Shown: piece after piece, positions 1-64,000 of the stretch
Layout of the letters: every line of letters begins with the position of its first letter
How positions within the stretch are numbered: position 1 is the first letter of the stretch
Source of the DNA: an uncultured Dehalococcoidia bacterium
Lineage (GTDB): Bacteria; Chloroflexota; Dehalococcoidia; Lucifugimonadales; UBA3495
Assembly: GCA_951813535.1 (NCBI GenBank)
Contig: OX638345.1
Span: forward strand, 1,315,029 to 1,379,028
Direction of reading: 5' to 3'
Length of the DNA: 64,000 nt
Notes under the pieces: generated by a model
Databases searched by the model: none
Seen by the model: only the letters and a program-made list of their open reading frames with translations
Told to the model about the DNA's origin: nothing
Made by a program: the position numbers and the translations under genes

Positions 1-1070
<1,070 letters not shown>

Positions 1071-1088
1071 CGGATATTGCGGTTGGGA

Positions 1089-2588
1089 TCAGTCGTCTGC
1101 TACGGAAGGTTCGTCGATGAGTTGGACGTCGGCGTCGAGGATGGCGAAGTCGTACTCGTTGTCGGGAGCCACGAGGCGCTGGCCCAACACCACGACCGCC
1201 GAGATGACGGACGAAACGACCAGGGCCGACGCGAAGGCCCAGAACATCTGCCCGCCAGGAGGGGCGGTCAGCGCCCAGGGCGAGAGCAGGTCCGGCTTCG
1301 GGTAGAACAGGGCGCCGATCACGATTCCGACGGCTCCGGCCAGAATCACTCCCCAACCGGGCATCCGGCTGGAATACAGACCCACCAGCATGGGAACGGC
1401 GATGGCTGCGCCCAGCAGGTCGGCGATGAGGAAGACGTAGAGCACGCTGTGTCCCTGGGACGCCACGATGATGGCGGGGATGGCCACGATCACCGTGACG
1501 GCGCGGGCCAAACGCAGGAGCATGCCTCGTTCCAGTCCGATGCCGGCGAGGTCGGCGGCCATCCCGCTGGCGAGGCCGTTCATGAGTGTGTCCAGGGTGC
1601 TCATGGCCAGCATGAGGGCGCAGATGAGGATCAGGAAGTGCATCCACAGCGGGAAGACGTCTGCCGCCAGGGTGAACAGCGCGGCAGCGACCTCGGGGTA
1701 CTGGAACGGACCAACCGACCCATTGCCGACGGCGGCGATGCCGGCCATTCCCATGAGGAAGGTCAACGGAATGGCGATGGCGGTAGCGCCCCAGAGGCTG
1801 CGGTTCAGGGCGGCCTGGCTCTCCACGGTGTACACCCGCTGCCACATTCCGGGGTGGAAGGCGTTGGAGGCGACGATGCCGATGATCAGAACGATGCCGA
1901 AGAAGTAACTGCCGGGCGTCGTGACGGACAGGAGGCCGGCCTGCTTCGCAGCGCCCCAGGCACCTGAGCCGCCGACCAGAACGGCGGCGACGATGACCAG
2001 GAGAAGGAGCACCGGGATCAGGATCCAGAACTGGATCCGGTCGGTATAGATGGAAACGCGCAGGCCGCCGTAGGCCGTGTAGGCGATAACGACGATACCC
2101 ACGGCGACGGCGGTGGCCCACGCCGGCGAACCGGTGAGGATGCTCACCGCCGCGGTGATGGCGGTCATCTCCGCCGTGATGAAAATGCCGATCACGAAGA
2201 TGATCACGACGAAGATGGCGACGAAGGGAACCAGGCCGAACCGATGACGGACGTACTCGGTGACCGAGTGACCGTTTGGCATCAGCTGGCGGATCCTCGG
2301 TCCCACGAACATAAACATGACCGGGATCCCGGCCATGCCCAGGGCGTAACCGACCAGAGAGATGATGCCGAAGTTCGCGCCGGACTCTCCCGGGCTCAAG
2401 AGGACCCAGGTGCCGAACATCGAGGCGACCAGCGTCGCGACACCAACGTTGAACGGCGCGTGGTTGCGCGAGGTGGTGTAGTCCTCGACGCTCTGGCGTC
2501 GCCGGCGCCAGGCATACGTCAGGCCGAGGACGAGGAACGCAGCGCACGCGATGACCAGCGTTGCGATCCCCACGGTGGTATCCAGCAT
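1089..2588 (-). CDS. Sodium:solute symporter, probable thiamine-precursor transporter
   Basis: 499-residue polytopic protein of the sodium:solute symporter (SSS, LeuT-fold) family with about 13 hydrophobic segments over its whole length. The N-terminal region after TM1 (RRRRQSVEDYTTSRNHAP, then LVASMFGTWVLLSPGESGA) is typical SSS. The ATG at 2588 has GGGAGG a few bases upstream. The gene is first in a transcript that starts with a TPP riboswitch and terminator and continues into thiC. This context, not the sequence itself, points to uptake of thiamine, HMP or a related pyrimidine; SSS-type transporters in TPP regulons have been predicted before. Family assignment is firm, substrate is inference. 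The C-terminal tail (about 25 residues, acidic) is cytoplasmic or periplasmic and not diagnostic. Confidence 0.85.
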   Translation of the reverse strand: MLDTTVGIATLVIACAAFLVLGLTYAWRRRRQSVEDYTTSRNHAPFNVGVATLVASMFGTWVLLSPGESGANFGIISLVGYALGMAGIPVMFMFVGPRIRQLMPNGHSVTEYVRHRFGLVPFVAIFVVIIFVIGIFITAEMTAITAAVSILTGSPAWATAVAVGIVVIAYTAYGGLRVSIYTDRIQFWILIPVLLLLVIVAAVLVGGSGAWGAAKQAGLLSVTTPGSYFFGIVLIIGIVASNAFHPGMWQRVYTVESQAALNRSLWGATAIAIPLTFLMGMAGIAAVGNGSVGPFQYPEVAAALFTLAADVFPLWMHFLILICALMLAMSTLDTLMNGLASGMAADLAGIGLERGMLLRLARAVTVIVAIPAIIVASQGHSVLYVFLIADLLGAAIAVPMLVGLYSSRMPGWGVILAGAVGIVIGALFYPKPDLLSPWALTAPPGGQMFWAFASALVVSSVISAVVVLGQRLVAPDNEYDFAILDADVQLIDEPSVADD

Positions 2589-2636
2589 TACGAACCTCCC
2601 GATAGTTTCGAATGGCTGAACCCCGGCGGCTACCGC

Positions 2637-2671
2637 AAAACGAAAAACCGCCAGGCTTCAAACTCTGGCGG
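2637..2671 (-). terminator. Intrinsic terminator of the TPP riboswitch
   Basis: On the minus strand CCGCCAG (complement of 2665-2671) pairs with CTGGCGG (2648-2654) across a 10-base loop and is followed directly by TTTTTCGTTTT (2637-2647). It lies between the aptamer and the symporter start, where a TPP-responsive transcription terminator is expected. Confidence 0.85.
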
Positions 2672-2691
2672 ATCATAACTTGTGATTCCAA

Positions 2692-2778
2692 ATTCCTACG
2701 CCGGCATTACCCGGATCAGGTGCTACGGTCGGCGGCATTTCGGCCGCCCTCTCAGCCTGGCATAACCAAGCTCCCGCC
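2692..2778 (-). ncRNA. TPP (THI box) riboswitch aptamer
   Basis: Read on the minus strand, the segment contains the conserved elements of the TPP aptamer in order: a P1 strand beginning GCGGGAGC, the CTGAGAGGG element, a variable P3a-like hairpin made from GGCGGCCG and CGGCCGCC-type complements, and the ACCTGATCCGGGTAATGCC segment, closing with GGCGTAGGA. These match the pyrimidine- and pyrophosphate-binding arms. It lies upstream of an intrinsic terminator, the symporter gene and thiC, so it should turn the operon off when TPP is abundant. Confidence 0.95.
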
Positions 2779-2805
2779 AGAAACATATTCAAATTTTGTG
2801 GCGCG

Positions 2806-2834
2806 AGAATATCACGGTGAGAACGGGCGGTCAA
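2806..2834 (-). promoter_or_regulatory. Sigma-70-type promoter of the thi operon
   Basis: On the minus strand TTGACC (complement of 2829-2834), a 17-base spacer, then TATTCT (complement of 2806-2811) preceded by TGA, an extended -10. The predicted start near 2799 places the TPP aptamer about 20 bases into the transcript. Confidence 0.7.
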
Positions 2835-2882
2835 GCCGCGGTTCCGTGAACACGCAAAGCGTCACTTTGTGCTGACACAAAA

Positions 2883-2908
2883 GAGGGGCGACCGGCCGGT
2901 CGCCCCTC
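2883..2908 (-). terminator. Terminator hairpin after the methyltransferase operon
   Basis: A perfect 26-base palindrome, GAGGGGCGACCGG followed by its complement. On the minus strand it is followed by TTTTGTG, so it can end the panD-methyltransferase transcript, whose last stop codon is at 2943. It may also mark the end of the divergent thi region. Confidence 0.75.
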
Positions 2909-2942
2909 CATAATGCTGCAATTGCAACGATGGCGGGTTGGC

Positions 2943-3587
2943 TCAGTTCACCCGGTAGACCCAGATCTGGTGCATCACTTCCGGCTCACCCTTGGGCAGA
3001 GGCTGGAACGGGTCGGTGACCCCGACCAGGGACCAGGCGCCGCTGGCGACCAGAGCGTCCTGATGGTCCTTGAATCCCAGCTCGACGTGGGTGTCCGGCC
3101 GCATGCTGAAGACGATGTGGCCGCCGGACTTGGTTACGCGACAAAGTTCCGCAAAGGAATTGGGCGGCGCGTGGCCGGGAGTGAAGACGCCGATGCTGAT
3201 GACTGCGTCGTAGGCGTCGGAGTCGAAATCCAGGTGGTCGCCCAGGGCCATCTGTCGGAAATCGTTGTAACAACCCTTGGAGCGGGCTTCCTCCAGCATT
3301 CCCTCGGAAAGGTCCATGGCGCAGATGTCGCCGTAACCCAGGCGCTGAAGCTCCACGCCGACCAGGCCGGTGCCGGCGCCGGCGTCCAATATCTTGGCGT
3401 CCCTGGCAACGTGCTCGGCGAGGGTCTCGGCGCCGCGAACGGGGGCAAGCCAGATGAAGGTGTTTTCCAGGTCGTCGTCGTACTCCCGGGCCCACTGGTC
3501 GTAACGCTCCGCCAACTCGTCGTTAGTGGTGGACGAGTAGACCCATTGGACTCTCTCGTCCGGATTGATGCTTCCCGATTCAGGCAT
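2943..3587 (-). CDS. Class I SAM-dependent methyltransferase
   Basis: 214-residue methyltransferase with motif I ILDAGAGTGLVGVEL, the motif II region DICAMDLSEGMLEEA, motif IV YDAVISIGVFTPGH and a post-IV segment GGHIVFSMRPD. The pattern is that of the small WBSCR27-like class I enzymes. I chose the ATG at 3587 (MPESGSINPDE) because it has GGAG upstream and avoids a 38-base overlap with the preceding gene; a longer start at 3653 exists. It is the last of four genes in a panD operon and is followed by a terminator. Its substrate is unknown. It is more distant from the two paralogs upstream than they are from each other, so it may methylate a different intermediate. Confidence 0.85.
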   Translation of the reverse strand: MPESGSINPDERVQWVYSSTTNDELAERYDQWAREYDDDLENTFIWLAPVRGAETLAEHVARDAKILDAGAGTGLVGVELQRLGYGDICAMDLSEGMLEEARSKGCYNDFRQMALGDHLDFDSDAYDAVISIGVFTPGHAPPNSFAELCRVTKSGGHIVFSMRPDTHVELGFKDHQDALVASGAWSLVGVTDPFQPLPKGEPEVMHQIWVYRVN

Positions 3588-3615
3588 TGGTAATAGCTCC
3601 GCGGTAGGTATCGGA

Positions 3616-4467
3616 CTAGGCCGGCTTGATGCACAGGTACTGCGCCCATCCAAGCTCGTCGTTGTTGATGGCTTCGACCGTCTTCATATAGGCGTCGGTC
3701 AGGTAGTCGAAGCGGTCCTGGTATCCCTCGGGGCCTTCCGCTATGGACGCCAACCGGGACAAGTAGGTGTAGCTGCGAGCGAGGTGGGACGACAGGTCGC
3801 GGGCCTGCAGCACGCGGAAACCCACTTTGACCAACGCATCCATGTACGAGTAGAAGCTGAAGTCGGTATCGAAGAGCAGCCGGTCGTACACGAACTTGCG
3901 CGCCGATTCGCTGATATTGGTACGGGGCTTGATGAGGTCATCGAAGATGAACTGCCCGCCGGGTTCGAGGACGCGGAACGCTTCCTCAAGCACCTTCACC
4001 TTGTCGGGCACATGGTAGACGGTGGCCTGACTCCAGACGTGGGTGAACGTGCCCTCATCGAAGGGGAGCTCAGTGGCCGACGCCTTTTCAAATGCCACTT
4101 TCCCGGCGAGGTCCGGCATCTGTTCCAGGGACGCGACGGCGTTGGCGATGCGCACTCCGCTGAGGTCGATCCCGGTCGCGTGGGCGCCGGTGTTCCGGTG
4201 GACCCAGACCACGTTGGTACCGTTGCCGCAGCCGACGTCGAGGACGCGGCTGTTGGCGCCGATGCTGGCGTATTCCACCATCAGTTCGTTGAGGCGGATG
4301 CCCGCGCTGCGGAAGTCATCGCGGATGTTGTCATCGCCGGTGGGCTCACTGTCGAAGACCCCCCAGTGCACGCTGCCGTCGGCATCCCACACGGAACGGT
4401 AGATGACGTCCTCGGCGTCGTAGTATTCCTCGGTTTCCTGTTCTGAAAACCGGTGACCCGTTACCAT
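3616..4467 (-). CDS. SAM-dependent methyltransferase, paralog A (SDMT/GSMT-like)
   Basis: 283 residues. Motif I VLDVGCGNGTNVVWV, motif II ATGIDLSGVRIANA, motif IV THVWSQATVYHVPD and post-IV RVLEPGGQFIFDDL are clear. The WSQ...VLEEAFRVLEPGG arrangement and the C-terminal WAQYLCIKP resemble sarcosine/dimethylglycine and related small-amine N-methyltransferases. Start ATG at 4467 follows AAAGGAG. The downstream paralog in this operon shares most of its sequence, including the N-terminal RFSE-ETEEYYDAED block and the segment FVYDRLLFDTDFSFYSYMDA, so this is a tandem duplication. The link to beta-alanine methylation is inference from panD in the same transcript. Confidence 0.85.
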   Translation of the reverse strand: MVTGHRFSEQETEEYYDAEDVIYRSVWDADGSVHWGVFDSEPTGDDNIRDDFRSAGIRLNELMVEYASIGANSRVLDVGCGNGTNVVWVHRNTGAHATGIDLSGVRIANAVASLEQMPDLAGKVAFEKASATELPFDEGTFTHVWSQATVYHVPDKVKVLEEAFRVLEPGGQFIFDDLIKPRTNISESARKFVYDRLLFDTDFSFYSYMDALVKVGFRVLQARDLSSHLARSYTYLSRLASIAEGPEGYQDRFDYLTDAYMKTVEAINNDELGWAQYLCIKPA

Positions 4468-4502
4468 ATATAGCTCCTTTCGTAGCCTTGATCTTCGTGC
4501 GC

Positions 4503-5378
4503 CTACTTGACGCAGAGGTATTGGGCCCAGCCCAACTCGTCGTTGCGCACCGCCTGCACCATTTTCAGGTAGGCGTCGGAGAGCGCGGAGAAACGTTCCC
4601 GCCGATCGGCATCTTCGCCGGTGGCGGCCATCTGCGACAGGCAGGAATAGCTGCGGGCCAGATGCGCGGACAGGTCCCGGGCCTCCAGCACCTTGAAGCC
4701 GGTTTCGCGAAGGGCGTCCATGTACGAGTAGAAGCTGAAGTCGGTGTCGAACAGCAGCCGGTCGTACACGAAAGTGCGCGCCTCATCGCTGATATCGGGT
4801 TTGGGTTTGGTGAGGTCGTCGAAGACCATCACGCCGCCGGGCCGCAACACCCGGAACGCTTCCCGCAGCGTCTTTTCCTTATCAGGGATGTGGTAGATGG
4901 TGGCCTGGCTCCAAACGTGGGAGAAGGCGCCATCCGCAAAGGGCAGTTCGGTGGCCGAAGCCTTGTGGAACTCCAGGCGCGGCGCCAGGTCCGGAACATC
5001 GCCGATGGACGCAATGGCGTTGTCGATCCGTACGCCGCTCAGGTCGATGCCGGTGACGTGGGCCCCGGTGGTACGGCACAGCCAGGTGGCCGTGTTGCCG
5101 TTGCCGCAGCCCAGATCAAGCACCCGAGCGCAGCCATCGATGCGGGAGTTCTCCAGCATGATGGCGTTCAGGCGGGAGCAGGCGGCGAGGAAGTCGTCCC
5201 GGACATTTGAACCGGAGATCGACGAGTCGAAACCCGGCTCTTCCGGGGAGTCGAACACGCCCCAGTGAAGGCTGCCCTCCGCGTCCCAGAAAGAACGGTA
5301 GAGGGCATCCTCGGCGTCGTAGTATTCCTCGGTTTCGCGCTCAGAAAAGCGCGACGGGCTCGGGCTGGGGCTCGGCAT
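4503..5378 (-). CDS. SAM-dependent methyltransferase, paralog B (SDMT/GSMT-like)
   Basis: 291 residues, tandem paralog of the neighbouring gene 35 bases downstream. Motif I VLDLGCGNGNTATWL, motif II VTGIDLSGVRIDNA, motif IV SHVWSQATIYHIPD and RVLRPGGVMVFDDL match position by position. It has a short insertion near residue 45 (PEEPGFDSSISGSN region) absent from paralog A. The start codon at 5378 lies inside the last 38 bases of panD, giving strong translational coupling; no good internal start exists because the conserved RFSERETEEYY block begins within ten residues of it. The N-terminal PSPSPSPS stretch is encoded in the overlap and is probably unstructured. Confidence 0.85.
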   Translation of the reverse strand: MPSPSPSPSRFSERETEEYYDAEDALYRSFWDAEGSLHWGVFDSPEEPGFDSSISGSNVRDDFLAACSRLNAIMLENSRIDGCARVLDLGCGNGNTATWLCRTTGAHVTGIDLSGVRIDNAIASIGDVPDLAPRLEFHKASATELPFADGAFSHVWSQATIYHIPDKEKTLREAFRVLRPGGVMVFDDLTKPKPDISDEARTFVYDRLLFDTDFSFYSYMDALRETGFKVLEARDLSAHLARSYSCLSQMAATGEDADRRERFSALSDAYLKMVQAVRNDELGWAQYLCVK

Positions 5379-5730
5379 ACATTGACCCTTCGATCCACTC
5401 GAGGAATTTGTTGTTTTCGTCGACCAGCATCATGCGGGGGTCCACAGGCTCGTCGGTGACCTCAAAAGCGAGGATGATCAGGCAGTCGCGCTCCTGGCAG
5501 AGCCGGGCGGCTGCGCCCTGGACGGCGATGGTCCCGCTGCCGCGCTCGGCGGGCAGGGCGTAGGTTTCCCAACGGGCGCCGTTGTTGATGTTCAGCACCT
5601 GGACCTTCTCGAACGCGACGATATCCGTCTGTTCCATCAGATCACGGTCGATGAGGATGCTGCCCACGTAACCCAGGTTGGCGCTGGTTACCCAACAGCG
5701 GTGGATCTTGGACCTCAGAACTTCTCTCAT
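5341..5730 (-). CDS. panD: Aspartate 1-decarboxylase (pyruvoyl-dependent)
   Basis: 129 residues, the usual PanD length. It decarboxylates L-aspartate to beta-alanine after self-cleavage at Gly23-Ser24 in LGYVGSILID, which creates the pyruvoyl group. Other family residues are present: Lys8 in the RSKIHR segment, Arg53 in NNGARWETYA, and the GTIAVQGAAARL segment near 67-77. ATG at 5730 follows GAGGAG. It is the first gene after a long leader and overlaps the next methyltransferase start by 38 bases. No panB, panC or panE is present anywhere in the window, so in this operon beta-alanine may feed the methyltransferases, although it could still supply pantothenate made elsewhere. Confidence 0.93.
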   Translation of the reverse strand: MREVLRSKIHRCWVTSANLGYVGSILIDRDLMEQTDIVAFEKVQVLNINNGARWETYALPAERGSGTIAVQGAAARLCQERDCLIILAFEVTDEPVDPRMMLVDENNKFLEWIEGSMYAEPQPEPVALF

Positions 5731-6178
5731 GTTCGCTCCTCGTTTTTAATGGCCAAGCTTGGTTGGCAATGGTGGATTTTCGGCCAGGTTCAGGCCAAGT
5801 TTGCCGTCGCGGCCGCGGTGGGGCTCGGAAGCCTCCGGTACAAGCAGGCATGTTTAAACATGCACCAGCCCGTGGTCGGCGTTGCGGCGAAAACCCGAAG
5901 GGGGAGGGCTTGTGGCGGAACGCTACTTCCGCCGCCCATTTAGGCTACGAGCAGCTAGGGCTCGCACGGCAGCTGGTGCTTGGCACGCCCGCGGATGGTG
6001 TCAACCCCGGTGGGACGGCCGCTCCCAGATAGCAGAGAATGGTCGCACTGGCCCCGCATCACGCGAGACCGCCTAGAGTCCGGTTCCGACAATTGTCGGC
6101 GCGCTGAAAGCGCGGCTGCACTCATATGGCCTCCTTGCTTAAGGGCAGGTTGATGGGTGTGCAGACCTGCGTTTGAGT
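5731..6178 (-). ncRNA. Long structured leader of the panD operon (class not recognised)
   Basis: About 450 untranslated bases separate the predicted transcription start from panD. The RNA can form many GC-rich hairpins, for example GGCGGAA/TTCCGCC near 5910-5935 and the self-complementary GCATGTTTAAACATGC near 5848-5863. It also holds a short reading frame (ATG near 6128, preceded by AAGGAGG, about 58 codons) with no recognisable product, which could be a leader peptide or chance. RNA motifs upstream of pan genes are known in Chloroflexota (the pan motif), but I cannot confirm the required bulged adenosines by eye. Confidence 0.4.
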
Positions 6179-6184
6179 GCCCGC

Positions 6185-6213
6185 AGTTTAGCGTCGCCGG
6201 TTTCCGATGTCAA
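6185..6213 (-). promoter_or_regulatory. Promoter of the panD-methyltransferase operon
   Basis: On the minus strand a consensus -35 TTGACA (complement of 6208-6213), a 17-base spacer and -10 TAAACT (complement of 6185-6190). Predicted start near 6178. Confidence 0.75.
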
Positions 6214-6341
6214 ATCCGAGAGCAATTTTGAGCAAATTTCGCAAAAACTCGTAAAAAGGTACGTTTTGGCTCGTTGCAATGATTGATTTATCATTGACGG
6301 GTTGTGCTATGGCGAAAGGGCGCCGAAAACCGGCAAGCACG

Positions 6342-6785
6342 TCATAGCCCCGGGACCGGGGCCGGCGGCCAGGTGTCAAACAGGGCCAACTGCTGCGGGC
6401 CCTGGCGGCGAACCTCGCCGAAGGCCGAGCACCAACGGGGTATGCCGCGCACGGAAGCGTGGCCTTCAAATACCGCCCCGTGACCCTGGTAGCTGTGCCG
6501 GGACCAAAGCCACGCGTGCAGCAGCTCGTGCGCCAGGATGCCTTCAATCCCCCGTCGGCCGGAACGTTGCAATCGTGGATGAGACAGCCCAATGAGCCAG
6601 GAGCCGTCCGGATAGCAGAAGCAGCGGCCCCCGGTGGCCGAAATTCGCTCCAGTACAATCGAGCCGGCCGGAATTTCCAATCCGTCCAGTTGATACTTTT
6701 CCGCGACGCCGTGGACCCACCCGAGGTCGTTGAGCAGAACGCCCTTCGGCGCGGGCCACGACGATTGCGATGACTGAGGCAGCAT
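6342..6785 (-). CDS. SprT-like zinc metalloprotease domain protein
   Basis: 147 residues. The centre carries GILAHELLHAWLW, an HExxH zinc motif, followed 10 residues later by the GHGAVFEGHA segment, the spacing seen in SprT/Spartan-type domains (HExxH then HG..F). The N-terminal part (residues 15-75) looks like a small beta-rich lead-in (IPAGSIVLERI, CYPDGSWLIGL). There is no signal peptide and no C-terminal zinc ribbon, so it is shorter than full SprT. Start ATG at 6785 is 36 bases after the oxidoreductase stop and lacks a strong ribosome site. Substrate is unknown; family membership is likely but based on motif only. Confidence 0.65.
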   Translation of the reverse strand: MLPQSSQSSWPAPKGVLLNDLGWVHGVAEKYQLDGLEIPAGSIVLERISATGGRCFCYPDGSWLIGLSHPRLQRSGRRGIEGILAHELLHAWLWSRHSYQGHGAVFEGHASVRGIPRWCSAFGEVRRQGPQQLALFDTWPPAPVPGL

Positions 6786-6821
6786 CGTTGGATTGGATGC
6801 GATGGTGGTGTCTCGAGGCGA

Positions 6822-7787
6822 CTACGGCGTGAGGATGATCTTCCCGGTGGTGGCGCGGCCGGCCAGTTGGCGGTGGGCCTCCGGGGCATCGGATAGTGGG
6901 AAAAGGTGCTCCACGCGCAGGTTGAGTTCACCGGATTGGACCCATCCCAGCACGGCGCCGGCGCGCTTTTCCAATTCCTCGCGGTTGGCGGTGTAGTCGC
7001 CGAGCCCGGGTCGCGTCAGGAATTTGGAGCCGTTGCCCAGCACCCGAGGATCCATCGATTCGACCGGGCCGCTGGCCTGGCCGTAGAGCACCATGTAGCC
7101 GCGTGGAGCGAGGCAGGCGATGCTGCGGTCGAAGGTGTCTTTGCCCACCGCGTCGTACACAACCTGCAGCCCGGCCCCGTCGGTGGCATCGGCGATTTCG
7201 GCGGCGAAGTCCTGCTGGGTGTAGAGAATGACGTGGTCAGCGCCGGCGCCACGGGCCAACTCCGCCTTGGCCTCGGTGGAAACGGTGGAGTAGACGTAGG
7301 CTCCGAGAGCCTTGCACATCTGGATGAGAAGCAGTCCGACGCCGCCGGCTCCGGAATGGACGAGCACACGGTCCCCGGCCCGGACGCGGTAGGTGTCATA
7401 ACACAGGTAGTGGGCGGTCATCCCCTGAAGCATGGCAGCCGCGCCGTCTCGGGCGGACAGGCCTTCAGGCATCTTGATCAGGCGCCAGGCCGGAACCAGG
7501 GCCTGCTCCGCATAGGACCCGGGGTGACTGCAATAGGCGATGGTATCGCCCACGGCGACGTTGGTCACGCCGGAACCGACCTCGCGCACGACGCCGGCTC
7601 CCTCGACACCGGCCACCCAGGGCAGGCCGGGCGGGTTGGCGCCCATGCGGCTGTAGATGTCGGTGAAGTTGACGCCGACGGCCTGGATGTCGACCACCGC
7701 CTGGTCCGGGCCCGGGCTCGGATCCGGCAGGTCGACGTATTTCATCACCTCAGGTCCGCCGTATTCGGTTATCTGGATGGCTTTCAT
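6822..7787 (-). CDS. NADPH:quinone oxidoreductase (zinc-independent MDR family)
   Basis: 321 residues of the medium-chain dehydrogenase/reductase superfamily, quinone-reductase branch. N-terminal GroES-like part with VGVNFTDIYSRMG and VAGVEGAGVVREVG; Rossmann part with VLVHSGAGGVGLLLIQ and LGAYVYSTVSTEAK for NADPH; C-terminal LFPLSDAPEAHRQLAGRATTGKIIL is typical. It lacks the cysteine cluster for structural zinc, as expected of this branch. I chose the ATG at 7787 (MKAIQITEYGG) because GGAGG lies seven bases upstream. A TGCTATGCT extended -10 lies at 7843-7851 on the minus strand. Likely reduces small quinones or enones; no specific substrate can be inferred. Confidence 0.9.
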   Translation of the reverse strand: MKAIQITEYGGPEVMKYVDLPDPSPGPDQAVVDIQAVGVNFTDIYSRMGANPPGLPWVAGVEGAGVVREVGSGVTNVAVGDTIAYCSHPGSYAEQALVPAWRLIKMPEGLSARDGAAAMLQGMTAHYLCYDTYRVRAGDRVLVHSGAGGVGLLLIQMCKALGAYVYSTVSTEAKAELARGAGADHVILYTQQDFAAEIADATDGAGLQVVYDAVGKDTFDRSIACLAPRGYMVLYGQASGPVESMDPRVLGNGSKFLTRPGLGDYTANREELEKRAGAVLGWVQSGELNLRVEHLFPLSDAPEAHRQLAGRATTGKIILTP

Positions 7788-7798
7788 GGCAACAGCCT

Positions 7799-7832
7799 CC
7801 GTGTTTGCTGGGGTTCCGTGTTTGCTGGGGTT
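7799..7832. repeat. 17-bp perfect tandem duplication in a 5' leader
   Basis: Two exact copies of a 17-base unit, CCGTGTTTGCTGGGGTT, at 7799-7815 and 7816-7832. They lie between the predicted promoter and start codon of the quinone oxidoreductase, so a slippage event in the leader is the simplest explanation. Confidence 0.9.
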
Positions 7833-8024
7833 CAGTTTCGGTAGCATAGCATAGGGTCTCCGGGCGTCCGCAACGCGGCATTGTCAGCAATCGGCAGCCG
7901 ACGGGCGCTGGACCGCATGGATGACAGCAGCCAGACCGGGGCGGCGCAACCGCCACGGGTCATCTACACACCAAGCAGCCCGCTTCGCCGGCCGGAGCGG
8001 TTGCGTCCGTTGCTGGACGCGCCG

Positions 8025-8627
8025 TCACATGATTTGGAAATGCGCCTCGGTGGGCGCGCAGTCCACACCGTTGATGGGAACCAGGTCCTGCGGACATGCC
8101 GAAAACGCGACCACGCAGTCCATTTCGGCGCGCAGGGTCAGGTGGTCCCCCGGCCGGCAGACCGGAGGTTCGAAGCTGACTGCTCCGTCGGAACCCACTG
8201 GTATGTTCATGAACAGGTTCCACGGGCTGGGCGTTTCCGGGGGTGTCAGGCCAAGCTCCGCGAGGGCGGCGGCCAGGTTGTCGGTGCAGTTGTCGTGGTA
8301 ATCCTCGCAGCCCAGCAGTTCGTAGCGATACCGGTCGCACGCTGCCAGCAGCGTGTCGTGTATGCCTCCGGACGTGTCTTCGACCAGGGTCAGGATCGGC
8401 CGGCGCCGGTTGGTGACCATGGACTGCCCGACCTGCGGCATGATGCTGGCCAGCGCGGTGCGCGAATGTTCCATGGACATGAACTCGGTCAGCTCGAGTC
8501 GGGAAAACGCCCAGGTGTCGATCACCTGCTGTCCGTGGGTGTTGATGATGCGCACGCTCTGGCCCTGGTCCAGGAAGGCGGCTTTGCCGCGCCGCGCCGG
8601 GATGGTGATAAGGGAGGACGTTGTCAT
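8025..8627 (-). CDS. DUF1989 (urea carboxylase-associated) family protein
   Basis: 200 residues of the DUF1989 family, which accompanies urea amidolyase and some amine-degradation genes. Visible family features: RIINTHGQQVIDTWAF, FMSMEHSRTAL, TNRRRPILTLVEDTSGGIHDTL, LLGCEDYHDNCTDNL, PSPWNLFMNIP and the CRPGDHLTLRAEMD segment. Conserved His and Cys residues suggest a metal site. The ATG at 8627 begins the conserved domain (MTTSSLITIPARRG); longer in-frame extension to 8822 has no homology-like character. No urea carboxylase gene is next to it, so its partner reaction is unknown here. Confidence 0.8.
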   Translation of the reverse strand: MTTSSLITIPARRGKAAFLDQGQSVRIINTHGQQVIDTWAFSRLELTEFMSMEHSRTALASIMPQVGQSMVTNRRRPILTLVEDTSGGIHDTLLAACDRYRYELLGCEDYHDNCTDNLAAALAELGLTPPETPSPWNLFMNIPVGSDGAVSFEPPVCRPGDHLTLRAEMDCVVAFSACPQDLVPINGVDCAPTEAHFQIM

Positions 8628-8893
8628 AAGGGGCACCTGCGACGTGGATCCGGTGGCTTCAGGGAGGGCGGCTGCGAACCGCACGGTTGGTTCATGATAT
8701 GCGTGCGACGGCGCTCCGACAATCACCGCCGCGCCAGCATGGCTTGCGACTGCCTGGGCCCGAAAGTCGCGCATGCCAGGTGAACGCGGGAGGCGTGTTG
8801 CTGACGAACCTGAGCACTTCACCGTCTATAATCGTGTAAACCGAAGCAAGAATGACGCACACGAGGTCGACCGTGCGCTGGCGCTGGGCTCGT

Positions 8894-8923
8894 TTGCCCT
8901 ACCTCCGGCCAAAATGCTATATT
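8894..8923 (+). promoter_or_regulatory. Promoter of the GreA-fusion gene
   Basis: TTGCCC (8894-8899), 18-base spacer and TATATT (8918-8923) with an upstream TGC, an extended -10. Start expected near 8930, about 44 bases before the TTG start codon. The rest of the 8628-8973 gap holds no gene that I can support; a second TATAAT lies at 8827-8832 without a good -35. Confidence 0.55.
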
Positions 8924-8973
8924 GACGGAAGTTTGAAGCCTGAGCCTGTGGCCAAAACCGGAGGGATAAACAG

Positions 8974-9792
8974 TTGACCAACGACCAGCACCTCTCGATT
9001 TCGGAAGCGATCAGTAGGTTTGTAGAACACCTAAAAGATAGCAAGCAGGCATTGCAGGGCCAGCAGGAATTGTTGCGTTTCCAGGCCAGGATAGGCAAGG
9101 AAAAAACGATGGCAACGCTCCACGCTATAGAGGTCGGCGAATACGCCAAGTGGACCACGGAGAACGTGGAAGATGCCTCCCTGAGGCTGGATCCGGTGAA
9201 GAAATTCCTGACGTTTGCCAACAAGCGCGGCTGGACAGAAATCAGCCTGGCACGGTACGCCGCGGCGCCCCGGCGCAACCGGCGGCGGTTCGCAGCCGGG
9301 GAGGCAGGATCGCGGGCGGCCGGCACCCCCAGCGCGCGTCTCAGCGAGGAGCGTCATATCGAGCTGCAGGCTGAATTGCAACGCCTGCGGGAAGAGGTTC
9401 CGCACATACGCGACGCGATCCGGCTGGCTCGAAGCGATGGCGACGTGCGGGAAAATGCCCCATTGGATGCAGCCCGGGAGCAGCAGCAGCTGACGGAGCG
9501 GCGCATCCGGCAACTGGAGAACGACCTGGCCAACGTGGAAATCGTGGACGCGGCCAACGCCGACACGGAAAAAGTGAGCATTGGGTCGCGGGTGACGCTC
9601 CACGAAATGGCGTCGAAGCAACAGCGGGTGTTCACCCTGGTGGACGTGCGCGAGGCGGACGTCTCGGCAGGGAAGATATCCACCGTGTCGCCGATCGGGC
9701 AGGCCCTGATGGGACGGAGCGCGGGCGAGGAAGTGACGATTGCGACGCCCCGGGGTGCGGTGGAGTACCGGATCGAGGGAATTGGCGGATAG
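8974..9792 (+). CDS. GreA-type transcription elongation factor fused to an N-terminal helical domain
   Basis: 272 residues. Residues about 118-270 are GreA-like: a long coiled coil (ERHIELQAELQRLREEVPHI, then RQLENDLANVEIVD) with acidic tip residues near DGDVRENAPLDAA, followed by the FKBP-like domain (VSIGSRVTLHEM, ISTVSPIGQALMGRSAGEEV, TPRGAVEYRIEGI). GreA releases backtracked RNA polymerase by stimulating transcript cleavage. Residues 1-95 are a separate helical domain (ISEAISRFVEHLKDSKQ, then a helix ending KKFLTFANKRGW) that resembles the SAM-like core-binding domain of tyrosine recombinases. A basic, Arg-rich linker joins them. Normal GreA is about 158 residues. Start is TTG at 8974 with GGAGGGA upstream; no ATG fits. 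Confidence 0.82.
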   Translation: MTNDQHLSISEAISRFVEHLKDSKQALQGQQELLRFQARIGKEKTMATLHAIEVGEYAKWTTENVEDASLRLDPVKKFLTFANKRGWTEISLARYAAAPRRNRRRFAAGEAGSRAAGTPSARLSEERHIELQAELQRLREEVPHIRDAIRLARSDGDVRENAPLDAAREQQQLTERRIRQLENDLANVEIVDAANADTEKVSIGSRVTLHEMASKQQRVFTLVDVREADVSAGKISTVSPIGQALMGRSAGEEVTIATPRGAVEYRIEGIGG

Positions 9793-9818
9793 CGCCTGCC
9801 GGGTTTTGAATCAGGCAA

Positions 9819-9852
9819 CGAATGGGGCGGGTTGCACAACCCGCCCCATTCG
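9819..9852. terminator. Bidirectional terminator between convergent genes
   Basis: A 15-bp stem, CGAATGGGGCGGGTT pairing with its complement, around GCAC, located 26 bases after the GreA-fusion stop and immediately before the peroxiredoxin stop. T-rich stretches are short on both sides. It contains the GGGGCG core of the palindrome family. Confidence 0.7.
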
Positions 9853-9854
9853 AT

Positions 9855-10322
9855 TTAGCCGTTGATGTCAGTCACGGCCTGCAGGATTGTTTCCGGGTCC
9901 GGCAGCGTTCCCGGTTGGTAGGTCTCGCGATACCGGATCACGCCTTCCGGATCGACGATGATCACGGCCCGAGTCCCGGCTCCGCGCTCTTCGTTCCAAA
10001 GGTCGTATGCGGTGGTGGTCTGGCCCTTGGGATGCCAGTCGGATAGTTCGGGATAGGGCAGGCCACCCATGGTGGTCGTCCAGGCCCGGTGAGCGGCTAC
10101 GTGGTCACAACTGATGCCCAGCACCTGGGCATTCAACTCCTGGAACCGCGCGTTGAAACGGCGGAAGGAGGTGGCCTGGTCCGTTCAACCGCTGGTGAAA
10201 TCCAGGACGTGGAACGACAGCACCACGGTTTGGGCGCCGCGGTAGGTGCTCAGCGAAATGTCTCCGTCATTGGGAGACGGGAGAGTGAAATCCGGCGCGA
10301 TATCGCCGATTTGACCTGGCAT
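9855..10322 (-). CDS. Peroxiredoxin with predicted selenocysteine at residue 46 (in-frame UGA)
   Basis: AhpC/TSA-type peroxiredoxin, 155 residues including one in-frame UGA. It reduces peroxides with a peroxidatic Cys or Sec in a TxxC/U motif. Translation from the ATG at 10322 (GAGGAG upstream) gives MPGQIGDIAPDFTLPSP, then VVLSFHVLDFTSG, then UGA at 10185-10187, then TDQATSFRRFNARFQ and VLGISCDHVAAHRAW. The UGA replaces exactly the peroxidatic residue in Thr43-Ser-Gly-U46. The reading frame is intact on both sides, so a Sec readthrough is favoured over a pseudogene. A hairpin can be drawn directly after the UGA. No sel genes are in the window. The C-terminal half alone (from 10136) would lack the active site. 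Confidence 0.85.
10162..10187 (-). promoter_or_regulatory. Candidate bacterial SECIS hairpin after the UGA codon
   Basis: Counting from the base after UGA, bases 2-5 (CGGA) pair with 20-23 (UCCG) and 8-10 (AGG) pair with 17-19 (CCU), giving an apical loop 11-16 bases downstream. The distance fits bacterial SECIS elements, but the loop has no clear G/GU motif, so this needs a folding comparison with homologs. Confidence 0.45.
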
Positions 10323-10788
10323 CTAGCTTCTCCTCGATTGAGCCGGGCGAGCGTCGGCATGCGGCGGCCGGCCCTCCGGCGGGGTTGGCAGGGATTATAC
10401 CGCACGCCGGGATTGACCGGCACTGGTGCATGTCGCCGGCCCCGCAGCCCAGGGCAATCGCGTCCAAATCGGTGGTGTTGGCGGTTTTGGAGCTATGGCG
10501 CATCGCATTCGCCGGCGGTGAATTTTACCGGGATAAACAGGATGAACGGGATGGACAGGATACGGTTTCGGTCGATCGGGCAAATCAAATTTCGGCCGTT
10601 TGGCGGGTTTCCAGGGCGCGGGGGCGCGGGGAAGAACGGCACGTTATCAAATCAGGAGATTTAGTCCGCTCCTGATTGTCGACTATGCTGAAGACGCGAT
10701 TGCCCGGCCTCGCAGCCCGCCCGGTCGAGGCTCGCGGTGGCCACATGCTATACTCCGCGACGCTGCGGCAGGCGGCCGGGACGCTGGT
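10323..10788. other. Intergenic region with 9-bp tandem repeats and a hairpin
   Basis: No gene is supported here. At 10531-10561 there are imperfect 9-base repeats of GGATNNACA type (GGATAAACA, GGATGAACG, GGATGGACA, GGATA). At 10650-10677 AATCAGGAG pairs with CTCCTGATT around a 10-base loop. An extended -10, TGCTATACT, at 10746-10754 probably drives the nuclease gene that follows. Confidence 0.6.
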
Positions 10789-11802
10789 TTGGAAGTGGTA
10801 TTTGACCGGGGAGTGTATCTCCCGCAGATGGGACTGTGGCTTGATGCTCTGCGCAAGCAGGACACTTCGGTCATCTCCCATGCCCACTCGGATCACACAG
10901 CGAGGCATCGTCGTCCCGTGCTCACGCCGGCAACCAGGCTGTTGCTGGGTGATTACCTGAAGCGATCCGATCCGGTGGAGCTGGACTTCGGCCAGACTCT
11001 GGATTTTCCGGACTGCGCAGTCACCCTCTATCCCGCTGGCCATTGCCTGGGATCGGCTCAGACCCTGGTGGAGAGCAAGGTGAGCGGAGAACGGGTGCTG
11101 TACACGGGCGATCTGCGGGTTCAGCCATCGCCGATCAACGAAGGTCATCAGCAGGTACCCTGCGACATTCTGGTGATCGAAAGCACCTATGGCCGCCCTG
11201 ACTACGTCTTCCCGCCCCAGGAGGAGGCGATAGGCACGGCGATGCGCGTGGTGGCCCAATGGCTCGACCAGGGAGCGCTGCCGGTGGTGATGGGCTGGAG
11301 ATTGGGCAAGGCGCAGGAAGCGCTGTATCACCTGCTCGCGGCCGGCTTTCGGGTGGCATGTGAGGAGAGCGTGTACGAGACCGTGCGGAAGTACGAGGCG
11401 GCCGGCGTGAATTTCCCGGGCGAATATCGCGCCTGTGATGGGCAGTTCCGGGAGGGTGAGGTGCTCCTCTTCCCGCCGGGCAAGAAATCGCGGGAAATGG
11501 TCAATCTGATCAAGCCGGAACGCCGGCCCGTTCGGTATCTGGAGCTAACGGGTTGGGCGGCGGGGGCCGGGGTCAAGCCGTGGGGTCGAGGCCGACCCGG
11601 CGACGCCAGCCTCCCGTACAGCGATCACGCTGACTTCAACGACCTGGTTGCATACGTGGACGCGGTGCGCCCCAGGCAGGTGTACACCGTGTTCGGGTTC
11701 CCGGACCTGGCGGATCACCTGCGCCGGAAGGGCTACTCTGCGATCCACCTGGGCAAGAACGCCACGGAAGCGGACCGCGCTTTCCAGATGCCGCTGCTCT
11801 AG
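10789..11802 (+). CDS. Metallo-beta-lactamase fold beta-CASP nuclease
   Basis: 337 residues. The metal-binding signature SHAHSDHTARH lies near residue 28, followed by YPAGHCLGSAQ, YTGDLRVQPSP and IESTYG, all characteristic of the mRNA 3'-end-processing/CPSF-like exonuclease group (often annotated as DNA-ligase-associated exonuclease). The C-terminal LPYSDHADFNDLVAYV supplies the late His ligand. Such proteins process RNA or single-stranded DNA ends; no ligase is adjacent. I place the start at TTG 10789 because coding character begins there and a TGCTATACT promoter element at 10746-10754 excludes an earlier start; GTG at 10795 is an alternative. Confidence 0.78.
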   Translation: MEVVFDRGVYLPQMGLWLDALRKQDTSVISHAHSDHTARHRRPVLTPATRLLLGDYLKRSDPVELDFGQTLDFPDCAVTLYPAGHCLGSAQTLVESKVSGERVLYTGDLRVQPSPINEGHQQVPCDILVIESTYGRPDYVFPPQEEAIGTAMRVVAQWLDQGALPVVMGWRLGKAQEALYHLLAAGFRVACEESVYETVRKYEAAGVNFPGEYRACDGQFREGEVLLFPPGKKSREMVNLIKPERRPVRYLELTGWAAGAGVKPWGRGRPGDASLPYSDHADFNDLVAYVDAVRPRQVYTVFGFPDLADHLRRKGYSAIHLGKNATEADRAFQMPLL

Positions 11803-11839
11803 CCCGCATGTACGGGGCGATGCGACCCCGGCGGCCGGG

Positions 11840-13027
11840 CTACTCGCCCGGTCCGCGGAGCAGGTCGAGGTACTTGTAGCCGGAGCCGGTGTTCAGCAGC
11901 ACCACTTCCTCGTCGGCTCCGATGCTGCCGTCGGCCAGGAGTCGCTGGAGACCCACCAGCGTCGCCGCGCCCTCGGGACAGGCGATGACTCCCTCCGTGG
12001 CGGCCAGCGTGTACATGGCCTCGATCATGTCGTCGTCACTGACGGCCAGGGCGGCGCCGCCCGTTTCGCGCAATGCCTGAAGGATCAGGTAGTCGGCGAA
12101 GGGGCCGGGTACCCGGAGGCCATCGGCCTTGGTGGTGGCGTTGGGCCACGAGTCGGCAGTGTCGGTGCCGTCGTTCCAGGCCTTGACGATAGGTTGGCAA
12201 CCGTCGGCCTGCACGGCGTAGAACCGGGGTAGTTTGCCCTCGATCCAGCCCAGTTCCAGCAACTCCTGGAATCCCTTGTGCATGCCGATGATGCCGGTGC
12301 CGCCGCCGGTGGGATAGACGATGGCGTCGGGCATCCGCCAGCCCAGCTGGTGGGCGATTTCCAGGCCCATGGTCTTCTTGCCTTCGGCGCGGCACGGTTC
12401 CTTGAGGGTCGACAGGTCGAACAGGCCCTGCTCGGCGGCCACCGAAACGGCGATGCGGCCGGCGTCGCTGATCAGCCCGTCTACGAGGTTGAGCTCGGAG
12501 CCGGCGACAATGGATTCTTTCTTGTTGGACGATGGAGCGTCCTGGGGCATGAAAACCTTTACGGGCGTTCCGGCGCGGGCGCAGTAGGCGGCGGCCGCTC
12601 CGGCTGCGTTGCCCGCCGATGGCATGGTGAACCCGCGTGCCCCGACCTCGACGGCCTTGGACACTGCGGCGGCGATGCCGCGGGCCTTGAACGTTCCGGT
12701 GGGATTCAGGCCCTCCTCCTTGATCAGCAGGCGACGCACGCCGACCTGTCGGGCCAGCGTGGCGGCATCCAAGAGCGGAGTGCCGCCTTCACCGAGGGTG
12801 ATGATTTCGTCGGGGTCGGTTACCGGCAGGAGTTCGTTGTATCGCCACATATTGGCCGGCCGACCATCGAAAACCGAGCGCTGCACCTCGCGTCGCAGGC
12901 GGGGCAGGTCATAGCGAACGAACAGGACTTTGCCGCAGCATTCGCTGATGGTGGCGAGCCCGTCGTATGGATATTCTTTGCCGCAGATGGTGCACTCGAG
13001 GTGGTCAATGTAACTGAAGGAGGTCAT
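11840..13027 (-). CDS. thrC: Threonine synthase
   Basis: 395-residue PLP enzyme that converts O-phosphohomoserine to threonine. The PLP lysine lies in GLNPTGTFKARG; the phosphate-binding glycines in the PSAGNAAGAAAAYCAR segment; PTGGGTGIIGMHKGF and the C-terminal GVIACPEGAATLVGL and LLNTGSGYKYLDLL are typical. An N-terminal Cys pair set (CTICGKEYP and ECCGK) forms the small zinc-like ribbon found in this branch of threonine synthases. Starts at 13027 just four bases after the stop of the NYN-domain gene, so the two are probably co-transcribed. No other threonine-pathway gene is adjacent. Cysteate synthase is a related alternative but less likely. Confidence 0.9.
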   Translation of the reverse strand: MTSFSYIDHLECTICGKEYPYDGLATISECCGKVLFVRYDLPRLRREVQRSVFDGRPANMWRYNELLPVTDPDEIITLGEGGTPLLDAATLARQVGVRRLLIKEEGLNPTGTFKARGIAAAVSKAVEVGARGFTMPSAGNAAGAAAAYCARAGTPVKVFMPQDAPSSNKKESIVAGSELNLVDGLISDAGRIAVSVAAEQGLFDLSTLKEPCRAEGKKTMGLEIAHQLGWRMPDAIVYPTGGGTGIIGMHKGFQELLELGWIEGKLPRFYAVQADGCQPIVKAWNDGTDTADSWPNATTKADGLRVPGPFADYLILQALRETGGAALAVSDDDMIEAMYTLAATEGVIACPEGAATLVGLQRLLADGSIGADEEVVLLNTGSGYKYLDLLRGPGE

Positions 13028-13031
13028 CCGT

Positions 13032-13907
13032 TTACTCCGGGATGTGATAGTGCTGATCTCCGATGGACGAGACCACCGGGTTGGAGATAGCTGGCCGGTT
13101 CAATCCCAGCGCCTCGCGAACCGTTTCATGGGTGCGGACCAGTCTCACCGCCGAGGTAGGGTACTGGGGGTTGTTGGGGTTGGGGACATCGTGCCGCTCA
13201 ATGATACCTTCGTATAGCCAATCTTCCACCAGCCGACGGCATTCGAATTCGTTCCAGGCGATCCCCCAGTCGAGCATCCATTGGTTGCACAGCATACTGT
13301 ATCCCACAAAGTTCATGCGGGATTCCAGCTTGCTCATTTCGCGTGCGAAGACGTGGATCACATCCTGGGCCGCTTCCGCCTGTTCCTCGGGGGTCGGCAG
13401 TTGAATATCCACGTCGCCGTGCTCGGATAACTGGAACCCCAGCTCGGCTTCCAACGGGAACAAGGGGGCGACTGCGAGCATATCACGGGCAACGGACTGG
13501 CTGAAGGCGCACAGAATCACCCGGCGGCCCATGCCACGGGCGCGGTCTACCAACACCTGGTAGTCGGAATCTCCCGAGCCAAGAATAACCACGCTGCAGT
13601 CTTCGCGGTCGCGGAGCCAGTCGTAAACTTCCAGCAGGATGGAAGGGTCGCTGCGGTCTTTGCCGGCCATGGTCCTGGGTGCATGGTAAAGAGTCATGCC
13701 GGCTTGGGTGAACGCGGTACCGTCATCGGGCCTGAGGCTCCAGTCTCCAAATGCCTTGCCGCCCAATACGTCTCCAAATACCTGTCCCACATTAGTCATC
13801 GCTTCGTACAATGCTTGAGGAGTTATGATCTTCTGATAGAGCTGAGCCCCGCGACGTATGTTTTCCCAATCAATCGCGATTAATACTCCTTGAGACGATT
13901 CTTCCAA
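13032..13907 (-). CDS. NYN-domain (PIN-like, LabA/DUF88) protein
   Basis: About 291 residues. The N-terminal half is an NYN ribonuclease-like domain: GVLIAIDWENIRRG near residue 10, LLEVYDWLRDREDCSVVILGSGDSDY and VLVDRARGMGRRVILCAFS, giving the conserved Asp residues of the PIN-like active site. The C-terminal half (about 175-291) is a winged-helix-like region (YSMLCNQWMLDWG, RRLVEDWLYEGIIERHDVPN). I prefer the TTG at 13907, which has GGAGGTG seven bases upstream; an in-frame ATG at 13931 lies almost on top of the predicted transcription start. It precedes thrC by four bases. The RNA target is unknown. Confidence 0.75.
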   Translation of the reverse strand: MEESSQGVLIAIDWENIRRGAQLYQKIITPQALYEAMTNVGQVFGDVLGGKAFGDWSLRPDDGTAFTQAGMTLYHAPRTMAGKDRSDPSILLEVYDWLRDREDCSVVILGSGDSDYQVLVDRARGMGRRVILCAFSQSVARDMLAVAPLFPLEAELGFQLSEHGDVDIQLPTPEEQAEAAQDVIHVFAREMSKLESRMNFVGYSMLCNQWMLDWGIAWNEFECRRLVEDWLYEGIIERHDVPNPNNPQYPTSAVRLVRTHETVREALGLNRPAISNPVVSSIGDQHYHIPE

Positions 13908-13938
13908 CTGGACACCTCCATGTGAAGTCATTGGCCGG

Positions 13939-13944
13939 ATTATA
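13939..13944 (-). promoter_or_regulatory. -10 element (TATAAT) of the NYN-thrC operon
   Basis: TATAAT on the minus strand, 32 bases upstream of the preferred TTG start. Just upstream is the inverted repeat CACAC-AAGC-GTGTG (near 13950-13964), which could be an operator. No consensus -35 is seen. Confidence 0.5.
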
Positions 13945-13964
13945 TATATCACACGCTTGTGTGC

Positions 13965-14348
13965 GAGTGATGGTCGGTTGGCCTAATTGGCCGGAAAGGG
14001 TTCATTAATCTGCGCAGACAGTTGTTCAGACAACGAGGTGAAGGTGAAGGTGACGGTCATTATTCAAGACGTATTGGCCGCGCGGGCCGAGGATTGCGGT
14101 TGCATGGGTGCATCCATCCTCGCCGCGATGAGTCCTCGTGAACTCTCAGGAATTCTCAGCATGGCTGCCGGGACCGCCGTGCGGGGCACGGGAGTTTTGA
14201 GCGGCGCAACCACGTGGCGCCGCGGCGGATATGGCGTCGACGTAGATCATACATAAACATAGGCATCAGGGGTTAGGTCTATCTGGAATCGTAGGCATTA
14301 TAGCGGAATCGTGCCCCGGCGTAATCCGGTGACACCTCGTGCTAAAAT
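13965..14348 (+). promoter_or_regulatory. Intergenic stretch ending in the enoyl-CoA hydratase promoter
   Basis: Nothing recognisable from about 13965 to 14339; an open frame at 13987-14256 has no ribosome site or domain. At 14340-14348 the sequence TGCTAAAAT is an extended -10, 32 bases before the ATG of the enoyl-CoA hydratase gene. Confidence 0.5.
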
Positions 14349-14380
14349 TAATCACCCATGCCATCGGAGGACACGATTTA

Positions 14381-15205
14381 ATGCCCGACTATGAACTGAT
14401 ACTCTACGACGCGGACCTGGACAGCAGCATCACGCGAATCACGCTGAACCGGCCGGACCGGCTGAATGCTCTCAACGATCAAATGCAGGTGGAGATTGCC
14501 GACGCCGTAGCCAGGGCGGACGCCGACCCGGACACTCGAGTGGTGATCATCACCGGCGCCGGCCGGGCGTTTTGCGCCGGCGGCGACATGAACCAACTTG
14601 GCGGTTCGGCCAACGGAAGCGGCAGCGGGTGGACATCGGGCAACGCGGACCAGGTGCGGCGCAGCTTCAAGCTGGCGCAGGACATGATCCTGGGAGTGCA
14701 GCAGTGCGAAAAGCCCGTGATTGCCATGGTGAACGGAGTGGCCACCGGAGCCGGCCTGGACCTGGCATGCGCTTGCGACATCCGCACCGGCACCGCGCGG
14801 TCGAGGTTCATGTCAGCGTACGTTCGGATCGGACTGTTCCCCGGATTTGGTGGCACCTGGCTGTACCCGCGGACGCTGGGCAGCCTGGGTCGAGCGGCGG
14901 AAATGCTGTTCACGGGCGACTTCCTCGAGGCCGAGGAAGCGCACCGCCTCGGGTTCCTGAACCGGCTGGTCGAAGAGGACGAACTGGAAGAAACCACGAT
15001 GGAACTGGCCCGGAAGATCGCCGCCGGACCGCCCATCGCTATCCGGCTTTCAAAGCTCATGCTGTACAAAGGGCTGGAGTTCGACCTGGAAACTGCAATG
15101 AAAATGGCGGCCGCCGGCGAGACGATCACGCTCACTTCGCAGGACCACGTTGAAGGGGTGGCGGCGTTCAGGCAGAAACGGTCCGCGGAATATCGCGACA
15201 GCTAA
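14381..15205 (+). CDS. Enoyl-CoA hydratase/isomerase (crotonase family)
   Basis: 274 residues. Crotonase fold with TLNRPDRLNALND at 21-33, the first oxyanion-hole segment GRAFCAGGDMNQLGG at 61-75 and the second GVATGAGLDLACACDIR near 126-142. The C-terminal EAHRLGFLNRLVEEDEL and an ACAD-like helix end (HVEGVAAFRQKR) are typical. Family members hydrate 2-enoyl-CoA or isomerise double bonds in fatty or aromatic acid breakdown. I chose the ATG at 14381 because GGAGGA lies 10 bases before it; an upstream frame to 14339 overlaps the promoter. It stands alone, with a terminator hairpin after it, so the precise substrate cannot be inferred. Confidence 0.9.
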   Translation: MPDYELILYDADLDSSITRITLNRPDRLNALNDQMQVEIADAVARADADPDTRVVIITGAGRAFCAGGDMNQLGGSANGSGSGWTSGNADQVRRSFKLAQDMILGVQQCEKPVIAMVNGVATGAGLDLACACDIRTGTARSRFMSAYVRIGLFPGFGGTWLYPRTLGSLGRAAEMLFTGDFLEAEEAHRLGFLNRLVEEDELEETTMELARKIAAGPPIAIRLSKLMLYKGLEFDLETAMKMAAAGETITLTSQDHVEGVAAFRQKRSAEYRDS

Positions 15206-15208
15206 GCC

Positions 15209-15231
15209 GGGGCGTCCGTTACGGACGCCCC
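15209..15231 (+). terminator. GC-rich hairpin after the enoyl-CoA hydratase gene
   Basis: GGGGCGTCCG pairs with CGGACGCCCC around TTA, four bases after the stop codon. The T-run is weak and seven bases away (ATTTT). Shares the GGGGCG core of the palindrome family; it also lies at the 3' end of the convergent VWA gene. Confidence 0.6.
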
Positions 15232-15264
15232 CGCGCATTTTCCCGGAGTGATAGCCGTGCCGCG

Positions 15265-17085
15265 TCAGCGGCGGCAGGATGGCTCGAAGTGCCGGTTGGC
15301 CTCGACGACCAGGCGGCGCAACTCCTGGTAGCTCCGGTTCTCTCCCAGGTCAGGCTCCACGCCGTCCAGCAACTCCGCCACGGAGTCGAGGTCGCTGCAC
15401 TGGGCCCAGAAGGACTCGCGCAGCAACTCCGCGAATTCAGCGGCGGCAGCGGTCTGGCGGAAATAGGGATCAGTGGCGGTCAGGTCGCCGGCAACGTCGT
15501 TTACCTCGATCGACGCTGAAAGCTCAGTGGGTTCCCAGGTCTGCGGGTCCAGCCAGCGAAGGTGCGCCTGGGCCACAACCGCATCCGCTGGAGGGTCGTC
15601 GTGCAGGCGCAGCTCGTACAGGGCGGACACGTCGCGCGCGAAGCCCACTTCACCAAAGTCCAGGGAGTCGTCGCGGAAGTCCTCGTCGGCGACGGCCCGG
15701 TTTTCGTAGCCGATCAGCCGGTATTTGCGGACGACTTTGGGGTTGAACTCAACCTGGATTCGGGCGTCGCGGGCGGTTTCGGTGAAAATACCGGCGACGC
15801 TTTCCTCGAGGAACCGCGACGCCGCCTCGCGGTTGGCGAGGTAGTGGTAGGTACCGTTGCCCCGGTTGGCCAGGACCTCCATCAGCACGTCGTTGTAGTT
15901 GCCCGTGATGCCCACACCGATGGTGGTCAGGGTCGCGTTGCGCTGTGCGTATTCGTCCACGATTTTGAGGATGGAGTCGGGTCCGGTGGATCCCACGTTG
16001 GCCACCCCGTCGGACAACAGCACCAGCCGCACCCTGCGTTCCTGGCGCATTTCGTCCGCAGCCAGATCGTAGGCGAGGGTCAGCCCAGCCTCAGCATAGG
16101 TGCTGCCGCCCGGCCGGAGCCGTCTGGCCGTGCCGGAAATGTCCCGCGCGTGGTCGTCGTCGGTGAAATCGCGGGCCACCCGAACCTGGTCGGCGTAGGT
16201 CACGATGGCCGCCCGGTCGCCGGGTATCATCTGCTGCGAGATTCCGTAAATCACCTCCTTGGCCAGGCCCAGGCGATTGTCTGACGCCATGGAGCCGGAA
16301 ACGTCCACCACGAATACCAGGGACACCGGGTCGCGGGCAGTCGTCGGCTCCGGGTTGCTCACTCCCACGCGCAACAGCGAGTATCCTTCGTCGCCAAAGG
16401 GCGCCGGGCCGGCGTCCAGGTGCAGACCCAGAGCGGTGTCGGCCGCGGAGTAGCCCTGGGGCAGGCTGTTGACATATTCCTCAACCCTTACCGAGTCGGG
16501 ATCAACCAGAAACCCGTCGCGGAGGTACTGCTTCAGGATTTCGTATGACGCGGTGTCGCCATCCAGGGCAAAGGTAGATAACGCGTCCTCGTCGGCGTCG
16601 ATGAACGGGTTGACGCCGTAGTGTTCGTAGTAGGTCAGCGGATAGGCGCCGTCGTTGGGATTGTCGGTGCCGCCCGATTCCGGCGGGACGACCGGGCCGC
16701 CCTGCTGCTGGACCGGGCCGTGTGATGCGGCCATTTCCTGAGTGCCCGGAGCTCCTGCCGGTCCGGCAGACCCGGTCTGCCCCGAGGCTGGAGATGGAGC
16801 TGATTGGCTGGTCGCCGCCGCGGCGGATGCCACTGGAGTGGGAACTGGGTTGGTGTTGCGAGACTCCTGAATTGTTACGGCTCGCGTTGCCTCGATGCGC
16901 TGGGCGGTGCTGGGAGTTCCCGCAGAGCCGGACGATCCCGGTGCTCCGGACGACGGCGCGGCGCCGGATTGCGCCCCCGGAGTTGCTGGTTGATCCGCAG
17001 AGCCGCCACAGGCAAGGCCAACAACGGACAGCAACAACAGCGCTGCGCCGGCAGCTGAAAATCGGATTCTTGATAGCGAATTCAT
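15265..17085 (-). CDS. VWA-domain lipoprotein (YfbK-like, DUF3520)
   Basis: 606 residues. A signal peptide with lipobox SVVGLAC at about 20-26 predicts an outer-leaflet lipoprotein. Residues 27-140 are low complexity, rich in Gly, Ser, Pro and Ala, probably a flexible stalk. Around residue 165 begins the YfbK-like region (YPLTYYEHYGVNPFIDADED), then the von Willebrand A domain with MIDAS motif VVDVSGSMASDN near 255, followed by a Thr/Asp-containing loop and the C-terminal DUF3520 part. ATG at 17085 follows GGAGAAACGGT. Role unknown; such proteins are often surface-exposed metal-ion-dependent adhesion or scaffold proteins. It converges on the enoyl-CoA hydratase gene. Confidence 0.88.
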   Translation of the reverse strand: MNSLSRIRFSAAGAALLLLSVVGLACGGSADQPATPGAQSGAAPSSGAPGSSGSAGTPSTAQRIEATRAVTIQESRNTNPVPTPVASAAAATSQSAPSPASGQTGSAGPAGAPGTQEMAASHGPVQQQGGPVVPPESGGTDNPNDGAYPLTYYEHYGVNPFIDADEDALSTFALDGDTASYEILKQYLRDGFLVDPDSVRVEEYVNSLPQGYSAADTALGLHLDAGPAPFGDEGYSLLRVGVSNPEPTTARDPVSLVFVVDVSGSMASDNRLGLAKEVIYGISQQMIPGDRAAIVTYADQVRVARDFTDDDHARDISGTARRLRPGGSTYAEAGLTLAYDLAADEMRQERRVRLVLLSDGVANVGSTGPDSILKIVDEYAQRNATLTTIGVGITGNYNDVLMEVLANRGNGTYHYLANREAASRFLEESVAGIFTETARDARIQVEFNPKVVRKYRLIGYENRAVADEDFRDDSLDFGEVGFARDVSALYELRLHDDPPADAVVAQAHLRWLDPQTWEPTELSASIEVNDVAGDLTATDPYFRQTAAAAEFAELLRESFWAQCSDLDSVAELLDGVEPDLGENRSYQELRRLVVEANRHFEPSCRR

Positions 17086-17169
17086 ACCGTTTCTCCAGTC
17101 GTTCCTTCAAATTCGCGATCGCTTGTGGCCTATTACGGCGGACGCGCCCCGGCGGATTGATAACGCCGG

Positions 17170-17178
17170 TGATACAAT
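17170..17178 (+). promoter_or_regulatory. Extended -10 of the ATP sulfurylase gene
   Basis: TGATACAAT ends nine bases before the ATG at 17188, so the transcript would be leaderless or nearly so. No ribosome site is present upstream of the ATG, which agrees. Confidence 0.5.
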
Positions 17179-17187
17179 GCCGACGCC

Positions 17188-18429
17188 ATGAGTATGCAAG
17201 TCGACAACAGCCTTTCCCCCCACGGCGGCAGCCTCGTCGAACGGGTACGGTTGCTGTCCGGACTCGGCGACATTGCCGGCCTGCCGGCCATCGAGGTGCG
17301 GGAGCAGATCGTTCACGAGTGCGTGAACATCGCCCATGGGTTCTTCTCGCCGCTGACGGGGTTCATGGGCAGCGCGGACGTGGCGTCGGTGTCCGAAACC
17401 ATGCGGCTGTCCAGCGGGTACGTGTGGCCGATTCCCATCGTGCTGGACGTCAGCCAGGCTGAACTGGAAGCCGCCGGCGTGGCCGTCGGAGACACGGTGC
17501 TGTTGACCCACGGCGGCAATCCGCTGGCGACGCTCGACGTGTCGGAAGTATTCGCGGTCGACCTGACCGAAATGGCGCGCCAGGTGTACGCCACCATCGA
17601 TCCCGAGCACCCCGGAGTGCAGCGCACGCTGGGATACGCGGACCGCTTCGTGGCGGGGGACATCACGCTGGTGTGCGAGCCGGTGATCAATCCGCCGTTC
17701 GACCGGTTCTGGCGGACGCCAGCGCAGCTCCGGGCGGAACTGGAATCGGTGGGTTGGCAGCGCGCCGTGGCCCACCAGACCCGGAATGTTCCCCACTCCG
17801 GCCACGAGTACCTGATGAAGGGCGCCTTCATGGAGGCCCAGGCCGACGGCGTTCTGGTCAGCGCGGTCATCGGCGAGAAGAAAGAGGGCGACTACATCGA
17901 CGAGGCTATCGTGCTGGCCCACGAGAACCTGCGGGCCCACGGGTTTTTCCGTGACGAGATCCACCGCACCACCGCGTTGCTGTGGGACATGCGCTACGCC
18001 GGGCCGCGTGAGGCGGTGTTCCACGCGCTGGTGCGCAAGAATCTGGGCTGCACGCACCATATGTTCGGCCGGGACCACGCCGGAGTGGGAGATTACTACG
18101 GCCGATACGCAGCCCACGAGATCTTTGACGAACTGCCCGACCTGGGTATCCGATCCGTGCTGACCCTGGAGTGGTGGTATTGTCCCACCTGCGGCGGCGT
18201 GGCCTACGAGGGCATCTGCGGGCACCCTGACACCAAGCAGGATCTGGCCGGCCGGCTGATCCGCAGCATCATCTCCGGAGGCACCGAACCGGCGCCGCAA
18301 ACGCTGCGCGCGGAGACCCTGGAGGTCGTACGCCAGTGCGCCGAGCAATACGGGTTCGGGTCACCGTTCGTTACGGAGAAGTACCTGAGCCAGCGGACGC
18401 CGGTGCTGACAGTGCCGGAGGCCCCGTAA
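17188..18429 (+). CDS. sat: Sulfate adenylyltransferase (ATP sulfurylase)
   Basis: 413 residues of the single-chain Sat family, which makes adenosine 5'-phosphosulfate from ATP and sulfate, or the reverse in sulfur oxidation. The nucleotide-binding signature QTRNVPHSGHEYL lies near 197-209 and the second one HHMFGRDHAGVGDYY near 290-304. The N-terminal PUA-like domain starts with HECVNIAHGFFSPLTGFMG. A CPTCGGVAYEGICGHP cysteine cluster near 332-347 is typical of the prokaryotic zinc-containing form. No APS kinase or APS reductase gene follows; instead a hot-dog dehydratase begins 51 bases later. Assimilation is the default reading, but direction cannot be told from sequence. Confidence 0.95.
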   Translation: MSMQVDNSLSPHGGSLVERVRLLSGLGDIAGLPAIEVREQIVHECVNIAHGFFSPLTGFMGSADVASVSETMRLSSGYVWPIPIVLDVSQAELEAAGVAVGDTVLLTHGGNPLATLDVSEVFAVDLTEMARQVYATIDPEHPGVQRTLGYADRFVAGDITLVCEPVINPPFDRFWRTPAQLRAELESVGWQRAVAHQTRNVPHSGHEYLMKGAFMEAQADGVLVSAVIGEKKEGDYIDEAIVLAHENLRAHGFFRDEIHRTTALLWDMRYAGPREAVFHALVRKNLGCTHHMFGRDHAGVGDYYGRYAAHEIFDELPDLGIRSVLTLEWWYCPTCGGVAYEGICGHPDTKQDLAGRLIRSIISGGTEPAPQTLRAETLEVVRQCAEQYGFGSPFVTEKYLSQRTPVLTVPEAP

Positions 18430-18480
18430 ACGCCCGAATAGCCGGCGGCACCGCAAACAACACCTGGAGGACATCCCAAC

Positions 18481-19614
18481 ATGGTTCTGGAATCGGGACG
18501 GATCACGGAGGAAGGGCTGGATCGGTTGCGCGGACGGCTGGGCACGTTCAACCGACCTCGACAGTACGGTGTGGGGCTGTTCAACGAGGACGCGTCCCGC
18601 AGCGCCATCCGGCATTTTTGCCAGGGCATCGGCGACACCAACCCCTTGTACTGGGACCGGTCGTACGCTCAGACCAGCAAGTACGGAACCATCATCGCGC
18701 CGCCCTGCTTCCTGTACAGCGTCTACTGGTGCTCCGGGCGAACCGGCGGCCTGCCCGGCGTGCACGGGTTCCACGCCGGCAACGACTGGGAGTGGTACCG
18801 GCCCATCTACCTGGGCGACGAGATCAGCGTCCAGGAGCAGTTCACCGGGCTGGAGGAGAAGGAAAGCGAGTTCGCGGGGCGCATTGTGATCCAGTCCAGC
18901 GTCACCGACTATTACAACCAGCGCGGGGAGATCATCGCCAAGACCAAGGGCTGGCAGGTGCGCGCGGAGCGAAGCGCGGCCCGCGAACGGCAGAAGTACA
19001 GCTTCGAGCCCTACCAGTACTCGCGGGATGAACTGGAGACCATCCACAACGCGATACTCAACGAGGAGATCCGGGGCAACAACCCGCGCTGGTTCGAGGA
19101 CGTACAGATTGGCGACGAGCTCACGCCGGTGGTGAAAGGACCGCTGAGTCATGGCGATATCACCGCGTTCGTGGCCGGCTGCATCGGCGGCATCAGCCAC
19201 GGCATCCAGCTGCGCGAAATGCTGCGGCATCCTTCGTGGGGGTTCACCGACCCGAACACGGGGGCGCAAGAGGCAATCATCCGCGTCCACGACATCCAGG
19301 AGGCCGCGGAGTCGGCCGGACTGCCCGGGGCCTACGACTACGGGTGCCAGCGCTGCTGCTGGATGGGCAACCTGCTGACCAACTGGATGGGCGACGACGG
19401 GTTCCTGAAGGGTATGCACGTGGAACTGCGGCGGTTCAACGTGGTTGGCGACACCACATGGTGCAAGGGCAAGGTCACCGGCAAGCGGGTTGAGGACGAT
19501 GAATACCTGGTGGACATGCACATCTGGGGCGAGAACCAGCGCCAGCAGGTGACTACCCGGGGCAACGCGACGGTGCGCCTGCCCTCGCGGGATGCCAACG
19601 GCGGCTGGCCGTAG
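18481..19614 (+). CDS. Double hot-dog (FAS1-type dehydratase N-terminal/MaoC-like) protein
   Basis: 377 residues with two hot-dog halves. The first (residues 30-160) has IRHFCQGIGDTNPLYWD and the YGTIIAPPCFLYSVYW segment, typical of the N-terminal dehydratase-like domain of MaoC/FAS1 relatives. The second (200-370) starts WFEDVQIGDELTPVVKGPLS and contains HGDITAFVAGCIGG and a MaoC-like end RGNATVRLPS. Such proteins hydrate or dehydrate acyl-CoA derivatives. ATG at 18481 follows GGAGG. Acts perhaps on a CoA thioester together with one of the dehydrogenases of the window, but no CoA ligase is adjacent. Confidence 0.8.
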   Translation: MVLESGRITEEGLDRLRGRLGTFNRPRQYGVGLFNEDASRSAIRHFCQGIGDTNPLYWDRSYAQTSKYGTIIAPPCFLYSVYWCSGRTGGLPGVHGFHAGNDWEWYRPIYLGDEISVQEQFTGLEEKESEFAGRIVIQSSVTDYYNQRGEIIAKTKGWQVRAERSAARERQKYSFEPYQYSRDELETIHNAILNEEIRGNNPRWFEDVQIGDELTPVVKGPLSHGDITAFVAGCIGGISHGIQLREMLRHPSWGFTDPNTGAQEAIIRVHDIQEAAESAGLPGAYDYGCQRCCWMGNLLTNWMGDDGFLKGMHVELRRFNVVGDTTWCKGKVTGKRVEDDEYLVDMHIWGENQRQQVTTRGNATVRLPSRDANGGWP

Positions 19615-19637
19615 ACACGTCCGGCAGGAGTGTTGAG

Positions 19638-20237
19638 ATGACGCAGCCTAAATCAAAACCACGGGCCAAATTGACCGGGGCGGATTACATGAGGCTGACC
19701 CCGCCGTCGCACCGCGGAGTGCGTTATCAGTTGATTGAAGGGGAACTTGTCAAAATGGCCGGTCCCAATGACCCGCATCAGGTGTTCATCGGCGAACTAT
19801 ACTTCGTTGCGCGATCACAAATCGGGGCCCCTGGCGCCTTCGAGATCAGGATCTCGCCGTTCGACGTAGCCATAGACGAGCACAACACCTTCCAACCCGA
19901 TTTGCTGTTCGTGTCGAGCGAGCGACGGCACATCTTTGACGGCCACGGCATTACCGGCGCGCCCGACGTGGTGGTGGAAGTGCTGTCCGAATCCACACGC
20001 CAGCGGGATTTTAACGTCAAGCTACCCGTGTACGGCCGGAACGGCGTCCGTGAGGCCTGGATGGCTGACCTGCGTGCCCAAACCTTGTCCAAATACACCG
20101 GTGATGGCCGCACCATGACGCTGGTCAGAGTGTATAACGCCCACGACATCCTGACCTCCGAGGCCATCCCCGGGGTGGTTATCGATCTGGGGCCGATATT
20201 CGCCCTGGTCCGTGGCGCTGCATTGCCCGACGGCTAG
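19638..20237 (+). CDS. Uma2 family endonuclease (DUF820)
   Basis: 199 residues of the Uma2/DUF820 family, a PD-(D/E)XK nuclease fold that is greatly expanded in Cyanobacteria and Chloroflexota. The core is visible as FQPDLLFVSSERR near 95 and APDVVVEVLSEST near 115, followed by KLPVYGRNGVREAWM. The family's biological role is not established; transposon-derived and housekeeping suggestions exist. Start ATG at 19638 lies 13 bases after GGCAGGAGTG. Its stop codon overlaps that of the convergent aminotransferase gene through a shared CTAG. Confidence 0.88.
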   Translation: MTQPKSKPRAKLTGADYMRLTPPSHRGVRYQLIEGELVKMAGPNDPHQVFIGELYFVARSQIGAPGAFEIRISPFDVAIDEHNTFQPDLLFVSSERRHIFDGHGITGAPDVVVEVLSESTRQRDFNVKLPVYGRNGVREAWMADLRAQTLSKYTGDGRTMTLVRVYNAHDILTSEAIPGVVIDLGPIFALVRGAALPDG

Positions 20238-21418
20238 CGCAGGTACTGCTCGGCGGCGCGGGAGAAGCCGTCCATGGAACCTTCCAGCACGCGGTCTTCC
20301 AGGCAGTAGGAGATGCGGAAGTGGCCCGGCGTGCCGAAGCCTTTGCCCGGCACCACCAGCACGTTGTATTCCTGCAGGGCCGCGACGAACGCCTCGTCGT
20401 CGGCCAGGGGCGAACGCGGGAACAGGTAGAACGCGCCCTGGGGCTTGACCACCGAGTAGCCCATCCCCGTTAGCCGGTCGTAGAGGAAGTCCCGCTTGCG
20501 CTGGTATTCGCCGACGTCCACCGAGGCGTCCTGCACGGCGCGGACCACGTGCTGCATCAGGGCCGGCGCGTTGACAAATCCCAGGACACGGTTGCAGAAG
20601 ACCAAACCATCGAACAGCTCCGCTTTCCCAGAGTAATGCGGGTGGATGGCGATGTGGCCGATGCGCTCGCCGGGCAGGCCCAGGTCCTTGGCGTGGGAGT
20701 TGACGACGATGGTCCGCTCGTAGTGGGGAAAGACCTGCGGGTAGGTCAGGCCGTCGTAGATGATGCGGCGGTAGGGCTCGTCGCTGATGATGAAGATTTC
20801 GGAACTGTACCGGTTCTCGGCCTGCGTGATCGCATCTGCCAGCGCTGCTATGTCCTCGGCGGGATAAACGACGCCGGACGGGTTGTTGGGAGAGTTGAGC
20901 ATCACGGCGCGGGTGCGCGGGGTGATGGCGGCTTCGATGGCGGCGACGTCCAGCCCGAACTCCGCATTGGTGGGCACGATGATGGGGACGCCGTTGTGGT
21001 TCTGGATGTAGTAGGTGTATTCCCCGAAGAACGGAGAGAGGATGATTACCTCGTCGCCGGCATTGAGGATGGCGCGGAGGACCACATTAGCCGCTCCGGC
21101 CGCGCCGCAGGTCATGACGATGTCGCCGGCGCCGAAGGGCAGACCGGTTTCAGCGGTCAGGGTGTCGGCGACGGCCTGGCGTGTCTCCGGATAGCCGGCG
21201 TTGGGCATGTAGCGGTGCATCCCGGCGGTCGGAGACTGCGCGATGCGGAGCAGCTCGGCGTGGAACTCCGGCGGCGGCTCCATGATGGGGTTCCCCAGGG
21301 ACAGGTCGAACACGTTGTCGTCGCCGTACTGCGCCTTCAGGGCGATGCCGACCTCGAACATGCGGCGGATCCAGCCGCCTTCTTCCATGGAACGGCTGAC
21401 GTATTCAGAAATGGGCAT
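20234..21418 (-). CDS. Class I/II aminotransferase (aspartate/aromatic-type, PLP)
   Basis: 394 residues, fold type I. The PLP lysine lies in VVNSHAKDLGLPGERIGH; other landmarks are SLGNPIMEPPPEF, MHRYMPNAGYPETRQAVA, VMLNSPNNPSGVVY, IISDEPYRRIIYDG and GHFRISYCLEDRVLEG with the substrate-carboxylate arginine. The pattern belongs to the broad AspC/Aro8-like subgroup; the exact amino acid cannot be assigned. Start ATG at 21418 precedes an MPISEYVSRSME beginning. It lies tail-to-tail with the Uma2 gene and 51 bases after the GMC oxidoreductase stop, so it may be co-transcribed with that gene. Confidence 0.9.
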   Translation of the reverse strand: MPISEYVSRSMEEGGWIRRMFEVGIALKAQYGDDNVFDLSLGNPIMEPPPEFHAELLRIAQSPTAGMHRYMPNAGYPETRQAVADTLTAETGLPFGAGDIVMTCGAAGAANVVLRAILNAGDEVIILSPFFGEYTYYIQNHNGVPIIVPTNAEFGLDVAAIEAAITPRTRAVMLNSPNNPSGVVYPAEDIAALADAITQAENRYSSEIFIISDEPYRRIIYDGLTYPQVFPHYERTIVVNSHAKDLGLPGERIGHIAIHPHYSGKAELFDGLVFCNRVLGFVNAPALMQHVVRAVQDASVDVGEYQRKRDFLYDRLTGMGYSVVKPQGAFYLFPRSPLADDEAFVAALQEYNVLVVPGKGFGTPGHFRISYCLEDRVLEGSMDGFSRAAEQYLR

Positions 21419-21469
21419 GGGGGAACTCCGTGAAGGCGATGTCGGGATGGAAGCAATTATAACGAGCGG

Positions 21470-23029
21470 CTACGGCTGGGCATTGCCGATCCACCCGGAG
21501 GCGCGCTCGGCGATCATGATTGCGGTGGCGTTGGTGTTGGCCCGAACCACGTTGGGGCAGATTGACAGGTCGACGATGCGCAGATTTTCGACTCCGCGGA
21601 CGCGGCAGTATTGGTCTACCACGGCCATGGGGTCGTTGGCCGGCCCCATGCGACACGAACCAGAGGTGTGGAAGGTGGTGAACACGCTGCGCAGGAGCCA
21701 GTCGTCCAGGTCCGCGTCGGAGGCGATTTCGTCAACGGTCGGTGACACTGGGTCGCCGGCGATGGACGCGAAAGTTGGTTGGTCCAGGATCCGTCGGCAG
21801 AGCCGCACGGCTTCGCGCAACCGTTGCCGGTCCCGGTCGCTGCGCAGGTACCGGTAGTCGATCAGCGGCTTGTCGTGAGGGTCGGCCGAGGCCAGGCGCA
21901 GCACGCCTTCGCTCTCCGCGGACTGCAGGATGCAGGTCATGCGCAACATGGGTTGCTCTGCACCGGGGCCGCTGCCCAAGGGGCTTGGACCCGACGCCAC
22001 GTTGTTAACGTAAACGTGCATGTCGTTGCGGGAGTCGGAATTGGCGGTGGTGTAGCGCAACAGGGTCTGGATGCGGGAGCCGGTGAATTCGGTCGGTGCG
22101 AAATCAGGATGCAGCGCGGTGTCGACGTACACCAGCGGGTGATCGCGCAGGTTCTGTCCAACGCCGGGGAGGTCCTGGACTACCGCGATGCCCAGATCAG
22201 TCAGGTGACCGGCCGGGCCGACGCCGGACAGCATCAGCAGTTGCGGCGACGCGATACCGCTGGCGCAGATGACGATCTCGCTTCCGAATGCTGTGAATAC
22301 CTCGCCGCCGCTCTGGGCTTCCACCCCGACGGCGGTCCGTCCGTCGAACAGCACTCGCCGGACCACCACGTTGCCGCGTACCGTCAGGTTCAGGCGATGA
22401 CGTGCCGAAGAGAGATAGGCGAGGGCGCAGCTCATCCGGATGCCGGCCGGGTTGTTCATTGGCGCGGCTCCGACTCCTGAGGACGACGGATGGTTCATAT
22501 CCGGATCCTCGGGATAGCCCATGCTCGCGCAGGCCTGCACGAAGGCGTGTTGGAAGGGATGCCAGGCGTCGCGCGGGGCGCGGACCACCGGAACGGGCCC
22601 GTCACTTCCGTGAAAGTCGTCCTGCACGTCGGCGTCCGATTCCAGCTTGCGGAAGAAGGGGAGGACGTGCCGGTAGGCCCACTGGTCATTGCCCTGGGCG
22701 GCCCAGGAGTCGTAGTCGTCGGGGAGACCGCGCAGGAACACTTGCCCGTTGACGGCGCCGGACCCGCCCATCACGCGACCCCGTGCGATCTGGATGGGGT
22801 CGGGCTGGCGGTCGGTGGCGACTGCCTGGTAGGACCAGTTGAAGGCCGCACCCGGCGTGGAAGCCTCCTGGCTGGTTCCGTCGCGGAGTTCCGCCGGCCA
22901 CTGTTCGAAGTCGGCGTAATCGGGGCCGGCCTCCAGCAGAAGAACGGACCGGGCCGGGTCTTCGGACAGCCGGGCGGCCAGCGCGCAGCCGGCGGAACCA
23001 CCGCCGACGATTATCACGTCGTACTGCAT
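21470..23029 (-). CDS. GMC family FAD-dependent oxidoreductase (choline dehydrogenase-like)
   Basis: 519 residues. FAD Rossmann motif VIIVGGGSAGCALAARL at the N terminus, then the GMC signature IARGRVMGGSGAVNG near 75-90 and the second signature CASGIASPQLLMLSGVGP near 245-262. The C-terminal active-site region holds FHTSGSCRMGP with the catalytic His and NVVRANTNATAIMIAERA with the second Asn. It oxidises an alcohol to an aldehyde with a flavin; the substrate is unknown. The ATG at 23029 (MQYDVIIVGGG) is the natural start; longer in-frame sequence to 23257 looks like non-coding sequence. A second GMC gene lies at 44.2-45.8 kb. Confidence 0.9.
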   Translation of the reverse strand: MQYDVIIVGGGSAGCALAARLSEDPARSVLLLEAGPDYADFEQWPAELRDGTSQEASTPGAAFNWSYQAVATDRQPDPIQIARGRVMGGSGAVNGQVFLRGLPDDYDSWAAQGNDQWAYRHVLPFFRKLESDADVQDDFHGSDGPVPVVRAPRDAWHPFQHAFVQACASMGYPEDPDMNHPSSSGVGAAPMNNPAGIRMSCALAYLSSARHRLNLTVRGNVVVRRVLFDGRTAVGVEAQSGGEVFTAFGSEIVICASGIASPQLLMLSGVGPAGHLTDLGIAVVQDLPGVGQNLRDHPLVYVDTALHPDFAPTEFTGSRIQTLLRYTTANSDSRNDMHVYVNNVASGPSPLGSGPGAEQPMLRMTCILQSAESEGVLRLASADPHDKPLIDYRYLRSDRDRQRLREAVRLCRRILDQPTFASIAGDPVSPTVDEIASDADLDDWLLRSVFTTFHTSGSCRMGPANDPMAVVDQYCRVRGVENLRIVDLSICPNVVRANTNATAIMIAERASGWIGNAQP

Positions 23030-23240
23030 GTCATCACCAAATTGGGTATCTGTGCCGCACCGCCGGTTTCCGGTCGGGACCGACGCGAGCTCGAATTTCG
23101 GCGCTGCCGATGCGCTCCAAGGGTACATCAGCCGGGGTCGCGGCACCAAGCATCGACCGGATGAAAAGGGGCGCTGTGGTATCATCGGGTACGGAAATTT
23201 GCCTGCCGGAACGTAGCCGGCGGGCCTTTGAGGTGCGGTT

Positions 23241-24746
23241 TTGCCTGCTAATGACACTGTTTATGATGTAATCGTGGTGGGGGCCGGGAACGCCGCGCTG
23301 TCCGCCGCAATCGCCGCCCGCGAGCAGACCCAGTCGGTACTGGTGGTTGAAAAAGCTCCGGAGTATTTCCGCGGCGGCAACACCTACTTCACCGGCGGCA
23401 TCATCCGTTTCGCCTACAACGGGCTGGACGACATCAAGGGTCTGATCCCCGATATGTCGGAGACCGAGGCCAACTCCATCGAGGTGGGGCAGTACACCGA
23501 GAACCAGTTCTACGACGACATGATGCGGGTTACCCACGGGCTGTCGGACCCTGAGCTTGCCGAGATCCTGGTCAGCCAGTCCTATCCCACGATGAAGTGG
23601 CTGCAGGAACACGGCGTGCGGTTTGTGTTGTCCTTCGGACGTCAGGCGTTCCGCGACGGCGACAAGTTCCGGTTCTGGGGCGGTTTGGTGGTGGAGGCCG
23701 TGGGCGCGGGCAAGGGCCTGTCGGACCAGCAGTTCGACGTCTGCCAGAAACTGGGCGTCGAGGTCCGTTACGCCACCGAGGGCGTGTCGCTGATCCAGGA
23801 CCAGAAGGGCAATGTCGCCGGCCTGCGCGTGAAAGGGCCGGACGGGTTCGAGGACATCGCTGCCCGGACTGTCGTACTGGCCGCCGGCGGGTTCGAGGCC
23901 AACGCCGAGATGCGCTGCCGCTACCTGGGCCCCGGTTGGGAAACCGTTAAGGTTCGCGGCATCCCTTACAACACCGGCGACGGCATCAAGATGGCGCTGG
24001 ATGTGGGAGCGCAGTCCTACGGGCACTGGTCGTCGTGCCACGCGGTGGCCTGGGACATGAACGCGCCGACCTTCGGCGACCGCACGGTCACCGAGTTGTT
24101 CCAGAAGCACTCCTACCCCTTCGGCCTGATGGTCAACCTCAACGGGGAGCGGTTCCTGGACGAGGGCGCGGACTTCCGCAACTACACTTACGTGACCTAC
24201 GGGCGCGCGCTGATGGATCAGCCTCAGGGCCTGTGCTTCCAGATCTTCGACGAAAAGGTGAAGCACCTGCTGCGCGACGAGTATTGGATTCCCCAGGCGA
24301 CCACCGCCGAGGCCAACTCCATCGAGGAACTGGCGCGGATGCTGGACATCGATCCGGCCGGATTGGTCCGGGAAGTGGAGGCGTACAACGCCGCCGTGCG
24401 CCAGGACATCGAGTACAACCCCACGGTCAAGGACGGACGCTGCACCGAGGGCCTGGCGGTCAACAAGACCAACTGGGCACAGACCCTGGACACGCCTCCG
24501 TATCGGGGCTGGGCCGTAACCACCGGCATCACCTTCACCTTCGGAGGCGTCAAGGTCAACAACCGCGGCCAGGTGGTGACCAACGCCCAGGATCCGATCC
24601 CGGGCCTCTACGCAGCGGGTGAGATGGTCGGCGGCCTGTTCTACCACAACTACCCGGGCGGCAGCGGCCTGAGCGCCGGCATGGTGTTCGGTCGTCTCGC
24701 CGGCAACAGCGCCGGCGAGGACGCGCTGGCGCTGAAAGACGTGTAG
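23241..24746 (+). CDS. FAD-dependent oxidoreductase, tricarballylate dehydrogenase (TcuA)-like
   Basis: 501 residues of the fumarate reductase/succinate dehydrogenase flavoprotein group. FAD site VIVVGAGNAALSAAIAA and VVEKAPEYFRGGNTYFTGG at the N terminus; VLAAGGFEANAEM mid-protein; C-terminal TTGITFTFGGVKVNNRGQV and LYAAGEMVGGLFYHNYPGGSGL. This matches the TcuA-type subgroup, where the flavin oxidises a tricarboxylate or an activated carboxylate. Start is TTG at 23241 with GAGGTGCGG upstream, the only in-frame start before the Rossmann motif. It is divergent from the GMC gene. TcuB and TcuC partners are absent, so the physiological substrate is open. Confidence 0.8.
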   Translation: MPANDTVYDVIVVGAGNAALSAAIAAREQTQSVLVVEKAPEYFRGGNTYFTGGIIRFAYNGLDDIKGLIPDMSETEANSIEVGQYTENQFYDDMMRVTHGLSDPELAEILVSQSYPTMKWLQEHGVRFVLSFGRQAFRDGDKFRFWGGLVVEAVGAGKGLSDQQFDVCQKLGVEVRYATEGVSLIQDQKGNVAGLRVKGPDGFEDIAARTVVLAAGGFEANAEMRCRYLGPGWETVKVRGIPYNTGDGIKMALDVGAQSYGHWSSCHAVAWDMNAPTFGDRTVTELFQKHSYPFGLMVNLNGERFLDEGADFRNYTYVTYGRALMDQPQGLCFQIFDEKVKHLLRDEYWIPQATTAEANSIEELARMLDIDPAGLVREVEAYNAAVRQDIEYNPTVKDGRCTEGLAVNKTNWAQTLDTPPYRGWAVTTGITFTFGGVKVNNRGQVVTNAQDPIPGLYAAGEMVGGLFYHNYPGGSGLSAGMVFGRLAGNSAGEDALALKDV

Positions 24747-24775
24747 GCAGCCTGTGCCTAAGGCGTTTTTCACTA

Positions 24776-25726
24776 ATGGACATCAGCGTTTACACGGAAA
24801 TGGTCCGGCATTGGTGGGAATCGTTTCCGCAGAGATCACGCAGCCGCGGGAATATCGCAGGCGGCTTGGTGCTGCTCGAAAACCTGCGAGATAACCTTAG
24901 CTTCAGTGTCGATGATCACAAAGCGGCCGCTAGTGACCAACTAAAGAACGCTACGCCCGCCAATGTGCGGAATATATTGGCGCGGTTTAATGAATCCAGA
25001 ACGCTGTCGCGTGAGGCAGGAAGGACCAATCGGGGCCTGATGACGAACCTGGCACCGTTCTTGGAAGCCATAGCTACCACTGATATCGTCGACCTGAGCC
25101 CCGAAAACCGGAGTACGGCTATCGAAGCAATGCAGGCTTTTTTGGTCGCTCGAGCCCGGGACATTTTCAATGCGGATGTAATCTCATTCGAGTACACCCC
25201 AAACGCGAGTTCCCGCGAAATCGTTTCCAAAATCCTAAGGGTTGCCAGGGAACGCCAAAAGGACGGCGACGTGGCAGAGTATCTGGTCGGTGCCAAACTG
25301 GCTTTGCGATTTCCCGAGTACGAAATCAGAAACTCCGCTTCAAGCGCGGCAGATGACCAAACGGATGAACAAGGAGATTTTCGGATAAACGATTGCGTTT
25401 TCCACGTGACCGTGGCTCCTAACTTCGGACATTATGAGAAATGCAAGCAAAACGTAGACAATGGGCTGCGGGCATTTCTGTTAGTACCAGACGATAGGCT
25501 TTCCGGAGCTCGCCAAAATGCTGAGCAAGAGATCGGCGAATCGATCTCAGTCGAATCGATCCAGTCCTTTGTGGGACAGAACATTGAAGAGTTATCTGAA
25601 TTCGCACGCGATAAAGTGCGTGTCAATCTCAAATTATTGTTGGAAAAATATAACGAACGCGTCGCCGAAGTAGAAACAGATTTGTCGCTTCGGATACGCA
25701 TCCCCACCGCCCTTCAGACGAATTAG
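24776..25726 (+). CDS. Probable restriction endonuclease (DUF4928-like), partner of the C5 methylase
   Basis: 316 residues, lower GC than the flanks. An N-terminal helical region (about 1-160) precedes a region with a degenerate PD-(D/E)XK-like core: LVGAKLALRFPEYEI, then DEQGDFRINDCVFHVTVAPN near 200-220. The usual catalytic lysine is not obvious. DUF4928 proteins sit next to DNA cytosine methylases and are taken to be the cognate nuclease. The ATG at 24776 is used; the methylase gene begins 33 bases downstream and Vsr follows, which supports a restriction-modification role. Family identity rests on context and general appearance, so I hold it moderately. Confidence 0.6.
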   Translation: MDISVYTEMVRHWWESFPQRSRSRGNIAGGLVLLENLRDNLSFSVDDHKAAASDQLKNATPANVRNILARFNESRTLSREAGRTNRGLMTNLAPFLEAIATTDIVDLSPENRSTAIEAMQAFLVARARDIFNADVISFEYTPNASSREIVSKILRVARERQKDGDVAEYLVGAKLALRFPEYEIRNSASSAADDQTDEQGDFRINDCVFHVTVAPNFGHYEKCKQNVDNGLRAFLLVPDDRLSGARQNAEQEIGESISVESIQSFVGQNIEELSEFARDKVRVNLKLLLEKYNERVAEVETDLSLRIRIPTALQTN

Positions 25727-25759
25727 TTTGTGTTTGCCACGATTTAGGTTTTTCATATC

Positions 25760-26896
25760 GTGAACGTCATGCTGCCCTTAACCGTAGCCGAATATTTCGC
25801 TGGCATAGGCTTGTTCCGAATGGGACTCGAGGGGACCGGATGGACGATCAAGTATGCCAATGATTGGGACCCCTATCGAGCGATGGTGTACAAAGGGTTC
25901 TTTGGCGACACCTATGAAGTCAAGGACGTATTTTCAGTCGCCGCTAAGGATGTACCGAAAACCACCCTCGCGACGTGTTCGTTTCCCTGTATAGACCTCT
26001 CTTTGGCGGGCAACCGTCGGGGGCTCGACGGCAGGCATTCCAGCGCTTTTTGGGGTTTTTATGGGCTTCTTTGGGAGCAGGGACCAGACCGCCCTCCCAT
26101 GGTCTTGTTGGAGAATGTAGGCGGTTGGTTGTCCAGCAACAATGGGGAGGACTTTTACGCTGTCGCCGAGGCTCTCAACGAAATTGGCTACGCCTGCGAC
26201 GCCTTTACACTGAATGCTCGTTGCTTCGTGCCACAGAGCCGTCCACGCGTTTTTATGGTTGGGATAAAAGACCGGGATGCGTTCGGCGGTCGTGGCAAGA
26301 GCGAGGATAGTCTGTTTTTGAGGTCCAAGCGACTTTTGCCGACCAAACTGAAGCAGTTGATGGTTAACAACCAACGCATTCAGTGGGTCCATTTAAACAT
26401 TCCGGAACCACCTCCGTACCGAAATAGAGGATTTTCCGAAGGGATAGTGGAACATTTGGTACGGGATGACCCCCGGTGGTGGCCGTCAGAAAAGGTTGAC
26501 AAACACCTGGCCATGATGCCGCCTTTGCACCTGGACATGGTGCGGAGCTTGACGGACGGAAACCGTATGACGGCTCGGACATTCTATCGTCGACGTAGGC
26601 CCACCGGACAAAAGGCAGAGGTTCGCGCCGATGACATTGCAGGCTGTCTGAGGACAGCGGTCGGCGGCAGCGGGAAACAGTTTATGGTGGTCGCAGGCCA
26701 AGGCAACATTCGGATGCGGACGTTAACGGTTAGGGAGTATGCCAGGTTGCAAGGTGTACAAGATCATTTCCACATCAAGGGGAACTCCGAGCGACAATCC
26801 CTCAACGCATTTGGGGACGCTGTATGTGTACCTGCGGTAACTTGGATTGCGGATAACGTGCTCAACCCGTTAGCTCACAGCTTCAACCCGGATTAG
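25760..26896 (+). CDS. DNA (cytosine-5-)-methyltransferase
   Basis: 378 residues. Motif I VAEYFAGIGLFRMGLEG at 8-24, motif IV with the catalytic Cys77 in TCSFPCIDLSLAG, motif VI ENV at 118-120, motif VIII QSRPRVFMVG near 158, and motifs IX-X near the C terminus (TLTVREYARLQGVQDHF, LNAFGDAVCVP). Target recognition lies in the variable region about 200-300. It methylates a specific cytosine at C5, protecting DNA from the upstream nuclease. Start GTG at 25760; ATG at 25769 is possible. The motif IX-X order is normal, so the gene is not permuted. A Vsr gene follows by 27 bases. Confidence 0.95.
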   Translation: MNVMLPLTVAEYFAGIGLFRMGLEGTGWTIKYANDWDPYRAMVYKGFFGDTYEVKDVFSVAAKDVPKTTLATCSFPCIDLSLAGNRRGLDGRHSSAFWGFYGLLWEQGPDRPPMVLLENVGGWLSSNNGEDFYAVAEALNEIGYACDAFTLNARCFVPQSRPRVFMVGIKDRDAFGGRGKSEDSLFLRSKRLLPTKLKQLMVNNQRIQWVHLNIPEPPPYRNRGFSEGIVEHLVRDDPRWWPSEKVDKHLAMMPPLHLDMVRSLTDGNRMTARTFYRRRRPTGQKAEVRADDIAGCLRTAVGGSGKQFMVVAGQGNIRMRTLTVREYARLQGVQDHFHIKGNSERQSLNAFGDAVCVPAVTWIADNVLNPLAHSFNPD

Positions 26897-26923
26897 GGAG
26901 CTCGCGAAGGGAAAGGTCTTGCC

Positions 26924-27379
26924 ATGGCCGATACCGTCTCTCCCGAAACCCGCAGCCGCATTATGGCTCTGGTTAAATCCAAGGGCATGAAGCCTGAGAT
27001 GAAGGTCAGGCGGCTGCTGCATGGCCTTGGTTACCGGTATCGCTTGCATCGGGCTGACCTACCGGGTCGGCCCGATTTGGTTTTTCCTTCGCGCCGTAAG
27101 GTAGTATTCGTCAATGGTTGCTTCTGGCACCGCCACGATAATTGCCCGCGCGTGCGTATCCCTGCCACAAACCACGAGTACTGGGTAGCGAAGCTGGAGC
27201 GCAACCATGCCCGCGACGCCAAGAACATCGCCTTATTGGATGAACAAGGATGGGCGGTGCTAACGGTCTGGGAGTGCCAACTGCACGATCTGCCGACAGC
27301 TGCTGAACAGGTGATTGCCTTTTTGGGAGCCCCCGGCGCCATCTGCCAGCAATCCACTCACGCGGAGACGTCCAAATGA
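26924..27379 (+). CDS. vsr: Very short patch repair endonuclease Vsr
   Basis: 151 residues. Vsr nicks next to T:G mismatches created by deamination of 5-methylcytosine. The active-site pattern LPGRPDLVFPSRRKVVFVNG with Asp51, followed by CFWHRHDNCPR with His69, matches the E. coli enzyme closely, as does the N-terminal SRIMALVKSKGMKPE. Zinc-binding Cys and His residues are present. ATG at 26924; its stop overlaps the ATG of the following Uma2 gene in an ATGA junction (27376-27379), indicating translational coupling. Its place right after a C5 methylase is the usual arrangement. Confidence 0.95.
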   Translation: MADTVSPETRSRIMALVKSKGMKPEMKVRRLLHGLGYRYRLHRADLPGRPDLVFPSRRKVVFVNGCFWHRHDNCPRVRIPATNHEYWVAKLERNHARDAKNIALLDEQGWAVLTVWECQLHDLPTAAEQVIAFLGAPGAICQQSTHAETSK

Positions 27380-27981
27380 CCACGACTGTGACCCGTCCCC
27401 AAATCGCCCGCCGGCTCTTCACCGTGGGCGAATACCTGGCCATGGGCGAGGCCGGTATTCTGCATGAAGACGAGCGCATCGAGCTGCTGGCCGGGGAGAT
27501 CATTCAGATGGCGGCAATCGGGAACCGGCACCTCTTTTGCACCGACGCGCTGACTACGCTTCTGGTTCCGCCACTGGTGGGGCGCGCCATTGTGCGTGTG
27601 CAGGGTTCCATACAGCTGGATGAATATGGAATGCCGGAACCGGACGTTGTCTTGCTCCGGCCCCGGCCTGATTACCACGTCGAGACCGCGACGCCGGAAG
27701 ACGTGCTGTTGCTGATTGAAGTAGCCGACAGTTCGCTCGAGTACGACTATGGCCCGAAGTCGGAGTTCTATGCCGCCGCCGGCATCCCCGAATTCTGGAT
27801 AGCTAACCTGCGCACCGGCGAAGTTGAAGCCCGCACCGACCCGGTGGGCCCTGCGTACACTACCGTCCGCACAATTCCAGCCGACGGTAGCATCAGCCCG
27901 CGAGCCTTCCCCGACCTGACGCTGCGGCTGAGCGAATTCATGCCCCCACCAACGCCTAATCTTGCGCCCCCAACCTTGTAG
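27376..27981 (+). CDS. Uma2 family endonuclease (DUF820), coupled to vsr
   Basis: 201 residues of the DUF820/Uma2 family. Core nuclease signature: MPEPDVVLLRPRPDYH near 80-95 and DVLLLIEVADSSLEYD near 110-125, followed by KSEFYAAAGIPEFWI. ATG overlaps the vsr stop by four bases, so the two are translationally coupled. A second, only distantly similar Uma2 gene lies at 19.6 kb. Whether this copy belongs to the restriction island functionally is unclear; the higher GC of this gene is closer to the flanking chromosome than to the island. Confidence 0.88.
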   Translation: MTTTVTRPQIARRLFTVGEYLAMGEAGILHEDERIELLAGEIIQMAAIGNRHLFCTDALTTLLVPPLVGRAIVRVQGSIQLDEYGMPEPDVVLLRPRPDYHVETATPEDVLLLIEVADSSLEYDYGPKSEFYAAAGIPEFWIANLRTGEVEARTDPVGPAYTTVRTIPADGSISPRAFPDLTLRLSEFMPPPTPNLAPPTL

Positions 27982-28035
27982 GCATACAATCCGCCTCAAT
28001 CCACGGGCAACGTAGCGAAGGGGCATGGGGGCATC

Positions 28036-29364
28036 ATGGCGGTGAGTAATCCGGCGCGCCCGGGGCTGTTCTACGGGTGGTTCGTCGTGGCCACCTGCAT
28101 GTTCATTGCGTTCTTGACCATGGGCTCACGGAACTCCTTCGGCGCCTTCGTGGTTCCGATGGAAGCCGAGTTCGAGTGGAACCGGACCATCGTTTCCTGG
28201 GCGGCCGCCCTCGGCGCGCTGCTGAACGGCGTCACCCAGCCTTTCATGGGCTACCTCTTCGACCGCATAGGCGTCCGCATAGTGGTGATGTCGGGGCTCG
28301 TGGTGGTGGGCGTCTCCACCCTGCTGATGGCTGCCACGGGCAGTGTCTGGTATCTGATCGCCATGTTCGGCGTGGTAGCGGCGGTGGGACAAAGCGGCAC
28401 CTCGATGACCAACACGGCGGCCATGCTCAGCAAGTGGTTCCGGCGGCGCCGGGGACTGGTGATCGGATTGAACGCGTCGGGCATGTCGCTCGGCAGCCTG
28501 ATCCTGGTCCCGTTCGCAGCGTATATGATCAGCCTGATCGATTGGCGGCTGTCCTGGATTGTCCTTGGGGTGATGATCCTCGTACTCGGCATACCACTGG
28601 CGTTTGTTTTCCTCCATGACGACCCGTCGAAAAAAGGCCTGACCCCCGATGGTGACCCGGCGCCGGAAGGCGGCGCTCAGGGATCTCCCGGCGCGCCGGC
28701 GCCACCGCCGCAGCCGCTGTTTGCGGAGAACTGGAGACAGGCCTTCCGTTCGCTCCCCATCTGGCAGATGAGCTTTTCGTACTTCATCTGCGGGTCCACG
28801 ACGTTCATGCTTGCGGTGCACTTCGTGCCGATGGCCATCGAAGAGGGGATCAACCCGCAGACGGCGGCGCTGATCTTCGGGCTGATGTCGGGCCTCAACG
28901 CGCTTGGAGCCACGGGAGCAGGCTGGATTTCCGACCGGATCGGCGGACGCAAGAACTGGCTGGCGGCAGTGTACTTCTGCCGGGGCACGGGATACGTGAT
29001 CCTGGTAGTGTCGCTGCTGACGCCCGGGTTCCCGGTCGTGGCCGGGTTGCTCATTTTCGCTGTTGTCGCCGGTTTGTCCTGGATTGCAACTGCTCCGCTG
29101 ACCTCTTCGCTCACCGCAGAGGTGTACGGATTGAAGTCCATGGCGACCATCTCGGGAGTGGCGTTCCTGTTCCACCAACTGGGCGGCTTCACCAGCGTGC
29201 TCCTGGCCGGTTACCTGCGGGAGATCACGGGCGATTACATTGTGGCGTTCTCCATAGCCGCGGTGATGCTGTACCCCGCGGCGATCAGCGCCTTCACCAT
29301 CAGGGAACGCAAATATTCGGTGCGCTACCAGACGGCTCCAACCGTCGTCGCGGCGGCCGACTAG
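28036..29364 (+). CDS. Major facilitator superfamily transporter
   Basis: 442 residues with 12 predicted membrane segments. Starts with FYGWFVVATCMFIAFLTMGSRNSFGAFV, typical of the monocarboxylate/oxalate-formate-antiporter-like branch. The loop 2-3 motif (YLFDRIGVRIVVMSG) and the long cytoplasmic loop about residues 190-225, rich in Pro and Ala, fit MFS. C-terminal tail short. ATG at 28036. The substrate may be an organic anion. The next gene is a related but distinct MFS member, so these are a pair of carriers read in the same direction. Confidence 0.88.
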   Translation: MAVSNPARPGLFYGWFVVATCMFIAFLTMGSRNSFGAFVVPMEAEFEWNRTIVSWAAALGALLNGVTQPFMGYLFDRIGVRIVVMSGLVVVGVSTLLMAATGSVWYLIAMFGVVAAVGQSGTSMTNTAAMLSKWFRRRRGLVIGLNASGMSLGSLILVPFAAYMISLIDWRLSWIVLGVMILVLGIPLAFVFLHDDPSKKGLTPDGDPAPEGGAQGSPGAPAPPPQPLFAENWRQAFRSLPIWQMSFSYFICGSTTFMLAVHFVPMAIEEGINPQTAALIFGLMSGLNALGATGAGWISDRIGGRKNWLAAVYFCRGTGYVILVVSLLTPGFPVVAGLLIFAVVAGLSWIATAPLTSSLTAEVYGLKSMATISGVAFLFHQLGGFTSVLLAGYLREITGDYIVAFSIAAVMLYPAAISAFTIRERKYSVRYQTAPTVVAAAD

Positions 29365-29592
29365 CCGGATTGGCCGCGCCGAATCCTGTCACTATCCGTG
29401 GCACAACCGGCGGTGGTCGGGAGCCGCGGGCATGAGCACGGACTGTGGGTTCGTGCAGAGCGCCGGCTGAGGGTGATTCATGGCTCCGGGGACTAGCGTG
29501 TACTGGCGCCCCATATGCGCGCCTGCTATGATGGCACGATGTCTGGCGGTGTCCGGTCATCGCCTCACGGAACCTGAGACGCTAGGGGGCGT

Positions 29593-31065
29593 ATGACATC
29601 CAGATCCGCAGCGCCAGTTGCCGCGCCGATGTATTTCGGTTGGTACATCGTCGCCACCTGCTTCTTCGTTTCGTTCCTTTCCATGCCGGGCCGCCAGGGG
29701 TTCGGCCTGTTTGTTACTGAGATGGAACCCACCTTCGGGTGGGACCGCTCCGACATTTCCTGGGTGGGTTCCGTGGGATTCCTCATCAACGGAGCGATGC
29801 AGCCCATCATGGGCGCGCTGTTCGATAAGTACGGCCCGCGCCGGGTCTTCGGGATCGGACTGTCGATAATGGGCCTGGCGATCATGAGCCTGGCCTTCAT
29901 GCAGGACCTGGATCACTCGCTCAATCTGGGCGTTGTGAGTATTCCCCTCGACCTGCTGTGGTTCATCGCGGTGTTCTCCATCGTGATCAACACCTGCCTT
30001 AGCGCGGCGTCGATTACCAACATGCTGGCGCTGGTGGTGCGCTGGTTCCGGCGCAAGAGGAGCAAGGCGACGGGATTGGCCGCGGCGGGTACCTCCATCG
30101 GCGGGCTGCTGATGATCCCCTTCGCCGCGTACCTGATGGGTATTATCGACGGCGCCAGTTTGAACATCGCCGGTGTGGAGTTGGTTGGCTGGCGCACGGT
30201 GTGGTTCCTGCTGGGAGCGATGGTCGTGTTCCTGTCGGCGCCGCTGGCCGTGTTTTTCCTGCGGCCGAGCCCGGCGGAATTGGGCCTGAACCCGGACGGT
30301 GACCCGAATCCCGAGGACGCTCCGGCAGGCAGCGTGCCACAACAACGGCAGGCAGGCCTGTATGAAGTTAACAGTTGGCGGCAGTGCTTCAAGTCACCGC
30401 CGATGTGGCAGTTGTCCGGCGCCTATGTGGTTTGCGGCATCACCACCGGCCTGCTGAGCATTCACTTCATACCGTACGCGGAAGATATCCTGCCGGATAC
30501 GGTCAATTTCCTGTGGATGACCTTTGATGACAAGAAGGTCTTTGCCGCGCTGATGTTCGGCATAATGACCGGCCTCAACGCCGCGGGCGTGATCATTACC
30601 GGGTTCATGGGTGACCGGATGCGCCGCAAGAACGTGCTGGCGCTGGTGTACGCCACGCGAGGCGTGGCGTTCATGGCCCTGGTGTTCCTGCCGCTGATGG
30701 GCTACGGGATGCTGGGTCTGGTGGCGTTCGCCATGTTGTCCGGCATGTCCTGGGTGGCCAGCGTACCGCTCACGTCGACGCTGACGGCTGACGTCTACGG
30801 GTTCCGCGCGCTGGGAACCATCAGCGGGTGGGTCTTTTTCTCGCACCAGATCGGGTCGTTTTTCAGCATCCAATTTGCGGGCTACGCCTACGAGTGGTTT
30901 GGCAACAGCTACTTCTGGCCGTTCCTGATCGCGGGTCTGACCCTGATTCCGGCGTCGATAATGGCCTACAGCATCAAGGAATACCACTATTCCAGCCGGT
31001 ACAATTCGCGTCCGGCCGAGGGTGGTCCACAGCTGGCGACGGCCGGCGCTGGCGGGCGATACTAA
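29593..31065 (+). CDS. Major facilitator superfamily transporter (paralogous pair)
   Basis: 490 residues, 12 predicted membrane segments. N-terminal MYFGWYIVATCFFVSFLSM is related to that of the preceding gene. The central loop (about 225-260) carries the segment PSPAELGLNPDGDPNPED, which resembles the LTPDGDPAPEG part of the neighbour. The C-terminal half has an insertion (DILPDTVNFLWMTFDDKKVF) not seen in the neighbour. Upstream at 29524-29532 is an extended -10 TGCTATGAT, giving a transcript start about 55 bases before the ATG, so it can be transcribed independently. Likely organic-anion carrier; specificity unknown. Confidence 0.87.
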   Translation: MTSRSAAPVAAPMYFGWYIVATCFFVSFLSMPGRQGFGLFVTEMEPTFGWDRSDISWVGSVGFLINGAMQPIMGALFDKYGPRRVFGIGLSIMGLAIMSLAFMQDLDHSLNLGVVSIPLDLLWFIAVFSIVINTCLSAASITNMLALVVRWFRRKRSKATGLAAAGTSIGGLLMIPFAAYLMGIIDGASLNIAGVELVGWRTVWFLLGAMVVFLSAPLAVFFLRPSPAELGLNPDGDPNPEDAPAGSVPQQRQAGLYEVNSWRQCFKSPPMWQLSGAYVVCGITTGLLSIHFIPYAEDILPDTVNFLWMTFDDKKVFAALMFGIMTGLNAAGVIITGFMGDRMRRKNVLALVYATRGVAFMALVFLPLMGYGMLGLVAFAMLSGMSWVASVPLTSTLTADVYGFRALGTISGWVFFSHQIGSFFSIQFAGYAYEWFGNSYFWPFLIAGLTLIPASIMAYSIKEYHYSSRYNSRPAEGGPQLATAGAGGRY

Positions 31066-31089
31066 AGCGCCGTTTGACCGGCGCGGCGC

Positions 31090-31368
31090 GTGGTGACCGC
31101 TATGGGCGGAACAACGTTCGTGGCCATACTGGCGTCCCTGGGGCGTCACCACGGTGAGGCGGACCCGACCCTCCTGCAGTGGATCATGGCCGCCCTCAGC
31201 CACATCCTGCTGGGGAAGCTGGGTTTCACCGAACTCACCGTGGTCATCATCATTGGGATAATCATCCTGGCGATGCCGGCGATGATCGTGATCGCCTACC
31301 TTGCCAGCACCCGGCGCGCTTCGCCGCAGCCAATGGAAAGCGCTGAGCGTTTGACCCATCCTGAGTAG
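31090..31368 (+). CDS. Small membrane protein (unknown)
   Basis: 92 residues at most, with one clear hydrophobic helix (LTVVIIIGIIILAMPAMIVI) preceded by a weaker one near residue 12. Located 24 bases after the second MFS gene in the same direction. The exact start is uncertain: GTG at 31090, or an internal ATG at 31186 that would give about 60 residues. No family recognised. The cytoplasmic tail is polar. It could be an accessory subunit of the carrier, but this is only inferred from position. Confidence 0.45.
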   Translation: MVTAMGGTTFVAILASLGRHHGEADPTLLQWIMAALSHILLGKLGFTELTVVIIIGIIILAMPAMIVIAYLASTRRASPQPMESAERLTHPE

Positions 31369-31443
31369 CCCGCCGGATCGGGCCCAGGTCGCCGTCCCGG
31401 GCATGTCCGGAGACACTGCCACGTCGTGCTATGATTGTTGCCG

Positions 31444-32316
31444 ATGTGCGCCGTTATTCGTAAAGCAGTCATACCGGCCGCGGGGCTCGGGACCAGGTTT
31501 TTGCCGGTGACCCGCTCCGTGCCCAAGGAACTGCTCCCGATACTCGACCGGCCGATGCTGCAATACGTGGTGGAGGAGGCTGCGGAGGCGGGAATAACCG
31601 ACGTAATTGTCGTTACCTCCCCCGGAAAAGAAGGAATCGCCGAGTACTTCCGGCCGCGAGTGGATCTCGAAGATCGACTGGCCGACGATGCGCTGCTCCT
31701 GCAGAAAGTACGGTCCGGAGCGAACCTGGCCGACGTGTCATTTGTGATCCAGGAGGAACCGCTGGGCTTGGGTCACGCCGTGCTCACTGCGAGGGAAGCG
31801 GTCGGAGACGAACCCTTCGCCGTGATTTTACCCGACGACATCGTGGACCACTCGCCGGGTGTCCTGTCCCAAATGTTGGCTTCCATCGCTGGCGAAGACG
31901 GCGTGGCGGCAGTGGCCGTTGAGCGCGTCCCGTGGGAACTGGTGCAAAATTACGGCGTCGTGGATTCGGAGCCTTCCGGAGATGGACGGCATCGGGTCCA
32001 CGGGTTGGTGGAAAAGCCGCCGCCCGGCACGGCGCCTTCCAACCTGTCCATCGTGGGACGTTACCTGCTGCCGGCCCAGGTTTTCGACTGTCTGGAACGG
32101 ACGCCACCGGGAGCCCGTGGTGAGATCCAGCTGACTGATGGCCTGGCCTTGCTGATGGAAGACGTGGACGTTTATGCGTGTGAGTTCGATGGCATACGGT
32201 ACGACGGCGGCAACCCCCTGGGACTGTTGCGAGCCTCGTTGGAGTATGCGCTGAAACGTGACGACACCCGGCAAGCGGCGGCAGACCTGATTCGGCGGTT
32301 GGCGGCTGATCTGTAG
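31444..32316 (+). CDS. galU: UTP--glucose-1-phosphate uridylyltransferase
   Basis: 290 residues. N-terminal nucleotide-binding motif KAVIPAAGLGTRFLPVTRS, then PKELLPILDRPMLQYVVEEA, IQEEPLGLGHAVLTA, FAVILPDDIVD and LVEKPPPGTAPSNLSIVGRYL, all GalU hallmarks; the C-terminal FDGIRYDGGNPLGLLRA is also typical. Makes UDP-glucose from UTP and glucose-1-phosphate. The extended -10 TGCTATGAT (31427-31435) ends eight bases before the ATG at 31444, so the mRNA is probably leaderless. The matching UDP-glucose dehydrogenase gene at 61.2 kb is a remnant, so UDP-glucose is likely used for other glycans. Confidence 0.93.
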   Translation: MCAVIRKAVIPAAGLGTRFLPVTRSVPKELLPILDRPMLQYVVEEAAEAGITDVIVVTSPGKEGIAEYFRPRVDLEDRLADDALLLQKVRSGANLADVSFVIQEEPLGLGHAVLTAREAVGDEPFAVILPDDIVDHSPGVLSQMLASIAGEDGVAAVAVERVPWELVQNYGVVDSEPSGDGRHRVHGLVEKPPPGTAPSNLSIVGRYLLPAQVFDCLERTPPGARGEIQLTDGLALLMEDVDVYACEFDGIRYDGGNPLGLLRASLEYALKRDDTRQAAADLIRRLAADL

Positions 32317-32436
32317 CACAGCCAGGCTCAATTGACTCTCCCGACGGGCCCACCGTAGAATTGCCCGGCACTTGCGGCATGGCCCGGGTCCGCCGTTTTT
32401 GCTCCACTCCACCCTTGAAACAGGAGATGCCAAACC

Positions 32437-32673
32437 ATGGCAACGAAAGCCTTTTTGCTGGTTGAAACCGCTGTCGGGCGGACCAGAGACGTAGCCACCA
32501 CATTGCGGGACCTGGACGGCATCGAATCTGTTGATGTGGTCACGGGTCCTTACGACATAATCGCGGTGATCTCGGGCGAGGATATGTCGGTCGTCGGGGG
32601 GTTGGTCACCGAGAAGATTCACACGGTGGTAGGAGTCGTGCGAACCGTGACGTGCGTGGCCGTGGACGCTTGA
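32437..32673 (+). CDS. Stand-alone Lrp/AsnC ligand-binding (RAM) domain protein
   Basis: 78 residues. Whole protein is a single RAM/ACT-like beta-alpha-beta fold: FLLVETAVGRTRDVATTLR, then the GPYDIIAVISGEDM and VVGVVRTVTCVAV strands, as in the effector-binding half of Lrp/AsnC regulators without the DNA-binding half. Such proteins bind small amino acids and may act with other regulators. ATG at 32437 follows AGGAG. It lies between galU and an acyl-CoA dehydrogenase gene in the same direction. Confidence 0.85.
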   Translation: MATKAFLLVETAVGRTRDVATTLRDLDGIESVDVVTGPYDIIAVISGEDMSVVGGLVTEKIHTVVGVVRTVTCVAVDA

Positions 32674-32725
32674 TGCCCGGTCGAGGCTGATCACGACGGT
32701 TACCTGATTTCGCGGGAGGCATGGT

Positions 32726-33901
32726 TTGGAGTACCGCTTTACTCCGGAAGACGATCATTTCCGAGACGAACTGGCACAGTTCATCCGGGCGGAACTCCCA
32801 CCCGAATGGGAGGGAGGCGGACGCTGGCCCGAGGAATACGATTGGGACTTCACCATGCACTTACGCGGCCGCTTGGCGGAACGCGGCTGGCTGACGATGC
32901 ACTGGCCGGAAGAGTACGGCGGGCAGGATGCTTCGCCGGTACGGTCGGCTATCTACAACGAAGAGCTGGCCTACCTGCGGGCGCCGGGACGAGACATCTT
33001 CGGCGTGCGGATGCTGGGCCCCACACTGATGATCCACGGCAGCGAGGAGCAGAAACAAACGCATCTGCCTCCCATCGCGCGCGGTGAAATCCAGTGGTGC
33101 CAGGGTTACAGCGAACCCGAGTCGGGCTCCGATCTGGCGTCGCTCAGCACCAGGGCCGTACGGGACGGCGACGAGTACGTAATCAACGGATCCAAGATCT
33201 GGACGACGCTGGCGCATCATTCCGATTGGATCATGTGCCTGGCCCGCACTGACCCGGAAGCACCGAGGCACCGAGGCATCAGCTTCATCCTGGTCGACAT
33301 GAAAACTCCTGGAGTTGAGGTTCGGCCGGTGGTCAACATGGCCGGCGGGCGCGAGTTCAACCAGGTGATTTTTGACAACGTCCGCGTACCCAGCAGCAAC
33401 GTGGTCGGCGAGGAAAATCGCGGTTGGTACGTGGCGGTGACGCTGCTGGACTTCGAGCGTTCGGGCATCGACTACTCTGCCATCGCGCGGCGGCTGCTGG
33501 ATGACACGCGGGAGTACGCAGGGCAGGTCTCACGGAACGGCGTCAAGGTGACGCAACAACCTTGGGTCCGCAACCTCTTTGCCGACCGGTATGTGGAGTG
33601 TGAAGTGGCCCGCCTGATGGCCTATAACGTGGCCTGGATGCAGGGTGAGGGTCTGGTTCCCAACAAGGAAGCGTCCATGAGCAAGGCTTTCGGGAGCGAA
33701 ACGCTGCACCGGTCCGCCAACAGCGTGCTGGAAGTGGCGAGCCTTGACGGCGCGCTGGGACGTGGCGAGAAGCGGGCTCCGCTGAATGGCCGCCTGCCGG
33801 AGAACTGGATGATCAGCTTCTCCCACAAGATTGCGGGCGGCACCTCGGAAGTGCAGCGTGGAATCGTGGCCGGCCGTGGCCTGGGGTTGCCCCGGGGGTA
33901 A
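32726..33901 (+). CDS. Acyl-CoA dehydrogenase family protein
   Basis: 391 residues with the ACAD fold. N-terminal helical domain (YRFTPEDDHFRDELAQFIRA), signature WCQGYSEPESGSDLASLSTR near 120-140, VINGSKIWTTLAHHSDWIMC beta domain, then the C-terminal helices ending in AGGTSEVQRGIVAGRGLGLPRG, which contain the FAD-adenine contact. Start is TTG at 32726 after GGGAGG; the ATG at 32721 is in another frame. It oxidises an acyl-CoA or a related thioester and passes electrons to ETF. Substrate unclear; a dedicated CoA ligase is absent. Confidence 0.9.
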   Translation: MEYRFTPEDDHFRDELAQFIRAELPPEWEGGGRWPEEYDWDFTMHLRGRLAERGWLTMHWPEEYGGQDASPVRSAIYNEELAYLRAPGRDIFGVRMLGPTLMIHGSEEQKQTHLPPIARGEIQWCQGYSEPESGSDLASLSTRAVRDGDEYVINGSKIWTTLAHHSDWIMCLARTDPEAPRHRGISFILVDMKTPGVEVRPVVNMAGGREFNQVIFDNVRVPSSNVVGEENRGWYVAVTLLDFERSGIDYSAIARRLLDDTREYAGQVSRNGVKVTQQPWVRNLFADRYVECEVARLMAYNVAWMQGEGLVPNKEASMSKAFGSETLHRSANSVLEVASLDGALGRGEKRAPLNGRLPENWMISFSHKIAGGTSEVQRGIVAGRGLGLPRG

Positions 33902-33907
33902 CCCCGG

Positions 33908-34348
33908 CTATTCGTCGTCGCCGGACAGGATCCTGGCGAGTTCCGGGGTGAGTTGCACGCCCTGCTGTTCGAGCGCAGCGCTGATGCGTTCGCGTTCTGT
34001 GCGGCGGCCGGCCTTGATGCCTTCTCTGCGCCCGCGTTCGTGGGTTTGGCGTTCACGTTCGCGTTCTTGGCGCCGACGTTCGCGGGCTTTTCGTTCCGCG
34101 GCTTCTTTGGCTGCGAAGAACATTCTGAAAACTCCATAGAGCGTTGCGGTGGTGGGGAATAGCAACAACGTTGCGGTTATTATAATCCCATCTTCCCGGT
34201 TGGTCAGTTCCTCGAGATAGCCCAATATGGGCAGACTGTCGCAGAAGACGCAGATGTTTAAGCCGACCGAAAGCAACATGCTGGCGCTGATTGACGCTGC
34301 GCCGTCAAAGAACCGCCAAAGGGAGGGATTGGGGGCGTCTTCGGTCAT
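33908..34348 (-). CDS. Membrane protein with charged coiled-coil tail (unknown)
   Basis: 146 residues. Two hydrophobic segments (ISASMLLSVGLNICVFC near 20-36 and IIITATLLLFPTTATLYGVF near 52-72) followed by a strongly charged helix (KEAAERKARERRRQ and ERERERQTHERGRREG) and a short C-terminal helix. The protein therefore looks like a membrane-anchored coiled coil. ATG at 34348 lies 26 bases downstream of the HTH gene, so the two form an operon under the palindromic promoter at 34726-34782. Nothing catalytic is visible. Function unknown. Confidence 0.6.
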   Translation of the reverse strand: MTEDAPNPSLWRFFDGAASISASMLLSVGLNICVFCDSLPILGYLEELTNREDGIIITATLLLFPTTATLYGVFRMFFAAKEAAERKARERRRQERERERQTHERGRREGIKAGRRTERERISAALEQQGVQLTPELARILSGDDE

Positions 34349-34374
34349 CGGTTGGTTCGCTCCGTGGGTGGCGT

Positions 34375-34716
34375 CTACGCTGCCAGGCTGGCGAACGCAG
34401 CGGCTTCTGCTGGTGTCAATTCCCGCATGGCGTCGCGGCAACGGCGCAAGACTCGAAACACGGTCCGCTGGGTCACGGAGAATCGTTCCGCCGCTTCCGG
34501 GATGGTGAGACCTTCGCTGTGAATCACGGAGGCCATGTGCAGATAACGCCCCAATCGACGATATTTGTAAAACCATTCCATGTCGTCGAACTTGCACCGG
34601 GGTAAGGGGCAGTCAAAGCAGGTTGAGGCGACCTCACATCCGGTGTCCTCGTAGTGGTCGAATCTCGGTTCGGCGATTTGGCGCTGCTTGGGTGCCACGG
34701 CGTTCATGGCGAACAT
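34375..34716 (-). CDS. HTH-domain protein with an N-terminal Cys cluster
   Basis: 113 residues. Residues 22-40 hold GCEVASTCFDCPLPRCKFDD, four cysteines spaced as in a small zinc or iron-sulfur binding site. Residues 55-95 form a helix-turn-helix (SEGLTIPEAAERFSVTQRTV) with a recognition helix and a basic tail (FRVLRRCRDAMREL). This makes a DNA-binding regulator, possibly redox- or metal-responsive. ATG at 34716 follows GGTGG. The gene is the first of an operon with the membrane coiled-coil gene. It could act on its own promoter, which holds two palindromes. Confidence 0.65.
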   Translation of the reverse strand: MFAMNAVAPKQRQIAEPRFDHYEDTGCEVASTCFDCPLPRCKFDDMEWFYKYRRLGRYLHMASVIHSEGLTIPEAAERFSVTQRTVFRVLRRCRDAMRELTPAEAAAFASLAA

Positions 34717-34725
34717 AATCCACCT

Positions 34726-34782
34726 CGAAACGTACGTTCTAAACACTCCAGCATTATAGAACGGCCGTTCGTCGAACGTCAA
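34726..34782 (-). promoter_or_regulatory. Promoter with two LexA-like palindromes
   Basis: On the minus strand TTGACG (complement of 34777-34782), an 18-base spacer and TATAAT (complement of 34753-34758). The spacer contains the palindrome GAACGGCCGTTC (34759-34770), which with the flanking C reads CGAAC-N4-GTTC. A second box, AGAAC-GTAC-GTTTCG (34726-34740), lies downstream of the -10. Both match the Gram-positive-type LexA consensus CGAACN4GTTCG in most positions. Confidence 0.6.
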
Positions 34783-34848
34783 GAGCGCAGGCAACGGGCT
34801 TTCGGAGCGTTTCCGAAAGGAATCGTCCGTCGAGACGGGATTGGGGGC

Positions 34849-35301
34849 CTACGAATCCAGGAAGCGGCGCAGGATCGCGGCAGCGGCGGCGGCGTCAACT
34901 GCGCCGGGGTCGCGGCTCGGGCTTTGCCCGGACTGAAGTAAATCGTTGGCTGCGGCGTTGGAGCTGAAAGACTCGTCAACGGTCAGCACGGGGGTATCGG
35001 TTGCCCGTTGCAACGCGCGAACCAGCGCGTCGGTTTTACGAGCCTGTTCCCCGGAGCGGCCATCAGAGTCATAGGGCATGCCCACAACGATGGCTACTGC
35101 GTCGCGTTGGCTGGCCTGTTCCAGGATTGCGGCGATGTCAGCGCGTCGATTGCGACGTTGCAGATGACCGGCGGGCAGAATGAGCTCGCCGGGAGGTATG
35201 CTCACCGCCAGCCCAATGCGCCGGTCCCCGACGTCCAGGCCAAGCAGACGGCCGGCGCGCGCAAGATCAGCGGGGTCAGGACGAGGCGACGGGGTTGCCA
35301 A
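34849..35301 (-). CDS. ruvX: Putative pre-16S rRNA nuclease/Holliday junction resolvase RuvX (YqgF)
   Basis: 150 residues of the RNase H-fold YqgF family, implicated in pre-16S rRNA processing. Motifs: LLGLDVGDRRIGLAVS near 19-34 with the catalytic Asp, AIVVGMPYDSDGRSGEQA near 68-86, VLTVDESFSSNAAAND near 103-118, and a C-terminal DPGAVDAAAAAAIL segment with the last Asp. Start is TTG at 35301 preceded by GGGGATAGC. It lies 26 bases after the alaS stop. The alaS-ruvX pairing is common in bacteria. Confidence 0.9.
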   Translation of the reverse strand: MATPSPRPDPADLARAGRLLGLDVGDRRIGLAVSIPPGELILPAGHLQRRNRRADIAAILEQASQRDAVAIVVGMPYDSDGRSGEQARKTDALVRALQRATDTPVLTVDESFSSNAAANDLLQSGQSPSRDPGAVDAAAAAAILRRFLDS

Positions 35302-35327
35302 CTCGCTATCCCCGCCTGGCGGGCCGG

Positions 35328-38069
35328 CTAATTGCCCAGTCCTGCCCTGACCAGGTTGCCGACGCTGTCCAGGGCGGCGCCCAGCCGCTCCGGTTGGCGA
35401 CCTCCGGCTTGAGCGGTTTCCGGACGGCCGCCGCCGCCGCCGCCCATCAGCTTGGCGGCGTCGCGGGCAATGTTGCCGGCGTGCAGACCGCGGCTCACCA
35501 AATCCGGCGTGATCATGGTGACGATGATCGGGGAGCCGTCGATCACCGCGCCCAACGCCACCACCACACTATCCAACTTCTGCTTAAGATAGTCACCCAT
35601 CTCGCGCATGGCTTCCACGTTATGGGCTGATGTTACGCCGGCGACCAGCTTCACCCCGTCAATATCGTGAGTGCGCCCGAGCAGAGACTCGGCTTCGGAC
35701 CGCAGGCTGGTGCGTTCGGCATCGGCGAGGCGTCGGCGCAGAACGTCGGTGTCCGCCATGTAGGCGTCCAGGCGGGCCTCCAGTTCGGCCACGGGCGCCT
35801 GAAGCTTCCGCGAAATGGCTTCCAGGGTTGCGGACTGCTGCACAAACAGTTCTTCGGCGGCCCGCCCGGTCATGGCCTCGATGCGCCGCATGCCGCCGCC
35901 GATGCTGGATTCTCCCAGCACTACCAGTGTGCCGACCTCGCCGGTGGCGTGAACGTGGGTACCGCCACAGACCTCGAAACTGAAAGGTTCATCGTGGTCG
36001 TCGTGGTCGCCCATCCGCACCACGCGAACCACGTCGCCATAGCGGTCGCCGAAGAACGCCAGCGCGCCGTCCCGAACCGCGTCCGTGTAGGTGGTCTCGC
36101 GGGCCGTGACCGAGAGGTTCTCGCGTATTTTCCGGTTGGCCAGGCCTTGGACGTCCAACTGCTCGTCCTGGGTCATCGCGCCGACGTGGTTGAAGTCGAA
36201 GCGCAGCCGGCCGGGGGCGCACAGCGATCCGGCCTGGCGCACGTGGGGGCCCAGCACTGACCTCAGCGCGGCGTGGAGTAGATGCGTACCGCTGTGGTTG
36301 CGGGACGCGTCAAGGCGGCGCTCGGTTTCCACGTGGGCGATGACCGCTTCGCCGAGAGCGATATCACCTTCCGAGACCAGCCCCCGGTGGATGATGAGGC
36401 CGGCCACCGGGCTCTGGGTGTCTTCGATCCGCACCCAACCGTTTGGTCCGGCAATCGTGCCCTGGTCGCCCACCTGTCCGCCGCCCTCAGCGTAAAAGCA
36501 GGTTTCGGCCAGGACAATCTCAACCTGCTGGCCTCGGGTGGCGTGTCCTACCGCTTCACCTTCCCGCAGAATCCCGAGGACGCGCGTGTCTATCGTCGTG
36601 CGCTGATAACCGTCGAAGGGGGTGCGGCCAGCGCCGAGGTTCTCGTAGGCGGTGACGATTTCCATGCTGCCGGTGACCTGGTGTCCGGCGCGGTCGCGCT
36701 CACGCTTGGCCTCCATCTCTGAGTTGAACCCGTCCATATCGACGGCGAGGCCATACTCGCGGCGACCGATTTCGTCCACCAACTCGGGCGGGAACCCGTA
36801 GGTGTCGTAGAGCTCGAATACCACTTCGCCGGCGATGACTCCGTTGGACTTCGATGACACCAGGACTTCTTCCAGCAGCGGCATGCCCTGGCGGATGTTT
36901 TCAAGGAACTGGGTTTCTTCCAGACCCACGACGCGGCGGATGAACCCCTCGTTTTCTCCCAGGGCAGGATAGGCTTTGGCGAAACGCGCAATGACGGCGT
37001 CGGTGACTTCGGTCATGAAGGGGCGGTCGAGGCCGAGTTGGCGCCCATAGCGGATCGCCCGCCGTATGATGCGGCGCAGCACGTAACCCCGGTCGCCGTT
37101 TGACGGAACGACTCCGTCGCCGATGAGGAACGAAGCAGCGCGGGCGTGCTCGGCGACAACGCGGATGGCGTAGTCGGTGTCCGTGTCCGAACCGTATTCG
37201 TGGCCGGTGAGATTGCAAACGGCGTCGATTATGGGTCGAAAGAGGTCGGTCTCGTAGACGTTGGGCTTGCCCTGCAACACGGCGGCGGCCCGCTCGAGGC
37301 CCATCCCGGTGTCGACGCTGGGGGCCGGCAACGGAGTGCGAATGCCCTCGAGGTCCTGGTAGAACTGCATGAACACCAGGTTCCACAGTTCCACGAAACG
37401 CTCGCAGTCGCAGTTGGGATGGCAGCCGACCGGCTCGGCGTCGGGTCCACCCTCGGCTTCCACCCGGAGCATGGCGGTGAGCTCGTCCGGCGTCATCATA
37501 TCGTCGGTTACGAGGTGTTGGCCTCGGCCCTTTTCGGCTCCGCCGTCGTAATGGAGTTCGGAGCAGGGGCCGGTGGGCCCTTCCAGGCCGGCGGGACCCC
37601 ACCAGTTATCGCTGTTGCCGTAGCGGTAAATCCGTTCCGGAGGCACGCCGATGTCGTTCAGCCACAGATCGTAAGCCTCGTCGTCGTCCAGGTGGACGGT
37701 AACGTACATGCGCTCCGGTTCCAGGCCGAAGAGACCGGTGCACAGGTCCCACGCGAAGGCGACGGCGTCCTTCTTGAAGTAGTCACCGATGCTGAAATTG
37801 CCCAGCATCTCGAAGAAGGTCAGGTGTTTGTGGTCGCCCACCTCGTCGATGTCGGTGGTGCGGAACGACTTCTGGCAACTGGTGAGACGGCGACGGGGCG
37901 GGGTCTGTTCGCCCATGAAGAAGGGCTTGAAGGGGACCATGCCGGCGGAGGTGAAGAGCAGGGTCGGGTCTCCCGCCGGAATGAGAGAGGCAGAGGGCAT
38001 ATATTGATGGCCCCGCTCCTCGAAGAATTGTGCGAAGGATCTGCGGATGCTGTCGCCGTCCATGTTCAT
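35328..38069 (-). CDS. alaS: Alanyl-tRNA synthetase
   Basis: 913 residues, a full-length AlaRS. Class II catalytic core in the first 400 residues (FTSAGMVPFKPFFMG, CQKSFRTTDIDEVGDHKHLT and FFEMLGNFSIGDYFKK), the editing domain with NHSGTHLLHAAL near 575-590 and the CGGTHVHATGEVG zinc site near 700, and the C-terminal DHHA1 segment ending in a Gly-rich stretch (MGGGGGGRPETAQAGG). It charges tRNA-Ala and clears Ser or Gly mischarging. ATG at 38069 or 38063 (two codons apart). Forms an operon with ruvX. Confidence 0.97.
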   Translation of the reverse strand: MNMDGDSIRRSFAQFFEERGHQYMPSASLIPAGDPTLLFTSAGMVPFKPFFMGEQTPPRRRLTSCQKSFRTTDIDEVGDHKHLTFFEMLGNFSIGDYFKKDAVAFAWDLCTGLFGLEPERMYVTVHLDDDEAYDLWLNDIGVPPERIYRYGNSDNWWGPAGLEGPTGPCSELHYDGGAEKGRGQHLVTDDMMTPDELTAMLRVEAEGGPDAEPVGCHPNCDCERFVELWNLVFMQFYQDLEGIRTPLPAPSVDTGMGLERAAAVLQGKPNVYETDLFRPIIDAVCNLTGHEYGSDTDTDYAIRVVAEHARAASFLIGDGVVPSNGDRGYVLRRIIRRAIRYGRQLGLDRPFMTEVTDAVIARFAKAYPALGENEGFIRRVVGLEETQFLENIRQGMPLLEEVLVSSKSNGVIAGEVVFELYDTYGFPPELVDEIGRREYGLAVDMDGFNSEMEAKRERDRAGHQVTGSMEIVTAYENLGAGRTPFDGYQRTTIDTRVLGILREGEAVGHATRGQQVEIVLAETCFYAEGGGQVGDQGTIAGPNGWVRIEDTQSPVAGLIIHRGLVSEGDIALGEAVIAHVETERRLDASRNHSGTHLLHAALRSVLGPHVRQAGSLCAPGRLRFDFNHVGAMTQDEQLDVQGLANRKIRENLSVTARETTYTDAVRDGALAFFGDRYGDVVRVVRMGDHDDHDEPFSFEVCGGTHVHATGEVGTLVVLGESSIGGGMRRIEAMTGRAAEELFVQQSATLEAISRKLQAPVAELEARLDAYMADTDVLRRRLADAERTSLRSEAESLLGRTHDIDGVKLVAGVTSAHNVEAMREMGDYLKQKLDSVVVALGAVIDGSPIIVTMITPDLVSRGLHAGNIARDAAKLMGGGGGGRPETAQAGGRQPERLGAALDSVGNLVRAGLGN

Positions 38070-38180
38070 ACGAGGTTACGACTCCCGTAGGTTTGGTTAC
38101 GAAAAGTGATTATCCGGGGACGCGACCGATTTTAGGGCAAGGCTGCGGACAGCGTCAACGGCGAAAAGGATGGGTTAGGG

Positions 38181-38723
38181 TCACGAAGCGCTGGCGCGGA
38201 GATGGTCGATGAGAAGCGCAAAATTGGGGCAGGCGTTGTAGACGGTGGCGGGGTTGAGTTGGTTCAACAGCCCCATGTCGTCGCGGCCTTTCGAGTAACG
38301 TTGCTTTGCACAGTCACGGGTGGCGTTGCGGAGGCCGTTTTCGATTTCGCGCTTTGGGGCATCTTCAATGTTGTTGCGCTGTGGCAACGCGCTTTCACGA
38401 AACCCGGGACCGAAGTAGTTGGCCAAAGCGTCCCGGTCAGCGATGAACCATGCTTCCATCTGCTGAACCATATAGAAGGCGCGGTTCGTGGAGCCAATTT
38501 GGCCAGACACGCGCACGATTAGTTCTTGTGAAACTTCTCCTTCGGAATCGATCAATAAAATCGATTCGGTATCCTTGACACACCGCTTGACCGCGTCGTC
38601 GCCAGACCCGCAAGGTTCGACGTTGAGAGTTATGGATTGGTTGTGAATGGTACGGACGGCGTTTCGCAGAAAAGATTTCATCGGGACGCGCAGTCGTCGA
38701 TGGCCTTCGAGATACACTTCCAT
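38181..38723 (-). CDS. DUF4276-type protein, partner of the AAA ATPase
   Basis: 180 residues. The family is predicted to have a Toprim-like fold: VYLEGHRRLRVPM at the N terminus with the conserved Glu, ESILLIDSEGEV near 50-62 with the acidic pair, and FYMVQQMEAWFIADRD near 85-100. The last is a hallmark of DUF4276. Starts eight bases after the AAA ATPase stop and is read in the same direction. A nuclease- or RNA-acting effector is the natural inference in view of the ATPase partner. Confidence 0.75.
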   Translation of the reverse strand: MEVYLEGHRRLRVPMKSFLRNAVRTIHNQSITLNVEPCGSGDDAVKRCVKDTESILLIDSEGEVSQELIVRVSGQIGSTNRAFYMVQQMEAWFIADRDALANYFGPGFRESALPQRNNIEDAPKREIENGLRNATRDCAKQRYSKGRDDMGLLNQLNPATVYNACPNFALLIDHLRASAS

Positions 38724-38730
38724 CGCCCGG

Positions 38731-39963
38731 CTACCTCACGCCGCCGATTGAACCGCTCATCCACATCTCGCTCAATCCATATACGACCAATTCCTTGCCA
38801 GTTTGTTGGTAGACGTCCTGCCATTCGGTCAATTCCTGGCGAGATAAGCGGCGAAAACGTGTTCCTTCTTCCGCATCGCGGTCGCACACGACGATGCACT
38901 CAGGTTCGTCGGAGAAATGGCTGACAAACTCTGGGGAATGGGTGGTGACGATAATCTGGGTTCGCTCGGATGCTTTACGTAATAGTTCCGCTATGAGGCC
39001 GAGAGAATCGGGGTGCATGGCGATTTCCGGCTCCTCGATGCAAATGAGCGGCGGCGGGTCGGGGTGACACAAGATGGCGAGCAGGGCGATGAAGCGAATG
39101 GTCCCGTCGGATAGACGGGAGGCTGGCAACGCACTGGACATGCCGGCTTCGTTGATGATCAGCTCAATGGTGTTCCCGAAGATGCGTGGGTGCAGGCTTT
39201 CGTAGGACTCGTAGAACCGCTTGATGTAGGAGTCCAGGGACGGCTCCAGACGGCGACTGAGCAAGTCGTTGACCACCAGGGCGAGGTTGCTGAAATCCTC
39301 CTCCAGAAAATTGGGATCGCCATCAGTGCGCTGGGGACGACGCACCGGGCTGTCGCGGCCGACGTGCCAGCTTCGGTAGGATTTGATTGCTGAAAGCCGG
39401 AACGCCGTGGTGGAAAGGACCGAGAAACTTGAGGGATCACGAATTGCGTTGAATACTGACTGTGCGCTGCCAACGGCGTCAGGATTTAATCTGATTTGGC
39501 TGGTTTCGCCGGTGAGTTCGGGATGCGCTCCTCCTGTTGACGCCACTAATCCTGATCTGTCAGCGTTCCGGGAAAAATAGACGCGCCTGAGCTGGTCGCC
39601 GGTAGGACGAATATCTGTCAAACCTTCGTGTACTACTTTCACACCATCGTCGCTTGTGTCCAGCCGCAAATCGTACTCGAGTGGCATATTTGGCTTCTTC
39701 GGGTCATGGATTGCAGCAAGGACTTCCGGCAGTCCGACTTCGGAATCTACCGGGCCACCCTTCCAAACCCAATCCCCTGTTGGCCCGTTGCGCCGCAGGA
39801 ATCCTGCCAGATCTCCCGGCACCGACTGTAGCAGCGCGATCACGTCAATCAGGTTCGACTTGCCCGACCCGTTGGCGCCGATGAGCACGTTCAGGGGCTG
39901 GAGGTCCAGCTTGGCGTCCCGGAACGACAGGATGTTTTGCAGGTGCAGCGATTTGATGAACAT
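38731..39963 (-). CDS. AAA ATPase (AAA_21, OLD/SMC-like), probable defence ATPase
   Basis: 410 residues. Walker A IGANGSGKSNLID at 28-40 after FIKSLHLQNILSFRDAKLD; the ABC-type signature LSDGTIRFIALLAIL near 300; Walker B CIEEPEIAMHPDS near 325; VTTHSPEFVSHF near 355. This is the SMC/ABC-like AAA_21 class, as in overcoming-lysogenization and abortive infection ATPases. With the DUF4276 gene downstream it forms a two-gene module of the type found in many defence islands. ATG at 39963. The organization resembles AAA-plus-Toprim-like abortive infection pairs; target is unknown. Confidence 0.85.
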   Translation of the reverse strand: MFIKSLHLQNILSFRDAKLDLQPLNVLIGANGSGKSNLIDVIALLQSVPGDLAGFLRRNGPTGDWVWKGGPVDSEVGLPEVLAAIHDPKKPNMPLEYDLRLDTSDDGVKVVHEGLTDIRPTGDQLRRVYFSRNADRSGLVASTGGAHPELTGETSQIRLNPDAVGSAQSVFNAIRDPSSFSVLSTTAFRLSAIKSYRSWHVGRDSPVRRPQRTDGDPNFLEEDFSNLALVVNDLLSRRLEPSLDSYIKRFYESYESLHPRIFGNTIELIINEAGMSSALPASRLSDGTIRFIALLAILCHPDPPPLICIEEPEIAMHPDSLGLIAELLRKASERTQIIVTTHSPEFVSHFSDEPECIVVCDRDAEEGTRFRRLSRQELTEWQDVYQQTGKELVVYGLSEMWMSGSIGGVR

Positions 39964-39998
39964 GGCAGCCTCCGTTTTGAAGGCGCGGCGTCAGTGGG

Positions 39999-40373
39999 TC
40001 AGTACTCGAACCCCGTTTCCGCAGCCCACGCCTGCACGCCGCGTCGGAAGGCCAGGGCGCCCATGGGGGCGATGACGGCCTGCATGGCTTCGAGGATTTC
40101 GCGGGGTGTGGCGCCCTCGTTGAGGGCGACGCGGATATGGGCCTGGATCTGTTCCTGGTCGGCGCGGAGGGCGGTCTCGACGCAGATCTGGAGGAGTTCC
40201 TTGGTTTTACGGTCAAGGAGGCGCTGGCCGGTGTAGGTGGCCTCGATGAACTCGCCGTATTTCTGGGTCCATTCGGGGTCGGCGAGGGCGTTGATGCGGT
40301 GCATCTCGAGGGTGTAGCCCCGGGTCTGGGCGGCTTCCTCGATCAGTCGCTGGGCGTCTGCGTTGTCCGGCAT
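39999..40373 (-). CDS. Carboxymuconolactone decarboxylase-like (AhpD-fold) protein
   Basis: 124 residues. Helical AhpD/CMD fold with LDRKTKELLQICVETALRAD, then IQAHIRVALNEGATPREILE and AVIAPMGALAFRRGV. The CxxC motif of AhpD and of many CMD relatives is missing (Cys in the QICVET segment only), so this may be a structural rather than redox-active version. I chose ATG at 40373 (MPDNADAQ). It follows the SIS gene stop-start direction by 25 bases on the same strand and may form an operon with it. Confidence 0.82.
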   Translation of the reverse strand: MPDNADAQRLIEEAAQTRGYTLEMHRINALADPEWTQKYGEFIEATYTGQRLLDRKTKELLQICVETALRADQEQIQAHIRVALNEGATPREILEAMQAVIAPMGALAFRRGVQAWAAETGFEY

Positions 40374-40398
40374 GGTGGCCTCCTGGGTCGGATTGGGT

Positions 40399-41472
40399 TT
40401 AGAGGTCGTAGTGGGTGCGAGCCGCGGCCTGGAGCGGATCATCCTGCTGGAACAGGTCGGGATGCGTTCCACGAGCCAGGGCCAGGTGATAGGTGAAAAG
40501 CTGCAGCGGAACCACGCTGGCGATCGGCATGAGGTGTTCGGGGCAATCCGGCAATGGGAAGGTGACGGCTCCGGCATCTTCCAGTTGCCCGTCAGCCCGG
40601 TCGGTCAGCGCCCACACGGGAGTGCCCAGTTCCCGGGCGGCCAGCGCAAGGTCGACAGAGCGGCCGCGATCCTCGGCGGCGGGAGCGATCAGAGTGAGCA
40701 CGCAGTCGGAATCCAGGGAGCAGAAAGGCCCGTGAAGCAACTGTTCCGTCTGAAAACCCTCGCAGTCGGCGCGGCTCGTCTCCTTGATCTTGAGGGCGAC
40801 CTCGTAGGCGTTGGCGCGGTTCGCGCCCCAGCCGGCGGAGATGAACCTGCGTCGCGCGTGATGCTCGGCGACCACCTGCCGCACTGCGTCCTCTGCAGCC
40901 AGAATAGCGGCGACCTGTTGTGGAAACGCCTCCAGGCCGTTGGCCGGACCATCCAGGCGACCGGCAATGCCCAGATTGAGCAGTGCCAGCGCCGTGAGCG
41001 CGGTGGTGTAGCTGATGGTGAAGGCGGCCGACTTCTCCTGATCCACCGTGCGGATGCCGGCGTCGGCGGCGAGGATGCGCGGTCCCGGGTCGGTTGAGGT
41101 GATGGCCACGGTATACGCGCCGAGGTTGTTGGCAACGTCCAATGCGTCGTAAGACGACCGTTTGGTGCCCCGGTGACTGATCACGATGACCGCGTCGTCG
41201 GGTGTGACACGCGGCGGCGATACGCAGAACTCGAAAGAATTGCACGCGAACGCCTCGGGTCCGGCGTCCATGATCGATGCGCCCATCAGGGCCGCGTGCC
41301 AGGACGTTCCGATGCCCACAACATAGATGCGGCGTTTGTTCGAGAGGACCTCGGCTACTTCGGCGCAACGCGCTTTTTGGTTCAAGATCACCGAACCGAT
41401 GGCGTCGGGCTGGGCGACGATGGCATCGTACATGTAGTACGGGTGGTCGGTACGGGGGACAAGGGTCGTCAT
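40399..41472 (-). CDS. SIS-domain sugar isomerase/deaminase-like protein
   Basis: 357 residues, two SIS (sugar isomerase) domains. The first domain runs about 40-180 (RRIYVVGIGTSWHAALMG and VIVISHRGTKRSSYDA), the second about 190-340 (FISAGWGANRANAYEVALKI and ETSRADCEGFQTEQLLHGP). The pattern is that of the isomerase half of glucosamine-fructose-6-phosphate aminotransferase and its AgaS/FrlB relatives, but no glutaminase domain is present. ATG at 41472. It probably acts on a phosphosugar. The neighbour downstream is a CMD-like protein with no obvious relation. Confidence 0.8.
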   Translation of the reverse strand: MTTLVPRTDHPYYMYDAIVAQPDAIGSVILNQKARCAEVAEVLSNKRRIYVVGIGTSWHAALMGASIMDAGPEAFACNSFEFCVSPPRVTPDDAVIVISHRGTKRSSYDALDVANNLGAYTVAITSTDPGPRILAADAGIRTVDQEKSAAFTISYTTALTALALLNLGIAGRLDGPANGLEAFPQQVAAILAAEDAVRQVVAEHHARRRFISAGWGANRANAYEVALKIKETSRADCEGFQTEQLLHGPFCSLDSDCVLTLIAPAAEDRGRSVDLALAARELGTPVWALTDRADGQLEDAGAVTFPLPDCPEHLMPIASVVPLQLFTYHLALARGTHPDLFQQDDPLQAAARTHYDL

Positions 41473-41673
41473 GATTCGACATCCTGGGCGACAAGGCGCC
41501 AGGGAGTTTGATGTAGCGAAAATATGATAACAGGGGTTGGTTTTGGTGTCCCAATGGATAGTCCAACCGCTGCCTGACGAATGGAACCAAAGCGGCTATA
41601 ATTCACGGCAACGTCCGTCGCCTGGAAGCCACCACGGCCTGGCCGATTGTGACCATACAGGAGCAAACCGATA

Positions 41674-42645
41674 ATGGCAGTACGCGTTCTCGATGTCCAT
41701 GCGCACATAACGCCGGCCAGCGCGCTGCGGGCAATGCAGAGCGGCGAAAACTGGTTCGGGGTGACCGCGCCCCAGCTTTATAACCAGCACCGCTACAACC
41801 CGCGCACCTTCTGGACGCCGGAGCAGCGCATCGCCGATATGAACTCGCTGGGCGTCGATGTTCATGTGCTGTCAACCAACGCCAATATGTACTTCTACGA
41901 TCTGGACGTTGACCAGACCATGGCCATGCACCGGGAGTGCAACGATTACGTCGGCCAGTTGACCGAGGAGCATCCGGATCGCTTTGCTGGCCTGGCCCAT
42001 CTGCCGATGCAGGATGTGGGCGCGGCCATCGAGGAACTGACTCGGGCGGTGGGGGAGCTTGGCCTCAAGGGTGCCATGATCGGCGACCACGTGAATGGGC
42101 GCACCTTCGACGACCCGGTATTCCAGCCGCTTTGGGCCACCGCCGAGCGTCTCGGGGCCATGTTCCTGGTCCATCAAGGCGGCGACACCGTGGTCTCCCA
42201 GAGACTGAGTCGCTACCACCTGCCCAACACCATCGGCAACCTGGCCGACCGGGCGATCACCTACGCGTCCTTCGTGTTCGGTGGCGTGATGGACCGTTAC
42301 CCCGGGCTGCGGGTGTGCCTGTGCCACGGCGGAGGCTACGCCTGCTACGGCATCGGGCGCATGGATCGGGGCTGGCAGGTGCGACCCGAAGCCCGCGCCA
42401 ACATCGACCAACCGCCCAGCGCCTATCTCAGCCGGTTCTACTACGACTGCCTGACCCACAGCGAAGACGGGCTGCGCATGCTCATCGACATGGTGGGCAT
42501 TGAGCAGGTTGTTTTCGGTACCGACTGGCCCTTCGATATGTGCGCCGATTGGCCGGTATCATGGTTGCTGGGCCTGGATAGCCTGACCCGCGACGAAAAA
42601 GATGCCATCCTCTTTGCTAACCTGGAGAGGCTGCTGGAGATCTAA
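41674..42645 (+). CDS. Amidohydrolase 2 family (ACMSD-like metal-dependent decarboxylase/hydrolase)
   Basis: 323 residues of the amidohydrolase_2 family, which includes aminocarboxymuconate semialdehyde decarboxylase. Metal-binding residues: VLDVHAHITP at the N terminus, a His in FLVHQGGDTV near 170, CLCHGGGYACYG near 208 and the catalytic Asp in VFGTDWPFDM near 285. ATG at 41674; a TATAAT at 41597-41602 may be its promoter. Acts on a dicarboxylate or aromatic-derived acid. Next is a VOC-fold protein in the same direction, so a ring-fission pathway is possible. Confidence 0.88.
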   Translation: MAVRVLDVHAHITPASALRAMQSGENWFGVTAPQLYNQHRYNPRTFWTPEQRIADMNSLGVDVHVLSTNANMYFYDLDVDQTMAMHRECNDYVGQLTEEHPDRFAGLAHLPMQDVGAAIEELTRAVGELGLKGAMIGDHVNGRTFDDPVFQPLWATAERLGAMFLVHQGGDTVVSQRLSRYHLPNTIGNLADRAITYASFVFGGVMDRYPGLRVCLCHGGGYACYGIGRMDRGWQVRPEARANIDQPPSAYLSRFYYDCLTHSEDGLRMLIDMVGIEQVVFGTDWPFDMCADWPVSWLLGLDSLTRDEKDAILFANLERLLEI

Positions 42646-42687
42646 CGGAACCGAATGCGCCATCATGACAATCCGGAGGGAAACCTT

Positions 42688-43083
42688 ATGGGACTCAACG
42701 CTGACAGCATCCGCCTGAAGGCGATCAACCACATCACCTACAACGTTCGGGACAAGGACATCGCGCTGAAGTGGTACCAGGAAGTCCTGGGCGTGAAGCA
42801 AATCCCGAAGATGGTGGACAGCGACAACCTGTATTGGCTTCAGCTGCCCAGCGGGGCCATGGTCCACATAATCGAGAACCCCGACGCGCCGTCCGCGCCT
42901 TCGCACCACACCGCATTCGAGGTTGACGACATTTCGGCGGCACGCGACGAACTCCAGAACATCGGCGTGGAGTGCACCGACATTCAGACCCGTCACGACG
43001 GTCAGCAGGCCTTCTACTTCCACGACCCGGACCACAACCGGCTCGAAATCTGCACCAAGTCGGGGTTTGGCGTGCTGGTCTAG
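42688..43083 (+). CDS. VOC (glyoxalase/extradiol dioxygenase-like) family protein
   Basis: 131 residues, one VOC module. KAINHITYNVRDKDIALKWY at the N terminus carries the first metal His, HHTAFEVDDISAARDEL holds the second, and QAFYFHDPDHNRLEIC near 112-127 has the last His/Glu metal ligands. Small VOC proteins include glyoxalases, fosfomycin-resistance-like enzymes and ring-cleavage dioxygenases. I start at ATG 42688, which has GGAGGGA upstream. A strong terminator follows. Located directly after an amidohydrolase gene, 42 bases away. Confidence 0.88.
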   Translation: MGLNADSIRLKAINHITYNVRDKDIALKWYQEVLGVKQIPKMVDSDNLYWLQLPSGAMVHIIENPDAPSAPSHHTAFEVDDISAARDELQNIGVECTDIQTRHDGQQAFYFHDPDHNRLEICTKSGFGVLV

Positions 43084-43102
43084 TAGCCAAAAGTTGGCAA
43101 AT

Positions 43103-43135
43103 GTGTAGGGGCGCGATAAATTCGCGCCCCTACAC
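43103..43135 (+). terminator. Terminator after the amidohydrolase-VOC operon
   Basis: 14-bp stem, GTGTAGGGGCGCGA pairing with its complement around TAAAT, followed by TATTTTA. Twenty bases after the VOC stop; also a member of the GGGGCG palindrome family. Confidence 0.8.
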
Positions 43136-43183
43136 TATTTTAGATCGAGTGCCATGAGCCACCGCATGTTCGGCCAGCGCTAC

Positions 43184-43531
43184 CTATAGCAGCGCTGCCA
43201 AGCCGTATGATTGGCCCCACTCGCTCAGCAAGGCCAACCCTGGCTCAGCGTTGTCGATCAACTCGGGCAATATCTTGTCCAGGGCTGGTTCTTCAAGAAC
43301 GAAATCTTGCAGATTATCCAAGGCGCGGCTATAGTCTCCACGCCCCATTACATTCAGGACACTAATTCTCAACACGCCAACGTAATCTTCCCGTTCCAGT
43401 ATTTCCAGTAACCGGATAGCGCGTAGATTGATAATATTCACTACATTGAGATGAATTTCGAGCAACAGGGCTCGTTCAGCCTGCCAATCCTGGTCATCTT
43501 GGGGCGCCGGCTCGGATGGATTATCTCTCAC
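43184..43531 (-). CDS. Hypothetical protein, second gene of a small two-gene operon
   Basis: 115 residues, mostly helical by appearance (WQAERALLLEIHLNVVNIIN, LEILEREDYVGVLRISVLNV), acidic in the second half (LEEPALDKILPELIDNAEPG). No family recognised. Start is GTG at 43531, overlapping the last 11 bases of the upstream 56-residue gene, which indicates coupling. The tandem arrangement and size resemble a toxin-antitoxin or regulator pair, but no toxin motif is visible. Confidence 0.65.
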   Translation of the reverse strand: MRDNPSEPAPQDDQDWQAERALLLEIHLNVVNIINLRAIRLLEILEREDYVGVLRISVLNVMGRGDYSRALDNLQDFVLEEPALDKILPELIDNAEPGLALLSEWGQSYGLAALL

Positions 43532-43691
43532 TGGCCGCCCCTAAGCGTTTCGCACGACTTGCGTGAAACTTGTTGATGAGCCGATCAATCTCCGCGGCTT
43601 TTTCCTTACCTAGGGCCTCCAACTGTCTGATCTCATCCGCGTGCTTGAGCAATAGAGCGTCCATCTTGGGATCGCCGGTCTGGTATGCCAT
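43521..43691 (-). CDS. 56-residue hypothetical protein (coiled-coil-like)
   Basis: 56 residues, ATG at 43691 with AGGAGGGG eight bases upstream, too short for routine gene calling. After MAYQTGDPKMDAL it forms an amphipathic helix (LLKHADEIRQLEALGKEK, IDRLINKFHASRAKRL) and a basic end. Overlaps the next gene. A well-formed promoter precedes it, which supports that it is real. Likely a small dimerising or regulatory partner of the 115-residue protein; function unknown. Confidence 0.7.
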   Translation of the reverse strand: MAYQTGDPKMDALLLKHADEIRQLEALGKEKAAEIDRLINKFHASRAKRLGAASER

Positions 43692-43716
43692 AAGAGCCCC
43701 TCCTTTTAGGATATTC

Positions 43717-43745
43717 TTTATACCATGTAGGATGTTCTAGCACAA
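43717..43745 (-). promoter_or_regulatory. Promoter of the small two-gene operon
   Basis: TTGTGC (complement of 43740-43745), 17-base spacer, TATAAA (complement of 43717-43722), 25 bases upstream of the 56-codon gene start. Confidence 0.7.
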
Positions 43746-43851
43746 AGCGCGCAGTGACCGTTCTGGTTTGTATAGCTTGCGAAATGCTGTATCAGTTCAC
43801 GAGTGGAATAACATCGACGCGCGGTGCTTTTCTGATAATAAGTTGGCATAG

Positions 43852-44166
43852 CTATGGCCTGCCCATCGAATACCGGTTCAAGATGCCCAGGTAGGCGCGC
43901 TGCCCTTCCACCGCAATCGCGGTGCGGTCGGCGAGGTATTCGGCCCAGACCGACTGGGTAAGCGCCGTGGCCTTGCCGGACGGAGAGTACGGGTTGACCG
44001 GGTCCAGTCCCGCGTAGGCCTGGATTCGGGTGCCGATGGACTTGGGGCTGCGTTCCAGGGCTGCAGCCAGGGCGGCTACCTCGCGGCTGTCGAGAGCGAC
44101 CTTGCCGCGATAGAGGTGCAGCACCGCCAGGTCCTCGATGCGGGTCCATTTACGGGCGGGAGGCAT
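43852..44166 (-). CDS. Hypothetical protein (possible SANT/Myb-like helical domain)
   Basis: 104 residues, ATG at 44166 (MPPARKWTRIEDLAVLHLYRG). The first half resembles a short tri-helical DNA-binding domain: WTRIEDLAVLHLY then VAALAAALERSPKSIGTRIQAY, an arrangement like SANT/Myb-type units. The remainder (VWAEYLADRTAIAVEGQRAY) is helical. It lies 52 bases downstream of the second GMC gene, with a hairpin between, so it may be transcribed with it or alone. Function unknown; call is based on coding character only. Confidence 0.55.
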   Translation of the reverse strand: MPPARKWTRIEDLAVLHLYRGKVALDSREVAALAAALERSPKSIGTRIQAYAGLDPVNPYSPSGKATALTQSVWAEYLADRTAIAVEGQRAYLGILNRYSMGRP

Positions 44167-44175
44167 GGTGTAGTG

Positions 44176-44210
44176 GTCGCGCAGGGGCGAATAGCCTTCG
44201 CCCCTGCGAC
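44176..44210. repeat. GGGGCG palindrome between the GMC gene and a hypothetical gene
   Basis: GCAGGGGCGAA pairs perfectly with TTCGCCCCTGC around TAGCC; flanking GTC and GAC can extend the stem with a two-base bulge. A dispersed-palindrome family member; also able to terminate either strand weakly. Confidence 0.7.
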
Positions 44211-44218
44211 GCTCCGAT

Positions 44219-45769
44219 TTACCGTCCTTCCTTGATGAACTCGGCGACGCGCTCGCCGATGGTCATGGATGTGACGTTGGTGTTGGCACGGATGCAGTCG
44301 GGCATGACGCTGGCGTCGGCGACGCGCAGGTTGGTGACGCCCTTGACCTTGCCATACTGGTCGACCACGGCCATGGGGTCGCTGTCCGGCCCCATCTTGC
44401 ACGTCCCGGAGATGTGCTGGGAAGTGGTGACCTCGCGGGCGATCCACTCGTCCAGGGCTTCGTCGGTCGCCAACGAATCCGCGGGAGGCTCAATGCACTC
44501 CTGGATCAGGTCGCGGAAGTCGGGGTGATCCGCCAGCTGCATGCACAGGCGGACTGAGTCGCGCAACCGCACCCGGTCAGATTCTTCCTTGAGGTAGTTG
44601 TAGTCCAGGAAGGGCTGCTCGTACGGGTCGGTGGACTGCAGGCGCATGTGGCCGGCGCCGGCGGCCAGCTGGATGCCGGTGCTCATGCGGATGCCCAGGG
44701 GCACCATGCGGTCGCCGCCGCGGTTGATCCGCTCGGTGGCGAAGGATTGCATGCTGATCTTCATGTCGTTGCGCAGGTCTGAGCCGTCGGCGGTGTAGCG
44801 CAGGCACAGTTGCGAACGGGGAGCCAGGCCGTCGAGCTCAACCTCCGGCTTGGTGCGCCAGGTGCACCACACGGTGGGATGGTCGCGCAGGTTCTGGCCG
44901 ACGCCCGGGGCATCCTGGATCACGGGTATGCCCATCTCGCGCAGGTGCGCGGCCGGACCGATGCCGGACAGCATCAGGATGTGGGGAGAACCGATGGCGC
45001 CACTGCTGAGCACGATCTCATTGGCCTCGGCCACGAAGGTCTCGCCGCCCGATTCCAGCTGGACACCGACGGCCTTGTTGCCATCGAAGAGGATCCGGTG
45101 GACGTGGCAGTTGGCCTTGATGGTGAGGTTCAGCCGGTGGCGGGACTCGGACAGGTACCCGAGGTTGGTGCTCATCCGGATGCCGTTGGGGTTGTTGAAG
45201 GGGGTCGGCCCGACTCCTGTGGAATCGGGGGCATTGTGGTCCCACGTTTCGGGGAACCCGGCCGCGACGCAGGCGGCGCTGAAGGCGTTTTGAGCGGGCA
45301 GCCACGACTCGCGGGCGAAACGGTGCATGACGATGGGGCCATCGCCGCCGTGGAAGTCATCGTTGCCGTAGTCGGTGTCGGTCTCGATGCGGCGGAAAAT
45401 GGGAAGCAGCTTGGTGTAGGCCCACTCGTCGTTGCCTTCGGAGGCCCAGCCGTCATAGTCCTCGGGCACGCCACGCAGGAACACCTGGCCGTTGATGGCG
45501 CTGGAACCGCCGGTCACCTTGCCCCGGGGTACCATGATCTCCGGAGAGGTGTCGGTGCCCTTGCCCACGAACTGCCAGTTGTGGTCACTGACCATGATGT
45601 CGATCTCGGTGTTGTAGCCGAACTTGACCTCTTCCGGCAGGTGCTCAAACTCAGGATAGTCGGGGCCAGCTTCGATCAGCAGCACACTGGTGCTGTGGTC
45701 CTCAGTCAGGCGGCTGGCGATAATCGAGCCAGCGGAACCCGCCCCAATCACGATGTAATCGTACTTCAT
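44219..45769 (-). CDS. GMC family FAD-dependent oxidoreductase (choline dehydrogenase-like)
   Basis: 516 residues. MKYDYIVIGAGSAGSIIASRL holds the FAD motif, then VPRGKVTGGSSAINGQVFLR, a SSGAIGSPHILMLSGIGPA second signature, and C-terminal QHISGTCKMGP with CIRANTNVTSMTIGERV. These match the GMC alcohol dehydrogenase/oxidase family; it shares about half of its sequence with the one at 21.5 kb, so the two are paralogs. ATG at 45769. Substrate unknown; a betaine-aldehyde-type partner is not nearby. Confidence 0.9.
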   Translation of the reverse strand: MKYDYIVIGAGSAGSIIASRLTEDHSTSVLLIEAGPDYPEFEHLPEEVKFGYNTEIDIMVSDHNWQFVGKGTDTSPEIMVPRGKVTGGSSAINGQVFLRGVPEDYDGWASEGNDEWAYTKLLPIFRRIETDTDYGNDDFHGGDGPIVMHRFARESWLPAQNAFSAACVAAGFPETWDHNAPDSTGVGPTPFNNPNGIRMSTNLGYLSESRHRLNLTIKANCHVHRILFDGNKAVGVQLESGGETFVAEANEIVLSSGAIGSPHILMLSGIGPAAHLREMGIPVIQDAPGVGQNLRDHPTVWCTWRTKPEVELDGLAPRSQLCLRYTADGSDLRNDMKISMQSFATERINRGGDRMVPLGIRMSTGIQLAAGAGHMRLQSTDPYEQPFLDYNYLKEESDRVRLRDSVRLCMQLADHPDFRDLIQECIEPPADSLATDEALDEWIAREVTTSQHISGTCKMGPDSDPMAVVDQYGKVKGVTNLRVADASVMPDCIRANTNVTSMTIGERVAEFIKEGR

Positions 45770-46046
45770 ACCAGTCTCGCTCCTTTCGTCACGGTAGTTA
45801 CCTCACCACCGCGTGGCACTACGCCGACAACGGCGATACGGCAGTGGATTCCGTACTGCCGCAATGATATACACGGGCCACCAGAGGCGCAAGCGAGGCT
45901 AACGCGCCGGCCGTCCATTCGTCTCGCGCCCGGTTGGCGTCGCCGATACGGTAGAATAGGCCGAAAGTGGGGATCTGCCCGGGTTTCCGAACGGTTCGCG
46001 AGCCCCACCTGTTGATTTCTGCGACCACACTCAAAGGAGCAGCAAG

Positions 46047-47042
46047 ATGGCAGAACTGGTACTGGGCCTGGCCTCTTCACATAGTCCGCAGTTGAGCACG
46101 CCAGCGGAGGGATGGGCCGGACGCGGCGAAAGGGACAAGGGGCATCTGGAGTTGATCGGGACCGACGGCATCACCTCAAACTTCGAGGACCTGCTGGCCC
46201 GCACGGACACGGAACGCATTGCCAAAGAGATCACGCCGGAAAAGTTCGCGAAACGGCACGAGCAGAACCAGAAGGCCATCGCCCACCTGTCAAAGAAACT
46301 GTACGACGCCAAGCTGGACGTGCTGGTGATGGTTGGCGACGACCAGCACGAGTACCTGCTGGACGACAACATGCCGGCATTCTGCGTCTACTGGGGCGAC
46401 GAGGTGAAGGTATCCGGACACGAGGCCGGGCCTTCCACCGGCGGCTTGAATCTCATCGGCTACAACACGGAGGACGCGCAGGTGCCCACCGACTCGGCGC
46501 TGGGCCTGCACATCATCGACAGCCTGATGGACGCCGAGTTCGACGTGGGCTCCTCGAAGTTCCTCGACCCCACCCGTGGGCGGGGTGAGCGCGGCGGCAT
46601 CGGCCATGCCTTCGGGTACGTGTACAACCGCCTGATGACCGACGGCATCATTCCCACCGTGCCCGTCATGCTCAACACCTACTATCCACCCAACCAGCCG
46701 ACACCCAAGCGTTGCTTCAATCTCGGGCAGGCGCTGCGCTCCGCCATCGAGTCCTGGCCCAAGGACATTCGGGTGGGCATCCTCGCGTCCGGTGGGCTGA
46801 GCCACTTTGTGGTGGACGAAGAGCTGGATCAGCAGGCGCTAGCCGGAATGCAGGCCAAGAGCGTTGACAAGCTGATGGCGCTGCCTCGGGAGAAGATCAA
46901 CTCCGGCAGCTCCGAGATCCGCAACTGGATCGTCGTGACCGGCGCCACCGAGCACCTGGACATGGACGTCGTGGACTACGTCCCATGCTACCGCTCGCCG
47001 GCGGGCACGGGCTGCGCCATGGGGTTTGCCACCTGGGGTTAG
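46047..47042 (+). CDS. Class III extradiol dioxygenase (LigB/protocatechuate dioxygenase-like)
   Basis: 331 residues of the LigB superfamily. N-terminal LVLGLASSHSPQLSTPAEGW includes the first metal His; LDVLVMVGDDQHEYLLDD near 90-108 contains the conserved His/Asp pair; HAFGYVYNRLMTDG and LASGGLSHFVVDEEL are typical of the second half, the latter with a metal His. Cleaves a catechol-like ring next to the hydroxyl groups (gallate or protocatechuate). ATG at 46047 follows AAAGGAGC. No second subunit is present. Confidence 0.85.
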   Translation: MAELVLGLASSHSPQLSTPAEGWAGRGERDKGHLELIGTDGITSNFEDLLARTDTERIAKEITPEKFAKRHEQNQKAIAHLSKKLYDAKLDVLVMVGDDQHEYLLDDNMPAFCVYWGDEVKVSGHEAGPSTGGLNLIGYNTEDAQVPTDSALGLHIIDSLMDAEFDVGSSKFLDPTRGRGERGGIGHAFGYVYNRLMTDGIIPTVPVMLNTYYPPNQPTPKRCFNLGQALRSAIESWPKDIRVGILASGGLSHFVVDEELDQQALAGMQAKSVDKLMALPREKINSGSSEIRNWIVVTGATEHLDMDVVDYVPCYRSPAGTGCAMGFATWG

Positions 47043-47074
47043 CCGTAATCTCCAGTGCCGCAAGTCGGAATCGC

Positions 47075-47102
47075 GTAGGGGCGTGTGATCACACGCCCCT
47101 AC
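47075..47102. terminator. Bidirectional terminator between convergent dioxygenase and monooxygenase genes
   Basis: A perfect 28-base palindrome, GTAGGGGCGTGTGA followed by its exact complement. Thirty-two bases after the dioxygenase stop and 24 before the HpaB-like stop on the other strand. Confidence 0.7.
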
Positions 47103-47125
47103 TGTTGTCGCAATGGCGATCAGGA

Positions 47126-48613
47126 TTACGACCGAAGCGGCTTGGCGACCAGCGCCTTGATCCGTTCCGCGACGTCGGCCTGATCGTAGTTGCGCAGGAG
47201 GTTGATGCGGTTGCGGTTGGGATCGCCGCCGTGCCAGTACTCGTAGATCTCCTGGCGCATGCCGAATGACGACGCCGCGAGGTCGTGGGCCAGGCGGAAC
47301 AGGCGGGACTTGTACTCCACGCCCACGCCCTTGCCCGGCATGTACCGGTCCAGGTACGGCCGAAACTCGGGGTTGGCCAGGTCGGCCTCGCTGGGTTGCA
47401 TGATCATGCCCGAACCGGAGATCTCCCGCAGCAACTCCACCATGCGCTGCGAGGTCTGGGCGAAGTAGACGTTCATGCCGGAAACCGAGCCCAGCGACAT
47501 GAAGCCGTTATCGGCCGGGTAGGCGTTGTGCTCGACGCCGTCCATGGCGTGCTCCCACATCTCGGTGTGCATCGCCATCTCGCCCAGCTTGGCGGAAACC
47601 TCGCGATACTCGATGACCCCGATGGCGTCGGCAATGAGTGTAGCCACCGCGGTCATGACCTTCATGCGCTGGTGGATGCGGCACAGGTTTCCCCATCCCC
47701 GGAAGTTGGCATCAGAGCCCAACCGTTGCAGCAGCGGAGCGGAGTCGTAGAGCATGAAGATTCGGTCCCAGGGCACCAGCACGTGGTCGAAGAACAGCAT
47801 GGCGTCCTGCTCGTCGTACACCGCGCCCAGGGGATGGCCGTAACTGCCCACCCATTGGGACACTGGCTCGCGGCATAGCATCTTCATTCCCGGGGTGTCG
47901 GTGGGAATCGAGAACGACAGTATGAACCGCGGGTCGGAGCGGCGCATGAAGGTGGCCGACAGCGACACATAGGTCTCGTTGCTGATGGGCGCGGCGGTGG
48001 CCAGTTGCTTGGCGCCGTGGACGATGACGCCGTCGGAGGTCTCCTCGACGACGTGCAGGGCGACCTCGGTCTCGCTCTCGGCGCGGGTTTCGTTCTGGGG
48101 TTGTGAGCTGCGGTCAACCTGCGGGTCGCCCAGCGCGTGGGTGAGGAACAGGTCGTTCTCCATGCAGTAACGGTGGTAGTTGATGACGTTCTCGGCGAAG
48201 TTGCACTTGGGATGCTTCACTTCTGCCAGCGCGTCGCTGATGGCCACCAGCCCGTTGATGAAGGGTGCGAGGATGTCCGGGCTGCGTCCCAACTGACCCC
48301 AGGACTCCTCGTTCCAGATTTCGCTGTTGCGGCGCTGTCGCTTCAGGTCTTCGTGGCTCCTGGCCAACAGCCACGACAGGCTGCACCGCTTGCCCGTCTC
48401 CGGCGAGACGAAGGTCATCTCATCGCGATACTTTTCGGAGTGCTGCAGGTCGTAAATGCGGGCCAGCTCGTGGACCATGCCGGTCGTTGCGGGGTGCGTT
48501 GTAACGTCGGCGACCCTCTCGCCATCCAGCCAGACCTCGCGTCCGTCGCGGAGGCTCTCGATGTAGCGGGCGCCGGTCATGGCGCCGTGGGCGGTTTCAA
48601 CTTTCAATGCCAT
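47126..48613 (-). CDS. 4-hydroxyphenylacetate 3-monooxygenase oxygenase component-like protein (HpaB family)
   Basis: 495 residues of the HpaB/PvcC family, FADH2-dependent aromatic hydroxylases with acyl-CoA dehydrogenase fold. Diagnostic segments: ARYIESLRDGREVWLDGERV near 13-32, NDLFLTHALGDPQVDRS with the substrate His, FFDHVLVPWDRIFML, and AEYRDLMP-type C terminus replaced here by RYMPGKGVGVEYKSR and FGMRQEIYEYWHGG. I start at ATG 48613 (MALKVETAHG) after GAGGAAACA. It hydroxylates a phenol to a catechol, needing a flavin reductase that is not in the window. Convergent with the ring-cleavage dioxygenase. Confidence 0.88.
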   Translation of the reverse strand: MALKVETAHGAMTGARYIESLRDGREVWLDGERVADVTTHPATTGMVHELARIYDLQHSEKYRDEMTFVSPETGKRCSLSWLLARSHEDLKRQRRNSEIWNEESWGQLGRSPDILAPFINGLVAISDALAEVKHPKCNFAENVINYHRYCMENDLFLTHALGDPQVDRSSQPQNETRAESETEVALHVVEETSDGVIVHGAKQLATAAPISNETYVSLSATFMRRSDPRFILSFSIPTDTPGMKMLCREPVSQWVGSYGHPLGAVYDEQDAMLFFDHVLVPWDRIFMLYDSAPLLQRLGSDANFRGWGNLCRIHQRMKVMTAVATLIADAIGVIEYREVSAKLGEMAMHTEMWEHAMDGVEHNAYPADNGFMSLGSVSGMNVYFAQTSQRMVELLREISGSGMIMQPSEADLANPEFRPYLDRYMPGKGVGVEYKSRLFRLAHDLAASSFGMRQEIYEYWHGGDPNRNRINLLRNYDQADVAERIKALVAKPLRS

Positions 48614-48623
48614 TGTTTCCTCG

Positions 48624-48884
48624 TCACTCACCGATGTAGCCGGGATTCTCACCCTGCCGCATCTGTTCCCACGCCGCCAGCAAAGCACCCCGACGACGTT
48701 CAACCCAAGACCGCACCACGCGGCGAGGACGCCCTCGAAGGTCACCGGCGATTATGCTGCCGTCGCTTATGGCTACCGTGCTCCAAACGTTCCTGTATCT
48801 GACGTGGATATGCGGCGGTCCATGGTCGTTGCCATATAAATACACACTTATGCTGCCACGGTTTATGAGGCATATTAACGGCAC
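48624..48884 (-). CDS. DUF4160 domain protein
   Basis: 86 residues. The DUF4160 signature is clear: SISVYLYGNDHGPPHIHVRY near 11-30, followed by WSTVAISDGSIIAGDL. DUF4160 proteins are almost always encoded next to a DUF2442 partner, as here seven bases upstream on the same strand, and are usually described as toxin-antitoxin-like pairs; biochemical proof is limited. ATG at 48884. The segment after residue 50 is basic (RRVVRSWVERRRGALLAAW), suited to nucleic acid contact. Confidence 0.85.
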   Translation of the reverse strand: MPLICLINRGSISVYLYGNDHGPPHIHVRYRNVWSTVAISDGSIIAGDLRGRPRRVVRSWVERRRGALLAAWEQMRQGENPGYIGE

Positions 48885-48890
48885 CCTTTT

Positions 48891-49526
48891 TTAGATCGTT
48901 GACTGCACGATCTGGCCTGTAAGCTCCAGATACAGCGCGTCTCCGCACAGGACAACATCGTCATCCCATTCCACTCCGCCATGAGCCCCAATGCGCAGTG
49001 ACTCAAAGTATCGACGGTCACGCCAACTCTTGAACAATTCTGACTCCGCCAGGTGCGACAAATCGACTTCCCCGGCAACACCGTCGTCATAATGAAGCCA
49101 GATCCGGTACCCTTCTCGCGGAGCCGCAGCGGTGAGCCTTGCGAACTCGTTAGGGCTAATATCCTCGTTTCGACCCAGTGACAATGGCCCGGCGGCGACC
49201 AGCGTGCCGGCGTTGTAATCCTCATCAAGGTTGAAAATCTGGAGCGCGCTGGCGCCAAGCCGGTATTCGTCATTGGGGCTGAACACCACCGGGCAGGGCC
49301 ACTGCTGGTCGCCAATCTCCAACAGGGCGATACCGTAGCCCCAGTCCGCCAGGCTCCCGTCGGGAAGGCGCACCGTCTGTTGGCGCCTGGGTTCGATGCC
49401 CAGATTGTTCAGCAATGCCTCAGGGAAAACTGAATGATCGGCCCATACGTCAACGACGGGCTGGGCTCGGTAAAATTCCGCCCCGCCCATCTTGCAGATG
49501 CCGACTGTAACCTGTATTTCAGCCAT
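48891..49526 (-). CDS. Aspartic-protease-like domain fused to a DUF2442 domain
   Basis: 211 residues, longer than usual DUF2442 proteins (about 80-100). Residues 1-112 look like a retropepsin-type (clan AA) aspartyl protease domain: VDVWADHSVFPEALLNNLG, then PDGSLADWGYGIALLEIGDQ and FSPNDEYRLGASALQIFNLD. The catalytic D-T/S-G is not intact: the motif reads VDVWAD. Residues 130-200 are DUF2442 (LTAAAPREGYRIWLHYDDGV, DLSHLAESELFKSW and EWDDDVVLCGDALYLEL). Starts upstream of the DUF4160 gene, so this is the antitoxin-type partner. A shorter DUF2442-only start is possible but no good ribosome site was seen. Confidence 0.75.
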   Translation of the reverse strand: MAEIQVTVGICKMGGAEFYRAQPVVDVWADHSVFPEALLNNLGIEPRRQQTVRLPDGSLADWGYGIALLEIGDQQWPCPVVFSPNDEYRLGASALQIFNLDEDYNAGTLVAAGPLSLGRNEDISPNEFARLTAAAPREGYRIWLHYDDGVAGEVDLSHLAESELFKSWRDRRYFESLRIGAHGGVEWDDDVVLCGDALYLELTGQIVQSTI

Positions 49527-49618
49527 CTCAGCTTATCTCTTGATCGCACATCCGGGAGGTTTGGTGAACTGCCGCCACCATATCGGTATCGGTCAATTTG
49601 CAGTATACCCGACGGCCA

Positions 49619-51154
49619 TCACGTGCGGCCGTTGTAAACATAATGTGGCTCGCCCATGGCCGGCGGATGGCTGCGGTAGAACTGCTCGACGTAGGGCGAC
49701 AGTTGCGCCGCCATCCGGCGGGTGGCCAGGGTCTCGGGCTCCAGCGGGCGGGCCAACTGCTCCCGGAGTTCGCGGGCGACGTCGGCCTTGTTGGCCCGGG
49801 TGTGGGCCCCGTCCTGCAGCAACACCTCGCCGTCGACTATCACCGTGGCGATGTCCTTGGACTTGGCCCGACCCAGGACCACCTCAACCGGCGGCGTGTC
49901 CGCCTCGAGATACGGGTCTTCGAGAGCGTCCAGGCGGACCAGCACCATGTCGGCGCGGCGACCCACTTCCAGCGAGCCGATCTCGTTGCCGAATCCGGTG
50001 GGAGCGGCGGCGTTGGCGCTGGCCATGGTCAGAACCTGCTCCATGGTGATTGCCGGTTGATCGAGCCCTGGCTGGCGGTGCAGCTTGCTGACCAGCCGCA
50101 TCTCCTGGAGGAAATCGTCGTCGTCGTTGATGGCGGTGCTGTCGGTGCCCATCGCAACGTTGACGCCCCGGGCCAGCATGGGGTTCACCGGAGCGATGCC
50201 GTTCTTGAGCCGCAGGTTGGAACTGGCGTTGTGGGCCACGGTGGCTCCGGCGTCCGCCAGCAGGTCGATGTCCCGCTCGGTGAGCCAGACGGCGTGGGCG
50301 AAGGACACCTCCGGTCCCAGGAACTCCAGGTCCTGCAGGTGCTCCACCGGCGTCTTGCCCCAGGTGCGGATGCCGTAGTCCTTCTGATACGGGCTTTCCA
50401 CCAGGTGCATGTGAATGCCGGTTTGATGGCGAGCCGCCTGCTCCTTGCAGCGCACCAGAAAATCGTCGGAGTTCCACTGCGCGTTGGCGGGGCTGAACAG
50501 CACCCGCACCTTGCCGGACGGATGGTTGTGATACTCGCCGACCATGGTGTCGCAGAAGGCGAAGTAATCGTCGTCGCTCATGTGGGCGCCGGACAGGTAG
50601 CGTCGCACATCGTCGGCCAGGTCGGCCGGCAAGCCGCCCAGGAAATCATCGTCGCCGGTGTAGACCACCCGGTTCTGGTTGCGCAGGTAGCTGGAGAAGG
50701 CCACCCGCATTCCAGCATCCAGGAACCCGCGGAGGACGGCATCGACGTCCTCTTTCAACGTTGCGGCCGCCGTCTGTGGGTGGTTGTACATCACCGTGGT
50801 CTGGCCCGATTCCAGCATATTCAGCGCGGTGTACAGGGTCATCAGGTAGTGGTCGTAAGGGCGGCGACCCCAGCCGGCCAGGATCCATACCTCCAGGCAG
50901 TCGTCGCAGGTGCCCATCTGCAGGGTGGTCACGCCCCGACCGTGGTGGTGGGTGTTGACCAGGCCCGGAATGATGGCGTAGTTCGGGCCGCCCAACTCGG
51001 CGTCGGGCTGGTGGCGTGCGCGCAGTTCGTCGTACGGGCCGATATCCCTGATGACGCCGTCCTCCTGGTAGATGGCCGCGTCGCTGACGGTCGTGACGCC
51101 GCCGGAACTCTGGGGACTGATGATGTGCTTGCCGCGTATCAGTGAGGAGGCCAT
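49619..51154 (-). CDS. Amidohydrolase (TRZ/ATZ deaminase type, cytosine/8-oxoguanine deaminase-like)
   Basis: 511 residues. Metal motif GLVNTHHHGRGVTT near 65-80; HMHLVESPYQKDYGI near 250; VSFAHAVWLTERDID with the metal His near 285; VAHNASSNLRLKNG; and VNVAMGTDSTAINDDDD with the catalytic Asp near 345. The pattern is that of the S-triazine/guanine/8-oxoguanine deaminase subgroup, which hydrolyses C-N bonds of N-heterocycles. ATG at 51154. The substrate could be a purine or related ring. It sits near two polysaccharide-deacetylase-like genes, which are typical of allantoin-type catabolism. Confidence 0.85.
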   Translation of the reverse strand: MASSLIRGKHIISPQSSGGVTTVSDAAIYQEDGVIRDIGPYDELRARHQPDAELGGPNYAIIPGLVNTHHHGRGVTTLQMGTCDDCLEVWILAGWGRRPYDHYLMTLYTALNMLESGQTTVMYNHPQTAAATLKEDVDAVLRGFLDAGMRVAFSSYLRNQNRVVYTGDDDFLGGLPADLADDVRRYLSGAHMSDDDYFAFCDTMVGEYHNHPSGKVRVLFSPANAQWNSDDFLVRCKEQAARHQTGIHMHLVESPYQKDYGIRTWGKTPVEHLQDLEFLGPEVSFAHAVWLTERDIDLLADAGATVAHNASSNLRLKNGIAPVNPMLARGVNVAMGTDSTAINDDDDFLQEMRLVSKLHRQPGLDQPAITMEQVLTMASANAAAPTGFGNEIGSLEVGRRADMVLVRLDALEDPYLEADTPPVEVVLGRAKSKDIATVIVDGEVLLQDGAHTRANKADVARELREQLARPLEPETLATRRMAAQLSPYVEQFYRSHPPAMGEPHYVYNGRT

Positions 51155-51215
51155 GGTTCACCCCGTCAATCGGTTTGAGTGGGAAAAGTAGTGGGCATTC
51201 ATTACGCTCGGGTGA

Positions 51216-52412
51216 CTATGGGGACGACCGCCAATCATCGCCCGGCATGATGCGGAGCATGAATTCGTCGAACATGGGGACGGTAAAAGCGGTGTCGCCG
51301 TGGCTGGGACTCCAGATCATACCCTTGTTGATTAATTGACCGCGCATGGGGGCCAGGGAATTGACTTTGCGGTTCAGTTCGCCGGCGATGTCTCCCGATC
51401 GGTGTGGTCCGGCGCCAAGTTGCGCCATTGCCCGCATGTACCTTTTTTCAGACGGGGTCAGACGGTCGAATCTGACCAGAAAGAAACTCTCATCCAAAGT
51501 GGCGGTTGCCAGCCGCGAAGCGACCGCGACGTCGTCGGCATCGACTGGGGAACTTTCGGCAACATCCCAAACGTGCTTGCCCCACTCCTGCAGAAAGTAA
51601 GGGTAGCAGTGTGTTTGCGCGATGATGGCGTCGACGGCGTCATCATCGATCGTTACCCCTTCATCTTCAGCCGGTTTGCTGATTGCGCGCCGGGCGTCGT
51701 CGGGGGACAATGCGCCGATTTCAGGGAACTCAAAAAGCCGCTCGGCGTAGGACTTCGCTTTCCCCATACTGCCTCGCACCTGGGGAAGGCCGGCTCCGAA
51801 CATGATCACTGGCAGTTGTCGTTGAGCGGTGCGGTGTAGCGCAGTGATTAGCGCAGCCAGTTCGTCCGTTTGCACATATTGCAACTCGTCGACGAAGAGC
51901 GCGATGCATGTTCCTTCCGCTCTCGTAGCAGCGCCCACCGTTTCCAGCAAAGCCTGGAGGTCTGTTTCCAAGTCTCCGTTGTCCGCCAAACCGGGTTCAG
52001 GCTCGAAGTCCAGGGCGACCTCAATATCCTGGTACTTCAGCTTCAGGGCACCGGCAAATCCCGCCAGCGCCCGGAGCGCCCGGAGCGCCAGTTGCTTTGC
52101 AGCGTCCCGGCGAGAGAGCTTCAACAGTGTGGTACGCAATTGAGGGGCCAGGATGGACGGCAGCGAGCGATTCTCCGGAGCTTCGACTCGCAGCGCATAC
52201 ATTCCCAGGGCTTCCGCGTCCTCGCGTATGCGGTCTAAAAGGACGGTTTTGCCAACACCACGCAGGCCAACCATGAGCAGGCTTTTGCTGGGTCGTCCGA
52301 TCCTGGTGCGTTCCAATGCAATTCGGGCCGCCTCGCGAAGTTCATCGCGGCCGGCTAACTCCGGGGGCGGCGTGCCCGCCCCGGGGGCGTAGGGATTGCG
52401 AATTGGGTCCAT
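51216..52412 (-). CDS. AAA ATPase with P-loop (ORC/Cdc6-type or MarR-linked ATPase)
   Basis: 398 residues from the ATG at 52412 (MDPIRNPYAPGAG); an in-frame start at 52448 also exists. Walker A GLRGVGKTVLLDR near 49-61, Walker B CIALFVDELQYVQTDE near 172, sensor region LPVIMFGAGLPQV near 205. The C-terminal part is a winged-helix-like region (LTPSEKRYMRAMAQLGAGP). Similar to ORC1/Cdc6-like or P-loop regulators found in mobile and genomic islands. The gene lies in an AT-rich upstream stretch, unlike its neighbours, and the upstream region has a TTATC-N7-GATAA inverted repeat. Function unknown. Confidence 0.75.
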   Translation of the reverse strand: MDPIRNPYAPGAGTPPPELAGRDELREAARIALERTRIGRPSKSLLMVGLRGVGKTVLLDRIREDAEALGMYALRVEAPENRSLPSILAPQLRTTLLKLSRRDAAKQLALRALRALAGFAGALKLKYQDIEVALDFEPEPGLADNGDLETDLQALLETVGAATRAEGTCIALFVDELQYVQTDELAALITALHRTAQRQLPVIMFGAGLPQVRGSMGKAKSYAERLFEFPEIGALSPDDARRAISKPAEDEGVTIDDDAVDAIIAQTHCYPYFLQEWGKHVWDVAESSPVDADDVAVASRLATATLDESFFLVRFDRLTPSEKRYMRAMAQLGAGPHRSGDIAGELNRKVNSLAPMRGQLINKGMIWSPSHGDTAFTVPMFDEFMLRIMPGDDWRSSP

Positions 52413-52503
52413 CGGATCATTTATAACAAAATTACCATGAATTATCAATTAACGATAACTTATGATAATGACGCTATAATTCACGCATTGCCGGCACACC
52501 CCG

Positions 52504-53415
52504 TCAATCGGTTTGGGACTGGTACCAATCGATGATCTCGGACCCGGTGGCGGGCCAAATGCCGCCCTGCTCCATCATATACCCCAGCGCCTCGTCCACC
52601 GCCCCGACCCGGAAGGGCTGCCCCACGAGCCACGGGTGCCAGTTCAGCGCCATCAGCCGGCCGTGGGTGGCTCCGTCGGCGTGCAACACGTCGAAGCTCT
52701 CGGTGAGGCGGCGCTGGTAGTCGGTGACGGTGACCTTGCGCTGGGCCATGGAAGCCACGTCGTCCAGTTCGTACATCAGGGGCAGCGAGAAGAAGGGGTT
52801 GTTCCCCGTGGTCATCGGATACGGTTGCTCGTCGTTGGTCCAATCGCACACGTAGCGCAGGCCGGCCTCGGCCAGCAGTTGCGGCGTGCGGTCCGACTCG
52901 CCGTATTCGGGGCCGAACCAGCCCTGCGGCGTTTTGCCCGTGGCCCGGGTCAGGGCATCGACGGAGGCGCGGATGTAGTCGCGCTCCTCGGACTCGGACA
53001 TATTGCTGGTGATCATGCGGCTGACCGACACGCCGTGGCCGATGATCTCGCAGCCCCGGTCCAGGCAGTGTTGCACCAGGAATGGGTAGTTCTCGGCGGT
53101 GATGGCATCCATGGCGATGGTGGCCGTAATGCCGTGCTTTTCCAGCGTGTCCAGGAGGCGGAAGATGCCGATGCGGTGGCCGTACTCCCGGTGGGAGATG
53201 CGAGCGTAGTCCGGGAACGCCCGGGGCGCCGAACCGCCGGCCAGGCCCGCGACCTGGAAGCTGCCCTCCGGCACCTGCCACTCCATGTGCTCCAGCACCA
53301 GGATGACGCACAGGGCCACCCGGGCGTCGTTGGGCCAGCGCAGGGCCGGGCGGCTGATGATGGGCGACCACTCGTGGTGCGGGTGGTCCATTCCAAAGGT
53401 GCGTTGGGCGGGCAT
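52504..53415 (-). CDS. Polysaccharide deacetylase-family hydrolase (allantoinase PuuE-like)
   Basis: 303 residues from ATG at 53415 (MPAQRTFGMDHP), with CAGGAG upstream. The NodB-type fold: WPNDARVALCVILVLEHMEW, HGITATIAMDAITAENYPFL, GCEIIGHGVSVSRMITSN with the His of motif 2 and WFGPEYGESDRTPQLLAEAG. This subfamily is related to cofactor-free PuuE allantoinases. Allantoinase activity is plausible but not proven. The homolog at 55.1 kb has the same architecture. Probably acts on cyclic amides or acylated sugars. Confidence 0.82.
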   Translation of the reverse strand: MPAQRTFGMDHPHHEWSPIISRPALRWPNDARVALCVILVLEHMEWQVPEGSFQVAGLAGGSAPRAFPDYARISHREYGHRIGIFRLLDTLEKHGITATIAMDAITAENYPFLVQHCLDRGCEIIGHGVSVSRMITSNMSESEERDYIRASVDALTRATGKTPQGWFGPEYGESDRTPQLLAEAGLRYVCDWTNDEQPYPMTTGNNPFFSLPLMYELDDVASMAQRKVTVTDYQRRLTESFDVLHADGATHGRLMALNWHPWLVGQPFRVGAVDEALGYMMEQGGIWPATGSEIIDWYQSQTD

Positions 53416-53632
53416 ATGGGTTTGCTCCTGAATGTTGGAACGTGTCGCGGCGGTCATTCCGGACACGAAAAGTGGCGGGGTAAGCGTTGAAGGGCGCCGG
53501 TGTGCCGGGGTAGCGCACGCCGGGCCCGATGAGTGGGAGTTGGTCTGCGATGTGGCAGGCGTTGGATCGGATTATACCGGCGTCGGGACAACGTTGAGGG
53601 ACCAGGCGGCTCCAATTGTGCGCGCCCGGGAC

Positions 53633-54787
53633 TCACGGGTAGAGACGGTTCAGGTTGGCGTACCGGTCGGGATCAAGGTCCCGGTCGGCGATGGCAGGAT
53701 GGTCGTGACCGTACCGGTGGGCACGGAATACGGAGTTGGCTTGACCCGTGATGGAACCGCCCACACCGAAACCGCTCTGCCCCATGAAGGGATTGATGTA
53801 CTCCCATACTATTTCTTTGGCGGGCGTTACTTCGAAGATTCGGCCCGGCGCGCCCTCGCAGATTAGCGTGTTGCCGTTGGGCAGCCGTTCCGCCCCGCTG
53901 ATGTGGTAGCTGTAGAAGGATATGGGCGGGTCCCCCCGGTATTCCCAGGCAATCTCATCCGTCTCGGGATCCACCTCAATCACCCGTGAGTGGGTGAAGC
54001 CCCGTTTGTGCGGCCCGTTGTCGAAGAGAAGCACGTTGCCGTTGGCCTGCATGGTTGGGTGATGCTGGTGGGAAATATTGCCGGGTCCCCACTTCCAGCG
54101 GAACTCGCCGCTGGACTTGTCGACAATACCCACCGTGTCGGTCTGTCGGAAGCTGACCAGAAAATCGCCTTCGGTCGTAACGTTGAGTGCGTTCTGGTGC
54201 GTCCATTCCTCGCGCCCTTCCAGGAAGCAAATCCGGTCCGCTTCCGGATCCAGGTGATCCCACGATATCCATTCGTAGACCACGTCACCGGCCGGCGTGA
54301 TCTCGCGTACGACGTCGCCGAGCATGCCCCGGTCCTCGCCGTCATCATGCCCACCTTTCACTCGTCGCGAGATCTCCTCGGGGATAAGTTCCCACGCCAG
54401 CACGAGCGTGTTGCCGTTGGGCAGGCGTTCGAAATCGTGGTGCAGCAGCGGGTACCGGTACTCCCAGACCACGTTGCTGTCCCAGTCCAACTCCATGATG
54501 GCCCCGGCCACCGTCCGGCCGCCCCGGGGCAGCAGTTCCATGGCCGGATGCTGGAGGAACGAGACTTCCTGCCCGGCCGGACCGGTGCGCAGCAGCAGGT
54601 TGCCGTTGGGCAGCAGATAAGAGTATCCGATGCCCCGGTTGCAACTCCATCGATGGCAGATGCGGCCCTCCATGTCTATGAGGCGCGATTCGTGGCTGTT
54701 CAGGTTGGTCACGAGGGTGTAGCCCCGGTACGCCTGATGGGGTGAGTAGTGAATTAGACCGTTCGGATGGTTTTTGGACCAGCCCAT
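53633..54787 (-). CDS. Arylsulfotransferase (ASST)-like beta-propeller protein
   Basis: 384 residues. Repeated LPNGNxL segments (LLPNGNLLLRTG, RLPNGNTLVLAWE, MQANGNVLLFDNG and RLPNGNTLICEG) mark blades of a beta-propeller. Histidines in EWTHQNALNV and KWGPGNISHQHHPTMQ lie where ASST has its catalytic residues. ASST transfers sulfate between phenols without PAPS. There is no signal peptide by eye, so it is unlike periplasmic ASST of enteric bacteria. ATG at 54787. The substrate cannot be inferred. Possibly linked to sulfated organic matter use. Confidence 0.75.
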   Translation of the reverse strand: MGWSKNHPNGLIHYSPHQAYRGYTLVTNLNSHESRLIDMEGRICHRWSCNRGIGYSYLLPNGNLLLRTGPAGQEVSFLQHPAMELLPRGGRTVAGAIMELDWDSNVVWEYRYPLLHHDFERLPNGNTLVLAWELIPEEISRRVKGGHDDGEDRGMLGDVVREITPAGDVVYEWISWDHLDPEADRICFLEGREEWTHQNALNVTTEGDFLVSFRQTDTVGIVDKSSGEFRWKWGPGNISHQHHPTMQANGNVLLFDNGPHKRGFTHSRVIEVDPETDEIAWEYRGDPPISFYSYHISGAERLPNGNTLICEGAPGRIFEVTPAKEIVWEYINPFMGQSGFGVGGSITGQANSVFRAHRYGHDHPAIADRDLDPDRYANLNRLYP

Positions 54788-54885
54788 GGATTTCCCCCAT
54801 TACCGCATTTCCCGCGAATAGCCTGCGCCCAACCGCTTGGTCTTCGCGGGGCGGAGCGCGTTTCCTTGACCAGATTGCCACGCTT

Positions 54886-54955
54886 CGCTAGCAATGACAA
54901 CGCGGGCGGCAGCCGTACGGATCGCTCGCAATGACAACGCGGGCCGCGGCCGTAC
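54886..54955. repeat. 33-bp imperfect direct repeat in a GC-rich intergenic stretch
   Basis: CGCTAGCAATGACAACGCGG (54886 on) recurs as CGCTCGCAATGACAACGCGG from 54923, each extending through GCCGTAC, with few differences. A shortened related piece (GCTCGCAATGAGAATG) lies at 55043. This is a sequence type seen as scattered repeats in many genomes; here it forms part of a 272-base gap with no gene. Confidence 0.7.
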
Positions 54956-55059
54956 TCACTTTGCCCGCGCAAGGAGCCGTAACGCCGGGACATTCCTGTT
55001 GCCTGAGAGGGGGTCTCTCCCATCAGGTGATGGCGGCGCGGCGCTCGCAATGAGAATGC

Positions 55060-55974
55060 CTATGCGGTGAAGCGTTGCGCGTGTTCCATCGCCTGGTCGT
55101 AGTAGTTGGCGATGTAGTGCTCGGCGATCTCGTCGGCGGTGGTTTGCCACACGCCGTCGTGGGCCATGATGTGGCTCAACACGTCGTCCAGGTACTTGAT
55201 GCGGTGGGGCTGGCCGATCAGGAAGGGGTGCAGCGCAATGCACATGACGCGGCCGCTCTCGCCGCCCTCCTCGTACAGCCGGTCGAACTGCCGCTTGCAG
55301 ATATCGGCGAAGTATTCGGCGGTGTAGTGGTTGTCGCGCAGCACGGACGAGTCGTTCAGCTCGATGGAGTAGGGAACCGACACCAGCTTGCCCCCGTTGT
55401 TCACCTTGATGGGCGTGGGCTGGTCGTCGTGGAACCAATCGGTGTGGTAGATCAGGCCGGCCTCGGCCATGAGATCGGGCGTGCTCACGCTGCCCGAGAT
55501 GGCCGGCCCCAGCATCCCTTTGAGTTGCTTGCCGGTGTGCCGCTGCAACGTGTCGATGCAGTCCCGGTAGAACTCCCGCTCCTCGTCTTCGGTGCAGGTG
55601 TAGAGGTAGCGAGTGTTATAGATGCCGTGGCTCATAAAGTCGTAGTCGCGTTCGACCATTGCCTCGGCGATCTCCGGGAAGTGCTCCAGCACCGCCAGGT
55701 TCAGCGAGATGCAGCAGCGGATGTTGTGCTTGTCCAATGGTTCCAGCATCCGCCAGAAGCCGACGCGGTTGCCGTAGTCGCGGTAGGAGTACTGCTGTAC
55801 ATCGGGATAGGGCACGCGAGGCCACGGGTCGCGCACGCCCTCGTTGATCGGCGTGTACTCGTAGTGCTCAATGTTGGGCGAGATCCAGAGGGCCACCCGG
55901 GCGTCGTTAGGCCACTTGATCACCGGCCGGTCGATGATGGGCAGGTAGTCGATGCGATCCGGGGGCAGAGCCAT
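55060..55974 (-). CDS. Polysaccharide deacetylase-family hydrolase (allantoinase PuuE-like), paralog
   Basis: 304 residues, sharing architecture with the protein at 52.5 kb. WPNDARVALWISPNIEHYEY at the N terminus, DYGNRVGFWRMLEPLDKHNI, RDYDFMSHGIYNTRYLYT with the motif-2 His, and GLIYHTDWFHDDQPTPI in the middle. The C-terminal part has CIALHPFLIGQPHRIKYLDD. Starts at ATG 55974 with GGAGG upstream. The two copies are not adjacent but lie within 3 kb and are both minus strand. Function and substrate as for the paralog. Confidence 0.82.
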   Translation of the reverse strand: MALPPDRIDYLPIIDRPVIKWPNDARVALWISPNIEHYEYTPINEGVRDPWPRVPYPDVQQYSYRDYGNRVGFWRMLEPLDKHNIRCCISLNLAVLEHFPEIAEAMVERDYDFMSHGIYNTRYLYTCTEDEEREFYRDCIDTLQRHTGKQLKGMLGPAISGSVSTPDLMAEAGLIYHTDWFHDDQPTPIKVNNGGKLVSVPYSIELNDSSVLRDNHYTAEYFADICKRQFDRLYEEGGESGRVMCIALHPFLIGQPHRIKYLDDVLSHIMAHDGVWQTTADEIAEHYIANYYDQAMEHAQRFTA

Positions 55975-56012
55975 GGTTTTGCTCCTCCAGTCTGTGGTTC
56001 AGTGCAGTGAAA

Positions 56013-56993
56013 TCAGTCCAGGAAACCGGAATCACGGCGCCACTGGACGTAATCACTCAATCCGGCGGCCAGGTCATACTGCGGAACCCAGCCCAGGTCG
56101 TGCCACAGCCGGTATCCGGACAGCGGCCCACGGGTTGGTCCCAGGGACGAATCTGGCGGTTCGGTCGCCGCCGACTCCACGAGGCGCGTCTCTGGGAACA
56201 ACTCGGCCAACTTGCGTTGGATTTCGGCGCCGGTCATTGGGACGCCGTTGGTGATGTTGTAGAGGTCGTGGGGAAGTTCGGGAGCATCGACCACGGTGGC
56301 GATGGCCGACGCCGTATCCAGCAGGTAGGTGTAGTCCCGCCCGTAGTCGGTGGTGTCCAGGGTGATGGGTTCGCCCCGCAGCATCGCGCCGGTCCACTGG
56401 TAGGGTGTGGACATATTGTCGCGGTGGCCGGTGATGCGCTCCATGGGGCCGTAGGGCGTGCTGACCCGGAGGCTTGCCACGCTGAAACCATGCAACTGCC
56501 CGTAGCGGCTGGTCAACTGCTCGCTGGCCAGCTTGGTGATGCCGTACAGGTTTCCCGGCTGCGGGTGGTCGTCCTCGTTGTAGGTCTGGTCCGGGTCGCG
56601 GCACAGGCCGTAGGCGGCGCCGGAACTGATGTACACGAAGCGCTGCACGCCGATCTCACGGGCCAGTTCCAGCAGGTTGCCGGTGCCGGTGAGGTTGATG
56701 TCGAGGATCTCCTTGCTGCGAGCGGTTTCCCGGTCGGTGCGGTTGACGGTGAACACGGCCGCGTGCACCACCTTGTCGATGGCGTGGTCACGCCGCAGGG
56801 CGTCAAGGCCGGCCGTGTCCAGGATATCGCCGCCAATGAAGGTGACCCGTTCGGCCAGGTCGCCCAGGAAATGCGTCATCAGCGCGTCGGGAGCCAGCAC
56901 GTCGTAGCTGACCACCTCGTGCCCGCGCGCGGCCAGTTCCTTGACTATGCCGGCGCCGACGAAGCCGACGCCACCGGTTACCAGGGTTGCCAT
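56013..56993 (-). CDS. NAD-dependent epimerase/dehydratase (extended SDR)
   Basis: 326 residues. Glycine motif TLVTGGVGFVGAGIVKELA at the N terminus, ADGLDALR-type acidic loop represented by GGDILDTAGLDALRRDH, VYISSGAAYGLCRDPDQ with catalytic Ser and Tyr162 region in NLYGITKLASEQL, and a C-terminal YNITNGVPMTGAEIQRKLAE. This is a typical sugar-nucleotide-modifying SDR. I chose ATG at 56993 (MATLVTGG); five more codons to 57008 are possible. Transcribed with the deacetylase 38 bases downstream. Confidence 0.88.
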   Translation of the reverse strand: MATLVTGGVGFVGAGIVKELAARGHEVVSYDVLAPDALMTHFLGDLAERVTFIGGDILDTAGLDALRRDHAIDKVVHAAVFTVNRTDRETARSKEILDINLTGTGNLLELAREIGVQRFVYISSGAAYGLCRDPDQTYNEDDHPQPGNLYGITKLASEQLTSRYGQLHGFSVASLRVSTPYGPMERITGHRDNMSTPYQWTGAMLRGEPITLDTTDYGRDYTYLLDTASAIATVVDAPELPHDLYNITNGVPMTGAEIQRKLAELFPETRLVESAATEPPDSSLGPTRGPLSGYRLWHDLGWVPQYDLAAGLSDYVQWRRDSGFLD

Positions 56994-57008
56994 GCACCAG
57001 TACCCCAC

Positions 57009-57524
57009 AGGACGACAGCCATCCGCAGGTTAGGAGGATCGGCTGCCGGTCAGATTAGTGGCGCCAGTATGCCGCCGCACAGCGGCGAATTCAACCGGGA
57101 AGATGGTTAGCAACCGCTGACCATCGCTGGGCTTTCGCGGCCTCAAACCGTTGGCTCCGCCCGAAGAGGAACCGACGCAGCCCTCGGATCAGCCTATGTC
57201 TGCGGAGTAAGGTTTCCCTGGACACGATCCAGTACCGCAGATGAGTGACGCCCCATCGCCGGCCAAACGACAATGCATTTAGTATTACCACGACGCATTT
57301 GGGATGCGACTCTTGCCCCTGGCCCATTTCCTTCGTAAATGTGCATCGGGGGAACTGCCCCATCAGTCCTTGCGCTACGAAGCTTTCCCGAAGCGGCGCG
57401 CTAAACCACCATTATAATATTAGACGCATATCCCGCGTCTGGACAGTCACTTTTGGTATAGTTTCTCTGAAAAGTGACGTGTATCGTGTTATGAGTCCGC
57501 CATCCCGGCGCCGAAAGAGGTACC
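57009..57524. other. Gene-free region before the lipoprotein gene
   Basis: Open frames at 57091-57363 (minus) and 57245-57622 (plus) have no ribosome site or domain and do not look coding. TATAAT lies at 57412-57417, and TATAGT at 57457-57462, which is inside an inverted repeat. Otherwise nothing recognisable. Confidence 0.5.
57446..57478 (+). promoter_or_regulatory. Inverted repeat around a TATAGT box upstream of the lipoprotein gene
   Basis: GTCACTTTT (57446-57454) is exactly complementary to AAAAGTGAC (57470-57478), with TATAGT at 57457-57462 in the loop. Could be an operator overlapping a -10, or an RNA hairpin; the lipoprotein starts 46 bases downstream. Confidence 0.5.
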
Positions 57525-57842
57525 GTGAAAACGCTGCTCCTCACGTTGATCATCGGCCTGTTGCTGATCCCGCTTGTTGGTTGTGGAGAGCCAACGCCGT
57601 TGGAGATCGCGGCAAAAACTGACGTGGTGGTGCCCCGGGCCCAGGAGTTGATGCTGGAAGCCAGTTTCTCCCCGGAGGCCGAATGCCGCGAGCTGGCCGC
57701 CGAATTCGCCGAGGACTACGAGGTCAGCGCGATGCCCTACAAGGACGAGGACGCCAAGGGACAGATGTCCAAGCTGGAAAAGTTGGAAAAGGGTCTCGGC
57801 GACTTTGAAACAGACCTCGATAAGGCGAATTGCCTTCCTTAG
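57525..57842 (+). CDS. Small lipoprotein (unknown)
   Basis: 105 residues. Start GTG at 57525, with GAAAGAGG upstream. Signal peptide MKTLLLTLIIGLLLIPLVGC with lipobox LVGC ending at 20, so Cys20 would be lipid-modified. The mature part is acidic, helical (ECRELAAEFAEDYEVSAMPY, KGQMSKLEKLEKGLGDFETD), and ends ANCLP with a second cysteine. No known family. Membrane-anchored; role unknown. Confidence 0.75.
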   Translation: MKTLLLTLIIGLLLIPLVGCGEPTPLEIAAKTDVVVPRAQELMLEASFSPEAECRELAAEFAEDYEVSAMPYKDEDAKGQMSKLEKLEKGLGDFETDLDKANCLP

Positions 57843-58117
57843 AGCCTCGCCCCTGGCCACCGGTCCTCGCTAATCTGCAATCAAACGATATCGACTGCCT
57901 GCCATTTGGGCGACTGTGTCGTCTTCTCGCTTCCCGCATAGGCAGAATGCGCCCGCGATATTGTGCACAACGGGTAACTCGCTCAACTGACCAGTCTCGG
58001 GTTCTGTAGCGGGAACCTTTACTAAGCGGCAAACCGGAAGATTCGTTCTGAGCTCGTATCGCACCGGGCGGCCACCTGCTTCCGAGAAGGTGCGAGGTCT
58101 GCAATATGCCTTCCTCA

Positions 58118-60847
58118 CTATGGCGAACCGCATCCGGATTTGACGGAGTGACCCGAGTGCGCGGCGACATGGTCCGCATGGCAACTGTTGCCCGAGTGGT
58201 CTGCGTCCGAGTAACCGGGATGGCGGTGATCACCCATCATCGATCGAGTCCACATCCTGCCGCGAGGGGTAGGGTCTATCGAGTCGATGAGACTGTGATC
58301 CAGGCAGTTGACCGTCCCACCCCAGTAAACCACACCACTTTGATGAGTATGACCTTGCCACGTCCCGGTCGGGCACGTGCCAAACACAATGTCATAAGCC
58401 GGCTGGTCACGGTTCTCACCGCCGTCGCTGCTGTCTCCTCCGATCCCGTCGCCGTTACCCGGGGTTTGGTCGGATTGAGGTACGATATTGGACTGCGACG
58501 AGCCCGGTTCGGTCCGAATCACTAACCCAAAGGACCAGCGGCTCATTCCGACCGCGTTGCACGCCGCCACCGCGACGGTGTAAGGCGTGTCCGCGCTCAG
58601 TCCCGTGATGGTGTAGCTCATCCCCGACATCACCTTTTCCATTTGGCTATCGCCGTTGTGCGTCCACTGGACGGCGTACATCTTGATCTCCGACCCGCCG
58701 TTTTCCGACGGGGCCGTCCACGACACGGTTATCGAATTTTCGGTTTTACTGGTTTCGGTCGGCGGGTTGGGCCTGCTGGGTGTTCCGGTACTTCCCGACG
58801 CGGCAACGCCGCACCACGCATTGTTGGTGTTGCCGACGCTGTTGGTGCCCGGGGTCCCGCCCGTGTCTTGCGTTGTGATGGTCGCGCCCTGCGACCAGTT
58901 GCTAAACCCGATCGCGTTGCACGCTGAGACCCTAATTTCGTAGATGGTGTTGGCGGCCAGGCCCTGGAGGATCGCGATCGATCCACCGGCATTGACCACG
59001 TTACGGGTCCCACCGGTCGGCACATACATGATGGAGTAACCGATGATCGCTGAACCGTTGTCGGCAGGCGCAGCCCACTCTACGCCGACTCGCGTGTTGT
59101 CCTGAGCCACGATGAGGTCGGGAGCCGCGGGCCGGTCCGGCGTTCCGGTACTGCCCCGCTCGGCATCGCCGCACTCGCTGATCACGGTAACCGTGCTGTC
59201 GCCGTTGCCGTTATTGCCGCCGTTGCCGTTATTGCCACCGTCGTTGTTGCCGCCACTGTTGGTGCTGGCTGGAGTCGATGCGGTAGCCGACCAGTCGCTG
59301 TAGCCCGTGGCGTTACACGCAGCCACGCGCACGTGGTATTGGGTGTCGGCGGTCAGGCCCGCGAGCGTCGCGCTGGTGCCGGTGGTGTCGGTCCAACTGC
59401 CGGCCCCGCCATCGGGTTCGTAGTGGACAGCGTAGCGGATGATGGCCGACGATCCCTGGTCAGGCGCGATCCAAGTGACGCCGATCGAGGTGGTGGTCGG
59501 CGTGGTCAGCGTCGGGGCTGCCGGTGCGGAGGGCGTGCCGGTGCTGCCCGGCGCTGCGTCTCCGCAAGTTGTGGACGAGCCGTTGTTCTGGCCGTTGTTG
59601 GATGCGCTGACCGTGCCGGACAGGATAGTGGCCGGGGACCAGTCGCCCCAACCGGCGGCGTTGCACGCGGCCACCTGGATCAGATACTCCGTGCCCGCGG
59701 TCAATCCGGTGATGATCTCGCTCACGCCGTTCCCGGATACTTCGGTGCCGGTCCCCCCCGACGGGGTGTAAAAGATGGCGTAATCAAGAATGGGCGATCC
59801 CCCGTTGTCGGGAGCTACCCACTCGACGAATGCTGTTGTATCCATTCGCCGCTCCACGGTTGGCTGAGCCGGCGCGGCTGGAGTTCCGTCGGTGCCCCGC
59901 CCTGCTATTCCGCACCCGTCGTTGATGGTGGCGCCCACGGTGACGCCGTTGCCGCCGCTACCGGAAGTGCTCGAGGTGGTTATGGTAGTACCGTCGGACC
60001 AGTGGCCGAACCCCACCGAGTTGCATGCTGCCACGCGGATTTCGTAGGTGGTTCCCAGTTTCAGCCCGGTCAGGATCTCGCTGTCACCACCGGCGCTGGC
60101 TTTGGCGCTGTCACCGCCTGTCTCGGTGTACATGATGGCGTAGTGCAGGATCGGGTTGCCATTGTTCGCGGGAGCGGTCCACGCGACGCCGACCGACGTT
60201 GCCACCAGGGTACCGGTAAGGGTGGGCGCATCGGGAGCGCCAGGTGTTCCGGAGCTACCCATGTTCGAGTTTCCGCAGCCGGGGTATTCGCCCGACCCGT
60301 GCCAGTTTTCGCTGCCGCCGGTACCGCCGTCGCCTTTGCCGCCCGTGCCTCCGCCTCCCCCGATTCCTCCCGTGCCCGGATTGCCGCGGGTGTTTGATTG
60401 GGACGAGCTCGAGTCGGATGTGCTGGCAGTGTCTGGCTCGGACTCGTTGGGGAAGTCAATCTGCGTCGGAGGGTCCCGGTCCTCGGTTTCTTCGGGTCCC
60501 CGCACGATGAGGTAGCAGACCCTGCTGGGCTGGTCGGTGACGTATCCGGCGTCGTGCTGATCGGATGCCGGATAGGCGCGGACTAAAGAATAGCCGTTGT
60601 CGTCGACACTGCGGATGACGTACCACTCGGCGCCGTTGGAATCGGTGTGGAAACCCTCGAAGGAGCCGCCGCCGTAGTCCGTTTCCAGGATGGTTTGATC
60701 GTTTTCCACCACCGGCCAGTCGGAGGGGCACGCCGGAAGGTTGGCGCTGTGGCTGGCGTCAGCGGGCGCGAGCAGGGCTAGAGCGCAGGCCACCCCCACC
60801 GCGACTATCAGGGGGAGTTTGTACCTGATGGATTTGACGAGAGCCAC
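58118..60847 (-). CDS. Exported fibronectin type III repeat protein with His-rich C terminus
   Basis: 909 residues. Signal peptide at 1-32 (VACALALLAPADA). An N-terminal domain (35-115) precedes a Ser/Gly/Thr-rich linker. Then five FN3 modules spaced 115-130 residues apart, each preceded by a Cys-containing GSTGTP-type lead-in (CGDAAPGSTGTPSAPAAP) and ending with VAACNAxGxSxWS. Linkers contain NGN-rich low complexity. The last about 90 residues hold GTWQGHTHQSGVVYWGG and a stretch with many His and Cys (HSGNSCHADHVAAHSGHS), suggesting metal binding. GTG at 60847. No C-terminal anchor. Probably a secreted or surface-exposed binding protein. Confidence 0.85.
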   Translation of the reverse strand: MALVKSIRYKLPLIVAVGVACALALLAPADASHSANLPACPSDWPVVENDQTILETDYGGGSFEGFHTDSNGAEWYVIRSVDDNGYSLVRAYPASDQHDAGYVTDQPSRVCYLIVRGPEETEDRDPPTQIDFPNESEPDTASTSDSSSSQSNTRGNPGTGGIGGGGGTGGKGDGGTGGSENWHGSGEYPGCGNSNMGSSGTPGAPDAPTLTGTLVATSVGVAWTAPANNGNPILHYAIMYTETGGDSAKASAGGDSEILTGLKLGTTYEIRVAACNSVGFGHWSDGTTITTSSTSGSGGNGVTVGATINDGCGIAGRGTDGTPAAPAQPTVERRMDTTAFVEWVAPDNGGSPILDYAIFYTPSGGTGTEVSGNGVSEIITGLTAGTEYLIQVAACNAAGWGDWSPATILSGTVSASNNGQNNGSSTTCGDAAPGSTGTPSAPAAPTLTTPTTTSIGVTWIAPDQGSSAIIRYAVHYEPDGGAGSWTDTTGTSATLAGLTADTQYHVRVAACNATGYSDWSATASTPASTNSGGNNDGGNNGNGGNNGNGDSTVTVISECGDAERGSTGTPDRPAAPDLIVAQDNTRVGVEWAAPADNGSAIIGYSIMYVPTGGTRNVVNAGGSIAILQGLAANTIYEIRVSACNAIGFSNWSQGATITTQDTGGTPGTNSVGNTNNAWCGVAASGSTGTPSRPNPPTETSKTENSITVSWTAPSENGGSEIKMYAVQWTHNGDSQMEKVMSGMSYTITGLSADTPYTVAVAACNAVGMSRWSFGLVIRTEPGSSQSNIVPQSDQTPGNGDGIGGDSSDGGENRDQPAYDIVFGTCPTGTWQGHTHQSGVVYWGGTVNCLDHSLIDSIDPTPRGRMWTRSMMGDHRHPGYSDADHSGNSCHADHVAAHSGHSVKSGCGSP

Positions 60848-61222
60848 TTCAGCATCCCCACAGGCCCGCGATTTCGGCCTCAGTCATGATCGAATTCGTC
60901 GGTATTTATTTTCGTAGCGGCACGTACTGCGGCCGTAGCGTCGCGCAACATCGATCAACGGCTCACGACCATCGGCGACGCTTGTATTTTACTTTTCTTG
61001 ATTTCTAACCACATTCGGGAAACCAGACGTTGTTTCGCGGATATTTGACTGGCGCCAGTTCGATCTTGCAGCGGCAGTAAAGCCGTTGTGAGCCGCTCCA
61101 CCAAGGCTCGCAACGGATGCGCGGCCACTTCAACCGACCTCGACACCGGAATCGATCCAATCCGACAATCGATGGTGTAAATCGTGTGCCGTCTACGTGG
61201 CAGCGAAAGGAGGCCACCTGCC
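60848..61222. other. Intergenic region between a surface protein and a pseudogene
   Basis: No gene supported; an open frame at 60955-61233 (minus) has no start signal. A GAAAGGAGG ribosome-site-like stretch at 61205-61213 precedes the ugd remnant. Confidence 0.5.
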
Positions 61223-61546
61223 TTGAATATCACCGTGATCGGACTCGGCTACATGGGGATGGTGGCCGCAGCCTGCCTGTCCGACGCCGGTCACCGCGTG
61301 CTCGGCGTCGACATAAACGATGATCAGAATAAACGGTGATCGGATTGCCCAACTCCGGTCCGGGCAACTCCCCTTTTACGAACCGGGCTTGCGGAGTTCG
61401 TCGACGCCAACTGGCAGGATATCGCCCGCCGCATGAACCCGCCGCGGTTCGTGTTCGACGGGCGCAACGCGCTGGACGGGCCGAAGATGCAGCGGCTGGG
61501 GTTCCAGTACGTGGGCGTGGGCCGAAACGCCAACGGCCCAGGGTGA
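61223..61546 (+). pseudogene. Remnant of UDP-glucose 6-dehydrogenase (ugd)
   Basis: Both ends of a UDP-glucose dehydrogenase survive with the middle lost. The 5' part starts at TTG 61223 after GGAGG and reads LNITVIGLGYMGMVAAACLS, then a stop at 61337 shortly after GVDINDDQ. A different frame continues RIAQLRSGQLPFYEPGL and after a further shift EFVDANWQDIARRMNPPRFV and MQRLGFQYVGVGR to the stop at 61546. Thus the N-terminal NAD-binding part is fused to the C-terminal UDP-binding part, about 330 residues are missing and there are two frame changes. Normal Ugd is 430-450 residues. This cannot be functional. Confidence 0.85.
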
Positions 61547-61630
61547 CCCAGGCCGTTTGGCCGGTGATATTGTTGCATCGCGTCGTTTCGGCGGCGGTCA
61601 ACGACAGATCCGCCGCCGAAACGATGTTGA

Positions 61631-64000
61631 TCATCCGGACGGACCGGAAACGGTAGTTGTCGATTCGTTGGACAGCTTCCCCCCGTCTCGGGTGCAAATT
61701 GCGCCGGTATCGGTGCATTCCGTGGTTGCGGGCAGGGTGATGGTGACGTCGCCGTTGCCGTCCGGTCGCACGGTGATCTCCCAGCGTTTGTTACTTGGTG
61801 GCGCCAGCCGGCGGGTTTTGACCACGTCGCCGCCGGATACCGTGAACGCGGAATCCCGCAGCGTAACGTAGCTCAGGCCTCTGATATTTTCATTGAACCG
61901 TAGCTCGAATGTGAATGAACCCCGTCCGTTGTGAGACGTCGGCGTGTCCCTGAACTCGGCCGTCAGCGGCGACCGGATCGTGTCCGTAGCGTCGCTGGTC
62001 AGGGACTCCTCGTAGCCCGCGTCGTCGGTGAAGCTCACCCTGACCTTGATGGTCTTGCCCACGTCGGCAGCGCGAAGGACGTATCGGTTGCCTGTGGCGT
62101 TCCTGATGTCGGTTTCCGAAGTTCCGTCAACCCGGATCCACTGGTAGGTGAAGGACGCCCCGTCCATACCGTCCGCGTCGGCGATGTCGGATGTGGACAC
62201 ACCCAGGGTCTGGTCCATCTCGGCAGTTCCACCAATGGAGGGTTCGCCGGTTGCCGCATCGTTTCGAACGATGAGCGCCGTACCGGGACTGGTGGTGCGG
62301 AGAGTGGTGCCTCCGGCGCGCATGATGACGCGGTTATCCTCCCGGTCGTAGGTGATGTTGGAGTTGGTCATCGCGCCGTGGAATTGCGAGTAGACCGCCC
62401 TGACCCGTTTCGGCGGGTCGATGCTGCTACCCTCGTCGGGCGGGCTCAGCGCGACCTCAAACACCGGGATTTCCTGGGGTTTGATGACGGAGCCACCCAG
62501 GAGCGCGAGCATCGACTGGTACAAATCACCGCGCGGGTTGAACTTCGGCGGCGCATCGTTAACGAAGGGGAACTGCAGGGACCCCATGTGGGTTTCCACG
62601 CCGTTCGGATCCGTAATCCACATGCCGAACCACCGTCCGTCCATATCGTCCATCGACCCATCATGGGCGACGCGGACCGTGTAGTCTCCCACGCCCCAGT
62701 CGTAGGGTTTCCGGATGCTGATGAAGTCGCCCAGGATACTGCCGGTCACAACCCACCCATCGGTGGTGGGCCGGGCCAGTGATTTGTCATGGGTGCCCCA
62801 GCGGTTGAAGACGATGCCCTTGCCCTCGGAGCCATCGGTGTCCGGGTCGTCCAGGTCGGTTCGGATGCCAAACCCGAAGCGAGTGTGGCCGATGCTGCTC
62901 CAGCCGAACGCCATAACCAGGGAATGGTCTTCCGAGAAGTGGCCCGGGTCTTCTCGAACCGTGAAGTTCATGGTGATGGAATCGCTCCTGTCAGTCTGGG
63001 TTGGCCAGCCCCACTGCGCGTTGGCCATGATCTCAGATGCGGCGACGTACCGGGCGTCCACCTTGTGGCCCGATTTGTTTCCCTGGCTCCCGCTGGACAG
63101 GTTGGCATGCAGGCTGCCCGAAGCGCTCTTGATGGAACCGTCGCCGTTGGTGCCCTGGCCGATGTCCCCGTTCTTGGCCAGGGAGTTGGCGGGAATGGCG
63201 ATACCGTTGCTGTCGTTGTCCAGCAGCCCAACGCGGTACACGAACACGAGGGTGGACGAGCCGCTGCTGCGTTTGTTGTAGTTGGCATGACGGGTACCGA
63301 CGGCCCCAAGGGCTTCGACGCTGAGTCGCGCGGCCGGGATGCCCCTGACGTTCACCGGCCGGTCGAACCTGACCTCCACCTTCACCTCCTCGCCGCGCAC
63401 GTAATAGTCGGCATGCTGCGGCGAGGACGTAATCCGCACCCGGTTGACCTTGGGCCGCCTCGAGCGGCCGTCGACCTTGTGGCTCGATTGGGTTCCCAGC
63501 CTGGAGTGGGTCAGGCTCACGTTCTGGTTACCGTCCGTGGTCTGGAAATAGTTCTCCGGGTTATGATCCAGCGTCGAGCTGTTGTCACCGATCCACACGC
63601 CGTCAGTATCCACGTCGCCGGATCGGACGAGCGTCGCGAAGATCACCGAGTCGTCCCGGTGGGACACGGGGACCAGATCCCTTCTGCTGGAGCCGATCCG
63701 TATCCGGAAGGTGGCCTCGCTGTTGACGGAAACGGTTTCGCTGAACTCGACCTCCACCGCGAGGAGTTCGCCGTAGCCGTAGGTGTCGTCGCCGGCCAGG
63801 CGAGTGTCCCAACCGCCAGATTCGTTGGGCTGCACCTCGTACATCCGGACGCCGTTGGCGGCGATGGCGGGCGTGACGAACGGGCGCTGCGAGATCCTAG
63901 GCGAGTTGGGTTGGACGCTCGCGTTGGCGTGGTTGGCAAGCTGGATCTTTTCGTGGTGTTGGCTTTTTCCGGTGTTTTGCGCTGAAGGGTGGGTCGAATC
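61631..64000 (-). CDS. Large multidomain surface protein (5' end beyond right edge)
   Basis: The frame is open to the right edge, so 790 codons are visible and the N terminus is missing. From the visible N-terminal side: two similar beta-sandwich units, the first around LLAVEVEFSETVSVNSEATF and the second around YVRGEEVKVEVRFDRPVNVR, each ending with SSHKVDG- or SGHKVDA-type segments. A middle part (about residues 330-520) looks lectin/laminin-G-like (FGFGIRTDLDDPDTDGSEGK). Then an Ig-like repeat (TGEPSIGGTAEMDQTLGVST) and a C-terminal sandwich (FRDTPTSHNGRGSFTFELRF). These are repeats of secreted or cell-surface proteins. The first Met at 63844 is internal. Adhesive or binding role is inferred. 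Confidence 0.8.
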   Translation of the reverse strand, partial: DSTHPSAQNTGKSQHHEKIQLANHANASVQPNSPRISQRPFVTPAIAANGVRMYEVQPNESGGWDTRLAGDDTYGYGELLAVEVEFSETVSVNSEATFRIRIGSSRRDLVPVSHRDDSVIFATLVRSGDVDTDGVWIGDNSSTLDHNPENYFQTTDGNQNVSLTHSRLGTQSSHKVDGRSRRPKVNRVRITSSPQHADYYVRGEEVKVEVRFDRPVNVRGIPAARLSVEALGAVGTRHANYNKRSSGSSTLVFVYRVGLLDNDSNGIAIPANSLAKNGDIGQGTNGDGSIKSASGSLHANLSSGSQGNKSGHKVDARYVAASEIMANAQWGWPTQTDRSDSITMNFTVREDPGHFSEDHSLVMAFGWSSIGHTRFGFGIRTDLDDPDTDGSEGKGIVFNRWGTHDKSLARPTTDGWVVTGSILGDFISIRKPYDWGVGDYTVRVAHDGSMDDMDGRWFGMWITDPNGVETHMGSLQFPFVNDAPPKFNPRGDLYQSMLALLGGSVIKPQEIPVFEVALSPPDEGSSIDPPKRVRAVYSQFHGAMTNSNITYDREDNRVIMRAGGTTLRTTSPGTALIVRNDAATGEPSIGGTAEMDQTLGVSTSDIADADGMDGASFTYQWIRVDGTSETDIRNATGNRYVLRAADVGKTIKVRVSFTDDAGYEESLTSDATDTIRSPLTAEFRDTPTSHNGRGSFTFELRFNENIRGLSYVTLRDSAFTVSGGDVVKTRRLAPPSNKRWEITVRPDGNGDVTITLPATTECTDTGAICTRDGGKLSNESTTTVSGPSG

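Follow-up and report, generated by a model that had tools for sequence, protein, structure and literature searches.

An in-frame UGA at the peroxidatic position of an AhpE-like peroxiredoxin gene very probably encodes selenocysteine in an uncultured Dehalococcoidia bacterium

What does a UGA codon do at the active site of an otherwise intact peroxiredoxin gene? In the 64-kb stretch of DNA analysed here (the window), which comes from a marine Chloroflexota bacterium of the SAR202 type, the initial annotation had noticed a minus-strand frame interrupted only by one UGA at its catalytic position, and had proposed a selenoprotein. Translation confirmed the frame, of 155 residues from ATG 10322 to the TAA at 9857-9855; its only UGA, codon 46 (10187-10185), falls in the sequence TSG-U-TDQ. 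The surrounding sequence is that of a peroxiredoxin, as had been claimed: the read-through product matches Pfam AhpC-TSA over residues 5-131 (1.2e-34, 119.4 bits against a cut-off of 26), and Thr43 is present in 97 of 97 homologues. The predictions that standard annotation would keep just the last 93 residues and that a ribosome site precedes the gene also held, as table-11 ORF calling gives only a 93-residue fragment with a TTG start (10136-9855) and a GAGGAG sequence lies upstream. The features of the gene are:

9855..10322, minus strand: prx, a TxxU peroxiredoxin gene (AhpE-like), 155 codons plus TAA
10330..10335, minus strand: Shine-Dalgarno-like GAGGAG, read directly; similar sites lie 5' of the relatives' starts
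10185..10187, minus strand: UGA codon 46, peroxidatic position, read as selenocysteine from the translation and the homologues' codons
10139..10171 (approximate), minus strand: candidate bSECIS hairpin inside the coding sequence, about 14-46 nt after the UGA, from comparison of relatives
10107..10109, minus strand: codon for Cys72, the sole Cys of the protein, a possible resolving or auxiliary Cys, in 46 of 47 members of the close group
9969..9971, minus strand: codon for Arg118, conserved active-site Arg, in 97 of 97 homologues
9819..9852, no strand: perfect 16-nt inverted repeat just 3' of the prx stop, between the convergent prx and GreA-like genes

We consider it highly probable that the gene encodes a selenocysteine (Sec) peroxiredoxin of the AhpE-like TxxU type, in which the cell's machinery decodes UGA 46 and Sec46 acts on peroxide. 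Use of selenocysteine by this organism had been deduced from the UGA, a reading that would fall if a complete genome lacked selA, selB and selC. It is now strongly supported, because all are present in the same contig as the window, a genome of 4.38 Mb in one piece that is estimated to be 99.8% complete. All scored above curated cut-offs: selA at 542 bits (cut-off 268), selB at 355 (242), selD at 370 (125) and tRNA-Sec at 66 (gathering threshold 47), with ARAGORN agreeing on the last and giving the anticodon TCA (UCA in the RNA). The selD gene is itself of the Sec type, with UGA at its Sec/Cys site (HCAG-U-AAKL).

UGA occupies a redox position in ten genes besides prx: six UxxC thioredoxin-fold genes, three SelW-like CxxU genes and selD. 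Seven of the 12 AhpC-TSA matches in the genome contain one TGA, and the six other than prx read APWUPHC (twice), GVWUPYC, TYCUVNC, ATWUPEC and ATWUPVC. The SelW-like (Rdx) matches all have TGA in CxxU (3/3: CWDU, CVPU, CVPU), and the AhpD-like (CMD) proteins have no UGA, save one weak match. From these motifs the genome likely encodes at least eleven selenoproteins, prx included, a lower bound because the selenoproteome was sampled family by family and few families were searched. This exceeds the six by which selenoprotein-rich organisms have been defined (PMC5029168). Ordinary gene calling, which loses the prx active site, would break at least ten other genes in this genome, and the redox enzymes of this abundant uncultured marine and sponge-associated lineage are therefore likely to be misannotated. 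Two of the UxxC genes adjoin each other, and the TYCUVNC gene fuses its UGA-containing thioredoxin-like domain to a long repeat-like C-terminal region. Within the 64-kb window we saw no second credible UGA gene; further coding-like frames joined by UGA look, by eye, like antisense shadows.

Other readings of the codon have to be weighed against selenocysteine. TGA is one base from TGC and TGT, and a gene that standard annotation would break could be a pseudogene or a sequencing error, with a Cys codon mutated or misread. The initial annotation had raised the question of whether homologues carry Cys or Sec here, and the answer is both and nothing else: codon 46 is TGA in 87 of the 97 homologues read, from many assemblies, TGT in six and TGC in four. 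These homologues range from congeners (84-94% identity) to members of the order's other families (about 36-62%), and most best matches in the 147 related genomes searched have exactly one TGA. Purifying selection, moreover, is similar before and after the UGA. In comparisons with congeners dN is several-fold lower than dS on both sides (dN/dS of 0.041/0.23 before and 0.030/0.32 after, against congener L057). Because TGA is kept so widely and alternates only with Cys codons, neither a sequencing error nor a pseudogene lesion accounts for UGA 46; together with the selection this excludes error, pseudogene and chance frame, and the probability left to a broken or misread Cys codon is negligible.

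The same data bear on what UGA is read as. A frame that a changed code keeps open does not by itself point to Sec, and UGA might specify another residue, through genome-wide recoding (such as to Trp or Gly) or unspecific readthrough. We find this very improbable: UGA is the true stop of close prx homologues and of the genome's own selD, every UGA gene inspected has its internal UGA at a redox position, where it alternates with Cys, and the full Sec machinery is present. The UGA could also be mainly a selenium-dependent switch that regulates termination, with the downstream ORF a separate product, and an in-frame ORF of 93 residues with a TTG start does exist. However, selection of the same kind acts on the 45 codons that precede the UGA, and the catalytic Thr43 and Arg118 fall on opposite sides of it, which makes a switch very improbable.

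Read through as a Sec peroxiredoxin, the protein has a confident predicted model, with a pLDDT of 94.9 and a pTM of 0.91, in which residue 46 starts a helix (46-62). Thr43, U/C46 and Arg118 are invariant in the 97 homologues. A recent review describes the Pro of PxxxTxxU as highly conserved (PMC13188914). In prx this residue is Val; the homologues have V in 63, I in 17 and P in four of 87, and His38 precedes this position in 80 of 87. As the Pro is missing we claim membership of the superfamily, where the domain score and fold place prx, rather than the full classical signature. Cys72 lies just after strand 65-71. It is found in nearly all of the close group and in each of the five Cys orthologues, whereas just 20 of the 40 others have it. 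Cys72 may resolve the oxidised Sec in the close group, as a Sec46-Cys72 pair that we infer; proteins that lack this Cys would need an external reductant.

The proposed mechanism is as follows. SelA, SelD and tRNA-Sec would provide Sec-tRNA, which SelB would deliver to UGA 46 under the guidance of the mRNA hairpin that follows the codon closely. Sec46 would sit where the active-site helix begins, with Thr43 and Arg118 holding it in place, attack peroxide and become a selenenic acid. Reduction of this acid would come from an external thiol or redoxin, or would start with Cys72, which would form an internal selenenylsulfide.

By sequence and by predicted fold, the nearest characterised relative appears to be AhpE of Mycobacterium tuberculosis. 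AhpE (1xxu, 4x0x) is the best fold match (TM 0.93-0.94, 34% identity), and its F37H variant 5c04 is the best sequence match in the PDB (8e-26). The prx protein differs from AhpE in its Sec (Cys in AhpE), its His where AhpE has Phe37, its Val (Pro in AhpE) and the extra Cys72. Like prx, Prx6-type 1-Cys peroxiredoxins have a His directly ahead of the active-site loop (HVLDFT in prx, HPRDFT in Prx6), but prx has no long C-terminal domain and best matches AhpE, not Prx6.

TxxU peroxiredoxins have long been known, the Eubacterium acidaminophilum PrxU among them (Sohling 2001, as cited in PMC13188914); ocean sampling gave 253 Sec peroxiredoxin sequences (PMC2398784) and bacterial genomes 91 (PMC5029168). 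PrxU and the ocean-metagenome proteins resemble prx in having an AhpC-TSA domain (pfam00578) with Sec for the peroxidatic Cys in TxxU (PMC1794560, PMC2398784, PMC13188914). In contrast, the PrxU model (NF040737) has 233 positions against the 155 residues of prx, and prx and most of its relatives have Val or Ile for the Pro of PxxxTxxU. Because prx scores 64.4 bits against that model, below its cut-off of 270, we class it within the TxxU group as a new member that is AhpE-like. We suggest only tentatively that the SAR202-type Chloroflexota are rich in selenoproteins, as a lineage not recognised for this before, and that this peroxiredoxin is a distinct Sec subfamily, marked by the change of an otherwise conserved Pro to Val or Ile and by the Sec46-Cys72 pair. 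In a study of sponge metagenomes, symbiont bins from several phyla had been seen to contain selA and selB (PMC5649159). The literature we searched yielded no description of SAR202 selenoproteins, which is weak evidence given its limited coverage.

The five Cys orthologues all belong to one family. In the midpoint-rooted tree they make up a clade nested within the Sec sequences (support 100/97, a fork of 23 rows), and the branch that leads to it is long (1.09). Their genomes still have selB (5/5) and selA (4/5, the fifth genome being 79% complete). The simplest reading of this pattern suggests replacement of Sec by Cys without loss of the Sec trait. The lineage also provides Sec and Cys orthologues as a natural series, with this apparent replacement in genomes that still have the machinery for Sec, and so bears on the question of why organisms keep Sec.

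The initial annotation had also described a hairpin after the UGA, a claim that the comparison of relatives supports and the prx sequence by itself does not. The relatives have a common stem 3' of the UGA (roughly CCUCG / CGAGG), continued by an upper stem, and their loop starts about 24 nt after the UGA. Pairs at third codon positions vary on both sides (15-45: CG 60, TA 12, GC 2; 24-36: GC 28, CG 14, TA 5). As a null, the codons of each column were permuted between sequences that share a residue there, leaving proteins and column make-up unchanged. Against this null the post-UGA window gave, in both groups, the strongest departure along the gene, by single-sequence folding (z of -7.4 and -10.9, with other windows at +3.2 to -5.8) as well as by consensus folding (z of -5.3 and -6.8, although one far upstream window reached -4.4 in one group), scores that are inflated, because codon permutation breaks relatedness, and are not probabilities. 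The positive result requires ribosum scoring or single-sequence folding, as RNAalifold without ribosum scoring found no consensus structure in the post-UGA window. The hairpin of prx itself was not more stable than shuffles in two single-sequence tests (z -0.5 and -0.2), and Rfam left it unmatched, with sub-threshold riboswitch noise only in the prx region. Conservation beyond codon permutation points to a probable bSECIS. Another, striking-looking hairpin (GCCCAG-GUG-CUGGGC, about +55 to +73) was set aside, being mostly dictated by the conserved peptide AQVLGI and far from the UGA.

The homologues outside Chloroflexota include those of Candidatus Entotheonella, one Armatimonadota and one Pseudomonadota assembly, which sit among Chloroflexota sequences in the tree. 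UGA-containing prx genes of Candidatus Entotheonella branch within these, which suggests gene transfer between sponge-associated lineages or contaminated bins. UGA-containing prx homologues end mostly in TAG or TAA and seldom in TGA. Searches of plasmids and viral contigs found no relative of prx, and phage records held only distant ones (<60% identity). Microcystis phage MaAM05 has a gene annotated prxU, a selenocysteine-containing peroxiredoxin (MW495066.1 40607-40999), whose product is 37% identical to the prx protein.

The inverted repeat beyond the prx stop, at which no T-run terminator was called, is a possible shared transcription end for prx and its convergent neighbour. That neighbour, a GreA/GreB-family ORF (8974-9792, plus strand), has an uncertain true start; its frame stays open upstream of the GreA domains for about 120 residues, an extension that has no match in Pfam and looks by eye like an integrase N-terminal domain.
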